64,000 nucleotides of DNA from Cladocopium goreaui (lineage: Eukaryota; Sar; Dinophyceae; Suessiales; Symbiodiniaceae), in assembly GCA_947184155.2 (NCBI GenBank), contig CAMXCT020001476.1, forward strand, positions 1-64,000, written 5' to 3'. Position 1 is the stretch's first letter; each line of letters begins with the position of its first letter. This document shows positions 1 to 64,000 of this stretch, piece after piece. The notes under the pieces were generated by a model. It was given only the letters and a program-made list of their open reading frames with translations, searched no databases and was not told the origin of the DNA. Both the position numbers and the translations under genes were made by a program.

Positions 1-420
1 ACAGCAACCATGAGTTCTAGTGCTCCACCTGAGAATCGCTGAAGGATACCCCCGGATGTTGTGGCCCGGGAAAATGATGGGAAAAACATGGGAAAGACAA
101 TCGAATGCCATGGAGTCTTCCCCAACATATTCAGACAGACCATGACAAAACCATATATATGGAGCATGTATGTGGGGATGATGACCAACCATCACTATCA
201 TTTACCCAACTTTCATTCTTATCATTGGTCGCCGTCTCTGGCGGAAGTTCCCATCCAATCCAGACCCTCTGAAAACTGAATTACACCAGAAAACCCAACA
301 CAAATAGGATTGGAAAATGAGTTACTGAACATCTCCATTTTAGGGTTCCACCTAGAACTTCGGATGTGACGGTGGTATTCAAAATCATAAGTCTATCTGG
401 AGAAAACATCAATGACCTAC

Positions 421-466
421 CTCAAACGGTCGGCCATGAATTGGGAGGGCGCGACCGTTGTGACGC
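421..466 (-). CDS. Possible last exon in the window
   Basis: Acceptor GAAAAAG, strong donor TTTGAG|GTAGGT, phase 2 to 2 fitting the previous exon, [14 protein letters not shown]. The gene probably continues beyond the window edge. Confidence 0.4.
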
Positions 467-3400
467 CTTTTTCGAGGGTTCCACGGTTCCCAATTTGGGA
501 CACCGAAATTTGCGTTTCCAGGATATTGATGTTCATCATTGATAGTTCTATAAAATATTATAAAATCATCTATATATTTCCGACGATAATTTCCAAATGA
601 TGATATTTACCTCAAAATTCCAAGGTTTCCAACTTTTGGGCATCTACCCTCTGGTAATTTAACATAACTATGGAAAATCACCATTTTTAATGGGAAAACT
701 CACTATAAATGGCCATTTTCAATAGCTACGTTAAAAATCCAGAGGGTAAAATTCATGGGAGATTGACCAACCTAAGAGCGCTGGCCATGCATCTCTGATG
801 AAGGCATCCCGGCAGACCTCTCTGCAGTGCTCAGAAATCAAACCCTATGAATCTGAAGTTTATAGTGACCCTAAAAAGAGATAGAAAAGTAATGTGTATA
901 TATATGTATATACACTGCATGTATCTACGTGTTACTACTATTTTAGTAGGATTTTACTTTTTTATCTTTTAGGGGTTGCTATAATGACTTAACCCATCAC
1001 GCAGCGTTCGGTCGCCAAGGGGCACTTCGGAAGACGGCTCAGCGATGGGTCAGGGGTTCGGTAGCCACGATTCAAGGACGGAAGACCGCGCTCACCGGTC
1101 GCAAACACCAGTTTCCCCTGACAGGAGGTCGCGGGAAAATCCAGCTGAAGTCGACCCAGATGGAGGATGATGGAGGGTACCCCCGAAGCCATGTTAATGG
1201 GGAGTGATGATTACCATCAAATTTGGGGTAGTTTATTTTCAGACAAATCCAACTGGGTAGCCAGGTGTGAGGTCCATGTAAAGTCCATGCAAGATCATGT
1301 AAGGGTATGCTCGGATACGAATGTCATCCCAATTAATATGGCCTTATATGGCATAGCACCTCCATGGTAGGTACATGACGGTACATGTAATTTCTTGAAA
1401 ATGCCAGTGGGAAGTGGGACCTACCCAAAAGTTGCATCTACTGCTACAAGCATTCACGTAGCTACAAAATCTGTCAATATATTAGAATCCTAAAGGAACT
1501 GTTCTTCTACTGAAGAGTTGCTCAATTGTCGGTAAGTCCATGTCTTAATGAATAAATATGACCCATACCATGGCCCATAATTATCATACCCAATAGATTT
1601 AATTTATTAATCCTTTCTCCCTACAACAAAACAATAGACACCCCTGGTTTATATAGTCATGAATGTGTCAGCTGGGGAGTCTCATCAAAAAAAGGCCGTG
1701 AATCATAGTGTGAAGGGATGATTCACAACATTTCAGAAGGGGTTTGTCTGATAACACACACAAAAAAAAGCAATGGATTCGGCAGTCCGTCTTTCCGGGA
1801 ACTTGACTTGGGTTTTCCTAGCAGCGCCTAAGGTAGTTCCTTTTTGAGTTTCTAACAATATGAATACGTCGAAAAAGGTGATGACGGGGTATTCATCTGC
1901 ATTCCCGGACATTGCTACCAACGAGCTCCGTTAAGACCCTGCCATCCCTTTAAAATGACTACAATCTAACACAACCACCGTCAAATATGCTTTGCACATC
2001 TTTGCATCACATTCCCATAAACCAAACCGCTCCCCCTACACTGGTTTAAAATATACAATCAAAAAAAAAGCACACTTTAGTTAAACCCTGAATATAACAT
2101 ATGGTTTTCATTTCGGTGGCGTCATCTTCCAAGTGGACAGTCCCAGAAGCACCTCTTCCTCCGATCCCAATGACAATTCATTCCCGCTTTACGATTGAAA
2201 AATAATGATTACCCTCTGGTAAACAAGCATAGCTAATTATTGAAAATGGCCTATAGTCAATTTACCCATTAAAAATGGTGATTTTCAATAGCTATGTTAG
2301 TTTACCAGGGGGTACTGAGACTTGGAGGGGACCCTCCCCAGCTCGTCCTTCTATGTTGGATGTGAACAGATACGTCGAAACTGTGCCTGCTCTGGAGACT
2401 GTTTGCCCTCATCCGTCGTGGCGTCGCTCTCAACCTGCCCATGCTTGCCGTGGATTTTCCATATATCTATGTTCTACTAGAAGGATTCTGGAAGGTATAG
2501 AGCTATTGGAATAGAGATAATAGAATAGAAATAAATAGCTGTTAAGAAGGTATAGAGCTATTCGTTATTTTAAAATGAAATAGCTCCAGAGCTCATATAA
2601 TCACCATACATCGATATCCTTGGCGATGGAAACACATGTTGAATAGGATCAACACGAACAAATGCTGTCTATCCCAACATTTGGCAGGATCTGTTTGCAA
2701 ATATTCCAGCATCGTAGAGCATTTGGGGATATACCAGGTCTGTCTTTCAGGCCTAAATCTCAGACAAGACTGTTCCAAAGGATCTTTGAAAAATGCTTGT
2801 TCTACATCTGTCAGTGTACCTTCATTTTTCACGATGGATTTCAGGGTCCAAAGCCGAATTTGTGGACAAACCCAGGTACCTCATGCGTCATTCCGGCACC
2901 ATTAGCCTCTGGCGAAAAAATTATACAGGGGCCGGTTTAGTAATATCATGTATCATCATTTATCAGCATTTATCGCTTGTCTGTCCCCTCCATCAACCTT
3001 CGAAAGGGGCAGCCGGGCACTCCGGAGCCTTGTCTTCTGGCATCGCATCCTTTGAAATCTTAATGGTCTCCACCTCCAAACCCACCTGGTGCCACAGAAT
3101 GGTCAGATCATAATGTCTGATATCATCCATCACAAAAAAATATGATGTCCCATTAAAGGCAAAGGGAAGGTGGATTGAAGAAACCTCACTATAATTGCTG
3201 TAAGGTGCCAAAAGTGAACATGTACGGAAAACATGATATGGATATTTTGCATCCAACTATTTGATGTGGATATTTGATGGTTACAGTAATGGATTGATGT
3301 TTAGTAACATTTTTACGGAAACCATAGGATATGTACACCCCAATCTTCCGGGGAAGTCCTGTAGAATTCCCATGGCCATCCAAATCCGTCAGATCGGAAG

Positions 3401-6400
3401 AATATGGAAGAATGATGCCCCTGTAAGAAACGCGCTGGCGCGTTTCTAAACTTTAGAACCAAGGCAACCACCAGTCAACTAGCAAACTAGTATCATCTGT
3501 ATAAATGTTTTCAAGTATATCATAACATATGTCCACATGATCCTATATTCCTATATGGGCCACTGTCAATATTTGGTATATAGCTCCAAGTCATCAATTT
3601 TAGATGTCTCGAATACTACTCTCCATTAGCTTAAATAACTTGGTTGTACCCTCTGGTAAATTCACATAGCTATGGAAAATCACCATTCTTAATGGGTAAA
3701 TCCACTATAAATGGCCATTTTCAATAGCTATGTTAGTTTACCAGAGGGTATCTTTACACGATCCATGTGTCACAATGGTCACAATGTACCACCGCCGGCC
3801 TGTTCCATCCCCGCGGTATCAGGAGAAACCGGCCGGCACTACCGCGTCTCACGTATGAACTGTGAGAGGGGGATGGCTGCAAAAGTGAAGCTGTCAAGAA
3901 AATGAAATGTATAAATTATGTAATATATATATATGTATGTACATATATATATGTATATATATATATTATTATATGATACAGTATGTGGAAAATAAAATGA
4001 ATGAACAAGGAAAGATAAGGAAAGTTCTTTCATGGTGTAAGTCTGGCTCCAAGCATGGCAAGGAGTTTTTTCACTGGTTGCTTCATAGGAACTCTTGTTG
4101 ACCCGCTGTGCCAAATCCTTTGTACTGGCAATATTCTCCAAGCAACATCAAGCAACCACGAGTGGAGGCTGTTTCCAGAGTACCACAGAAACAGGCAAAA
4201 AAACAACATGTTTGCTAATCCTTGAAGTGACCTTGAGAGTTTGTGAATCCTTGCCTAAGATGAGTCCTTCATAGTGCTTCTATGGGTTTTCAGGCCATGG
4301 CCAGCCAGACCCAGGCCCCTCCTTCAGCTCGGTATGGATCTTGGACTGGGATATGGCCACATCCTGCTGAGTTGGAACATGTTGGGATGGTTGCGAAATG
4401 TTGACACTGACCATTGGTACAGTGAAATGGAATGAAATTATGATGAAAAAAATGGGAGACCCCCCTAAATCCTCCAAGTTCTTGGTATTCAATGGGGCAA
4501 TCACAGGCTTTGAGGGACCCCATGAACCGAGGAATCGCAAGTGGCGCGCGTTTTCGACTCAGTTTCATCCGATTCATAGCTACCTTTTACTTGGAAATGC
4601 AGTTTCAGTTAGAAGTGTATATACAAAATTACCATAGATGGGTGGTATAGATTATCTCTAGTCATAGTAGGTTCATGATGGGGTTTACCACACTATACCA
4701 CACTATGAAGACTTCTAATGGCCGATGGGCCACCGACTTCACCTGCCTCAATCTTGGCGCCGAGTTCCCCCAGATTTGCTTGGAAGGTACCTTGGCGATG
4801 AGTTTACCCACCATGAATGTAGATCATTGAACCATAAATAAAGGAACCATAGGTTAAACCCCACATTTGTTTTGGTAACTTAGCCTAGGGTATATTGATG
4901 TTGTATTTAATTACATGTCATACATTGGCATACAATGTACTATAAACTACATTGTTTGGAATGTATTAATTAGAAACTATGACACCATCTGATTTGCAAG
5001 ATGAAACACAATGAAAACATAAGACCTCTAATAAGCAACAATTCTGATGTTGGGAAACCTTTATGTTCCATTATATAAGTTCAAATATTCCCTTAAGATC
5101 TAAGATTTTTTCAATCGTGATTTATTGACACAATACCAAATAATTATGTTTTACAGTATATAATTCAATTAAGTATTCAATTCCAGCATCATTCTCACTG
5201 CTCATCACTTTTACAATATGTGTTTCCTAGTTATTCATCATTAACATTATTCCAACTACCCACGTGATGTTTCCATAGTATTAATAGTATATCTATCCGC
5301 GCGCTTTTTGTGCGCCCAGCTGCCGAACATGTTATCCATCTCCATCTTTGCCTCGCTTTGCGCCTCCGCCATATCTTCGCAGCGACGCAGGGTTTCGGCC
5401 TCTGCTCCACGGGATGGTGCATCCAGGATGGGGGCTTTGGTTAGTTTGGTTGAGGAAATCTATGGGAAATCCATGGGTTTTTCATGGTTTTCCATGGTTT
5501 TTCCATGGTTTTCCATGGTTTTCCATGGTTTTCCATGGTTTTTCCATGCCACTCAAAGGGGTCGACTGGTCCCATCAGCCAACAGCCAATTGGGGGAGAT
5601 TTTTTTGGTTCACAAGCCGTCCAAGATGAAAGTCCAAGGCCATCAGATCCACAGTCGCGACCATCCCGAGGACCAAATAAATAAAAGTGATGGATGATCC
5701 CAGAAGAACAAGTCAATTTTTTAATATATATATATATTTTTTTTTATAATTAGTAGATCTTGACACATCCAACAACTTTGAAACCATCAAGGAAGGGTCA
5801 AATTCGTTTTCAATGCAAGCAGTTGCCAAAACTCGGGTGCCTTGTTTTCTACAGTAGGCCATAATCATCACTAATGATTCCAAATGAAACATGAAACCAG
5901 GCACCCTAAGGTGACCTAAGATAGATGTGGAAAACCCATGGAAAACCCACTATTTGTAGATCAGTTTCCCAGGGAAACCAGTGGTTTCCACATCACCAGC
6001 AAGGGCAGCAGGGGCCGCCTCGACGGATTTCACATCATCTTGGACACGTCCCATGTGCTCCAAAAGCCTGGAACAGGTCGTTGAAAAATACACACCAACC
6101 CCTCGTTTCAAACTGTGTTGCAACACATGGTCACAAAGATTCTCTGTGTTTCAGTCATCAGTATTTGTTGCTGAAGTCTTTCAGTTCTTGCCGGTGAAAT
6201 ATGTTTAAATTTGGATGATTTTGGCGAAGGAACACTAGTTTCTGCTAAGTAACAGTTCCCGTTGGTTAGATGCAAGAGTTGTTTTCGGTGAAATCAATCA
6301 ATCAATCATGCAATCCCCGTTTCTGGTGGTTTATTCTCCGTTTTGGTGGTTAAGAAATTCCGATGTTACCCCAATAAAACATGGCTACTAGCTAGGCCCC

Positions 6401-9145
6401 CGATCAAAGTTTGCGTAAATTGGAAAAATTCACCAAACCATGTTTGATTACCAAAGGGTAGTTTCATTTGTTTGTAAATTCCCATTTATTGTTGATGAAC
6501 CAATAAGTTTGGGTTTGTCTGACGTTAGGGCAGCCCCAAGGTTGAGAGTTATCATGTTCCTTATTTTCTAACCTGGAAGCTCTAAGTAGTTTCTCAGCCC
6601 CTCATTTCGTACCGAATATGGATGCCCTTGGCTCCTTAGTTCCCTTGTAACCACTGTTTTTTTTGCGTCTTTTGCACTTAGTCCCAAGTGAAACTTGGGG
6701 ATGCAAACAGTCAGTTGCCGTGCTGCCAACACCAATGTTGAATTGCAAATTAGCATGGCCTGTGTGCTCATTGAAACGCACTGGGCGTTGCATCAAGAAA
6801 AGAACAACCGGTGACCGTGACCAGAAGCCCCTCGAACTAATCTTGCAATGCTGTCTCAATGAACAGGAATCGCCGAAGCCGCTGAGCCATGATGGGCATG
6901 TGAGAAAAGCCCGGTATGCAGCGATCAATCAATAGGTTCAAGGTAATGGCAGGTGACAAACCAAGCATAGATACCTAAAAGTTTGTGACATTCGAAAAAG
7001 AATCAGTATGAAATTTGCCTGGCTGCGCCGTGTGCCAGATTGGAACTTGAAAGGCGCTTGCTGCGGCAGCAACTTCTTAGGCTGCTGCTGGGCCTTCAGC
7101 ACGTCCCCAATCCCCACGATTCAAATTTGCAAACATTCCTGGATCAGAGTTTGATGAGTCACCGGCAGCTGGGCCATGAGCAGAAAGCTCGACATGTGTC
7201 TCCGCACATCTTCTTCAAGTTTCGTGGCCGAATGGAAACACATCGGCCACTCTCTAATCGAATGCCATATCGACCTGTGGAGCTGATGGTCGTGATCACC
7301 TCTCCTTTCATTCCACAGCAGCTAACATCTGCGAGGTCTCTCAGAATGAATCGTTACCCAACCTGAAAGCCGCACAGTAGCAGAAGGCTCATCTGCAGAA
7401 TGCAGAAGTGGTTTTTCCACTTTGCTTGACAACACGGTTGGTCATAGTATCCCTTGCGTGTGGCTGCTGTGGGACTGGCCAGGCTGTTGGTTGTAACAAA
7501 CGAAGCCCTGTCACGATCCAGTCAACTTGCAGATCAACAGGGTCACCCGTAGTAGAAAAACTGAACATGGCATGTTCAATCAACCTGAAAGCCAACGGTC
7601 TCCGACAAGTCTTGCATTGCAAACTGCGCTGGCTACTACATGTTTGTGCTGACTGCCTGAGTCATCATAGTTTGCTGTTCGCATCTCTGAAGGTCGCATC
7701 TCTGAAGAGTCAGTGGGAGACAAAAGCTCTGCAAGACAAACTGTTCGAGGCTGCAGGGCCCTTCTAGGGCCCTTCTACTTTCCGATGTACTGGTAGGTGA
7801 TACACCTGCGGCTTTGTCCATCAAATGAGACCAGGGCACGCAGTGCTACAGTGCCATCCCAAAGTGAAAGGAAAGCCAACATAGATCTTGTATATTGATC
7901 ATTATTGATCTTAAAAATATCTAAAGCTCTGCTCCACCCCATCAGAGCTGCGTCAAGCCAAGATCCGGTGGCAGCATGGCCTGGATTCGAAGGGTTTCCT
8001 GGGAAACCCAGGGTTTTGGGCATGAACCTAGGGTTTTTAGTATGATCACGGGTAAACCGAGGGTTTCACTTCATACCCGACAAATTTTAAGGGTTTGGAT
8101 GCTAAGGGTATGTATCTTGTATCAGCACGAAGCGTCATGGCAAAACTAGGAGAAAGCTCAACTACCTGTTGTGCCTGCCGACCTCTGGGAGGGTTGCGCA
8201 ATCACGGCTCTTGAGCCAAAATGGCTACGGACCTTCTAATCACTGGATAGTCAATCATTATTGACCAAATTCACTAGTATTAACTTGTAACACTACCTGA
8301 CCCAATAGACATTAAGTAGTACGTATTATTAGCCATTGACATGATATAACTACAAACAGTAGCTATTAACCACCGGAGGAAATGAAAGTGCCAAGTGCGT
8401 TTCGCCAAGCTGCTTCCCTGTCTCTGAGGTAAGGGTCTCCCGCATGTTTTCGATGGCCTGCAGCCAGGGGGATGGCTATGGCCGTAATTTTCACCAACAA
8501 AGAAAACGCCTTAAGTTTGTTGAAACATCAAATATTTAACGTTGCATAAAGATGTTATACCAGTAGTACCGCACAAGGCGGTGGCGGAAGTTCCCAGGAT
8601 AGGGAGCCAATAGGAAAGGTGAGTTGTTGTGACGCATTGATGGCAGAGCGAGCCCACTGATGGACCGAAAGGTGATTGAGGCTCTGAATCTCTCTCTCTC
8701 TCTCCCTCTCTCTTTCCCCCTCTCTCTCTATCTCTCTCTCTCTCTCTCTCTGTCTCTCTATCTCTCTCTTTCTCTCTCGTTCGTTCCCTCTCTCTCCCCA
8801 TCTCGCTCTGTACCTATCTATCTGTTTGCCTGTCTATCTGTTTAACTGATAAACTTTATCTATCTCTCTGACTATCTATATCGATATCCTTCTCCATCGC
8901 TATCTCCTTCTCCATCTCTATCTATCTATCTGTCTGTCTGTCTCTCTGTCTGTCTATCTATCTGTCTGTCTATTTGTCTCTCTGCCTCTCTGTCTATCTG
9001 TCTACCTGTCTATCTGTCTATCTGTCTATCTGTCTATCCGTCTATCTGTCTATCTGTCTTTCTGTCTCTCTTTCTGTCTAACCTAACTGTCTATCTATCT
9101 GTCTAGCTGTCTGTCTATCTGTCTGTCTATCTGTCTGTCTCTCTA

Positions 9146-9192
<47 letters not shown>

Positions 9193-9193
9193 C

Positions 9194-9224
<31 letters not shown>

Positions 9225-9687
9225 TGCCCGCCGGCCTGCCTGCCTGCCTGCCTGTCTGTCTGTCTGTCTGCCTGTCTGTCTATTTGTCTTTCTGTCTGTC
9301 TATCTGTCTATCTGTCTCTCTGTCCCTCTGATTATCTGTCTATCGGTCCGGTCTATCTGTCTATCTATCTATCTATCTATCTATCGATATATCCATCCAT
9401 CCATCCATCCATCTATCTATTTATCTATCCCTCTATCTGTTTATCTATCCCTCTATCTGTCTATCTATCTATCTGCCTGTCTATCTATCTATCTAACCAT
9501 CCATCTACCTATCCATCCGATGGAATCCATCCATCCATCCATCTATCTAATCTATCTATCTATCTATCTAATCTATCTATCTATCTATCGATCAATCGAT
9601 CGATCGATCTACTAGTCTATCTATCTATCGATCTACTAGTCTATCTATCTATCGATCTACTAGTCTATCTATCTATCGATCTACTAG

Positions 9688-9752
<65 letters not shown>

Positions 9753-10979
9753 GGGCATGTCTCAAAATGAGGAGTGCGGCCCGGGAAGTTTGACTAGGGG
9801 GTATGACATGATTCGTGGGTATGATTCGGGGTATGATTCGTGGGTATGATTCGCGGACCTTGATTTAGTGTTTCCCTGCATCCTCTGCGTATAGTTATTT
9901 ACCCACACTTACCCCGAAAATGTTTCAACTGTTGGTAATTATACCATACGTGGAGCGCTCTGGAGCTGGCATGCTGTTGACGCTGTGCGTGCTGCTGTCA
10001 GAGTGGTGTGCGCGCTTTGGAGCGGGCATCGTGGTGCCGTTGGAGTGCCGCTGCAAGGTGCTGGTGCAGGGTGTTGCTTGCTGTCAGAGTGGTGTGTACA
10101 GTTTGGAGCGATGCTGGTGGCGCTCAGGGTGCTGCTGCAGGTGCTGCCTGAGGGTGATGTTTGAAGGTGCTGCTGTCAGAGTGGTGTGTGCTGTAAACCC
10201 TGCTTTGGAGCGGGCATGCTGGTGAGCGGATGCCGGTGGAAGGTGCTGCCTTGAGGGTGCTGTCGAGCTAGCTTGCTGGTGCTGCTGCAAGGGGTGATGC
10301 TTCAAGGTGCTGCAAGGAGGGTACGTACTGTACCCAACTCGTGCTGCAAGGGTGCTATGTGAAGGGCGCTGCTGCACGCTGCAGGGTGCAGCTGTTAGAG
10401 TGGCGTGTCCGCTCTGGAGCTGGCTGGTGGTGCCGCTGCAGGGTGCTGCTTCAAGGTGCTGCAGTTCAAGTGGTGTGTGTGCGCTTTGGAGTTGGCATGT
10501 TGGTGCCATTGCAGGAGCTGCAGGGTGCTGTTGTCGGATTTTTCTCAGAAGCAGCAGGAGGCGTAGCCTAGCCCGTGGCGAATGGTTGCAAAGAAAAGAG
10601 CTCACAAAACACAAGTTCTGATCTTGCAAATGTACCAAGGTTCAGAATTGGGAAGTTTGAGGTATGATTCGGGTATGATCCGGGCATGATTCGGGGTATG
10701 ATTCGGAAACCAATCTTTTTTTGAATTCAGGAAGCTTTGTTGCTTGAGTCTCTTTTTCCCACCGTGAACCTACTACGATTGCTACTCAATGGCTGCAATG
10801 GCTCGACCTGCCAGACGACCTTGGACAGGACCTGAATATGAAGAATGTGAAGATTTAAATGCACATCTATGATTTATATCCGCCGGCCTGCCGGCGTCTC
10901 TTCTGGATGTTCTTCTCATGTACCTTTAGTTCAGCTACGCTTAGGCTTATGTTCCTCTTCGACGGATTTTTGGTTTGGT

Positions 10980-11011
<32 letters not shown>

Positions 11012-11568
11012 GCACACAGAGTCATCCCGCTCATCAGCCTCATCAGCAACACAGCAAGCAGCCAGGCACGCAGCCAGCCAGCTGCAACTAGCCAGCCCTA
11101 TACCAGCAGCAGCAACTGAGCCAGCCACCTAGCCAGCCAGCCACCCAGAGCCAGCCAGCTTAGGGATAATGATGAGACTCTGTGCGCGTGGAGAAGATTC
11201 GCCACTCCGTGAAGGTATGTGAAGGTAGCCAGGGATCATCGGGTCTGGCCAACACTGGTCAATTAGCTTGTCAGGTTCATTTTAACAGGTGAGGCCAATG
11301 CAATCCCAAACGATCCCAAAAGAAACATTCATAATAGTGATTTTCTGGGGTATGATTCGGGGGTATGATTCGGGGGTATGATTCGCACAAATCGAACTTC
11401 CTGCCTTTACTAAAAACTGCACCGGTTAAAAAAAGACACAGCCATATCTATCTTTCTATCTATCTATCTATCTATCTATGTCTCTCTCTCTCTCTATCTC
11501 TCTATCTCTCTATCTCTCTATCTCTCTCTCTCTCTCTCTCTGTCTGCCTGCCTGCCTGCCTGCCTGCC

Positions 11569-11609
<41 letters not shown>

Positions 11610-11819
11610 GCCTATCTGCCTATCTGCCTATCGGTCTATCTGTCTATCTGTCTCTCTGTCTATCTGTGTATCTGCCTCTCTGTCTGTCTATCTGTGTATC
11701 TGCTTCTCTGTCTGTCTATCTACTTATCTACTTATCTACCTATCTACCTATCTACCTATCTACCTATCTACCTATCTACCTATCTACCTATCTACCTATC
11801 TACCTATCTACCTATCTAC

Positions 11820-11858
<39 letters not shown>

Positions 11859-14800
11859 ATTATCTATCTATCCATCTATCTATCTACCTATCTATCTACT
11901 AAATCACCAAAAAGTAGACCCAAAATCCGCACCATTGAAACGTCCTTCGCGCCACAGCCGAGTGCATTTTTTCAACATCTCAACTTCGAGAAAATCCGAG
12001 ACGTTTTAACATGTTTGACCTCGAAATGTTCATCGCGCCACAACGGCATGCACTTTTTGACCAGCTCCACTTTGAAAAGTGTTCCGACAAAGGTGCGTTT
12101 TCCACATTTTGACTTCGAAATGTGCTTCGCGCCACAACAGGGTGCACTTTTCCAGCATCTCAACTTCCCAAAGAACTCCGAACATGGTGTGTTTTGTACG
12201 TTTTGACTTCGACATGTGCTTCAAGCCACAACGGCGTCCACTTTTTCCACATGTCAACTTCCAGGAGCTGCAGTGTCTTTGGCATTTTCGCTTCCAAATC
12301 TGCTTCGCGCCACAACGGCTTGATTTTTTTGATCTCCCATCCCTGCAAATGGCTCCGCACCCGCCGCATTAGCAAGGCTACTTCGACCCTCCGGAGCCCC
12401 AAAAACATTGGAAAAACACAACGTTTCGCGGCGTTTCTACCTTTTTGGCGCGCCTTGATCTTCTTTCTACTGACTCTTTCTCTTCTCTGATCTTCTTTCT
12501 TTTTCCTTGCTCTTCTCTGATCTTCTTTCTTCTCACTCTTTCTGTTCCCTGACTGTTCCCACCTCTGCTGCTTCATCTGTCCATATTATCGGAAGTTTGA
12601 AGTTTGACTTCTATTCTAAACTTCCTTCGATGATGTTATGGACCTGGATTTGACATGATTTGACCCTCAACCAATAAAAACGTTTGAGGTTTAACATGGT
12701 TTAACCAAAAAACATCGAATCATGTTAAGTCTGTTAAGCTATTGTAAACATCAAATGGGTGTGTCTGAAAATGGGGTATACGGTATACCCCAATTTATGG
12801 CTATTTCACATAGGGGAAATGATGAGAATCCAATAGAGTTGGAGGTGCCAAGTTGGACTGATTGCATATCCACTTATACATAGACTCTAAACCCTCATGG
12901 TTAAGTACTGCTTACTGAAAAAGTATCTTACTCAAACATCTTGGTACACAAACATATACCCCTTTCATAGGTAATTCTGAGCATAGCTGAGGACGGTCTC
13001 CCTTGAGTATGGAATCCTCAGAACTGCTAGCAGAACCCCTACAACCCATGGGTTGGGGCCATGATAAATTCTCAGTGGTTCATGGCTCATCCAGGTCAGT
13101 TCACCCTTATTGTTGAACTGTCCGAGTCAATGGACCGGGACGGTTTATTGCGGGTACCAATTTTGAAAACCATCCATTTTCAGCCAAGGGAATTCCATGC
13201 CAAAGCTTCACCCATAAGGGGATGCCACACAGTTGGTTTGTGACCCCCATAAACTAGTTCGATATCTCTAGTACACCCAGCAGTTTATTAATTTAACCAA
13301 CTTAGCTATCATATATCCCCACCTTAAGTCCAGGTGGTGAAATCATTCTTGGCTACTTCCGCCCAACATTGGCCCAACAACCACAACGCGCCATGCCCGG
13401 CGCCCTGGCCTCCCCGTTCTGTCGTGCCAATTCCTCCATGCGTTCCTGCAGCACCTGGTCCTGCTCGCCGAGCGCCGCCGTGCGCGCGGTGAAAGCCATC
13501 TCCTTGTTGCGGCGCGATTTTTTTGGGGAAAAATCTGCAGGAAACCGTGGATTTTCTCATGAAATACAGGGGGGTCCTGTCGATGTTCCCACCCAGCGAT
13601 TCATCCCCAACGAAGTTTGAGAAGTAAAAGCAATCGCTTCCGGCTTCGATTTTTCATTAAACCAATCTATTGATCAACATATACAGGTGACGTGTTGCGA
13701 TTTCGCCATGGATCAATAGCTATCGATACAATTCCTAGGGGGATGAATGTCCATAAGTCCTAGCTATTTTGGTGTGAACAGAAGGGGTACAGGGTTTGAC
13801 CCATAGCCAATGTGGGATTTAACCATCAAAATGGTGGACTTACACCATGAAGTGGATGAACAACTTACCCGAATTCAACCATGAATAGAGGATTTAACCA
13901 TAATTTGAGATCATGGGACAGCAATCTGATATGTGGTTGTCGAAAATGCATAAAATTGTGGGATTACCCTCCGGTTAATAGCAAGTTACTGAGGAAAATG
14001 ATGATTAGCTAGTGGATGGACTGGGGTCTCCTAAAGTTTCAGACAAAACACACATTACCATAAACACACATTTCTACATCCAACATGAATATCGCAAAAC
14101 AGCCAGAAATATGCCAGATATATCATATCCATGGTGGCCAATTGAGAATCATCGTGGCCTTCCGAACGGGCTCCGTTCCCGTTTTAAAAAAAGAGATCCG
14201 ATACATTCCACCAGGTTTCGATTGGGCGGTATTTAATCTAATATATATAGATATTAAATTATATATACAGTATATATATTTTATATATATATTATATTAT
14301 ATTAAATAGATATTATATATAGATATCTTATTGGGATGGAAGGGATGGATTAATACGATGTTTTTGTTGCGGCCCAAAACAAAGAAAGCTGAAAACTTGA
14401 TAGGGAAATGCTTCAACAAGCTCAACCCAACGCAGAATATCACTATATAATTTGGAAAGAGAATGGAAATTTTGGCCAGCAAAAGATCACGAAAGCAACC
14501 AAGATGGATTTGAAGCTAGAAAAGGATTTGAACTTGAACCAACCAAAATGAGTGGCAAAAACAAAAAGACGGGATTCAGAATGATCAAATTACAAGTTGA
14601 GGCAAGCTTTGATGATCTTGCAAAGTTTGCCAGTGAGAATCCCAGAATCAAAAACTCCCAGATTGAACCTTGCTCTTGCGGGAGAACTTGCCTTGGCAAC
14701 CTGCACCATGCACCCTCACCTCCTGCCGTCGCCGTGCCGAGACTCCAAAGTTCCGACGCGGCTCTCCATGGCCAAATGCTTCTCTTTCACCTTGCTGATC

Positions 14801-17800
14801 AGAGACGGCTGACCTTGTAGATGACGCCCCGGAACGTTGACTTTAAGAGTGATCATTATGATATCATTGTGATGATATGATTATGTTGCTTCATTATCTT
14901 CATTTCAAACTAAAACCTGATCTGACTTTAGACATACCCCACCAAACCACTGGTTTTCGCAGCTGGATGATCGGGCCCACTTGTCAATCCAGAAAAGGGA
15001 AATCTACAGCAACTAAATGCGAAGTAACATGGGGCATACCATGTTGATTTGGCTTTGGAGGCCATCAAACACCCAGCGGCCTTGTCCGATTCGTCGTCGA
15101 TCAGTTTCAGGATTTCGCCGTTCATCCTCGGCTTCGTGGCTATCCAAATCTTCTTGGCGGGGCCCTTCTACCACCATATTCAGTTTCAAGAATTTGCCAC
15201 TACATCCCATTTTTGCTTGTAGAATCTTTTAGAAATATCTGAATCTCTGCAGAATCGAATAATCTATAGTAATGCTTGATTCCACACCTCTATAACTTGT
15301 CTGTGGTTTCAATACCCCGTAGAAAATACCTCTTGATTGGTGGAATCCCAAGTCTTCAAAAGGAGTAATCGGGTTTGGCTTGCTGGAAAATCCCCCCATT
15401 GATACTTGTTTTTTCCCAGCTAGGTAACCTCCATTTACAGGGGGAACATTTTTAGCATACACTGATCTGGATAAATGATATTAAATGATCATGATTCACT
15501 AAGCTGAAAAGTTTCTTGATTCAAAACAATTAACTGAAAAGTTACAACTTTTGTCACCAAATGACTAACCATATGATTAACCATTAACCACCATTAACCA
15601 CCATATGATTGACCATTTGTCATAGCACCACAAGGAAACAAAACTCACCCTGTCATCGCCCAGCGATGGCGACCAAGCGACTTGTCCAGCTCGTCGGAGA
15701 CTTTCACGATCTCACCAGTGATCCTGGGCCGGCGCTGGACCCAAAAATTGGGTCCAACATGGTCCAAGCATCAAAACCCATAGGATCCATGTATGGTATA
15801 TATGCTAACATTTGGGGTACATTGATGGTAAATGTTACCATATATGGCATACATGGATCCTATGGGAAATGAGCCTTTAGTATTGAAAATGGACCATAGA
15901 AATGGTGGATTTTCCCATTGAAAATGGTGGATCTTTCCATTGTCATGTTAACATTTTCCAGAGGGTAATAATAAAAAGGGGCTGGAAAAACATGGAAAAG
16001 GGGTAAAAACCTGGAACTCGGAACGATCCATGAAAAAATGGATTCGTATTGAATCTTTCGAACATGATCCTGAAAAAAGTGTGATGTTCACCCGTGAAAA
16101 ATTGGTGTTTAAAGATTTCACCGTTTCGAAAAGGTGGATTTCACCCAGTTTCAATGGGGATTTCACCGACGTGTTCATTGGGATTTAACATGATTTAACC
16201 AATAAACATTGGCGATGTTTCACCATATCCAACTCAAAAACATGGAGATCAAACCAATCACACTACTGGGACGACTTATCTGGAAACACGGGGATTTAAT
16301 ATGCCAAAGTTGATGTCTGGAAACGGGGAACTGGTATTAAAAATGTAGAATCATGGATCTTCATCCCCGAAAACATGGTATTTCCTCGGTCTTGACCCAT
16401 TCCCATTTGGTGCTGGTCCTGAACATCCCAGCCTGAGGTGAAGCCTGGGGATTAAACGGGACCCACCATGGAGATTACCATATCATGGGACCCAGTCCAG
16501 AATGATATCCCATTGTATCCTCATTATATACCCAGCAATCCACATTCGGTTTGTATGAAACAGTATATCCCATGACATCCCGATGTAAGGTCCGCTTTGA
16601 CCCATCAAAAAGGCTGAAAAATCCCATTGTAGCTCCATAAAATATCCCCACTATAACCATACTTGGGGATGCAGTTGGGCTTATTACTGTTGTTGTGAGC
16701 CACCATGCCATTCCCAGAAGCAATCACTATCACGATACTTTAAACATAATTTTATCTAACTACTCATTGTCGTAACCCTATTTTTCTTGTGCTCATAATG
16801 TAATATAATATATATATATACTTGCCAAAAAACAAAATCATCTGGATTGGTATATTCCCACCAATTGTTTCCCAATGATATCACCACTAATATCACCACT
16901 AAAATTAAGATTATGTGCGATTATTGATTAAAACCTATTTTTGATTATGAACACTAACTATTGACCCAATTATACTTAATGTCGATCAGTTCTATAATGT
17001 TGACAATTACATACAATTACTATAGTTAGTTAACATAATCATAACTAACATTCACTAACTAAAACTACTCACATTAACTGTTGACCCATAGATTACTATT
17101 ACAAAAAGTAACTGTTATTTGTTTAAGCAATCATATATGTGGTTATCATGATTTAATTTCATAACTAACTACGCTATTGTATTATTGTTTATAATTACTA
17201 TAATTCACAGCCATTCACATTATATAACACTAAGTATTCTAACTATGAACGCTAACTATAACTGTTCAAATTAACTACCATTAGAACGAACAATGAACAT
17301 TAGATACTAACTCATTACCATTCATTATCATTATTATTAATATTGTTTTCATTAGTATTATTATATATTACTATTAAATACTATTAACATCTATTAACAT
17401 TAACATGAACAATTCTTACTCCATGTTTGACCCCTGTTTTCGCACCGCGCCAAGCATCTCCCGCGCCCGCGTCTCCAAGGCCAGCTGCTGCGTCTGTCCG
17501 TGCTGCGCAAGCAGCGCGGTCAGCGAGGCGTTGCCGACGCTCAGCTGCGCCGAGAGGGCCGCGGCCTCGTGCGCCAGCCTGGACGAAACGACGACTCGTT
17601 TCGGGGAGATGGTGGAGTTCACCCAGAAAATTCCCCCTTCGTTGGGATGTCATGGGAGATCATCCCAAATCTGCTTGTTTTTTTTGTAACTGGGAGGGAT
17701 TACCAAATAATTGTTGACCATAGAATCACCATGACATCCCCATACATTTGCTGGTTATAATCGTGTATATATATATTATATATATTATATGTTATATATT

Positions 17801-20800
17801 ATATAATATATATATATATTATGTATATATTATATATATTATATATATTATATATATTATATATATTATATATATTATATATATTATATATATTATATAT
17901 ATTATATATATTATATATTATATATATTATATATATTATATATATTATATATATTATATATATTATATATATTATATATATTATATATATTATATATATT
18001 ATACATATTATATATATCAACATTGTGACGTCAATGTATCTTGAGAAAACCGCAGATGCGGCTGTCACCCGGTCGAACTGCATGGCACCTCTGCTCCGTT
18101 GCGCTCTGGTGCTTCTGAAAGCTCTCGGCCAGGCTCTGACATTCGCCTTTGACAAGAGTCAAGTCAAGGCTCAACCAAAAATTTGGATAAATTTGGCGCT
18201 TTGCCCCCAATTTCTGGCAGTTTGACTGGGTAAAATGATGATCAACATGATCAACCATCACATTTTGGGGTGTATTCAAGCTGGTAATTCAACACAAAAA
18301 GAACGCAGGGCAATCCCCGCAGTGGGTCGGTGCATGCCATGGACAGATTGCCCAGGCTGGTTACAGGACAATTTCCAGGCCAGCATGGTCCTGGTTGGTG
18401 GTCCAACCCATTTGGACCTTGCTGGTTCTGGTGTTTGTTGCCTGTTGGTTTCAACACCAAAAGAGAAAATCAATGAAATGGGTGTGTCTGAAAACTGGGG
18501 ATACCATAAAATTATACAAAATTGCCAATTTTAGGGGGACAATGATGATTAACCAGCGGATTTAGGGGTACCCTATTTTCAGACAAAGCCAAATTATCAA
18601 AACCGCAGGGTCAAGTGTCAATTTTTGTCGCTAGTTACACGGTTACAGATCTTGATGGCCCAGGTTTGATCTCATCCATCCCTGTTCCAAATCTATCCAA
18701 ATCTCCGGCCTCCCAAGACTCTCATGTCATCTGCAAGTCCACTGGTTACCTGCCGTTCCTCTTGAACGAAATCTTGCAGATCTTTGTTCAAGTCCTGGAG
18801 GAATCCCATCGAAAAATCACGAACAGGGATAGAAAGGAGGAAAAAAAAGGTGGCTGCCTTCCGAACTATTCACACATATTCACGTATATATATATATATT
18901 ATCTTATATATATATATATTTTATATAATATTATATATATAATATATATATATTAAAATATAATATTATATATATAATATTTGGGCTGCGTCAGCAAACA
19001 GGATCCCAACAATCAGATTCGAGCAGCAACATATCGACTAAAACTCACTGGGTTTACCTCCAGCGCTGAGTGGAAGAACAGGCATCCCATGGGATTCCGC
19101 ACTTCGTCATGCCGGTAGCATGCCGATTGCAAGGATGCCCCTAGCAGGATATCCCTCCTAATGGCCACCATACGGGTCATAGGATGATTCTCACCTCACT
19201 TAAAAAGGCTGGACAAGCACCAGAATGGCACCACCTCCCCCCTGGGCCTGCTTATCTTTCAGTGCTTGCGCTTCCAACCTGGAGGCAGACCACTTTTTGA
19301 AGATCCATGACTTATTGAAACCAGACTGAAGACATGTAACTCTGGTTCTGGACAACTTTGTGGCCTGATTTCCGGCTGACGTTTGGGGTTATATCCCACA
19401 AAAAAAATGTAGTCCCATTATACCACAATTTCTGTTGATTAAACCACCATTCTTGTTCATCCCAAACTTGGTATTATCCAATACTATCCCCGTTATGTGT
19501 ATATATATATACATATCCATCATACATGATTTAGTTCGATGATTTTCCCAGCTATAAACCTCCATTTGCAGGTGTCCTAAAATGGCAAATAACCCCCAAC
19601 TCATCCGAACAAAAAAAATGCCAGTGTAGTATTGCAAAAATCCATGGGTTTTAGGCTACCCCCATTACCCTCTGGTAGTTAAACAATAGCTATGGAGAAT
19701 CACCATTTTTACTTTGTAGATCAACTATAAATGACCATTTTCAATAGCTACTGTGGATGGAAGAAATCCTGCACCACCAAAAGGATGGTTGAAACCCTAT
19801 AAATAATGGGATAAACCATCTATCAACTGGTGCAGGATTTCTTCCATCCACAGTATGTTAAGTTACCAGAGGGTAAATGGACACCTCCATTCCCAGCCGA
19901 GGCACTTCTGACGCAGCGTCTCTACCTCCGTCTCCCAGCGCGCCCGTTGCTCGCTGAGCCGTTGAAGGGTGAGCTCCTATAAGCAGCAAACGCCCCAGAA
20001 GACGGCCGCGAAATGCTAGAGTTCACCATGAAAACATGGGGAACTTAACAAATGTCACCAGAAAAAATGTGGAATTTAACAAATTTCACCAGACAAATGG
20101 GGAATGTAGCAAATTTTGGATTTCAACAGATTCTATCAGAAAAAAATGCGGAATGTAACAGATTTCACAAGAAAAAATGTGGATGTCAACAAATGTTGCC
20201 ATGAAACATGGTGCAAAATTGGGATTTAACAATCGAAATGTTGATTTTACTCTCAAAAATTAGGTTTTGAGTATATTCAACCAATAACTTAATGGATGTG
20301 GGTGTGGACCTGAAAATGGAGTATACCCATGTGTACCCCCAATTGATGGCAATTTCAATAGGGATGATATATTAACAAATGATTCGGTAATTCGGTCATG
20401 TATTTGTTGTTGCGCACCCCATTTCAAGAGGAGACAATTCCTCTGCATTGTGAACCTGTTTAAAGACCTCCTATATGGGTGTTTCCTGAAATAGGGGTAC
20501 CCCCAAATCATCCATCTTAATAGGACTTTCCATTATAAACCTTCCATTTTGTATCCCCATTTATGGAAACGTCCATTTTCGGATTCTTTTTGGCATCTTA
20601 TTTCTTGTGACTTGCACAGAACCCACTACAGCACCCACCTGAGAAAGCTGGTGACCTTCCCGCTATCTTCTGGAGTTCTTGCTCATTTTGGCTGTCCATC
20701 TTCCGAAATTGTTCCCAAAAATGTCATCCAAAAGACAACATGGATCCTGCGTACACCATCCAGTTGTACATAGTGACATAAAAACACCTCAACCGCCCAG

Positions 20801-23484
20801 TTTATCACAGTTTATCACCATATAAGTCTAGATACCATTGTATTTTACATACTCTTGTGATCTCTTGTGGTGCTAACATCTCCCAACCATCCAACTATGC
20901 AAGTGTCTAAAAATGTACGGTATACCCTCAAATAGCAAACTAATGCAAACTTAATAGGGATATGCGGGATAAGTATGATTCAGCTGTGGATGCCATGGGG
21001 ATGAAAGGGTATCCTAAAATTTCAGACACACCCAACTATCATACCATTGGTTGTGTATCCCATTATATCATATACCCTCAACAGTTTGCTCTGGAAATCA
21101 CCATCTTTAAAGCTAGCTGAATGATCCTTAAGTATCCTTAAGTTACATGGGCCATGGCTTCCATAGCTTTGTCAGTTTACTGGGCGGTATCCCCATAAAA
21201 CAGTTGGTCCAATCCCCATTTATGACTCCAACAGATATGCCATCGAGTTGCTGGCAGCTGGTTAAGAATGATATTCCCATGACAAAGCCCAGCTCGTTTT
21301 GATGTGTTCTAATCCAGTTCTGAACTTATATAGGTCGTTATAATCTACCCAGCTAGCTATGTTATATCCCAGTGGATATAACTGATATAACCCATCTGGG
21401 TCATTATATCCTATGGTTGATCCAAAGGGTATCCCATCCGCCGCCATCTGCCGGGACTGCCGGGGCTCCGCACCTCATGCGCCTGCAGCCGCTTCTGCAG
21501 CGATGTCAAGCGCTCAGCTTCCGCCTTCAGCCTCTCGCTGCGTTCTTCCTCGATGAAGGCCTCGATCTGTTCGCCTCGGCTTAGCCATGAAAAATGTGGG
21601 GAATGTTGGCTTTCGAGGAACTGCCAATTCCTGGGAACCCAAGATGGCTGTCATGTCATGTATTGAACCTGATTGAACTCTTCCTTCGTTGGTTATACAA
21701 GTTAAATACATTTATAGAAATACAACAGCTATGCAAGCCAGCAGAACGATTAAACGTCATTTTCCCTATCAACATGGCCATAAATTGGGGTACACCCCAT
21801 TTCCAGACACACCCAAAAGCCACTAAGTCGTTGGCTAAACAAAGCAAAATCCAAAGTGTTCATGGTTAAATCCCAATTCTTCATAGGTAAATCCAATAAA
21901 TGTCATTCACAACCAAAAAAACTCATTTTTCATGTTGAAATCCACCAATCCCGTTTTTCTGACTAGCTAAATTAACCTTCAATGGCCATGTTCAATAGCT
22001 ATGTAACGAATTACCAAAGGGTAAATCCACCCCCATTTTTCCAAGGCTCGGGTTTTCGTCCGCTCGACTGTTACTTGATCCTCCAAGCGCTTGACCAAAC
22101 GCTCCTGGTGAAGGCGCGCCGCGGCGCGCCCACGAGATGGGCCAGTTGTAAAATAAATAGATGATCAATAAATGACTGATTATAATTAATGGTTGTAGTA
22201 TTTAATTAATGGTTGTAGTACTTAATAATTATCAATAGATGTAATAAGTACTTAATTATGGTTTAATATCATTTATCCATATTTATCCAAAATCTTATTA
22301 ATAAGTTGCAGAATATAACCCATATGCTTCATGATACTGGAATATGTACCAACAAGTCTCGCAATCATCGCCCAAGTGTAGGTAACTATTCCAGCACCAT
22401 GGAGCATATGGGAATTAACCCCGAAAAAAAATAGATACATATTCCCAGGAATGTAATTATATATAGTATATACCCTCTGGTTATTTAACATAGCCATGGA
22501 AAATGACCCATAGAAATAGATGATTTTCCCAGCTAGAAACCTCCATGTATAAGGGATTTTCCATGGCTATGTTAGTCATAACCAGAGGGTATAAATAATA
22601 TGATCTTTTATCATATGTTCCAGGATTCCAACTTGTTCAGCATCTTGTTGGGGCCATGGAAGGTCACTGGCGTTGTTTAAACACACAATATACCCTCAAA
22701 TCTATTGGATTTTAAAATCATAATCCTTCCATTAACCGGGCCATTGGGGGTATCCCGGATTCCAGACAAGCCCCATTGGGCTTATAACTGGATATGTATA
22801 TATATATACACACATATTATTACATATGCAATATGTATATTAAAATAGCCTTCACTAGGGGTGATGACCGGAGGACCGGATGACCGGAACTATCATCCCT
22901 TTAGTAGGGTTTTCCGTTTTCAACCTTCATTTCCTACTGTGAGTGGGTGGAGGCTATGTCTAAATCATCCATTTGGTTCAATGATTTTCAGATTTTTAAT
23001 ACCCATTGAGTAAGGGATTTCCCAGCCTTGCCATGCTTGATTACCGGAAGGTACTACCAGTAACTGACTCCACGGCCCATCCAAGTACGTTCATAAGGTC
23101 AGTGATGTGCTGGAATCTACGTGACTGTGCTTTCACTAAATGAAAATTCTTCAGTCACCATGAACCTGTGTCTATCTTCGCGCACCGCAGTTCCATGACT
23201 AGGAATCCTACAACATTCAGAGGCACCAAGTACACCCAAAATCGGCACCAGCCGGGCGTGACTGCGATTGACTCCAGAACAAGCTCCTCTGCGTTCTGAA
23301 CGATTTCATTCAGCTCTTTCTTGTTGTCATCCACTTGCTCTCCTCAGTTGACACCAAATTAACACCATCCTTTTCTGGGACAGCCGTTTGGAACAGTTGG
23401 ATTTTCAAATTTCCAAGGTGTTCCGAGGCCCCTTGCAACACAACTGATAATCTTTATAATATCTACTGATATATATATATATAC

Positions 23485-23515
<31 letters not shown>

Positions 23516-25195
23516 TGTATGCATGCATGTATGTATGTACGTACGTACGTACGTATGTATGTATGTATACATGCCCTTTCCTGCAGGCACTCAGATGTGT
23601 TTCTCGCAGCAGCTCACACGACTTCATATTATATATTATATTATATTATATTATATTATATTATATTGTATTGTATTGTATTATATCATATTATACTATA
23701 TTATGTTTTATAGTACAATATATTAAATATCATATTCCAAGAAGTCCTACAGTAAAAAGTACATCCTTGCGAAAAGTGGTCCTAAAAAGGCTTGTCGCCG
23801 AGGATTCATAGCAATGCCGAGGATTCCCCGGCCGAGGATTTTATAACTTTGCCGAAACTTCTATAGCCGAGGGTTTGTAGCGTTGATAAAACTGTGCCGA
23901 ATATTCTACCGCCGGGAGTTTATATATAGTAGTGCCAGTAGCGCTAGATGTTTTGTTTCAACATACCACTTTGCAACCCCACCGAGGCAGCTGACATAGT
24001 TTTTTCCAAGTTCAATGCTTGTGCCGTGCTGATTTACTGTTTTCGTTTCTGGCCTGGACATTCAACCACAAAATGTCAAGCCTGTCTTTGGATGTTTTTG
24101 TTTTGTTTTGAGGTGGTGAACCAGCGGGAAAATTACGAGCGAACGACTTTTTATTGCGAAATGTTGTCATCAAGAATGGGCTGCTCACGCTTGCTCACGC
24201 TTTGCTCACGGTTTGCTCACGGTTTGCTCACGCTTTGCTCACGGTTTGCTCACGCTTTGCTCACGCTTTGCTCACGCTCGCCGAGGTTCCTTTTGAGTCC
24301 TTTAGGTTCCTTTTGAGTCCTTACGAGGTTCCTTTTGGGTCCTTACGAGGGTCTGCTCACGGTTTGCTCACGGTTTGCTCACGGTTTGCTCACGGTTTGC
24401 TCACGGTTTGCCCACGGTTTGCTCGCGCTGCTCACGGTTTGCTCACGCTTTGCTCACGCTTTGGGGGATTATGTGTCTATCTTGGTGAAGAAACCCATAA
24501 GCAAACCATGCCACTTTTTTGTTGTTCCGAGCCATGTGTACCTAAGGCACACAGCTTTCAGGCTGCAGACTCCTTGAGGCTGACTTTCAAATCTGAAAAA
24601 AAAATAAACACCCACATGCCACTCACAACCCTTCGCTGAAGCGGGGTTGCACACCCCTGCCTCAGCCTGAGATATGTATGTGCAACGTTCCTTTTGAGCT
24701 CAAAGGACTCAGAAAGTATATCCTATATTATGGTATTATGACATGTTCCTTTGTAGCCCAAAGGGCCCAAAAAGTACATCTATAGATGGTATTGTGCAAC
24801 GTTCCTTTTAGGCCCAAAGGACCCAAAAAGTACATAGTCCCAACTATGCTGAACATGTTCCTTTTGGGACCACTTTCCACGAGATCTCATAGGACCTCAA
24901 AAAGTTGTCCCTTAGACTTGCTGGGTATCATATCATATCATATTATATCATATCATATTATATTGTATTGTATTATATTAATTTAATTTATACTAAATTA
25001 TACTATATACGAAGTCCGCACGTTCCATGAGATTTCTTAATTCCTGACTTCGGGCCCCGTGAACAAGATAGCCATACGTACTGGGCGGACGTTGTTTCTT
25101 ACCCCAGGCACCCAGAAGTTACCCCATCCCAATGGCACACAGGGTTACCATCATATATATATATATATGTACATATCATAACAATCAGAATCATA

Positions 25196-25251
<56 letters not shown>

Positions 25252-27999
25252 CATCATCCTGCCCATCAGCTTTCCGAGCTGCTCATCTCGGCCAAATGCC
25301 TCAAATGTTCTTCTCGAAGTTCCTCGTCCATTCGCAGTCGCTCCGTCCTTTCCTCCTCCAGCGCCCGTGTCATCTCATTTCGTGTCTTCTCGCGCTCCAA
25401 GTCGGCACTGTCCTGCCATGGCAGCCTAAAGGATTTTATGGGGATTTCATGGGATTTCATAGTGATGTTGATGGAATTTGATAGGATTTGATTGGATTTT
25501 AGGGGATTTAATTGGGATTTAACCAACCAAAAGAGATCATTCATGCCCAATTTGCGCTGAAACGGATTGTCTAAGCGAGCTTCAATGGGAGGTGTGTTGT
25601 TGGGTTTACAACCCTATTTTGTTTAGGTACATCTGTGTTTGTTAGACCAAGGGACTATGACGATTGTCACTTGGTATTGATGTGTTTTGATATGTTTTGA
25701 TGTGTTTTGATATGTGTTGATGTATTATCATAATTATCAATATCATTGTTGGGGTAAAGGCCGGTAAAGGCCCATTGTATTGGTAGGCTCTACCACCACT
25801 TTCGGTCATCAGTTGTGAGTTGTGAGTTTCATTTATTCTAAGTTGCAGTTCCGTTGGCTGGTTCCAAGTTGCATTTCTTGATTGTTAGCATCCCAGTCAA
25901 CAAGTGTTCGATAGCCGTGGTGGCAATATGTACACGAGTCCTGTTGGTCCTGTGTATCATTGTTGGTCAACTACTCATGGTTGTTAGTCATGGTCGTTAG
26001 CCACTTACGACTTACGCAAGCAAACAAACATCCACACTGGGGGACCTTTACAACGACTCGAGTGACTTTGCAGCCATCCGGCAATCAAATGCAATCAACT
26101 ATCGGTAGCTACCAGCAATCACCAGCTTTGAAATTCCCATCCCTCCTTCCATGCCAGGCTACCATCAGCTCCCGACGAGTTTGGTACCTGAAATTGAACA
26201 AATACCATCTGGTAGCGAAACATGGCAATGGGAAATGTCCCTCTATATCATGAGTTTCTGTTGCAACCTTGGATGAATGGAGGGTATGTCTGCTTCATTT
26301 CAACTAACCATCCCATCCCTACCCTACTTGGAGGATCATCCCACTTAATAACTGGCTAGTAAGTGGGGTTATAACTCACCTAAAAATCAAATAACACTAG
26401 GAATCGGGCACTAACCACCCCAGACCCATCATTCTAAGCCTCGCCCCCATCTCGTGGTATCGAAAGTCCTGAATCTTCTGCAGGGTTCGAGTTTCCAAGT
26501 TGTTGAGGGCCATCATGGCTCGACCTTCCAGTTCGTCCTGGCTCGAAGCAACCTCTGTGTCGATGTGTCTGGGCAACAATAAATAAAGCAATACACATGT
26601 GGACAAACAAAATCGGTGGGCATAATTATCAAGATGTGTAAAGTGGACCTATGCCAAATGTTGGATGACAAGAAAAAATTACTTTACTTCGTGTGATCTC
26701 CACCATGACATTTACAAATTTATACATTTTCTTACTGGCAAATCTTCTGGCATTCTATCTGACATATCTTCTGACATTCTATCTGGCATTCTATCTGGCA
26801 TATCTTCTGACATTCTATCTGGCATTCTATCTGGCATATCTTCTGGCATTCTATCTGGCAAATCTTCTGGCATTCTATCTGGCATATCTTCTGGCATTCT
26901 ATCTGACATATCTTCTGGCATCCTATCTGGCATTCTATCTGGCATATCTTCTGGCATATATTCTGACATATCGTTTGGCATTCTATCTGGCATATCTTCT
27001 GGCATTCTATCTGGCATATCTTCTGGTATATCTTCTGGCATATCTATCTGGCATATCTCCTGGCATATTTTCTGGCATTCTATCTGGCAAATCTTCTGGC
27101 ATTCTATCTGGCATATTATCTGGCAAATCTTCTGTCATTCTATCTGACATATCTTCTGACATTCTATTTGGCATTCTATCTGGCATATCTTCTGGCATAT
27201 CTTCTGGCATTTTATCCGGCAAATCTTCTGGCATTCTATGTTTGTAACTTTCTTCTGCACATTCTTTGTCCCATATCTTCCTACATGAGGTCCGGCAGGG
27301 AACACTTGGCGTGGATACTCGCGGTTGAGGTCCGGCAGGGAACACTGGGCGTGGATGGTCGTGGTTGAGGTCCGGCAGGAACACTGGGCGGGGATGATCG
27401 TGGTTGAGGTCCGGCAGGGAACACTGGGCGTGGATGGTCGTGGTTGAGGTCCGACAGAGAACACTGTGCGTCGAGGGTCGCGGTTGAGCAGGAGGAGGAG
27501 GAGAGGAGAGGAGGAGAGGAGAGGAGGAGAGGAGCAGGCAACTGACATAAAATCTAACAACCCTCACCTGGCAGGTGGGGAAAAAATATATATATATACA
27601 GTATATATATATATATTGTAAATATGTACATACCTACATCTGGCTGAATCATCCTAAGTCACCCACCAAAATCATTTTTTTGAATCCAAATGAATACGGG
27701 GCGTACATACATACATACATACATACATCCATACATACATACATCCATCCATGCATACATACATATATATATATACATACATACTTACATACTTACATAC
27801 TTACATACATACATACATCCATCCATGCATACATATATATATACATACATACATACATACTTACATACTTACATACTTACATATATATATACATACATAC
27901 ATGAATACATACATACATACATACATACATACATACATAAATACATACATACATACATACACTAATTACATACATACACTAATTACATACATACACTAA

Positions 28000-28030
<31 letters not shown>

Positions 28031-31000
28031 CATTACATTACATTACATTACATTACATTACATTACATTACATTACATTACATTACATACATACATACAT
28101 TACATACATTACATTACATTACATTACATCATATTACATTACATTACATTACAATACATACATACGTACATACATACATACATACATCATACATACATTA
28201 CATTACATTACATTACATTACATTACATACATACATACATACCATTACATTAAGTTACGTTACAATACATACATACATACATACATACCATTACATTAAG
28301 TTACGTTACAATACATTACATTAATACATATACACATACATACATACATTACATTACATTACATTACAATACATTACACTAATACATACATACATACATT
28401 AATACATACATACATTACATACATACATTACATTACATTACATTACATTACCATACCATACCATACCATGCCATACCATACCATACCATACCATACATAG
28501 CATACATAACATACATAACATACCTAACATACATAACATACATACCATACATAACATACATACCATACATACATACATACATACATACACTAATTACATA
28601 CATACATACATTAATTACATATATACATACATTAGTTACATACACTACATTACTTTACATTGCATTGAATTACATTACATTACATTACATACATACACAC
28701 ACATACATACATACATACATGCATACACACATACATACATACATACATACATACATACATACATACATACATACATACATACATACACATACATACATAC
28801 ATACATACATACATTCCATACGTACGTACATACATACCATTACATTACATTACAAAAAAAAAAAGTACAATGACACATGCATTACAATACATTACAGAAC
28901 ATTACATTACATTACATAACATAACATTACATAACATTACATAACCTAACATTACATTACATCAATACATACATACTCACTTACATACATTACATACATA
29001 CATACATACATACAGACAGGCAGGCAGGCAGGCAGGCAGACAGGCAGACATTACATACTTACTTACTTACTTACAAACAAACATACATACATACATAAAT
29101 ACATACATACATTATATACATACATACAAACTTACTTACTTACATTACATACATACATGACATGACATGACATGACATGACATGACACGACACTACATTA
29201 CATTACATACATACATTACACACACATATATATATATATATATTAGTACATGATTCTACATGTATATTGTGTACATCTTTATTATGTATAATGTGTATAT
29301 TTTTTTGACCCCAAAACGGGTCAGATCCCAAACATGATAAGCAGTTTGTGGGTCCCTTGGCGCCGACGACTAGACCCATACCCATATGTTTGATATAGCT
29401 ACAAATCCTCATTTTCATGGTTAAATCAACCAAAAAATCCTGCCAAGGATTTTATGGTCAAAGTTAAATCCAATAAACAACAATTACTGTAAGAGCGCGT
29501 TGAATGTGTGATTTAACGGTTCAATCCCTATTTCTCATGGAACACTAGATTTGTTTAAGGGAAAATCTACTGGAAACCATGGTTTTTCCATGTTTTTCCC
29601 ATGCAGTATGGATGTTTCCTGTTGATTTTCCCATAAACCAATCCACTGAATGGACGAACCCCCCCATGGAAAACCCCTGTCTTTCCGATCGGCGCCTGCC
29701 CCTTCTGCAGGGCCGAGAGCCGGGCGGCCGAGACTTGCTCCTGCTTGGCGAGCTCCGCCTGCAGTTCGTATGGAAATCCTGGGAACTGGGGAATAAACCA
29801 TATGAATTGTAGGGTTTATATGGAGAATATGGAAAATATGGAGAATTACCATTATTGCTATGAGAATATATATTATAGAAATAACTAATATCCATTATCT
29901 AAATTATAATGGGGAACATAATTACTATGAATACACAACTTCTGCCCATGTTTGATCGGAAAATGATGATTAACTATGGGATTCTCAATGGTTTTAAACT
30001 GCAACTATGAGTTTTGGGAGGTACCATCCAGGAAATTCAGATCGATATGGAAATGCATGGCTGTTTTTTTGTACATCTACAAACTGCCGAAATTCCATGT
30101 CCATGTAATACCTTACGTATACTTATATCAGTCTACTTGAGAGTAGCGAATTTGAGGCAAATTCTCAACCCTCCCAGCCTTCATGTCGAAGACTGCCTGT
30201 TGCGTCCTTCCACCCCTGAGCCGCGTGAAACGTATCATTACCTTATGCCATGTGGAATCGCCATCCCCCTTCTTAGATGGGAACAAAAAACACATGTTTA
30301 CAACATCGAACTGATAAAGATGGTTTCACCAAAGTTAGGCCAACAACCTACCAGGAACTCCCAGGCATTTCATGTTTAGCCAATTTGGAAATGATAATTA
30401 TCTTCCTTGGTGTTGTCCAGCTCTGGCTTGGATACCCATCTTTACTACCTGTGGTTTACCCTTGTCGTACCTTGCATTTCAGCCTTTCACTCTCTCATCC
30501 AGGAAGCGATGCACACACTAGACAAGAAATGGATCATTGAAGTGATCCGTTCGGAACTGAATCCCCTCACATGCAGTTAGATTAGAAACACACCTGAAAG
30601 GCATGTACCTGCCTGGATCATCTGTCATGTTGCATGTTGCATCAGAAACATGAGCATCAGCGAAAAAAGAGGTTTCTGGCTGTTCGGATCGGCTTCGCTA
30701 GAGTAAAGATGAAAGTTCCAAGCTGTCGCAAAGACAGCAGGAGCGGCGAGACGTTGCAAAAAGTGGAGAACGGAATGGCCGACTGTTTCACTTTACTTAA
30801 ACGAATTCTAGGTTAAATTGCGTAAATTCGGAAGTCAAGTCTGTCCACATTCTCCCTAAAAAGGGATGCCTCACGGCACCATGTCGGAGCCACCATGGAA
30901 ATCACACTAGATAAGAAATGGATCATTGAAGTGATCCGTTGGGAACTGAATCCCCTCACATGCAGCTAGATTAGATTCAATGACCTAAGGTCCGGTTCTT

Positions 31001-34000
31001 GGCTTAGCCGGTTGCCATTGACGATAAACTGGAAAATTGCATGTACGTTTGCACGACGACATAGATGGGTCTTCGTTGGCCCGTGCCATCTATGCGTCCA
31101 CGGGCCCCCTCCAGAAGTTTTACACCTGTTCAGATGTTACACACACACACACCCGGCCGGAGCCGGGTCAACCCTGAAAGGCAAGAGGAAAAGAAAAAGC
31201 GGACACAAACGACGGGCAGAAGGCCAAAAACAGCGCAGGGGGGAAGGGAACAAACGGACCACCAGAACCAACCTACACGGCGAAACGGACCTAACCGGCA
31301 CAGGGCACACATGCACCTAAACCCCACGACACATTACAGAGGGGCACGGGGGAGAAATTAGGGACCGAATGGGGGACTAGTTGGTGAAGCCACACCTGGA
31401 AGGCATGTACCTGCCTGGATCATCTGTCATGTTGCATGTTGCATCAGAAACATGAGCATCAGCGAAAAAAGAGGTTTCTGGCTGTTCGGATCGGCTTCGC
31501 TAGAGTAAAGATGAAAGTTCCAAGCTGTCGCAAAGACAGCAGGAGCGGCGAGACGCTGCAAAAAGTGGAGAACGGAATGGCCGACTGTTTCACTTTACTT
31601 AAACGAATTACTAGGTTAAATTGCGTAAATTCGGAAGTCAAGTCTGTCCACATTCTCCCTAACAAGGGATGCCTCAATTGGATCCATGGCATCATGTCGG
31701 AGTCACCATGGAAATCACACTAGATAAGAAATGGATCATTGAAGTGATCCGTTGGGAAGTGAATCCCCTCACATGCAGTTAGATTAGAAACAATGACCTA
31801 AGGTCCGGTTCTTGGCTTAGCCGGTTGCCATTGACGATAAACTGGAAAATTGCAGGTACTCTTGCACGACGGCCGTTTGCACACACACACAATATATATA
31901 TATATATTTTTTACATATACACATTATATATATATATATACACATACATGTACTATGCCAATGCTTGCGGCTTAATCTCTCGCTTCTGATGGTCAAATGA
32001 TCCTGTTACTTGATCAACCCCAACGTCCATTTGTAAACATGCCATCTTGGCTGGTTCAATCATCAATTCTCTGCATTTATATACATGTTAATGAACACTC
32101 CAATTTTCACCCAGGTGTGAGTCCGAAATTTCCTCCTCACCTTGTTCCCAAGATGGCTATATCGTGTTGGTCAAATCCGTTCAATGGATTGGTAGGAGCA
32201 ATTCACAGGAAACCATGGCTTTTAACATGGACGGTTTCCTGTAAAATTTCCCTTCAACCCATTCTGAGATAGTTTCAACACTCATCTCCAAAAGACCACC
32301 AGAGTTATGAAAGTCAGGGATCATGATCCCAATTATTGGGATGACTGGAATCAACTGCGCCATTCAAAAGTACCCCCATCCCATCTCATTATACTAGCTA
32401 CTAGTTGGTTGATAGATTTCGGGTAGTTCATAGTTCCCAAGTTCCCAAGTATAATTCCTTACAATAACCAATCAACTCATTTACCAATGCTATCCCAATG
32501 TTTTTCCTAGTTAAATCCCCTTATGATAAACCATCAACCATCATTTTGAGCTCTATCATGTTATATATGTATATCTCTATATACATGTTTGGTTTGATGG
32601 TTAAAACCCACATAACTCCTCATGATATCTTATAATAATATCCAATGAAACTAGGATATCTGTTCCTTAAATCCCCATGGTTTTCCTCTTAATCCCATGG
32701 TTTGGTGAAGGCGCTGGATGGTCTGCACGTCGTTCACCTGGCGCATCAAGCGACCCTCCGCATCTCCTTGGAAGACGTCCGCAGAAGGTAATAGGGGTGA
32801 AAGACTCTAAAATATTCATACTATACTGTAAGATATATACCATGTATCTAGAATTATTTATTATGAGTGTATGTGTATGTATGTACATACATACATATAC
32901 ACATACATATACACATAAATATACATATACATGTACATGTACAGGTACGTGTACGTGTACATACATATACATATACATGTACATGTACATGTACATGTAC
33001 TACCATATACCGTATCCTATATCCAAACACCGTCTATGTAGTGTGGCCTATATTTTCTGGTTTGATCATAAACATCCATCACATCATTGCCCAGCCATGG
33101 TCCATACTATCTTGATAGTAAAGAATCAGCGAATCAGTGTCAAACAGAATTAAAGGGAAACAAAACAGTTCTTGGCTCACAAAGGAAATCCGTGGTTTCC
33201 CCTAGGAATTTCACAGCTGATTTGAGGTCATGAAATTGATGCTCCCGACACCAGATCAGATATACTATGTTCAATGTTCATGTATGTTTTGTGAGGATGG
33301 GAAAACGGTAGGTCCATTCAAGGGCGCTGAGCATATATATATGTATATATATATATATATTATTTAAATTTATATATGGTACATATAAGATCATATAAAA
33401 AGATACAGATACCCTCTGGTAAACTAACATAGCTATTGAAAATGGCCATTTATAGTGGATTTTCCCATTAAAAATAGCTATTTTCCATAGCTATGTTAGT
33501 TTACCAGAGGTAAACATATATGCCAAGCTCCCGACGTTCAAAACGAGGTCGGGCCAAGGGGCTCAGCTCTTGCTGCTGCGCTCGGGCGGTGCTGTCCAAG
33601 CGCTCCAGGACGCTGCCCAGCTCCGTCTGCGGATAGATCACCAAGCATAGTGGGGATGGTTCGTAACGGTTAGTAATGGTTAGTAGTGAATAGTTATAAC
33701 TGTACATAACATAAACCATGTAATGGTTAGTAATGGTTGTATGATCATAAACCATGTATGATCATAAACCCATAACACTAACTACCCTCTGGTAATTTAA
33801 CGTAGCTATTGAAAATGGCCATTTATAGTGGATTTACCCATGAATAATGGCCATTTTCAATAGCTATGTTAAATTACCAGAGGGTAGTTAGTGTTATGGG
33901 TTTATAACCAAACATTATCATCAGCCTTATTTAGTAATGGTTAGTAGTGAATAGTGGTTATAGTGGTTACCCTGGTAAACTAACAGTTTGCTATGGGAAA

Positions 34001-37000
34001 TGACTATTTTCAATGGGTAAATCATCTATAAATGGTTCATTTTCCAAAGCTATGTTAAATTACCAGAGGGTGGTGGTCCTGGTTACTTACTAACATCAGT
34101 AAGTGCTTAATAAATGTTGATGATCATGATATGGGAATAATGATATGGGAATAATTGTGGTGATTATTTACAATATATATATATAGGAAGTTCGTCTTAC
34201 ATGTATACATGTCCCCACTATGGTAAATAATGGTCAATAGTCCCCAATATGGTGGGGATCATATGATAATGATTATGTATATATATAGTTCCCCAAAATT
34301 GATGATAATGATTAATGATGGTGATTTATGTTAATGAAAGTGGTTAATAAGGGCTAACAGTCCAGTATATCATATGGGAAGTAGAATGAGACAATGATCA
34401 TGGGATGATAATGAGATTATGTATGACAATTAATGATGGTTAATAGTCGGGGTGGTTAGCACCGATTCTATAGTGGGGATGGCTAGTAATTAGTTAGTTA
34501 CTAACATCAGTAAGTGGTTAATAAATGTTGATACATGTTACTGTAACCCTTGCCTAGGAACCGGGGCTATACCCCATAGAATCATATTTAGATGGGCCAT
34601 GGAGTTAGTGAATGGATTATACTTGGGATCTAGTTAGTGGTTTATAACCCAGTTACCAACCAGTTAGCTAAGCCCATGGCCCATCTAAGCGGGGATATAT
34701 TGATTGTACTATGAAGAAAAAATACCTGGTGGACAATGGAATATACAAAATAATGGAATACTAACTAGTTAAACCGGTATACTATAATCATAGAAGCCAT
34801 AGGTAGCTTTCACAAGAATCTAAGAAGCTATGAGATATGCACTAATTTCATAAAAGTCATAAAGCACCTTTCTGAATCACTTTGCCATATATAAGTATCA
34901 TTCTATATTATATATATAGCTGCTACAGGCTAACTCCTCTATCCCATCCTCAAACCTCCGGCCCGTATATATATATATATATATAATGATGATGTATACT
35001 ACAAATGACAATGATATATTGATAATATATATATATATATAACATTATTATGATCATTATATATCCATTATTATCATCCTTATTTTAATCATCCTTAGTA
35101 ATAATGGCTTTATAATAATGATATATAATTATATACACTATATAGCTACTAATTATATAGCTACTATGCCATCATCCTCCATCCCATCACCTTGGCCAGC
35201 GCCAGCTTTCGCTCCAACTCGTCCGCCAACTTCTGCTGCGCCTCGAGGCCGTCCGCCAGGCGCCGCGCCACGCCGCGCGTCTCGCCGTCCATCTCGATGC
35301 TGAAGTCGCGCTTGGCCTGGACTGAAAGATATATGGTAAAGTTCTGGAGAGCGGGGGACTGTGAGAGTGCGTTTTTTTAGCCATACTGCTTCGAGATCTC
35401 ATTTCATCTATGTATTGTGGAAGAACTGTTGGTTTCAAGTCTTGTGTGTGTACGGTGCATATCCAAGTTTGCACATCAGGCAACAAGAAACTACAAGGAC
35501 CTGAAAGCAAACCCGCCAAACAGCTGAGACCATTTAATTTGGTAGAAATATGCCAAAATACGGCCAGTTTTGCTATGAAATATTGTATTGTATTGAGCCA
35601 ATGGATATCAGAGAGAAATTTCAATTTTGCCCGGTTGCGCCATGCTCAAATGATAGAGTTGTGTTTGCTTCTATGTTGCAGGTCTTTATAGCAAGCGTGA
35701 ACAAGAGGAAACAGCACTTTTGATTGACAGAAGATTTCATTTTGTCCCCAAGCAATACTGCATCTTCCTGACAGAGTTCCCTACATCCAAGAGAGATATT
35801 GTATGTTTTGCAAGGGTAAGCATACTGTTCCCTTGAAAAATGTTGTATTTCTAAACCCTAGTACAGTACCAACTCAGATTTTACGGGCAACAGCATGCTT
35901 CTCATAAGCCATCGTTGAAAATTTAAAAGAATGTGGCATTCCTTAAGGAAGTTGTGGCATACCTCTATGCAACATTCTTCTACAGAGGGGGCAACATTCC
36001 TGTGAGAAGTGTAAAACAAGACCTGAGATGTGCATAGCATTCCTTTACAACAAGTGCGTTTTGTCTTCCATATATTTTAATAAAAATATGTCATTCATTC
36101 CATAGAGACCTCTGTAGTAGTCCTTTTAGAGAAGGGTAGCATTTCTTTAAGATATAATTTGCATATATAATGACATTAGTGTTTTTCAAAAAAGCAGCAT
36201 TCCTTTCAGACAGTACTTGATGGCTTCATGAAATATTGATTTAAACAATGGTGTTACGCAATATTATTTCGGAAAAGTATATTATTCATTTGGAAAATAT
36301 AATATCATTTTCAAATAACATAATTCACTGTATGATAAAATTAAATATGTATATATATATATATACATATACAATTATACACAATATTCCTTTCAAAAGT
36401 GTGTAGCATCCCTTTGAGAAAGTTGCCTTCAAGACACACAGCGGTGCTTGTGAAAGAGTATGGCTGAGTATGGTATGATTTAAGTTCTTGTACCAAAGGA
36501 TACCCTTTCATATATATATATACACAACAATCCCTTTGAAAGAGGGTGATGTTTCTGTAAGAAAACGCAATGCATGGAATTGTCATTTGAAGAAGTATAG
36601 TATTCCTTGCAGAAAGTATAGTATAGCATTGTTTTGAAAGGGTATTCTTGAATAAGCAGTTGCACTTTAAGGGACCGTGGTATTCCTTGAGGACAGTGCA
36701 GCATGCCTTTATGCAAGTTTCCTGGATAAGGATGCAATATATTTGTTCATTCCTTTGAAAAGAGGGTGGTATTCCTTGGTCAGAAGAAAAGTACACAAAC
36801 AGAGCCACCACCTCCAGAAAATAGAAAATAAGGCCTTCCTCTCCTAGAAAATAAAAAATAAGGTTTCCCCCCCAGAAAGCCGCCCTACGTGAACATGAGT
36901 CGGAAGTTCACGGAGAAGCAAATGTTCCGTAGCAGACATGGCATCTGCTACGCGCATGTTATCCCCCTCCACAGCCATCAGGACACAGGCAAGGATGCAG

Positions 37001-40000
37001 ACTGGTTTTGCAAAATTTGACTAAGAGCCAAAAGAAGATAGAGTAGGTCAAAGGTTAGCAAAACCAAAAAAAAAAGAAAACCAAGAAGACCTACTGGGCC
37101 AGAGTGCCTGTGACATAGGGTTTGTTTGTTTTGTTTTTTTGTTTTTTTTGGTTTGTTTGTTTTTTTGTCTTTTGTTTTTTTGTTTGTTCTTTGGTTTTGC
37201 ACGCCTCAAGGGAAGGATGCAGAGAGTTGAGTCTTGTCATTTGTTTTTTTTCTGCCAGTCAATGCATATGTCAAAAAAGAGAATGTGTAAAGAGGAGTGC
37301 AAAAAGCGCACTCTCCTGATCCCCTGTTCTGAAAGTAAATACATATATGTACATATAATAGTAAATCGTAAAAATATATACGTATATGTATGTACATATG
37401 TATATATATATATATACATAAATGTATGTATATGAATATCTGTATATATATATATATGTGTGCATAATATATTTTACTATAGTAAATCATGTATATATAT
37501 ATATACAGATATATGAATATATTGATTCTGGCATTAATAATAAAATTGATATGAAAGAAAATATAATATATTTATATATATATATATTAGCCTGAAACTA
37601 GTCAATGTTTGTGGTGGACACGAATCTTCCAAACCCCAATTTGGCATACAGTAATTTGGCGAGGTCTAGGTTAATTCGCGTGCGGATATTATACTCTGGA
37701 TCGTGTAATGATAGATATATAGTATAGTATACTATCCAATACCACCTATATTAGTTCAATAGTATACGAAATATATGGATATGTGTACAGTATATATATA
37801 TATATTTGTGCGTGGGTAACAATATAGATGTACTGGATGCTTGAATGAGAATGTACATTTAATTTTGGGTTTGATACTCAACTTTGGTCAAGCTTTTACC
37901 CACCCAACCATGTGAGAACAAGCACTTTGGAAGCTTGCACCATCATGCTTGACGCACCTGCCTTAAGGGACACAGGCCGTTTATCAAGCCACCAGCATGG
38001 TGGAGAAAGCAAAAGTGTTTGATGCGTTTGCTGCATTTCAAACAACTTGCACTAACCTTATTCTATACATAACATAGTACATATATTCAATACTATGTGG
38101 GAATATTACAGTAACTGCATAGCATATAGATTATATATACATGGATATATACTAACCAATATCATATCTACATGCAGTTACAGCACAATAGACATCAATA
38201 TTGCTAAAATTGTTGTATAGAGATTGTACACTAATGGATATATAGTATATTATACGTTCTATTACTATCTAGATGTATGTTGTATCATAGATCTTTTATA
38301 TATACTGGAATATAGTTTATATAATATATTTATTTATTTACGTAATCTATGTACATATTGTATATCATACATAGATAGTAGTTTTTCTTGACATACCGTA
38401 TATACAATATCAAATAATATAGTAAACTGGAAATTGTGTAAACATATAATATGTATACAGTATATACGTTGGTCTAGCCAGTTGGTTTATACATAGGTTA
38501 ACTAGGATGTATGGTAGAGATTATCTTTGCTGATGGGGTTATAAACCAACAAACATGACTAGGTCACCAAGGGGCCTTGGGCTACTCCTAACAGGGCTAC
38601 TCCTAAAAGTTGCTATCCTTTCGACAAAAAAAAATCAAAACATCCAAAATGTCTCAACAATAAACAGCAAACAGTCCAAACAAACCTTTAGAAAAATCAA
38701 TCCAACAATGTCAAACAAAAAAACAAACAAATATGAAAGAAATCAAACAATAAAAAAGAAAAATAAACAAATTCCAAAAAAAAACAAAAAGATAAGTGGA
38801 ACAAACAAGTAAAAAAAACAGTTCCAAATCCAAAAAAAGAAAACCTTCCAACAAAAAGTAAAAGAAAAACAAAACCAATACAGTATCTCAATAATATCAA
38901 AAAGAAACTTTAAATGATCATGTTAAACAATCCAAAAAAAGATCTAAGAAGTATGAATGATTTTTTGGGGGAATGGAAAATAACTATTTGGAATGAAATG
39001 GAATTATTTGGAATGAAATTGAATTATTTGGAATTAATTAAAATGAATGAAAAGGAATTTTCTAGGAGTGCCCCTACAAGGAATATCCCCCTCCACAGAC
39101 AAGACTAGGGGCCATCCTTGTAACATTATTAGTATGCTATAAAATCATAATTATGATATACTGGGGGATATTTCATCTATCCGATCATCCATGTATTCAT
39201 TTATTTGCTACAGCAATAGTCGTCTATAAGATATATTATATATTCTAAACCAATCAGGACTTATTTACGAATGGGTATGTGTGAAATTTGGAACTCCCAA
39301 ATAATCCAAGCTTGATCATCAAATTCTCCGTCAAACTTGCCATAAATCTGGGTGGTCCCACTTGAAATCACACTCAATCTGATGGACAAGATTCCCATGT
39401 TTGATGGCAAAAACGAACTCGCTCAGTTGTGTCCACATTGGCTATGTGTGTAGCACCTAAAAAGAAAGAAAGAAAGAAAGATCCACTCCAAAAATATATG
39501 GTGATAAATTGAGCTTGTTCTACTTGTTTTGGGCTTGCTATCAATCCACATGTCAGAATCCAAAAGTTAATCCCAAGTCTATGTTTTCTGGGGATTAGTC
39601 TATAGCAACGAGGTTGTTATATCTTGCCCAGATTTTTTCCAGCCATTATTAACTATTTTTTATTAACCATATCATGAACCACTACTAACCACTACTAACC
39701 ACTATTAACCACATTTAACCACATTTAACCACTATAAATTCACTATAAATCCATATATATATATATGTATACATATATGTATATAAATCCCACATTTCTT
39801 CAACTCCTGTCCCCTGGACCTCGTGAATCTCCTGAGACAACTTGGCGGAGTCGCGAAGCCATGCGGCTTGCGCCTGGCCCGTGAGCTTCTTCCCATGGAA
39901 TTCATTGGGATGTGATGGGAGCTTAACCAACTGAAACATGGGGGAATTCAGATGAATTGAAACTTGAACACTATGAATATCTATGAACTGAGTAGTCATA

Positions 40001-43000
40001 CTATCCCTAAAAAAAAAGTCAACTGGGCTGTTTTTTGCACGAGTTGGATGGGCATTCGGGGATGGGTCAGAATGGAAATGATAATTGATCATCCCAACGA
40101 AGGATGATGTTCCCGTTAGAAAAAAAAAACTTGCTAGAAATGGGGCGTGTGACTCACATTTTCAGATACGCCAAATGTATGAAACCACATGAAGAAACCA
40201 AAGAAGTCGTAGTTTCACTTCCAGTCCTGCCTTCTCTAGGGCGAGACCGAGGCGAGACAACACTGTCCTTCATGGCGTTTGGGGTCATGGGAGGTACCTC
40301 CATGTGTGGCAAGTGTTCCTTAAAAATATATGACGATCAAACGATCACTAAATAACCATGAAAATTTGGTACCCTAATGTAAGACCATCTTAAATGTTGG
40401 TAGATTTAAAGAAAAAGTGCAGTACACTCGACATCATGGATCGTACAAGGCAAAAATAGGCAGTTCATTTTGATGTTCCCTCAAATCAATTCTGGGAAAC
40501 TGTCAGAAATCAGAAACATATCAGCTCGAGATCGTCTTCACGAGCTGGGACGGAAAGTAAAAATTATGTGGCAAACCCAAGGCGAAATGCCATAGTCACG
40601 ACCCAGGAACCATAGAAGGGAGAAATTCTGAATCATCCTATTGTTAGGGGTATGTATACCAGTTCAGAAATGCCAAACGGGGATGGCTTATGGTTTTGGG
40701 ATGTTTGGGGTTTATCTCATTACTTGAAATACCCTCTAGTTATTTAACATAGCCATGGTATAGATGGCCCATAGAAATAGATGGTTTGCCTATTAGCACT
40801 GTGGATCTTTCCATGGCAAACTGTGAATGTCATAACCAGATGGTACCGACTGTAACAAACTAGACATCTAGAGGCTTCCGCAAGACTAGTCCCGTCTTAT
40901 CTTCCAACATCCTGTTCAGTGACATAGCGCATGAGTGGTCAAAATCCTTCAGTTGCATTGTGTATACGTATAATATACGTATATACATTCTATATATATA
41001 TATTGTCTTTTGGTATATCTCAGATATCCCGCATAATTCCCGCATTATATTATACATGTGTAATCACGCGCAGTATGTATATATTCCATTATATTCCCAT
41101 TTCTGCTTGTTCATTTCCCATACATTTTCTGCATCGCTATCTCCCCCCAGTGCCATGCCATGTTGCTCATATCGCTGTTGTTCTTCGATCCGCGTGTTCT
41201 GCTCTGTTTGAAGCGCGCGCTCCGTGTCAGCCAGTTTCGCCTGGCTCAGTTAGTTGGGGACACGATACGTTGGAAACCATGAGGGAAACCATGAGTTTTT
41301 ACCGGAAAATGTGAAGTTGTTCGGGCTTAAATGGTTCAATCCATGACCATGAGTCAAAAACCAGCAAATCTTCGATTTTTGTGGGAGTGTTGGAGTTACC
41401 TCAATATTCATGTGTACAAATAGTGTCAGTGAACGGGTAAAGAAACACTGCAGCAACCACCATACAGATCCATACAGTATATATATAATATCATGAACCA
41501 GAATCACAAGAAGCGCATACTACCCATTCACTGGCCTATGTAAAAAAAAATAAAAAGTGAATTGCGTGGAAATTCCCAGGTTGTAACAGGCAAGCCATCA
41601 GTTCATGGCAAAGTTTGGATACCCTGGAAACCACAAATTGTCCATGATTCGCTGGTTGCTATATTTAATTTCCTATGAAACGGGCACGGAGATTGACCCT
41701 CCAATTTACATCAATTTACCAAGGTTGACCAACCATCATGTCATCCGACATGTAATTAAACCTTGTTTCATCCAATGGGTGGCAGAAGATATTGGTTCAT
41801 ACCCTCCGGTTTCATCAGCTCCATGGCTGGAAAACCCACCATTTATATAGATCCATTTAGTTTGATGAGCTTCCCATTAAACAATTCATAGGGGATGTCC
41901 CACCCAGACACCTTTCATTACCAAAGGGTAACCACAATATAATATAATCATTGCGAACCATTTTTTGACCACAACCATTATCAAGCATCATCATTAACTC
42001 CTAACTAGTATTCACGTGTATTAACCACTATTAAGCCTTAAAAATCGTACCGAATTGCTGAAGTTAATCACAAACGTTTGCGCCACCTGAAGCTGTTCGT
42101 GGCGAAGCTGCATCTGGCTCCAGAACTCCTGGAGCGGAGGTGGCTGCAGCTGTAAGGAGGTACCCGGGTACGATGGTAAGATGGTATTGGTACCCCTCAA
42201 TCAAACAGCCTCTATAGGAGTTTATTCATCCAGGCTTGCCATGATGTATATATGTATAAATATATATATACTATACAATGATACAATGTGTTATTATTTT
42301 ATATCTATGTACATCATCCATATACAATAAAGGCGAAGAACGGCAGTATTGCACTTTTTGAAAAATTGTGATCATCCCACTACAACCGGAATTCTCTGGT
42401 TGATGGTCCAATTTTCGGATGCTATAAGCTGCAGTATCATCAGAACATCAAGAATCAAGATATTGCCATATCAGGTACGTTCTTGACACACTTTCCAAAA
42501 TGACAATTTTGTACAAAACAGCAAATACCGCGAAAACCCGACCTTCGGCACAATGCCCCGGTCCTGCTTGTCTTCTTCACGCTGCTGTTGCTGGAGAGAT
42601 CTCAATTGCAAGGCTATCTTGTCCTGCGAAGCTTTACCACATTTGATATTACAACAATGTCCCCATAGAATCCCTCAGCTCAACGAGTTTCCTGTCAAGT
42701 GTCAATCCCTAGGCCTTCATGGGAATATTGGGAGCACCACAGTTCATTTCCATCAAATTCGCATCGGCCAATAATTTAATAAAAATCCCCTAGTCCTTAC
42801 TTCATCACCATTCTACGCTTCCAAAGTGATAGATCCCCTCTCAACATTCTACTGATCCTACTTAGTAGCACGTCCCCAACAAGTTGTGCAGTCATCATCG
42901 GTCGGGCTTTTGTATGTACGTACCACCTTTCAACTTCCAATGGCAGCAGCCAACGCGCAGTGTTCAAATGAGCAGTGTTCGAAACCTTGTGTCATCCCTC

Positions 43001-46000
43001 TATACTGGCTGGTTGATAGGGATTCCCCGTTCATGGATTGTGATAACCAATATATTGGTTAGTATAACCCCCGAAATAGTCATCAACTAGCCGGGGCTTA
43101 GCAGCCACTGCTCAATTGGGATCTTTCATGGGGACTTCACTAACTAAAATATGGGGAAATGATTGAATTCATCATCAAACATCATATTTCCAGTGGATTG
43201 TTTCGAAGGAACGTCACAACGGAAACGCATGGTTTATCATCATTTGTGAATGATATTCCATATCTTTCAGAGTTAAGACCCAATAAATCCCCCAACCCTA
43301 ATGTGGAAACCCAACAATAAACCTACCATTTGGGGATGGTAAACATAGCACCCATTGATGGTGATGACTTGGGGATGGTTAAAAAGAAATTGTGTCTACC
43401 ACAATTGGTTTGTAAAATAGTGAAATTATGTTAAATGGGGATTCAACCCATCTTCAGATAGATGTAGAGCCCAGATGCTCCATGTAGAGCCCAGAATGAT
43501 GGTGAAATCGACCTATGACATCCCCAATCCAAGGTTGTTTCTCTCCCTCCTTGGAGTCCAAGATCTGCTGCAAGGCGCTAAGGCTGGACTTGCACTCCAC
43601 CACCACGCCCTGATGCCTTGGCATGGTGCTGGGCTCCGACAGAGCTCCTGGGGAAGAGAAACATCAACATATTTAGCATACGTACTAAACATATATGGCA
43701 ACCAAAGAAAATGGAAGTTGGTAAGATCCCAACTTCCAAGTAATGAAAAATTGAATCTGTTCTATCCTTTTTGGGGGTTGCGATACTGTAATACTTTTCG
43801 ACAGAATCAAGCCAAGCACTTTTGAAAGCTACCTGGGCCAGGAACAAGTCGGATGACAAGTGTGTCAATGTACAAAATTGGGTCAATATACCTCAAATAT
43901 ACATCTATAGACACAATATTTTATGGCATATACAAAATAGCATATAGATGTATAGACAAATATTCTCTACAACATTGTCTATACATCTATATGCTAGATA
44001 CTTACATTCTCAACATATCTATAACATATATTAACATAGACACTATCTATAGTGCATTATACAGGATGGGGCCCAAAAATAGCTAAGTTGCCTTATAAGT
44101 GACTTATATAACATGACTTAACTATGTTTTTTTTAATGGTAGATATAACTATAGTTAATCGGGTTTATAAACCAACTTATAACTGGCATCTACTAGATAA
44201 TTAACTCTCAACATATCTAAAAAAACTATACATAGACTTAGACACTATAAATATCTATAACATCTTATACATATGACTATAGTACTGTATATATATATAT
44301 ATATATATATTCCAGACAGAAATTCACCTCCACCGAGGCCCCCCGAGGCGCCCAAGGCCAAGCTGCTCCTCCCAAAGCTCTCGGGCCGCACTCAAGGCGG
44401 CTTCCTGGACGCCTGGCGAAGAATCCCAGCAGAAAATCCTGGGAGATTAGCAGCCATGGAAGATATATTTATGTTATATTATATTGCATTATATCAAATT
44501 ATATTCAATTACATTAAGTTACACTAAAAACTATATTATATTATAATATATATATATGTATATATATGACAGATATATATATATATATATATAATATATA
44601 TATATATACATAGTAATACAGTGACACAGTATGTTAATATATCTTCAATGTAGTACAGTAAATAACTGAACATCACTCTGAATCATGATGATAACAATGG
44701 GAGACTATAGCTAAATGTATATATAGCAACCCTCAAAAAGATGAGTCGAAACTAAGTAAAATCCTAACAAGAAGGTGATAAATCATGATCAATCACAGGT
44801 CTATCTTTTTTGTCGCTATGCATATGGTGGTTTCCTAAGTCATAGGGCTACCATGACTATGGAAACCTCCACCGTTAACCGAGGTCCACCTCCAAGTCGT
44901 TTGTTGCAGATCTCCTCGTTCTCATCACACCTCTTGGCGCAGTCTGCCCCACATTTGTAGAGCCTCGGCCGCATGGCGGATCCTGTAGGAGTGAGTACCC
45001 TCTGGCAAACATACAAAAAACTATGGAAAATCACCATGTTTACTGCGTAAATCAACTATTTCTATGGCCATGTTCAATAGATATGTTAATTTACCGGAGG
45101 GTAAATGTTTAGAAAGATCGATATGTGCACATTTTGAAGTTGAATCTAGCGAATCATAGCCCACATAAATATCATAGATCCGAATGACTTTCATAGACAC
45201 AGGTAAATTACATGTCATCATCATGCCCAGTGTTACTTCCAAATATAAGGGTTAAACATGGTTAAACCGTTAAATGGACAGTCTCCATAAATCCGTTAAA
45301 TCCCAAATGGGACATCAATTAGCAGCATCCTGGCTTATCAAATGTTGATGAGAAGATCCTCAAAATTCATCCTGGTTACTGTCTGGTAATCAAACACGTG
45401 GCTTACAATACGTTATAAATCTATATAAATCTGATGATTTGCAGGCAAGATATCTTCAAGCATCCTCCTCATCATCTCATCATCCAACTCATGAGATCAG
45501 GCAAATCATCATCCTGATTACCCTCTACTAATTTATCTTAAGATATGAGTGATACTATTAGTGATATATATATATATGTGTGTTCAGATATAGTAATGTA
45601 GTATTACATAGTTCAATCTCATCATCCAATTCAAGATATGATATTATAAATCTATATAATTCGGATGATTGGCAAAAAAAACTTCAAAGATCATCCCCAT
45701 CATCATCCCATTACATTTTAGATATACATTATTTATATATATATATACATATATATATACATATATATATATATACATATATATATATACATAGTAGATA
45801 GATAATGATACATACTCGTTTTTGAGAGTCCTCCACGTTCAACATCTCGGCCCAGTTTGATATAGATAGATATAGTCTAGTATAAAATGATAGATAATGG
45901 CAGATAGGTAATGATAGATATAGATAGATATAGATCATTATCTATCTATATATACCATAGATATACCATAGATATAATTTCCATAGATATACCATAGATA

Positions 46001-48943
46001 TACCATAGATATCCAATATAAAATGTCCACACTCCTCCGTTTCGTTCCCAAGGCGCATCTTCCGCATCTCTTCCAGCTCCTCCCGCAGCTGCAACACCGA
46101 GGGCTCCAGCGCCGCGAAGCGCGCCTCCGAACGAACCAGGTCCTGCGGGCTGTCTGCGGCCCGGTGGCCCCGGTGCCAACAGGGCGGCCCCAGAAGTGGA
46201 TAGAAGTGGGTGATGTCACCCTTCATATCCATCTGAGGATGAAAATTCTTGGAGATTATTGGAGATGACCCCATAGAATCTCACCACAACTAGCCAAATT
46301 CATGCCAAGTCTGGCAACATCGCCCACTTCCCGGTGCCGAGCCTTCTCTTCCTGCACTGCGTTCTGCTGCAACTGCTGCTGCTGCGAGCTTTGCTGCTGC
46401 TGCTGCCGGCTGTTCAGCTCGTAGACCATGTCGCTGAGCCTTGGCTTCGATCCAGAGACAGAAAAGATATGGAGGTGTCTGAACATGACGGATACCGCCA
46501 AATTCATAAAATGATGATTGACAAATTGATATGGGATTTGAGCATCAAAAATCAACATGGTGATTTAGGATGATTTTGGTGGGATATAATGGGATATGAG
46601 CAGCAACATGATATGTTGGTGTGCTGAAAATGAGGAATATCCATGAAATAGCTAGGGAGAAAATGATGTATCATAGGACCTGGGGGTATTCTATTTTCAC
46701 TCAGACATAATATGGGTATGGATCAGAATTGGATACTCACGACGGAATGATAAACTCAAATTTAGTCATTTTGTTGTCCCCTGGGCCTTAAATGTGTAAG
46801 TACTTTGACCATACCCACATGACGAAATGAGCATGGTAGTATTGTTCGACTTGAGATAATAACGACTTGTGGTGCCACTGATTCAGTCAATCAAAAGTTA
46901 TGATATAACCAACAACAATGACAGGTATGTTTTAAACTCATAAAACTGGAAGTTCAACAAGCAATCATAAACCGTCCAGTCGATGGAGTCAATTCTTCAC
47001 AATTACTAGTAGTTGCTGAAATTCCTACCCCGACCCAAATAATCATCATGAATATTGTGAATAATTTCAGTATCCAATATACATACTCATATCATCAGTG
47101 TGATCCTCGTATTCTATAATCATTGGAAACAATTCTCCTATCCGAATGACTTAAGTGTATAATGTGTAATTCATCCTGTGTATACATGTCATTAACTACC
47201 ATCGGTCATCATTGGACACATTACTACCTCCCTCCAAATCATTAAAGCTATGTTCCAAAGAATATTATGTATATATATATATATATTATATATATGTGTG
47301 TTGTGTGTGCAACATATATATATATATAGTACTATATAATATATACACACTATATATACCTATATGCTAATTGTCGAATATTGTAGAATGTCATAGATAA
47401 TATCCCCAAACTAAATCATCTATCCCATCCAGTCATCATCATCCCAAACTTTGCTTGTCCATTGGCTGATTGGTTTTTCATCTGCTTCCGTCATATCAAA
47501 TCCCAATTTCGTGTTTAAATTACGGTAACTACGGTAACTACATTTAAATATTTTAGACTACCTCCGGGAAGGTTTTCATTGGCCCGCCCGGCCATTTAAA
47601 CATATGGCATCCAATTCATTTAAACATACGGTAACTACAGTAAAATATACGAACTGGTATTTTATACTACCTCCTGGGCCTCGCGGTCTGGCCGGCCATC
47701 CACATATTTAAATGTCGTTACAGTAGGTAAAACCCTCAAGTGTTCACGGTTGAATCCCTCAATTCCCATCATTTCACAAAAAATATCGTATACAAATAAA
47801 CTATATCCCATCAACATCCCCATATATTATAAAATTATCCAATCCTCCAACTCCAACCATCAGGTCCTCCATCAACATCCCCATAATACATCAAATAATC
47901 GTATCAAAATCGGCAGTTGGAAAGTCAAAAAATATAAAACCAGCCATCCAGCCATCCCTACCATCCCAACCATCCGACTGCAGCGGTCCAAGCATCTGCT
48001 TCAGCTGCTCCGCCGTCTCCGCCCCCAGCTGCACCCGTTGCTGCGCCTCGCGCTCCAGCCCCGCGCGTAGCACTTCCAGGTTGGCCGACGCTGAGGCGGC
48101 GACCGCCGCGGCGCCCATGGCAGCTTCACCAGTGCCTGGGGACCGACGTTTGGAGGGGAAGGTTGTGGTTTAAGCCACTAGGAATACAGTAGGTTCTTTA
48201 ATAAGCACAACTTGGGGGTTCCATAGATGTTTAAATTCATCACTCAAAAAATTGATGTTCCGTGATGTAACTCATACAAAATGAGTCGTGGCGGAGTTGC
48301 ATCATTAAAGTGTGTGGCCTCATATGGTTTAACCAACAAGAAAAATCAAGAAATGGGGAACGCATCAGCAGAAATGGGCGAAGAGTAATTTGAGAAACAA
48401 TAGACGGGGATTTAGCCAACAAGAAAAATGTAACATTATTTCACCCGGGACTTAAGAATTGATCAACATATCAACAAGGAATTGCATTTCACCCATCATA
48501 CACCCTTGCAGCATCTTTCATACTTGAATTAATTGGGCATATCCCAACATATCCCTGCCATTGAATCATCCACTTACTATCCACTTACTAGTAGACTAGA
48601 TTGTTACAAGATTCAAGAATCTTCCCGATTTTCTCAAGGCCCAGGGTTTGGCTCTTTTTGGCAGTCATCTCCCAGCCTTGATCCATACCACCCAGATTTC
48701 ATAGAGATTCACTCCGTTAATTTGTTTTTATATATATATATATATAACTTCAAATGACTCTATGACTTCAAATTCAACAGCCATTTGAATCCAGCCTTAA
48801 ATCCCCATCCCTAGCGCCAACAGCTATGCCATGGCCAGGGCACCTCCCCCGTTGCCGCCGGCGCCCTGAAGCGCCCCTGCCGACACCGCGTTCATGAGAC
48901 CTTGCAGCTGTGCTGCGGCCTGGGCCATTTGACCCTCCAACTC
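421..48943 (-). CDS. Multi-exon coiled-coil protein gene (unidentified), overall model
   Basis: About 44 short open segments on the minus strand are bounded by AG acceptors and GT, GC or GA donors and encode Gln/Glu/Arg/Leu-rich heptad-like peptide. Summed coding is about 3.4 kb (over 1,100 residues), mean exon about 77 bp, mean intron about 1 kb. Phases agree across long runs: 48943 to 45816, 44982 to 44328, 42623 to 26419, 25412 to 20656, 19976 to 14720, 6067 to 5316, and 4363 to 421. Continuity is broken or uncertain near 45.8/45.0, 43.6, 26.4/25.4, 20.7/19.9, 14.7/13.4, 13.4/6.1 and 5.3/4.4 kb, so exons may be missing or more than one gene may be present. No start or stop exon was found. 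A long coiled-coil cytoskeletal, basal-body or golgin-like protein would fit, but I recognise no family. Exon GC is well above that of the introns. Boundaries are my own reading without transcript support. Confidence 0.6.
645..748. mobile_element. Family-1 inverted-repeat element, copy 1
   Basis: About 104 bp bounded by TACCCTCTGG and the inverse CCAGAGGGTA. The core has the usual facing pair (tggaaaatcaccattttt / aatggccattttcaatag). It lies 23 nt from the donor of exon 772-821. Confidence 0.8.
772..821 (-). CDS. Coiled-coil gene exon with family-1 element past its donor
   Basis: Acceptor CACTGCAG, donor CTCTTAG|GTTGGT, phase 1 to 1, [17 protein letters not shown] family-1 element begins 23 nt into the downstream intron. 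Confidence 0.5.
1096..1144 (-). CDS. Coiled-coil gene exon
   Basis: Acceptor GACTTCAG, consensus donor GACCG|GTGAGC, phase 2 to 2 joining both neighbours, [15 protein letters not shown]. Confidence 0.5.
2210..2314. mobile_element. Family-1 inverted-repeat element, copy 2
   Basis: Termini TACCCTCTGGTAAAC and TTTACCAGGGGGTA, with the same core in the opposite orientation to copy 1. Confidence 0.8.
2374..2434 (-). CDS. Coiled-coil gene exon
   Basis: Acceptor ATGGGCAG, donor TTTCGAC|GTATCT, phase 0 to 1, [20 protein letters not shown]. Confidence 0.55.
3029..3085 (-). CDS. Possible exon or 3' end
   Basis: Acceptor GGCACCAG, possible GC donor; reads [19 protein letters not shown], phase 0 to 0. 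If the donor is ignored the frame runs to a TGA near 2993, so it could be a C-terminus. Confidence 0.45.
3647..3750. mobile_element. Family-1 inverted-repeat element, copy 3
   Basis: Nearly canonical: TACCCTCTGGTAAATT at the left and GTTTACCAGAGGGTA at the right, core intact. Confidence 0.85.
4073..4117 (-). CDS. Possible coiled-coil exon
   Basis: Acceptor ACAAAG, possible GA donor, 15 codons [15 protein letters not shown], phase 0 to 0. The open frame extends both ways, so the limits are guesses. Confidence 0.4.
4322..4363 (-). CDS. Coiled-coil gene exon
   Basis: Acceptor CTCAGCAG, GA donor (CTGAAG|GAGGGG), 14 codons [14 protein letters not shown], phase 0 to 0. Confidence 0.5.
4743..4778 (-). 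CDS. Possible short coiled-coil exon
   Basis: Acceptor TTCCAAG, donor GAGGCAG|GTGAAG, about 36 nt reading [11 protein letters not shown]. Phases do not fit either neighbour. Confidence 0.4.
5316..5401 (-). CDS. Coiled-coil gene exon with GC donor
   Basis: Acceptor TGGAGCAG, probable GC donor (CTGG|GCGCAC), entry phase 2 joins the preceding exon. [20 protein letters not shown]. The frame stays open to about 5297. Confidence 0.6.
5997..6067 (-). CDS. Coiled-coil gene exon
   Basis: Acceptor TGTTCCAG, donor TTGCTG|GTGATG, phase 1 to 1, [20 protein letters not shown]. Confidence 0.6.
6068..8209. other. Part of the largest intron, no gene recognised
   Basis: Mixed-composition sequence with several open frames of 60-120 codons on both strands. 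None has a recognisable domain. An Ala/Leu/Gln-like stretch near 7040 on the plus strand could be a decayed coding fragment. Confidence 0.4.
8210..8231 (-). other. Dinoflagellate spliced-leader (DinoSL) sequence, genomic relic
   Basis: The 22 bp are an exact minus-strand match to the conserved DinoSL (TCCGTAGCCATTTTGGCTCA plus AG). Real SL RNA genes continue with a GT donor after the final G; here AGCCGTG follows. So this is more likely a retroposed trans-spliced mRNA or a chance-retained relic than an SL RNA gene. Going down the minus strand, a possible short exon (to a CAACAG|GTAGTT donor near 8171) follows, but no long ORF. Confidence 0.85.
8688..9752. repeat. Microsatellite field: (TC)n then (TCTG/TCTA/CCTG)n
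   Basis: About 1 kb of di- and tetranucleotide repeat grading from TCTC through TCTG and CTGC to TCTA. A 24-bp higher-order unit (ATCGATCTACTAGTCTATCT...) is repeated four times at 9595-9690. Long ORFs here are repeat artefacts. Confidence 0.95.
9785..9860. repeat. GGGTATGATTCG short tandem repeat, site 1
   Basis: Four to five degenerate units of GGGGTATGATTCG. The same motif returns at 10655-10705 and 11346-11386, bracketing the two intervening repeat blocks. Confidence 0.8.
9955..10560. repeat. GC-rich degenerate tandem repeat (GTGCTGCTG...)
   Basis: Five or six diverged units of about 80-110 bp that share GTCAGAGTGGTGTGTGCGCT and GGAGCGGGCATGCTGGTG. Open frames of about 100-184 codons exist on both strands. 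It may be a decayed repetitive coding region or a satellite. Confidence 0.7.
10981..11160. repeat. (CAGC)n-rich tract
   Basis: CCAGCCAGCC units, interrupted, between two GGTATGATTCG sites. Confidence 0.85.
11446..11900. repeat. (TCTA/TCTG/CCTG/ACCT)n microsatellite
   Basis: Tetranucleotide field of about 450 bp. The plus-strand ORFs (poly YLSI/PACL type) are artefacts. Confidence 0.95.
11938..12330. repeat. 93-bp satellite with conserved open frames
   Basis: Five units about 93 bp apart, each with a variant of TTCGCGCCACAACGG (starting near 11946, 12034, 12127, 12223 and 12304) followed by GTGCACTTTTTCCAGCA. A 3n unit keeps frames open on both strands; the minus strand gives repeats of the type [15 protein letters not shown] recall similar peptides in Symbiodiniaceae annotations, unverified here. 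A TCTTCTTTCT pyrimidine-rich tail follows to 12560. Confidence 0.85.
12590..13391. other. Intron sequence, no gene seen
   Basis: AT-rich with one family-2-like end (GGTGTGTCTGAAAATGGGGT at 12757). No other structure. Confidence 0.5.
13392..13502 (-). CDS. Coiled-coil gene exon with GC donor
   Basis: Acceptor GCAACAAG, GC donor (GGCATG|GCGCGT), 37 codons, [20 protein letters not shown]. Entry phase 0 does not fit the preceding exon. The following intron is the largest (7.3 kb). Confidence 0.65.
14720..14794 (-). CDS. Coiled-coil gene exon
   Basis: Acceptor CTGATCAG, donor AGGAG|GTGAGG, 75 bp, phase 1 to 2 matching the two preceding exons, [20 protein letters not shown]. Confidence 0.65.
15073..15126 (-). 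CDS. Coiled-coil gene exon, duplicated copy 2
   Basis: Acceptor GCCGAG, donor GCTGG|GTGTTT, 54 bp, phase 1 to 2. It encodes [18 protein letters not shown], matching the upstream exon at the pattern GEI(V/L)K(V/L)xDExDK. Confidence 0.65.
15649..15723 (-). CDS. Coiled-coil gene exon, duplicated copy 1
   Basis: Acceptor GGCCCAG, donor CAGG|GTGAG, 75 bp, phase 1 to 2. [20 protein letters not shown] resembles the next exon ([18 protein letters not shown]) and starts at the same codon position. Confidence 0.65.
15777..15866. mobile_element. Hairpin element with 19-bp perfect arms
   Basis: CCCATAGGATCCATGTATG at the left is exactly inverted at the right end. The following 100 bp (to 15967) end with a family-1 terminus (CCAGAGGGTA), so this hairpin may have inserted into or replaced the left part of a family-1 copy. 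Confidence 0.65.
15968..17419. other. AT-rich intron, no gene seen
   Basis: The left part has GGGATTTAAC-type motifs common to many introns here. 16740-17400 is highly AT-rich with loosely repeated TAACTATTA motifs. Confidence 0.5.
17420..17578 (-). CDS. Coiled-coil gene exon
   Basis: Acceptor CGTCCAG, consensus donor ATGGA|GTAAGA, 159 bp, phase 1 to 2, Ala/Leu/Gln-rich with [20 protein letters not shown]. Confidence 0.75.
17764..18016. repeat. (TATATATTA)n tandem repeat
   Basis: About 250 bp of a near-perfect 9-bp AT unit, open in several frames by composition only. Confidence 0.95.
18089..18135 (-). CDS. Coiled-coil gene exon
   Basis: Acceptor TGTCAG, donor [26 protein letters not shown]. 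Phase 0 to 2 joins the next exon; a later donor GTGACA at 18068 is possible but breaks phase. Confidence 0.6.
18479..18592. mobile_element. Family-2 inverted-repeat element
   Basis: Left GGTGTGTCTGAAAACTGGGG, right end the inverse of GGCTTTGTCTGAAAATAGGG; about 110 bp, in an intron. The TGTCTGAAA terminus recurs at 1238, 12760, 14040, 20897-21040, 21800, 22768 and 46615-46715. Confidence 0.65.
18750..18794 (-). CDS. Coiled-coil gene exon
   Basis: Acceptor CCTCCAG, donor CGGCAG|GTAACC, 15 codons [15 protein letters not shown], phase 0 to 0. Confidence 0.65.
19058..19140 (-). CDS. Coiled-coil gene exon
   Basis: Acceptor CTGCTAG, donor CTGGAG|GTAAAC, phase 2 to 0, [20 protein letters not shown]. 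Confidence 0.6.
19235..19278 (-). CDS. Coiled-coil gene exon
   Basis: Acceptor GCCTCCAG, donor [26 protein letters not shown], phase 1 to 1, consistent on both sides. Confidence 0.6.
19666..19875. mobile_element. Family-1 element, copy 4, interrupted by a nested hairpin element
   Basis: Canonical ends, but the core is split at 19750 by a 103-bp insertion. Removing the insertion and one TA restores the standard family-1 sequence. Confidence 0.85.
19751..19853. mobile_element. Nested MITE with 26-bp perfect terminal repeats and TA duplication
   Basis: Starts CTGTGGATGGAAGAAATCCT and ends with the exact inverse of its first 26 bp. It is flanked by TA on both sides inside a family-1 element. 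A TA target duplication is typical of Tc1/mariner-like transposition; no transposase is encoded. Confidence 0.85.
19885..19976 (-). CDS. Coiled-coil gene exon with family-1 element 9 nt past its donor
   Basis: Acceptor CTTATAG, donor [32 protein letters not shown]. Exit phase 2 joins the next exon. Only 9 nt separate the exon from the family-1 element at 19666-19875. Confidence 0.7.
20020..20250. repeat. Degenerate tandem repeat of about 40 bp
   Basis: Five to six variants of CACCAGAAAAAATGTGGAAT followed by TTAACAAATTT, just below exon 19885-19976. Confidence 0.65.
20470..20574. mobile_element. Family-3 inverted-repeat element
   Basis: GGGTGTTTCCTGAAATAGGG at the left faces the inverse of ATGGACGTTTCCATAAATGG at the right. 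The same type occurs at 56824-56958. Confidence 0.5.
20656..20699 (-). CDS. Coiled-coil gene exon
   Basis: Acceptor TCGGAAG, donor [26 protein letters not shown]. Exit phase 2 does not join the 19885 exon, so a piece may be missing. Confidence 0.55.
20897..21040. mobile_element. Family-2 inverted-repeat element, second copy
   Basis: AGTGTCTAAAAATGTACGG at the left faces the inverse of GGTGTGTCTGAAATTTTAGG at the right. Confidence 0.6.
21474..21566 (-). CDS. Coiled-coil gene exon
   Basis: Acceptor CGAACAG, donor CATGAG|GTGCGG, 31 codons, phase 0 to 0, [20 protein letters not shown]. One of the clearest exons. Confidence 0.75.
21880..22023. mobile_element. Degraded family-1 element, copy 6
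   Basis: The right half is clear (caatagctatgtaacgaattaccaaagggta); the left end is decayed, so the start is approximate. The right terminus sits 18 nt from exon 22042-22104. Confidence 0.55.
22042..22104 (-). CDS. Coiled-coil gene exon beside a family-1 end
   Basis: Acceptor [30 protein letters not shown] donor here gives phase 0; a GT donor at 22030 would give phase 2. A family-1 terminal repeat ends at 22023, within 18 nt of either site. Confidence 0.65.
22471..22591. mobile_element. Family-1 inverted-repeat element, copy 5
   Basis: TACCCTCTGGTTATTTAACA left, TAACCAGAGGGTA right, 121 bp with a diverged core. Confidence 0.8.
23263..23337 (-). CDS. Coiled-coil gene exon
   Basis: Acceptor GGAGAG, donor CGCA|GTCACG, 25 codons, phase 0 to 0, [20 protein letters not shown]. 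An alternative donor GTGCCG lies 14 nt further. Confidence 0.65.
23484..23730. repeat. (ATGT)n and (TATAT)n microsatellites
   Basis: ATGT units at 23484-23568, a non-repeat gap, then TTATA pentanucleotides at 23628-23715. Confidence 0.9.
23785..23935. repeat. GCCGAGGATT degenerate repeat
   Basis: Five diverged units with GCCGAGGATTxxxATA spaced about 25-40 bp. Confidence 0.55.
24176..24465. repeat. 11-bp minisatellite TTTGCTCACGG
   Basis: Two arrays (24176-24285 and 24352-24465) of TTTGCTCACG(G/C), split by three copies of GGTTCCTTTTGAGTCCTTACGA. Plus-strand ORFs are repeat-driven. Confidence 0.9.
24683..24910. repeat. GTTCCTTTTGGGCCCAAAGG repeat of about 60 bp
   Basis: Four units containing GTTCCTTTTxGGCCCAAAGG and CCCAAAAAGTACAT. 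The first half resembles the spacer in the preceding minisatellite, suggesting common origin. Confidence 0.65.
25186..25258. repeat. (CAT)n microsatellite
   Basis: Poly ATC/CAT run immediately past the donor end of exon 25275-25412. Confidence 0.9.
25275..25412 (-). CDS. Coiled-coil gene exon
   Basis: Acceptor TGGCAG, probable GA donor (CTCG|GAAAGC), 46 codons, phase 0 to 0, [20 protein letters not shown]. Without the GA donor the frame stops within 9 nt, so this could otherwise be a gene end. Confidence 0.7.
26419..26552 (-). CDS. Coiled-coil gene exon
   Basis: Acceptor ACAGAG, donor CTGGG|GTGGTT, entry phase 0, [20 protein letters not shown]. Exit phase 2 does not fit the next exon, so the donor or an extra exon is unresolved. 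Confidence 0.65.
26744..27235. repeat. 12-bp minisatellite CTGGCATTCTAT, open on both strands
   Basis: About 40 units alternating CTGGCATTCTAT and CTGGCATATCTT. On the minus strand this reads (MPDR/MPED)n for up to 186 codons with the adjoining sequence. It lies in an intron of the coiled-coil gene; whether it is ever spliced in is unknown. Confidence 0.9.
27287..27486. repeat. 40-bp minisatellite
   Basis: Five head-to-tail units beginning GAGGTCCGGCAGGGAACACT, followed by a purine (GGAGA)n tract to 27540. Confidence 0.9.
27575..29250. repeat. (CATA)n / (CATTA)n repeat field
   Basis: About 1.6 kb of ACATAC tetramers and CATTA pentamers with CAGG, CATGA and ACCAT variants. ORFs of YIHTYIHT type are artefacts. 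Confidence 0.95.
29675..29778 (-). CDS. Coiled-coil gene exon
   Basis: Acceptor TCCCAG gives the phase-2 entry required by the previous exon; donor CAGGG|GTTTTC, phase 0 out. It contains [20 protein letters not shown]. Confidence 0.65.
30515..30586. repeat. Dispersed hairpin repeat DR1, copy 1
   Basis: ACACTAGACAAGAAATGGAT, a small stem GGATCA...TGATCC, then GAACTGAATCCCCTCACATG. Also at 30904-30974, 31717-31788 and 59025-59108; the last has a different but still self-complementary stem (GGATCAT/ATGATCC). Confidence 0.8.
30589..31045. repeat. Duplicated segment, copy A (includes DR1 copy 2)
   Basis: Nearly identical to 31391-31858. It contains an ORF ([14 protein letters not shown]...) whose few differences include a silent TTG/CTG change, but a 1-bp indel alters its end. 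No family recognised. Confidence 0.9.
31046..31390. repeat. Spacer with hairpin segment shared with 59.5 kb
   Basis: CAGAAGTTTTACACCTGTTC...ACACACACAC followed by the stem-loop CCCGGCCGGAGCCGGG. 59560-59625 has the same lead-in followed by a different stem-loop (CCTCGCATATAGCGAGG). Confidence 0.7.
31391..31858. repeat. Duplicated segment, copy B (includes DR1 copy 3)
   Basis: Direct repeat of 30589-31045. Both copies end with GGTCCGGTTCTTGGCTTAGC and CGATAAACTGGAAAATTGCA. Confidence 0.9.
32695..32766 (-). CDS. Coiled-coil gene exon
   Basis: Acceptor TCCAAG, probable GA donor, phase 2 to 1 fitting its neighbour, [27 protein letters not shown] inside the segment could act as an earlier donor. 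Confidence 0.5.
32860..33000. repeat. (ATGT/TACA)n microsatellite
   Basis: GTATGTATGTACATACATAC-type alternating repeat with self-complementary halves. Confidence 0.85.
33410..33512. mobile_element. Family-1 inverted-repeat element, copy 7
   Basis: Canonical except that one G is missing in the right end (CCAGAGGTA). It ends 11 nt from the GC donor of exon 33524-33626. Confidence 0.85.
33524..33626 (-). CDS. Coiled-coil gene exon with GC donor
   Basis: Acceptor CCGCAG, GC donor (CTTG|GCATAT), phase 0 to 1, [21 protein letters not shown] family-1 element ends 11 nt past the donor. Confidence 0.65.
33766..33903. mobile_element. Family-1 element, copy 8, inside a longer palindrome
   Basis: The canonical element occupies 33783-33886, and the 17 bp outside each end are also perfect inverse copies (AAACCCATAACACTAAC at the left). 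The inverted repeat therefore extends beyond the element. Confidence 0.85.
33968..34071. mobile_element. Family-1 inverted-repeat element, copy 9
   Basis: Third copy within 660 bp, with imperfect ends (TACCCTGGTAAAC and TTACCAGAGGGTG). Confidence 0.75.
34072..35190. other. AT-rich intron, no gene seen
   Basis: Loosely repeated GGTTAATAATGG and TGATAATGAT motifs plus short TA runs. Nothing coding. Confidence 0.5.
35191..35316 (-). CDS. Coiled-coil gene exon
   Basis: Acceptor GTCCAG, donor GCCAAG|GTGATG, 42 codons, phase 0 to 0, very GC-rich in an AT-rich surround. It contains [20 protein letters not shown]. Confidence 0.75.
35317..39819. other. Long intron with several composition anomalies
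   Basis: 35930-36780 is a diffuse array of AGCATTCCTTTGAAAG-like words spaced about 40-90 bp. 37115-37210 is T/G-only-like. 37340-37580 and 38040-38450 are TA-rich. 38625-38910 is strongly A/C-biased. Short ORFs have no recognisable product. Confidence 0.5.
39820..39873 (-). CDS. Coiled-coil gene exon
   Basis: Acceptor GGCCAG, donor CACGAG|GTCCAG, 18 codons [18 protein letters not shown], phase 0 to 0. Confidence 0.65.
40730..40845. mobile_element. Family-1 inverted-repeat element, copy 10
   Basis: TACCCTCTAGTTATTTAACA left, ATAACCAGATGGTA right, related to copy 5. It lies 20 nt from exon 40866-40946. Confidence 0.7.
40866..40946 (-). CDS. Coiled-coil gene exon with family-1 element at its donor
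   Basis: Acceptor CTGAAG, donor CTAGAT|GTCTAG, 27 codons, phase 0 to 0, [21 protein letters not shown] family-1 element ends 20 nt into the downstream intron. Confidence 0.55.
41142..41240 (-). CDS. Coiled-coil gene exon
   Basis: Acceptor [27 protein letters not shown] follows. The low end is uncertain: a GA donor here keeps phase 0, while a GC donor at 41158 would not. Confidence 0.6.
41800..41930. mobile_element. Degraded family-1 element, copy 11
   Basis: Ends TACCCTCCGGTTT and ATTACCAAAGGGTA; core poorly kept. Confidence 0.5.
42051..42149 (-). CDS. Coiled-coil gene exon
   Basis: Acceptor TTACAG, donor TTCG|GTACGA, 33 codons, phase 0 to 0, including [20 protein letters not shown]. Confidence 0.7.
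42543..42623 (-). CDS. Coiled-coil gene exon
   Basis: Acceptor TCGCAG, donor CCGAAG|GTCGGG, 27 codons, phase 0 to 0, [20 protein letters not shown]. Confidence 0.7.
43550..43647 (-). CDS. Coiled-coil gene exon, two possible readings
   Basis: Acceptor CCCCAG. If it ends at a GC donor (43617) the 31 nt fit the phases of both neighbours. If it runs to a GA donor at 43550, another frame gives a better coding-like peptide ([15 protein letters not shown]) that does not fit the upstream phase. I cannot decide between them. Confidence 0.45.
44328..44404 (-). CDS. Coiled-coil gene exon
   Basis: Acceptor GTCCAG (an alternative GCCAG lies 8 nt upstream), donor GGAG|GTGAAT. It reads [18 protein letters not shown] and then a Gly-rich end. 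Phase 0 to 2. Confidence 0.6.
44525..44615. repeat. (TA)n tract
   Basis: TATATA runs; a shorter run lies at 44285-44310 beside exon 44328-44404. Confidence 0.85.
44931..44982 (-). CDS. Coiled-coil gene exon next to a family-1 element
   Basis: Acceptor CCTACAG, donor CAAGAG|GTGTGA, 52 nt encoding [17 protein letters not shown]. Phase 1 in does not match the preceding exon, so one exon is probably missing between them. A family-1 inverted-repeat element starts 13 nt beyond the acceptor, so the element forms the 3' end of the intron. Confidence 0.55.
44996..45103. mobile_element. Family-1 inverted-repeat element, copy 12, at a 3' splice site
   Basis: TACCCTCTGGCAAACAT left, TTTACCGGAGGGTA right. 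Its left end is 13 nt from the acceptor of exon 44931-44982. Confidence 0.75.
45816..45845 (-). CDS. Coiled-coil gene exon
   Basis: A strong donor CGA|GTATGT follows [10 protein letters not shown]. The acceptor is either CCGAG just before the Met or further upstream, since the frame stays open through NWAE to about 45857. Phase 0 to 0. Confidence 0.5.
45951..46015. repeat. ATACCATAGAT short tandem repeat
   Basis: Five units of about 12 bp directly after the donor of exon 46035-46142. Confidence 0.8.
46035..46142 (-). CDS. Coiled-coil gene exon
   Basis: Acceptor CGCAG, probable GA donor (GAG|GAGTGT), 36 codons, phase 0 to 0. It contains [20 protein letters not shown], a strong coiled-coil heptad pattern. 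Confidence 0.65.
46328..46444 (-). CDS. Coiled-coil gene exon, polyglutamine
   Basis: Acceptor GAAG, donor GGGAA|GTGGGC, 39 codons, phase 0 to 0. It carries the Gln tract [20 protein letters not shown]. The CAG/CAA-rich DNA makes this segment prone to length change. Confidence 0.65.
46615..46715. mobile_element. Family-2 element, degraded copy
   Basis: GTGTGCTGAAAATGAGGAATA at the left roughly faces GGGGGTATTCTATTTTCACT at the right. Confidence 0.45.
47671..47687 (-). CDS. Possible 17-nt microexon of the coiled-coil gene
   Basis: CCAG acceptor and CAGGAG|GTAGTA donor bound 17 nt that read DREAQE with the preceding base. It restores phase between the 47962 and 46328 exons (1 to 2, then 0). 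That fit is the main support; so short an exon cannot be established by composition. Confidence 0.35.
47962..48135 (-). CDS. Coiled-coil gene exon
   Basis: Acceptor CCCCAG, donor GGATG|GTAGGG, phase 2 in and 1 out, 174 bp, the longest exon seen. It contains the heptad-like [20 protein letters not shown] after an Ala-rich stretch. Confidence 0.7.
48844..48943 (-). CDS. Coiled-coil gene exon (most 5' found)
   Basis: Acceptor CCAG at the high end, donor GAG|GTGCCC at the low end. It encodes [20 protein letters not shown] followed by a Gly/Ala-rich tail. Phase 0 in, 1 out, matching the next exon. If the donor is not used, the frame reaches a stop just below the exon, so this could instead be a C-terminus. 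Upstream lies a TTG microsatellite and an assembly gap, so earlier exons may be hidden. Confidence 0.6.
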
Positions 48944-48984
48944 CTGGCAGGGAAATCGAGTTTTCAGAATGGGAAAGGGTGCTG

Positions 48985-49024
48985 GTGTTGCTGTTGTTGT
49001 TGTTGTCGTTGTGGTTATGGTTTG

Positions 49025-49063
<39 letters not shown>

Positions 49064-49116
49064 GGTTATGGTTGTTGTTGTTGCTGTTGTTGTTGTTGTT
49101 GTCGTTGTGGTTATGG

Positions 49117-49147
<31 letters not shown>

Positions 49148-49375
49148 GGTTATGGTTGTTGTTGTTGTTGTTGTTGTTGTTGTGGTTATGGTTGTTGTTG
49201 TTGTTGTCGTTGTGGTTGTGGTTATGGTTGTTGTTGTTGCTGTTGTTGTTGTTGTGGTTATGGTTGTTGTTGTTGCTGTTGTTGTTGTTGTCGTTGTGGT
49301 TATGGTTGTTGTTGTTGCCGTTGTTGTTGTTGTTGTTGTGGTTATGGTTGTTGTTGTTGTTGTTGTTGTGTGGTT
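48985..49375. repeat. (TTG)n with TGGTTATGG interruptions
   Basis: About 390 bp of GTT trinucleotide ending at the assembly gap. It reads as poly-Val, poly-Leu, poly-Cys or (reverse) poly-Thr by frame and is not a gene. Confidence 0.95.
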
Positions 49376-49475
49376 NNNNNNNNNNNNNNNNNNNNNNNNN
49401 NNNNNNNNNNNNNNNNNNNNNNNNNNNNNNNNNNNNNNNNNNNNNNNNNNNNNNNNNNNNNNNNNNNNNNNNNNN
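49376..49475. other. Assembly gap (100 N)
   Basis: Exactly 100 N, the usual placeholder for a gap of unknown size, caused by the adjoining trinucleotide repeat. Confidence 0.99.
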
Positions 49476-49675
49476 CCCTTGAAGGGTTTCTCAGTGTTGA
49501 TCATTCCGCCTGTATGGTACCCTGATGGTTCCCCCCCCACCCAACCTAAAGGGTTGAATCCCCTTGAAGGGTTTATCAGTGTTGATCATTCCCACTCTAT
49601 GGTACCCTGATGGTTCCCCCCCCCAACCTAAAGGGTTGAATCCCCTTGAAGGGTTTCTCAGTGTTGGTCATTTTC
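49476..49675. repeat. 85-bp tandem repeat
   Basis: Two full units and a partial one, CCCTTGAAGGGTTTCTCAGT to AACCTAAAGGGTTGAATC, starting at the gap edge, so the array may extend into the gap. Confidence 0.85.
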
Positions 49676-49882
49676 CCTGTAATGTTTGTTCATGATGGGG
49701 TTCCAGAGGTGACGCCTCAGTATTAATGGGGAAACGGAAAATCGACTCGCCCTCGACGCCGAAAAGTTCTTTTTTTTGTTGGAAGTGAGTTGATTTTGGG
49801 TGTTGGGAGTGAGTTCTTGGTGTTGGGAGTGAGTCGGTGTTGGAAGTGAATTGATTTTTGGTGTTGGAAGTGAGTTGTTAAC

Positions 49883-50076
49883 CTGTAACATATGTATGTA
49901 TGTAACATATGTATGTATGTAACATATGTATGTATGTAACATATGTATGTATGTAACATATGTATGTATGTAACATATGTATGTATGTAACATATGTATG
50001 TATGTAATGGTATGTATGTATGTATGTATGTAATGGTATGTATGTATGTATGTATGTATGTATGTATGTATGTATG

Positions 50077-50107
<31 letters not shown>

Positions 50108-50205
50108 TGGTATGTATGTATGTAATGGTATGTATGTAATGTAATGTAATGTCATGTCATGTAATGTAATGTAATGTAATGTATGTATGTATATATATGT
50201 ATATA
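49883..50205. repeat. (TATG)n microsatellite with 16-bp higher-order unit
   Basis: AACATATGTATGTATGT units first, then plain TATG, then TGTAA pentamers. Confidence 0.95.
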
Positions 50206-51046
50206 TACATATATAGTAAACCAAGTGGAGATTTTTTTTGGACACTTTCTCCCGCGTTGAACCATTCAAAAAACGTACTCTTTGATGGTCCAGCCAGGTC
50301 TTGTGCACCTGGGGTGAGGAGCCCTTGGGCATCACCCGAGCCTTTCGACAAGGAGACATGGACCAAGCTGGGATGTTTTTCTTACTGAGGGTAATTGGAT
50401 GTACATCTGCCCTGGGTGCTTTACTAATGCAATCAACTACGAGATTGTGGGGATGTCCTCAACAATACTGGGGATATTTGGGATTTCGATCTGGATTTCG
50501 CCAGTCATGATGTGACATTGTAGATTTTAAAGATGCACCGGTCATTGGGCTGAAACTTTTTTTGCATGCCAATTTTTCGTCAGGAGGAAACGAGTATCGG
50601 CTTGGCGAATGATGTCAGGATGCAGGATCCTCTTACTACCTGGTACCTATTACTTCTTTTCCACTGCACCTGTTATGCCCGACAGTTAGCTATGTACATA
50701 AACATGGACAGAGCTGCCAATTTTTGGATCAACCTGAAGGGTTGTGGGTGGCTCTAGGCCAGCGCCTGGGGCGGCATGCGGTATGGCTAAGCCAACTATG
50801 TTGTCTGCAGGGTGCGTCACAATGATACCTGAAGTCAAAAGTCACTCAGTGCTGTTGGATGGGATGTGTGAGTGCCTGGAAGTAGCCTTGGAGGCTAATT
50901 CACACACTGTATGGGAGATTCAATTATGGAAAGATGAGTCATGATTCATGATCCAAAGGCTTGCGATTGTCAAATGGTTTCTGGAGACTTGCCAAGCAAA
51001 AACACCATTGAGCACATGGAACGCTTGCCATCGCAATAAAAATCAT

Positions 51047-51078
<32 letters not shown>

Positions 51079-53672
51079 AATGTATAGACACGCACGCGCA
51101 CAGACACACGCACACACACACACACACGCATATATATATATATGTATGAATATATGTATATAGAGGCAATGGGACTTTGATGCTTTTGAAGTTTCAGCAG
51201 ACTTGCGAGCTGTGTGTTTTTCTTGGTCAGCTTGGCCCTAGCTGCTAGCTGCCTCCTATGGAAGCTGCAGTGCGGCTTGGGAGGAGTACCGAACCAAGTT
51301 GATGTGCCTTCAAGTTGATCTTTCTGCGGAGCATTTTCAGGAGGATACAATTAATTGGGTTTTTGGCGTGCCCTTTCTGTGATGCAAAAAGCTTCCAAGA
51401 CGATTTCCCAGATGAAACTTCTTAGCAACAATTTCTTTGAGAGTGGCCACAGCTGGTGACTTCATAACCTTCGTATGTCAATGCGTGATGTGTTCTTCTT
51501 CCCTTTTCTGCTGCTTGATACCTGCATTGTTCAGTTTAGTGTTTCTGATCATGTTCCAGTTCGAACCGATCCGATTTCACTGTTCCCAGCGCTTGAGTGG
51601 TTCGACTTCCACAACATTTGCTGAACCCACAGCGCAACTCATGTCCCAGGCCAAAACAAGACGTTCGGCATCCGGCACTCCCGCACGCCATTTTCATCGT
51701 GTCAGTGATGTTCACCTGCTGAGGAGGCTGTTACATTCCCATGAGCCAGGAAATGTGTGTGTCACAGTCTCACCATCACAACTCTTCGTGGCCCAAAAAC
51801 TGGGTGTCGCTCAAATTGCTGTTTTTTTTTTGCTTCTCGCAACTGTTCCGTCTTGTGATTCTTAAAATGAGCATATCGATTTGCTTACTTCTGCCGAGCA
51901 TATCTGAAATTGTCCACACAAGGGGCCAAATGGGACATTCCAGATCTTCGATTGCACCAACTTTCACTGCAGTTGCTGACCTACTGAGGCGTCCTTTGCT
52001 CCTGATGTGGAGCCCACGTGCTGTTTCTCTCATAAGTCATGTGGGGAAGCCCAATGATTTTTGGGCAACTACTTCCTGACCATTTTTTTGGACAAACATA
52101 CATCCGTGCAGTTTGATGATCAAAAAAGGGTCATCTGATTGCTCTGGCCAGCCCGGAGGTCGGCTGAGAAGAAATGCTTCGTCCGATGCGAGAGGTGAAA
52201 AATGGCCTGGTTGCACGAATTTGAAGCCACAGTAGTGTCACTATTGTCACAATGGATGAAACAGGAAAGTGAAAAATCAATGCCAGCTTGGGCCATTTTT
52301 TGCCCGGCATGCTCTGTTCTGTGGCCTGCAGACATGCTCTGCTGTTCTCAACTCGGAGCAGCTTGTGCTCCGTTGACTTTCAAAGGCATGCATGCAACAG
52401 AAGCCAGTAATGCTTTGACACATTAGGCCCAATCTACTCGCGGAGACATTTCAGCCTCAGACTTATGGCTGGCCTGTTGGGCCCTGCAAACTTTTCACTA
52501 GTCCTTGATGCCTGACATGAATCGCTGCTTTCTTCCTTCCACAATTTCTACTAACGTACAAAACTCATGTGTGGCCTCCAGCCATAAACTCGACTCAAAT
52601 GGAGAAACCAATCAAGAATCATTGGACAAACATCCGCGTGTACGAGGTTGGAACAAGAACTGCAGCACAGCAGGATTATCCATACACCCGTTACAAATAA
52701 TTAGTCATTCGGTTGTAGTCTGGTTGACGTTTCCCTGCAGGTTTCCTCCCGTGACTTCCATGACCTAACTTTCACAGCATTAGCCATGGGCGGCGGAAAA
52801 GGGAAGAAGGGCTGGAAGGCGCAACGGACGATGAACAGATTCTGCAGTTCCGAGCGCTTCTTTTTGCATCTGTGCTGTGCAGGGTGGGCCACCCTCGAAG
52901 GGTACTGGCAAGGCAGATGGAATCCGGCGACAGTTTTTAAAACCTATACATTTTGGGTAGTCCCCCCTCCCCCCAGTTGATGGCAAATGCTGGTCAGGGC
53001 CTTGGATTTCAAGTACACTATGGGCCAATCCTGGAGGCCAGACTTGCTAGCTGTGATGATCAAAGTTTGACAGTCTCCTATGGATTTCACTGCCCCTGTG
53101 GCATCCAATCTCCTCCTTGCAGGCACCACCTCTTTATGCCCAGCAACCCATGAGCCATGTGCCCAAAGCCTGCGAGCTTCGGGGCGCGCAGGCTCGGGGC
53201 TGGCTCAACATTTGGACCCCCTTCAACTGTTCTGATGGTTCACTGTATAATTAGTTCAATAATTCTAGTAATGCCTAACACAGCAATCACTTTCCTGGTG
53301 AAAATTGCAATTTTTGACGTATCCACCATTTTGAGACAAACACTTATGAGGGGAACGCTGGGAGTGGCTGCGGCCGTGCCCACAGACCGCAGCCAGGAGG
53401 CCAATCTCATCACGAACCATCGCAGGCTGCTCCACTTCTGGAAAACGTGTGGAGCTGAGGAGCCAAATATTGGGATGGGTCAATACCTATCATACGGTCA
53501 GAATAGAAATACGCGCAAACCCCCCACCTCGCCCACACCACCTTTCAGAGGATATTGAAGGGCGTGTTAAACTTATATTCAAGGGAATCTTCGACATGTT
53601 TCAGCAGAGTCTTGTAGGGAATTCAAATCCGCACCCCGCTTAAACTTTATATCCAAGGGAATTTTTAAAGGA
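50206..53672. other. Intergenic stretch, no gene supported
   Basis: Balanced composition with scattered open frames up to 142 codons on both strands and a small (CA)n/(TA)n block at 51045-51165. The plus ORF at 52786 begins MGGGKGKKGW but decays within about 40 codons. I recognise no domain. Confidence 0.45.
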
Positions 53673-53709
53673 GTTTAGGGTTTAGGGTTTGAGGGTTTAG
53701 AGTTTAGGC
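53673..53709 (+). repeat. Interstitial telomere-like TTTAGGG run
   Basis: TTTAGGGTTTAGGGTTTGAG followed by GGTTTAGAGTTTAGG: two perfect and three imperfect TTTAGGG units, ending at a trinucleotide array. Confidence 0.7.
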
Positions 53710-53711
53710 TT

Positions 53712-53726
53712 GATGTTGTTGTTGTT

Positions 53727-53761
<35 letters not shown>

Positions 53762-54140
53762 GGTTGTGGTTGTCGTTGTCGTCGTTGTGGTTGTGGTTGT
53801 GGTTGTGGTTGTGGTTGTGGTTGTTGTTGTTGTTGTTGTTGTTGTTGTCGTCGTTGTGGTTGTTGTTGTGGTTGTTGTTTTTTTTTTGTTTTTTTGTTGT
53901 TGTTGTTGTTATTGTTGTTGTTGTTGTCGTTGTCGTTGTGGTTGTGGTTGTCGTTGTCGTCGTTGTGGTTGTGGTTGTGGTTGTGGTTGTGGTTGTTGTG
54001 GTTGTGGTTGTTGTGGTTGTGGTTGTGGTTGTGGTTGTGGTTGTGGTTGTTGTTGTTGTTGTTGTTGCTGTTGCTGGTGCTGGTGCTGTTGCTGTTGGTG
54101 TTGGTGTTGTTGTTGTTGTTGTTGTTGTTGTTGTGGTTGT
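53712..54140. repeat. (TTG/TCG/TGG)n trinucleotide array
   Basis: About 430 bp of GTT with GTC, GTG and GCT variants. All long ORFs (poly-Val, poly-Thr, Gln-rich) follow from the period-3 repeat. Confidence 0.95.
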
Positions 54141-56653
54141 AACATTCAACGCACAGGTAGCTAAGCTGTGCGTTGCAAGATGAAAGCCATGATCATGGAC
54201 ATGTGCGTTTGGCCCCACAAAGCACAGAGTTTTTTGATCTTCGGAGACGTCGTCCAAGCTGAGGGGTTTGCCCCCGTAGAAATACTATGTGAAAGAGGAT
54301 GCTGCAGCTTGAAGGCGGATACTGCAGCATGCAGTGCCAGTGCTGATGGAATAAGGTCTCCATACTACATCCACAAGGCTGGTGGGGCGATAAATCGTTT
54401 GCGGTTTGTCGTAGCAGCTGTTGATCTGGCTGTGCTTCTTGGATGGCAGGCTGACAAGTCGCGCAAGTGGCGTTTGACGAAATCGCCCGGAGCTAAGTTG
54501 CCAGCATCCACTGGTGGCATACCCCTTGCTAATCCAACCTGGCAATGAGCCAGGGCGACACCAAGTGCGGAAGACCAGTGGTGAGCTTAGAGCCATCGCC
54601 ACAAGCCATGTGTGGGTTTTAGAGTTTTAGATTGTTTGCAAGAATGTGCTGAGATGTAGGCTGGTAGCCATTGTGAAGGCCGGTGGTTTGAGCCTGATAC
54701 TCAGTGGGGCCAAAGTGTTTGCCAACAAGGGTGGCTCCTCGGCTCCCTCGTGGACTGTCCCAAGGCCATGAGCATTTTCCAGTGGAGCTTCAGACGAGGA
54801 CCAGCTCACGTTGAAAGCATTGGGACCTACACTCCAGCCATACCCTGACGTCAGTCTGAAATGGCAATGCTTGTCCCTGAATTACGGCATGGCGCAAAAA
54901 AAACAATAGAAACCACAATAATTAGAAGGTTGAGATAGCATGTATCGGGTTGAAGACATTTGTTCCGTTTGATTCTAAGCTTCCAAGACTTTGAAGCATT
55001 CTTTGAGAGCCAGGGTGTGGTCCTCACGATTCCTTTTTTTTGGGGGCCGAAAAATGCAATGTCAGGAGCCTGCTTCGCGCGAAAGGCAAGACAGCAGAGA
55101 AGCAGGTCCTAGACGCTCTGAAGAGGTCACGAGGGCAATTCTTGACAAAACTGATTAGGTTGGGACCCAATTATTTCCTAATATAGATTAGGTCATGATT
55201 AGGTTTGGGATAGTTGTATTCTTACCAAATTATATCGTTTCATCATCAAACCTGGTAGTTGGGACCTTGGGACCAATGACTTCGGCTGCATGCTGTGCTT
55301 TTAGGACCAACTAGACCAACTATCCTGCATCATCCGCCGCCATTCGGGGGCTCAAGAGTTTGGGGGTTCCAATCTAGTTGGCTTTGCGGCGCCATCACCT
55401 CCCCTGGAAGTCGTCCAGGCCTTGTGTTGCCTTCCGTTGATTTCTTTCAGTGGACCTACTTGGACTTGAACCTGCATCCCAGTCTATGGCTGGTAGCAAT
55501 TGGTGACCAGTAATACGTATAGTTATATATAAATGTTTATATGATATGTATATGTATATATATATATGCATATATGATATAATATTTATGTATGTATGAA
55601 CCGTTGCACCATTGTATATATACCCCAGTTGCAGATGGAAAAGCACCATCTTGGGATGTATGAGACAATCCAACTGCGGCTACATGGCAGGGGTGCATTT
55701 GCCATGGCGATGTCGATGGCAAAGTCAACGTCTTTGCCTGGTGCGTGACACAGAGAGGGGCGAAAATCTTTTTATCACATCCTATTTTAAGTATCACTTC
55801 TCAGCTACATCTACAGCCATACCCTTTGCGATACCCTTGCTCTCCATGCACATGAGGCTTATGGAAAATGGGGACAGAGAAGCCACGAGGCTTGACAGGA
55901 AACGAGAAGAAGGCTCAGAGAGGGAGAGCAGCACGTGCCTGCTTTGATGAGAAAATCTTTAGCCGAATGACTCAAGCCATCTGACAACCATCTCCAAATG
56001 CGGTTTCAAAGCGATTGTGATTATATAGTCTGATCTGTTTTTGCTCTAACAGTTTTCCCTTAGTGCTCAAGTTTTTGCAAGCCAGAGTTTTTGGTACCCA
56101 AGTTAGTGTCCCGCCAGCCAGAGTTTTTGGTACCCAAGTTAGTGTCCCGCCAGCATGAACACCAGGTGACGCTGGCTTTCAAAGTCGGTGGGGATCTAGG
56201 CTCAGCAGTGGACAGGAAGAAAGGACTCGCCGCACAATATTGTTTTGGTGGTTGAGGCTGGAATAGGGCAGGAACAAGGCAGGCAAAGCAAGATTTTGAT
56301 GGATTTCGTCCTTTCCCCCAGGGTAAATGCTGGCAGGACCAGCGTCGACGAAGGAGCATAGAGAGCTTGCAGGACTTCTGAAGACTGCAGGCGCCTCACA
56401 CCGCGACCGTCGCGATCAACGTGGCAGCAGATCACCATACGGGCAAGATCAGAAGATGTAGTTCCCTCGGCTTGGATGTTGCTGAAACATGCTGAAACGC
56501 AATCAATTGTGATTTTCCATATGTTAGATTAGATTCCCAGCAAGTACAGGTTGATCTCCATTTATGCATTAATTATCCAACCAAAAAGGCCATGATTGTT
56601 GGTCCCCTCATATCATATCATATTATCTTTCAACAAATGCCACCAAAATCCAG
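54141..56653. other. Upstream region of the EFHC gene, no exon identified
   Basis: Balanced composition. A plus-strand segment near 55070-55170 (AKGKTAEKQVLDALKR) looks coding-like but has no domain. A 42-bp tandem pair (GCCAGAGTTTTTGGTACCCA) lies at 56080-56155. Earlier EFHC exons may be here, unrecognised. Confidence 0.4.
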
Positions 56654-56750
56654 AATTCCATCCAAGTCTCGTCGCGGGAGGCTGGCGGATGATGTATACT
56701 GAGCAACCTGAAGAACCTCCACCAGCTGAGGAGGTCGCTTCGGTCACGGG
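56654..56750 (+). CDS. EFHC exon, N-terminal linker
   Basis: Acceptor AATCCAG, donor GGGC|GTCAGG (or CAG|GTGCAC 6 nt later; only the first keeps phase). It encodes YTEQPEEPPPAEEV, a Pro-rich linker resembling the one I recall before DM10-1 of EFHC1. Confidence 0.55.
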
Positions 56751-58763
56751 CGTCAGGTGCACTTGGCCATGCATATGATATTGTACCCACGAATATTTGC
56801 ATGTATTATTTACAATTATTTGCATATGGAGGTTTCTTAAATTGGGGGTACTCCCAAATAATGTATTTACAATCATTTATCATTTATAGATGGATTTCCC
56901 ACTATCAACCATCATAAACCATCCATTTTGGGGTACCACCATTTTAGGAAACCTCCATAATTATATTCGCACAATTATATACATAATACAGATGTAAATG
57001 CTCAAGATCCAGGTGGGTGGATGGATAGATGGACGGACGGATGGATGCACACATGTTGAAATGTTTTTATGTATCGCAATTCTACATGTACACATCAGAT
57101 GGATATTGGTCCAACCAAATATGATGTAGGTATACTATGCCTTTCCATGGTGACCTCGCGACCTCGAACAAGTGACCTTGTCTGACAGGAGATGATCCCC
57201 CGAAATATGCGACATCCAAGAGAGGCACCTGCCTGGCTGAAACATGACAAGCAGGCGGCTGACCGGTTTGTGGTGGTCAGCGGTCAGCTGTCTGGAGGTT
57301 ACCCAGTTCTGATGGTTCTGTGAGATGCGTTCCCCATCTCACCTCAGTAGGTATTGAACCTCAAGAATCGCCCATTCCCTGAGAATCCGCGTCTTGAAAC
57401 GGGTCAAACATAGTCTTGTATGCAATTATGTCCATTGTTTCAAACCATTGAGTACATTGTCGGAATTAACGATGCTTGTCGGAAAAAGGGGCTTTGATAA
57501 TGGAGATTGCTTTTTTGAGTGGGGTGTTGGAGTTGACAAAGAGCATGATGGACCGTGACACATGGTGACGTAGACCAAAAACTGTTGTGACGGGCTATGT
57601 GGAACTCCAAGGCCTGCTGGAAATTTTCCCTTTCCAGAAATGTCTTGAAGTAGCACGTCGGTCGCCAAATTTCAGGGAATGCCCCAGAGCTGACACATCC
57701 AAAATGTCAATCCATCATTCTTTGGATTCACAGGGATTGGCTTACGTTGGTTTACATCATCTACATTCATCTACATTTTACATCGTATATTCCATGGTAT
57801 CCTAGGGTTTGTTGCTTCATCCACTTTATCCCATGATGTTTGGGACGTGGAGCCGCTGCCCGGAAACGCAGGTCCTGCGCTTCTACGGCTTCTTCCAGGA
57901 GACGGTCACGGAGCGGCCGGACGAGAATGCCCGCTACAGACACGTGTCCATCATGTTCCATATGGAAGATGGCACCATGAGCATGCACGAGCCCAAGGTA
58001 GGGTGGCGGGTACCAAGGGTACCAAGGGTACCAAGGATACCAAGGATACCAAAGTTTGGGGGTATGGCGAAGAAATATATATGACTGACTCAGAAATGGT
58101 GAGTTTAGGTGAGGTATATATACTGTACCGCATTTAGAATCATCCACCATTGGATGATTTCGAGAAGATCTAAAGAATCACCATCGGCGATACTGCGGCT
58201 GCCCCATCGTTGCCATGGCCAGGTGGAAAATTCGGGCCTCGCTCAAGGCCCCTTCCTGAAGAGACAGAAAGTGATGCGGCAGGATGGCATGGCCTATTTG
58301 GGACCCGATGATTTGAAGGTGGGCCAAGAGATCACCATCTACGGCCGCACCATTCACATCAATGGATGCGACCGATTTACCCGCTGGTTCTTTGAGCACC
58401 TTGGACTGTTGCCGCAGGTTCCGATTCATGGCCTTGGCCTCATGATGTTCTCAGTTTTGGTCCAAAAAGAGAGGTTACTCCGGTGCACGACACGTTGAGT
58501 GCATGGGTTTGGAGAAACGAAGAAAAGTAAAGACCCCCCGATATTTGACAAGAAAAACATGGAAAACCCATGGCTTCCTGTGGATTTCTCAGGCTTTTCC
58601 TTGGATCACTCCAGATGTCCACACCTCAGGCAGAATGGCATCTGGCTTCCTCCTGAAGAACCGGTCGTCGAGGACCAGTGGCAGAAGTCCTACAAGCTGA
58701 AGAAGATGATCGAAAGAGGAGAAATGCCTCTGTCGCGGGCTTCGGTTGATGTGGCTCGGCTGA
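56654..58763 (+). CDS. EFHC/Rib72-type DM10-domain protein gene, partial (five exons)
   Basis: Five plus-strand exons (56654-56750, 57189-57254, 57872-57997, 58223-58417, 58634-58763) join in phase. They read DKQVLRFYGFFQETV, then an EPKVENSGLAQG join, ITIYGRTIHINGCDRFTRWF, and a charged linker. This is the first DM10 domain of the EF-hand-containing EFHC1/EFHC2/Rib72 family, which has three DM10 domains and sits as a microtubule inner protein in axonemal doublets. The order of the landmarks, hydrophobic VLRFxxxFxE, E(P)xVENSGxxQG and YGRxxxxxxCDxFTRxF, is as in the family. One intron uses a GC donor (CAAGCAG|GCGGCT). N-terminal exons, DM10-2, DM10-3 and any EF hand are not seen; after 58763 comes a trinucleotide array, then the unrelated ORF cluster. 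It is transcribed in the opposite direction to the coiled-coil gene. Confidence 0.85.
56824..56958. mobile_element. Family-3 inverted-repeat element in an EFHC intron
   Basis: ATGGAGGTTTCTTAAATTGG at the left is mirrored by ATTTTAGGAAACCTCCAT at the right. It lies between the first two EFHC exons found. Confidence 0.65.
57189..57254 (+). CDS. EFHC exon leading into DM10-1
   Basis: Acceptor TGACAG, GC donor, 22 codons ending APAWLKHDKQ, which joins in phase to VLRFY, the usual start of DM10-1. Confidence 0.7.
57872..57997 (+). CDS. EFHC exon, DM10-1 first half
   Basis: Acceptor AACGCAG, donor CCCAAG|GTAGGG, 42 codons, phase 0 to 0, with RHVSIMFHMEDGTMSMHEPK. The next intron has five GGGTACCAAG units at 58007-58056. 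Confidence 0.85.
58223..58417 (+). CDS. EFHC exon, DM10-1 second half
   Basis: Acceptor TGGCCAG, donor CCGCAG|GTTCCG, 65 codons, phase 0 to 0. VENSGLAQGPFLKRQKV and ITIYGRTIHINGCDRFTRWF are diagnostic of DM10-1. Confidence 0.88.
58634..58763 (+). CDS. EFHC exon, linker after DM10-1
   Basis: Acceptor AGGCAG, probable donor CTGA|GTAGGG. It reads NGIWLPPEEPVVEDQWQKSY, then a basic stretch and RASVDVARLSR. Entry phase 0 fits. Confidence 0.7.
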
Positions 58764-58771
58764 GTAGGGCC

Positions 58772-58972
58772 TATACTACTACTACTACGACGACGATGAC
58801 GACTACTACTAATACTACTACTACGCTACTACTACTACTACGACTACTACTACTAATACTACTATACTACGACGACGACGACGACGACGACTACTACTAC
58901 TACTACTACTACTAAGACGACTACTACTACGACGACGACTACTACTAATACTAATACTAACACTAATACTAC
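58772..58972. repeat. (ACT/ACG)n trinucleotide array
   Basis: TACTACTACGACGACG and variants just past the last EFHC exon; probably intronic, though the frame stays open as poly-Thr. Confidence 0.9.
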
Positions 58973-59024
58973 GTAATGCTAATGCTGATACAAATGCTAA
59001 TACACATGTAGATACAGATGTCCA

Positions 59025-59108
59025 CACACTAGACAAGAATGGATCATTATATGATCCGGCAGGAACTGAATCCTGAAACATGCAAACCAGCCTAGATCGT
59101 TAGATTAG
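59025..59108. repeat. Dispersed hairpin repeat DR1, copy 4
   Basis: Matches the 30.5-31.8 kb copies over ACACTAGACAAGAA...GGAACTGAATCC, with a changed but still paired stem. A second shared piece follows at 59503-59625. Both lie between the EFHC exons and the intronless ORF cluster. Confidence 0.75.
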
Positions 59109-59709
59109 TAAAGGAGCCACATGAGGTACTTCTCGAAAACGATGTAGGGCATCCAATGTTGTCAAACGAAGTCAAAACCAGAATCCATAGAGTTTTAACC
59201 AGCATGTTGAGAATCCACAATAATGTTTCGGCGATTGTTTCCCAAAATAACCCATAGTCGTCGGCGACATCATCTCGGCGAAAATAAATCAAAAAACATA
59301 ATACTGTCGGCGATATGGTTTCGGCGAAAATCCGAGGAAGGTTCTGATGCATGTAAAAGTCAAAAATGATTCCAGATTGCGACAACAGTGCAGCAAATTG
59401 TATAATATTGTTGTTGGGGTTCTAAGCTTGGCCCCTTGCTATGTCGGAGAAAGCAGGTACGTGGAGTTGATCAGACTCCATATCCTAGTCAACTGCATGG
59501 AGCTTCGTTGGCGACAGCCATGCAGCGACCCTGTCGCCCCCTGCAAACTAGTGAAAACCAATCAGAAGTTTTACATCTGTTCAGATGGTACACACACACA
59601 CCTCGCATATAGCGAGGTTGGATTTTTTGGAAGAACTTCGCTGGCGGAATCGGCAATACACCAGTGAGAGTGAACCTGTAAAAACCAAATGTACAAACGG
59701 GCGATCACT

Positions 59710-60435
59710 TCAGTCAGAAGAAGAATTCGGAGCTTGTAGAAGGACTTCGAAAGCATCGTGGAAGCTCATGCGTTCAACCATCGCCCACGTCTCATTGAAT
59801 TCCCCAGATGCCGTAGCAGCCTTCAAGGCCTCAGAAAGATCCGTGGCTAATTCGTGGATCCGGGTGGTAAGGCTCGGTTCCTCTGCTGGAGATGTCGTCT
59901 CAATGGGCACATTGTGAAAAGGATGGTGTCCGTGTACAAGGGGAATCTCGAAATGATGTCGCCAATAGTCCGCTGTACGTAGGGACCACTCCCAATTGCC
60001 CGAAAGACCATAAAAGTAGTGTTCAGGGTCACGACAGCGGGAAACCCCTAGCAAGGGGATTTCTTCAATGAAAAGCTCCCTGGTGTTGTTGGAGTGGGTA
60101 ATGACCTTGAATTGGATCTGGTGAACCACGCGAGAAGAGAATTGAGCACGATGGAGGTAGTTGTGTGCAGAACTTGACTCCATTGGAAACGGGACACAAG
60201 GAGGTGCTGGTCCTGAATATGTATCAGGATGGGCCATAGTATCCGTGGCAGGTGCCGTACTGTCAGTGACCAAAGGTGCCGACGTAGGGTTGGTCGTAGT
60301 GTCGGGAGCTCCTGAGTGACATAGTGCAGAAGTCTGGGCGTCTGGTACTTGAACTGGATTGGTAGGAGCGAGTTCACGGGTAGGATTCGAAGGCCAAGAC
60401 AAGCCCGCCACGGTCGCGTCTCGTTTGTGTTCCAT
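59710..60435 (-). CDS. ORF A: unknown protein, paralogue of ORF C
   Basis: 241 codons from the Met at 60435 (the frame is open to a Met at 60561, which would add a hydrophobic stretch, DASAVVALFLAF, possibly a signal or membrane segment). Residues about 20-90 are Pro/Thr/Ala-rich and probably disordered. The rest looks globular, with SNNTRELFIEEIPLL and SLRTADYWRHHFEIPL; both align with ORF C (RSDELWIVE and TLRTTANHWRRYYDVPI). The C-terminal part is helical and acidic, ending in NSSSD. No intron, frameshift or known domain is seen. It is last in the minus-strand series E-D-C-B-A, 260 bp after B. Function unknown. Confidence 0.75.
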   Translation of the reverse strand: MEHKRDATVAGLSWPSNPTRELAPTNPVQVPDAQTSALCHSGAPDTTTNPTSAPLVTDSTAPATDTMAHPDTYSGPAPPCVPFPMESSSAHNYLHRAQFSSRVVHQIQFKVITHSNNTRELFIEEIPLLGVSRCRDPEHYFYGLSGNWEWSLRTADYWRHHFEIPLVHGHHPFHNVPIETTSPAEEPSLTTRIHELATDLSEALKAATASGEFNETWAMVERMSFHDAFEVLLQAPNSSSD

Positions 60436-60698
60436 GGGTGAAACTGTCACAAATGCGAGAAATAGTGCAACAACGGCTGAAGCATCAAGAAATGCAGAAA
60501 AAAGCCAATCCCGAAAATGATAATATTCACAAAAATGATAAAAGTGAAATCCAGTCCTCAAGCAAGTGGGTCAATTGCGACGGAGAAGCCACAGCTCAAA
60601 GTCAAATAAAATAGAAATCGAAGAATCCTGTGTGTTAGTGGGTTGTCAAGGAAGAATTGAAAACCCTCTAGCATGGTCTTTTTTGGCCGGCTAGCGTA

Positions 60699-61292
60699 TC
60701 AGGGCAGGATCACACCGGAGCTAATTTTGTAGCATTGCAAACGTAGTACGAAAGGCTGTCTGGTACCCGGAATGAGGAAAGAAGATTCACGGGAGTTGTA
60801 CTGCCGAAGTCGCCATTCAGGTCGGTATTCCTCCAAAAGCTGCAAGACCGTCATATCATTGGAAACTTGGAATGTCTCACCGTCCAGGTCGCAAAAGCGA
60901 AACTCCAGATTCGAGGGATCAATTTGGATGTCCCATTGGGACCTCAATCTTTTGGAGATACAGAAGCGAAGTTCGGCAATTGGGATGAGGCCGGCTTCAA
61001 CTGGTTCCATCTGACGTGACCAGGTAAACAAAGCTGCAAGTTCAAAGCCACTGACATGTCTAAAATTGGAGTTCACCAGAGCCATGTAGTGTTCACGGTC
61101 AGGTTCGCTTCGGTGAGTCAATGCCTGTAGGGGAGAGAAGTCAACCAAGATAAGGACAGGTCTGTTTGGAGGAGGGTTCGCATCACCAGGAAGGCCTCGA
61201 TGTCCAGCAATCCATCCAACGGTTCGTGTACCAAGCGGTGTCTCAATCGTGGATGTAGCGCGATATGGATTGGGTCGAGAAGAACGAGCCAT
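60699..61292 (-). CDS. ORF B: unknown protein, paralogue of ORF D
   Basis: 197 codons from the Met (MARSSRPNPYR) at 61292; the frame is open to 61334. A short basic/Pro-rich N-terminus precedes a globular region with RPVLILVDFSPLQAL, QWDIQIDPSNLEFRFCDLDG and YRPEWRLRQYNSRESSFLIP. Each block has a counterpart in ORF D (RPVIFQLDLKPMQQL; RWSIHLPASEF; FYPRW and RECSPLLLTP). No catalytic motif or known fold is evident. It is intronless and lies 182 bp after the end of C. Function unknown. Confidence 0.75.
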   Translation of the reverse strand: MARSSRPNPYRATSTIETPLGTRTVGWIAGHRGLPGDANPPPNRPVLILVDFSPLQALTHRSEPDREHYMALVNSNFRHVSGFELAALFTWSRQMEPVEAGLIPIAELRFCISKRLRSQWDIQIDPSNLEFRFCDLDGETFQVSNDMTVLQLLEEYRPEWRLRQYNSRESSFLIPGTRQPFVLRLQCYKISSGVILP

Positions 61293-61473
61293 TGCGTCGA
61301 ATGTGAAGTATCGAGGATAAAGCGAAAAGCACAAGCTGCAAAATGGGTTGGAATAGCCACAGAAACCAGCTCAAAGTGTTAGAAATGAACGAGAAACGGT
61401 GTACCTAGTAAATGGTCACACAAAGAGACGATGAATCACAGGTCTTTTTCCTGCCGACAAATAATGTGGTATA

Positions 61474-62163
61474 TTACACACTTGAGTCCGACGTATCCAT
61501 CGGGTCAATATCATTCGCATCCAGCGGACCATGTACTTGTTGAGGAGGGACAGCGGGGCGAGTGAGATGTACAGTACGTTGTAGTGTTGCCGGTGGGGAA
61601 GAAGGTGGTGTAGACCGCCAGGGTGGCCAATATAAAGAGGTAGTAGTTCCTTGAGAATGGTGTTGGGCAGAGCGTCCCCAGCATGACTGTAAAATATGGA
61701 GGTGGTCCGGTATCGCTTCGTACGGCTGTGAGACAGAGACGTTGGAGTGTTCAGGGTGTGGTAAAACGGGAACAGTAGTTGCCGTAGGGAAGGAGGATGA
61801 TGATTGAATTGGTACGTCATAGTATCTGCGCCAATGGTTAGCTGTAGTACGCAAGGTCGCCTGGTCGTTGGTGAGGTGCATGTTCTCCAGGAATGTTTCC
61901 ACTGGTTTCCACGTTTCAAGACCATCAAGTGTCCTTTCCACGATCCAAAGTTCATCTGAACGGTTAGACAAAGGATAGCTCAGCTTCTTGATGAAGACGG
62001 AGTGGACAGTGGTAGAGGTCGGAATCATTCTCGCTGCACGAGGAATATAAGATGCCGAGGTAGGATCATCAGATGGCAAGTGTGAGGCAAGGCCATGTAT
62101 GGATGTAGGTGGTGAACGGTGCGAGACCAATCGAGCAGGATGATCCGTGTTGGAGGTCATCAT
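61474..62163 (-). CDS. ORF C: unknown protein, paralogue of ORF A
   Basis: 229 codons, Met-Met start at 62163/62160. The N-terminal 50 residues are Ser/Pro/Thr-rich. The middle region (SVFIKKLSYPLSNRSDELWI, TLRTTANHWRRYYDVPI) aligns with ORF A in the same order. The C-terminal 80 residues are Ser/Thr/Pro-rich and end with acidic DPMDTSDSS. Overlapping frames are shadows. It is intronless, between D and B. Function unknown. Confidence 0.75.
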   Translation of the reverse strand: MMTSNTDHPARLVSHRSPPTSIHGLASHLPSDDPTSASYIPRAARMIPTSTTVHSVFIKKLSYPLSNRSDELWIVERTLDGLETWKPVETFLENMHLTNDQATLRTTANHWRRYYDVPIQSSSSFPTATTVPVLPHPEHSNVSVSQPYEAIPDHLHILQSCWGRSAQHHSQGTTTSLYWPPWRSTPPSSPPATLQRTVHLTRPAVPPQQVHGPLDANDIDPMDTSDSSV

Positions 62164-62382
62164 GTACGATCACAAGAGTATGATAACGAGAAATACTGAA
62201 CTGAAGCCAAAAGGTCGTGGGGAAGGTCAATGATGAAGGAATAAATAACGAATATCACCCAATGGAAAACGAGAAAAGGATGACACAAGGGAAAATCAGA
62301 ACCGGGGTGGTGGACATCATAACGAATGTTGGTCTTTTTCCTCATAGACATGAGCCGTGCCAAGATCCATCAAGACAGCTAA
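62164..62382. other. Spacer between ORFs D and C
   Basis: 219 bp with no repeat and no recognised promoter motif. With the other short spacers (about 180-260 bp) it shows how tightly the cluster is packed. Confidence 0.5.
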
Positions 62383-63009
62383 TCACTCAGCGGCTTTAGT
62401 GTATCGGGTGGCCGTGACGAATGGATGCCCACGTGGAATCACTTGAACATGTACAGCAAAGCCGGTGTCTTGTGCATCTGGATGGGGTGTCAGCAGCAAT
62501 GGTGAACACTCACGGGTCGTGAAGGCATCGAGATGTTGATGAGTTTTCCATCTCGGGTAGAACCAATTCAAAACATCCAGAAGAGAATGAGGAAGGTCGT
62601 CAAGCATCTGAGCTCCTTGATCGGTGTCAATCATCATGTAGAACTCCGACGCTGGTAGGTGTATGGACCAGCGTTGTAGCAACGTGTCGGTGACGACGGT
62701 TTTGAGGTCTGAAACGAAATGACTGCGAGCATAGTCCGGGTAGATCACCTTGAACGTCTGGAACAAGCTGTCATAGGTGGCCGTAGGAAGGTTGCCCGCG
62801 ACTTTGGGGTTCAAGATGTTGTAATAAGGGTTGCGTACGGCCAGTTGTTGCATCGGCTTCAGGTCCAACTGGAAAATAACCGGTCGGTGAGGTGTCGGAG
62901 GCGAAGACCGGTTGGGTGGGTGCTGAAATGACGTAGAGCCCATAGCGGAAGATGACGTCCTGGTTGAAGAGCGTGAGCGTCGTGTAGGTGAGATCCTCTC
63001 GTGGGACAT
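62383..63009 (-). CDS. ORF D: unknown protein, paralogue of ORF B
   Basis: 208 codons if it starts at MSHERISPTRR (63009), the position that matches the start of ORF B. The frame is open to 63219 with Mets at 63054 and 63117; the longest form adds a hydrophobic segment (LAFLLGIFFLLIF). A Ser/Arg/Pro-rich N-terminus is followed by the B-like region: RPVIFQLDLKPMQQL, LLQRWSIHLPASEF, LNWFYPRWKTH, RECSPLLLTPHP. No known domain. The longest form would begin 10 bp after the end of E. Confidence 0.7.
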   Translation of the reverse strand: MSHERISPTRRSRSSTRTSSSAMGSTSFQHPPNRSSPPTPHRPVIFQLDLKPMQQLAVRNPYYNILNPKVAGNLPTATYDSLFQTFKVIYPDYARSHFVSDLKTVVTDTLLQRWSIHLPASEFYMMIDTDQGAQMLDDLPHSLLDVLNWFYPRWKTHQHLDAFTTRECSPLLLTPHPDAQDTGFAVHVQVIPRGHPFVTATRYTKAAE

Positions 63010-63229
63010 AGCTCGCTGTTGGCAATAGCGGTCCAGGTGAACGCGGAGAGACATAATAAATGGCTGGCGGGTTGTGTGATACGACGTGTCAGAATTCAAT
63101 GGGACAACAGCGCCCATGGTTCTGAAGATTAACAAGAAGAAAATTCCCAAAAGGAAGGCCAACTGGTTGGTGAAACAGGAATACCGTACCGCAACGTACC
63201 TTTTTCTTTTGGTTCGCATATGTCATTGG

Positions 63230-63861
63230 TCAGCCAAGTTGGTCTTTGATCTTATTCCACATAGAGCGAACATCTTCTTCAGACTTGCCCATCTTGGTCG
63301 AGATCACCTTCCATGAAAATCGAGATTTCTCGTCAGCCTTCAGAGTGCGTAGTTTCTGTTTGTCTTCAGAGGTCCAGAGTGACAGTGGGCTCGAGGAGCG
63401 GGATCGGGATTGGTCACGTCGACGACGACGCTTGGCAGGAGCCTTTGGAGCGGATTTGGCTTTCTGTTTGCGACTTGGCGGTGATGGTGTTCTAGTAGAA
63501 AGCTTCGAAGGTGCAGGTAAAACATCAGGAGGCGGAGCAGCAACATGTTGGTGCGGCTCAGGGAGATGGGTTTCCACCAGTTCATCCATAAGTGTCTCTT
63601 CCTCCTCCAGATCCGGCGATGGGATGGGGGCATTGTCAATGAAGGCATTGGTCTGGTCCGAATAGTGTGGTCGTAGCCCATCAGGTTGATTCCATACGTC
63701 TGTACTGGGAAGAGGAGTAGGTTCAATGTTGGGAATGAGTGTAGGTGGTAGTAGCGCCATTGCTCGATGTAGTAGAAGGTAAGCATGGTGAACATCATGA
63801 AGAAATTGAAGAAACACTGGTTCTTGGATCGGAATTGACGTCGTAGGAGACGAGGAAGCCA
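63230..63861 (-). CDS. ORF E: Myb/SANT-like putative DNA-binding protein
   Basis: 210 codons from the Met (MASSSPTTS) at 63861; the frame is open to 63946. The middle is acidic (DLEEEETLMDELVE), followed by a Lys/Arg/Ser-rich nuclear-localisation-like stretch (AKRRRRRDQSRSRSSS). The last 50 residues, LWTSEDKQKLRTLK through FSWKVISTKMGKSEEDVRSM to WNKI, have the tryptophan spacing and helix pattern of a single Myb/SANT repeat. It probably binds DNA or chromatin. It is first in the cluster seen here; the window ends 139 bp upstream, so more genes may precede it. No intron. Confidence 0.75.
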
Positions 63862-64000
63862 TGACAATGCGTCGAGTATGGGCCAACAAGTAAATGAAGC
63901 CGAGTTTGAGGGTAAGCCAGCTAGAAAAGCACTGTTCCGTGATCAAATAAATTCAAATAAGGTCCAAAGGGGTGAGACTTTCAGCAAGGTGTGAGCAATG

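Follow-up and report, generated by a model that had tools for sequence, protein, structure and literature searches.

On the minus strand at one end of the 64,000-nucleotide window analysed here, from the dinoflagellate Cladocopium goreaui (contig CAMXCT020001476.1), five intact intronless ORFs fill positions 59710 to 63862, about 4.2 kb, head to tail in the transcript order E, D, C, B, A. They include a duplicated gene pair, and a short motif recurs just past the stop codons of three of them. The array is probably a resident dinoflagellate nuclear cluster of at least five different intronless genes on one strand, which would be co-transcribed and processed by trans-splicing in the style of an operon.

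Five Intact ORFs on One Strand

The original prediction of five consecutive minus-strand intronless ORFs was borne out: all of them are intact, and each has its own ATG and its own stop codon. Their limits had to be revised in part, since the first coordinates took upstream TTG or ATG starts; here, the starts judged most likely were chosen, from which the ORFs are 197 to 244 codons in length. Gene E (63230 to 63862) encodes a protein of 210 amino acids that is rich in S and P, contains the basic run KRRRRR, and carries a Myb/SANT-like domain at the C-terminus. It is followed by gene D (62383 to 63117, 244 amino acids), gene C (61474 to 62163, 229 amino acids), gene B (60699 to 61292, 197 amino acids), and gene A (59710 to 60435, 241 amino acids). 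The spacers between the five genes are 112 to 263 nt, and the spacer from E to D is 112 nt instead of 10 nt if D starts at 63117. Three different reading frames are used across the array.

When the region was simulated 2000 times with a first-order Markov model, ATG ORFs of at least 197 codons on one strand averaged 0.036 and never exceeded one, whereas the real sequence has five. The opposite strand of the region has no ATG ORF of this length. In a leave-one-out test, each gene was scored by the codon usage of the remaining four; the own frame ranked top of the six frames for all five ORFs, with a small margin for gene D (0.233 versus 0.176). No second copy of A to E was found within the 64 kb window. 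The upstream end of the cluster is out of sight, and the array may run past base 64000.

A plus-strand gene at about 57870 to 58410 is convergent with the cluster, and the joined translation of its two inferred exons matches the DM10 domain in Pfam (E = 1e-26). By its motif, this gene appears to be EFHC1-like. Short dispersed repeats lie just downstream of gene A; positions 59563 to 59601 are 95% identical to 31112 to 31150, and positions 59023 to 59084 are 81 to 83% identical to 30512 to 30575 and 30903 to 30964. Elsewhere in the window, the listed minus-strand stop-free stretches at 21414 to 21650, 25269 to 25613, and 29570 to 29815 encode, by eye, similar charged leucine-rich peptides resembling coiled coils, and may be exons repeated within a single long gene. 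At 53673 to 53708, there are about five internal copies of the telomere-like seven-base unit TTTAGGG.

Old Duplication of a Two-gene Unit

Judging from the protein alignments, the D-C and B-A pairs are tandem copies of an ancestral two-gene unit. This duplication, with D resembling B and C resembling A in the same order, had been proposed by eye, and both of the pairwise alignments suggested as a check proved significant. With the longer, mechanically delimited ORFs, BLASTP gave an E value of 2e-8 for D and B and 7e-7 for C and A. The local alignment score of D and B is 100 (27% identity) against a shuffle maximum of 55, and that of C and A is 87 (28% identity) against a shuffle maximum of 72; for each pair, none of the 500 shuffles was as good. 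The best of the remaining eight gene pairs was C and B, for which 14 of the 500 shuffles were as good, and gene E is unrelated to A to D in these pairwise tests. No long nucleotide repeat joining the two cassettes was found, and the spacer alignments have little in common apart from the AAAAAGACC motif. Since the paralogues share only 27 to 28% identity, the pair duplication is old. That the frames stayed open despite this divergence suggests selection on the proteins. The ancestral unit may have consisted of a gene encoding a ubiquitin-fold protein and, downstream of it, a partner gene, and its tandem duplication long ago would have generated D-C and B-A.

Predicted Folds and Families

The profile searches and structure predictions proposed for the five products gave a sub-threshold family match for E and a low-confidence fold for B, and the model of A has no convincing fold match. 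The idea that E is Myb/SANT-like was upheld, but below the curated cut-off of Pfam: residues 163 to 207 match PF13921 with an E value of 3.2e-4 and 21.3 bits, under the cut-off of 22.9 bits. Gene E is thus likely to encode a divergent Myb/SANT member. Gene B is predicted, with low confidence, to have a ubiquitin-like beta-grasp fold, a superfamily defined by the arrangement b-b-a-b-b-a-b, and D may have a ubiquitin fold as well, through its similarity to B. The AlphaFold2 model of A has a mean pLDDT of 47.9; an S/T/P-rich low-confidence N-terminus precedes a small b-b-b-a-a core, with ten-residue means of 63 to 80 over residues 101 to 170. My best guess for the products, though an unlikely one in itself, is a nuclear complex: the Myb/SANT-like end of E would contact DNA or chromatin, and the ubiquitin-fold proteins B and D would pair with the co-duplicated A and C, respectively.

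Putative Processing Signals at the Gene Junctions

Four of the five genes have an AAAAG-type site starting no more than 44 nt past the stop codon, similar to the AAAAG/C polyadenylation sites described in parts of PMC2488372. The putative polyadenylation site after E is AAAAGAAAAAGG (63199 to 63210, minus strand), which starts 20 nt past the stop. Those after D (62331 to 62339), C (61441 to 61449), and B (60675 to 60683), also on the minus strand, all read AAAAAGACC and start 44, 25, and 16 nt past the stops, respectively. No AAAAG-type site was found in the 150 nt after A. On both strands of the window, AAAAAGACC occurs three times, compared with about 0.9 expected from a second-order Markov estimate, and all three copies are the ones just described. 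For comparison, five 60-nt minus-strand stretches were drawn at random 20,000 times, with repetitive stretches left out; at least three of the five shared a 9-mer in 9 draws and an 8-mer in 50. The junction tests were devised after the sequence had been seen, and their figures should be read accordingly.

Putative trans-splice acceptors lie upstream of four of the ATGs, and three of the four chosen ones read CTTCAG. On the minus strand, they are CTTCAG at 63122 to 63127 for gene D (4 nt before the ATG; 85% pyrimidine over the 20 nt preceding the AG, as for the other values), CTTCAG at 62201 to 62206 for gene C (37 nt; 75%; a second AG at 32 nt with 70%), TTGCAG at 61336 to 61341 for gene B (43 nt; 70%, tied with two AGs further upstream), and CTTCAG at 60477 to 60482 for gene A (41 nt; 75%; a second AG at 8 nt with 70%). 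For E, 138 nt remain between the ATG and the window end, and no clear AG acceptor was found there. Both kinds of signal appear to fit those known from dinoflagellate genes, AAAAG/C for polyadenylation and AG for trans-splicing. If these signals are used, a precursor RNA would span E to A and be divided into individual mRNAs; each would receive its poly(A) tail at the AAAAG-type site just past its own stop, and the spliced leader would be joined to the following mRNA at the AG acceptor close upstream of its ATG. A stricter version, a true operon with one precursor RNA for the DNA-binding E and two diverged obligate pairs (D with C and B with A) that were co-duplicated, and with AAAAAGACC as a locus- or lineage-specific cleavage signal, seems rather unlikely.

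An exact copy of the dinoflagellate spliced-leader sequence, CCGTAGCCATTTTGGCTCAAG, was found at 8230 on the minus strand (8210 to 8230). It continues with AGCCGTG and not with a GT donor, and is possibly a relic of a retroposed mRNA. Together with the junction signals, this copy speaks for the dinoflagellate reading of the window.

Origin of the Cluster

Could the cluster be of foreign origin? The earlier suggestion was that it might belong to a new mobile or viral element, or be a gene set acquired recently. The visible part lends no support to the former, although the proteins are orphans, the coding is compact, and the junction word AAAAAGACC is repeated as if it were the element's own gene-end signal. 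Since the cluster may run off the end of the window, hallmark genes might lie beyond base 64000. In agreement with what had been noticed by eye, however, neither Pfam (searched with all five ORFs, then again with C, D, and E) nor PHROGs revealed a replication, capsid, integrase, polymerase, or transposase family. When IMG/VR was scanned by pattern, none of the six queries (A, B, D, E, the B/D alignment, and the A/C alignment) led to a confirmed relative. A viral structure library searched with the model of B gave no match at E values of 0.001 or less; the best match had an E value of 0.038, and the second best, with 0.076, was a megavirus ubiquitin-like protein. Moreover, A to E are present in a single copy in the window, and the only inverted pairs from 59 kb to the window end at 64 kb, beyond which the far end of such an element would lie, are three of 14 to 15 nt, as by chance. 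There is no break in G+C content (0.47 to 0.50 in the cluster and 0.45 to 0.48 in the neighbouring 51 to 59 kb), and AAAAAGACC fits the host polyadenylation sites, as far as these are described in PMC2488372. A mobile or endogenous viral element is therefore quite unlikely. Acquisition through horizontal transfer, with host signals given to the genes later, is very unlikely; it would explain both the orphan proteins and the position of intronless ORFs beside an intron-bearing gene, but the composition of the cluster matches its neighbourhood, and of the 156 stretches in GTDB genomes that matched a pattern built from the B/D alignment, none was confirmed as a relative. Besides, some dinoflagellates have many single-exon genes, which make up 24 to 26% of genes in Polarella glacialis (PMC7245778). 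With G+C content near that of the neighbourhood and junctions carrying dinoflagellate-type signals, a recent acquisition is not favoured.

There are two further explanations. Retroposition may have produced five single-exon genes that are transcribed individually rather than together, and this fits a review (PMC11453091) in which, in the part concerned, retroposition is rampant in dinoflagellates and polycistronic expression is apparently rare. The review also counts more than half of dinoflagellate genes as dark. However, no significant spliced-leader relic was found upstream of the ATGs of A to E, and the conserved order of D-C and B-A indicates that a linked pair was duplicated, which argues against separate retroposition events; this origin is highly improbable. 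It is very unlikely that the ORFs are large exons belonging to one or two conventional spliced genes. The adjoining gene is inferred to be spliced and the spacers have room for introns, but an ATG and a stop codon bound every one of the ORFs, four of the stops are followed by AAAAG-type sites, and the repeated units A/C and B/D are each confined to one ORF. A resident cluster of separate genes, processed in an operon-like manner, is thus the preferred explanation.

Comparison with Known Systems

A stretch of 45 residues close to the C-terminal end of E matches PF13921 and so resembles Myb/SANT DNA-binding domains, but its score is below the curated cut-off and there is a single repeat. Gene B was compared with the RAWUL, PB1, and ubiquitin-like beta-grasp domains (RING1B, PCGF1, and Cdc24), with no significant sequence match. 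Unlike in these domains, helices are inserted between strands 1 and 2 in the predicted fold. B and D also differ from the RAWUL proteins of PRC1, as neither has a RING finger or a WD40 domain matched in Pfam, and from ubiquitin-like modifiers, as their C-terminal ends are VILP (B) and KAAE (D) with no Gly-Gly. The cluster supplies a testable candidate assignment to the ubiquitin fold for a pair of proteins that are dark in other respects.

As portrayed in parts of PMC2488372, PMC7245778, and PMC11453091, the tandem arrays of dinoflagellates consist mostly of copies of a single gene, and it is not settled how far neighbouring genes share a transcript that trans-splicing then resolves. The present cluster has five genes of at least three families, a junction signal that recurs, and a pair duplicated as a unit, which makes it a compact locus for testing co-transcription and trans-splicing. 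It resembles the tandem gene arrays of Amphidinium carterae, for which the relevant text of PMC2488372 describes AAAAG/C sites of polyadenylation and AG acceptors for trans-splicing, in that the genes are on one strand, are intronless or intron-poor, and have short spacers, an AAAAG-type site past the stop, and a putative AG acceptor before the ATG. It differs from them in consisting of different families and old paralogues (27 to 28% identity) instead of copies of one gene, and its predicted UTRs are shorter, at or below the low end of the range given in that text. In Polarella glacialis, same-strand gene clusters also occur, and the unidirectional clusters reported in the corresponding part of PMC7245778 have less than 5 kb between genes and are not limited to one family; therefore, the same-strand order alone is ordinary. 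The Polarella arrays share with the present cluster the single strand, the single exons, and the close spacing. In contrast, the tandem single-exon blocks named in that part of PMC7245778 each belong to one family, whereas the cluster described here places unlike genes 112 to 263 nt apart and contains a duplicated pair.
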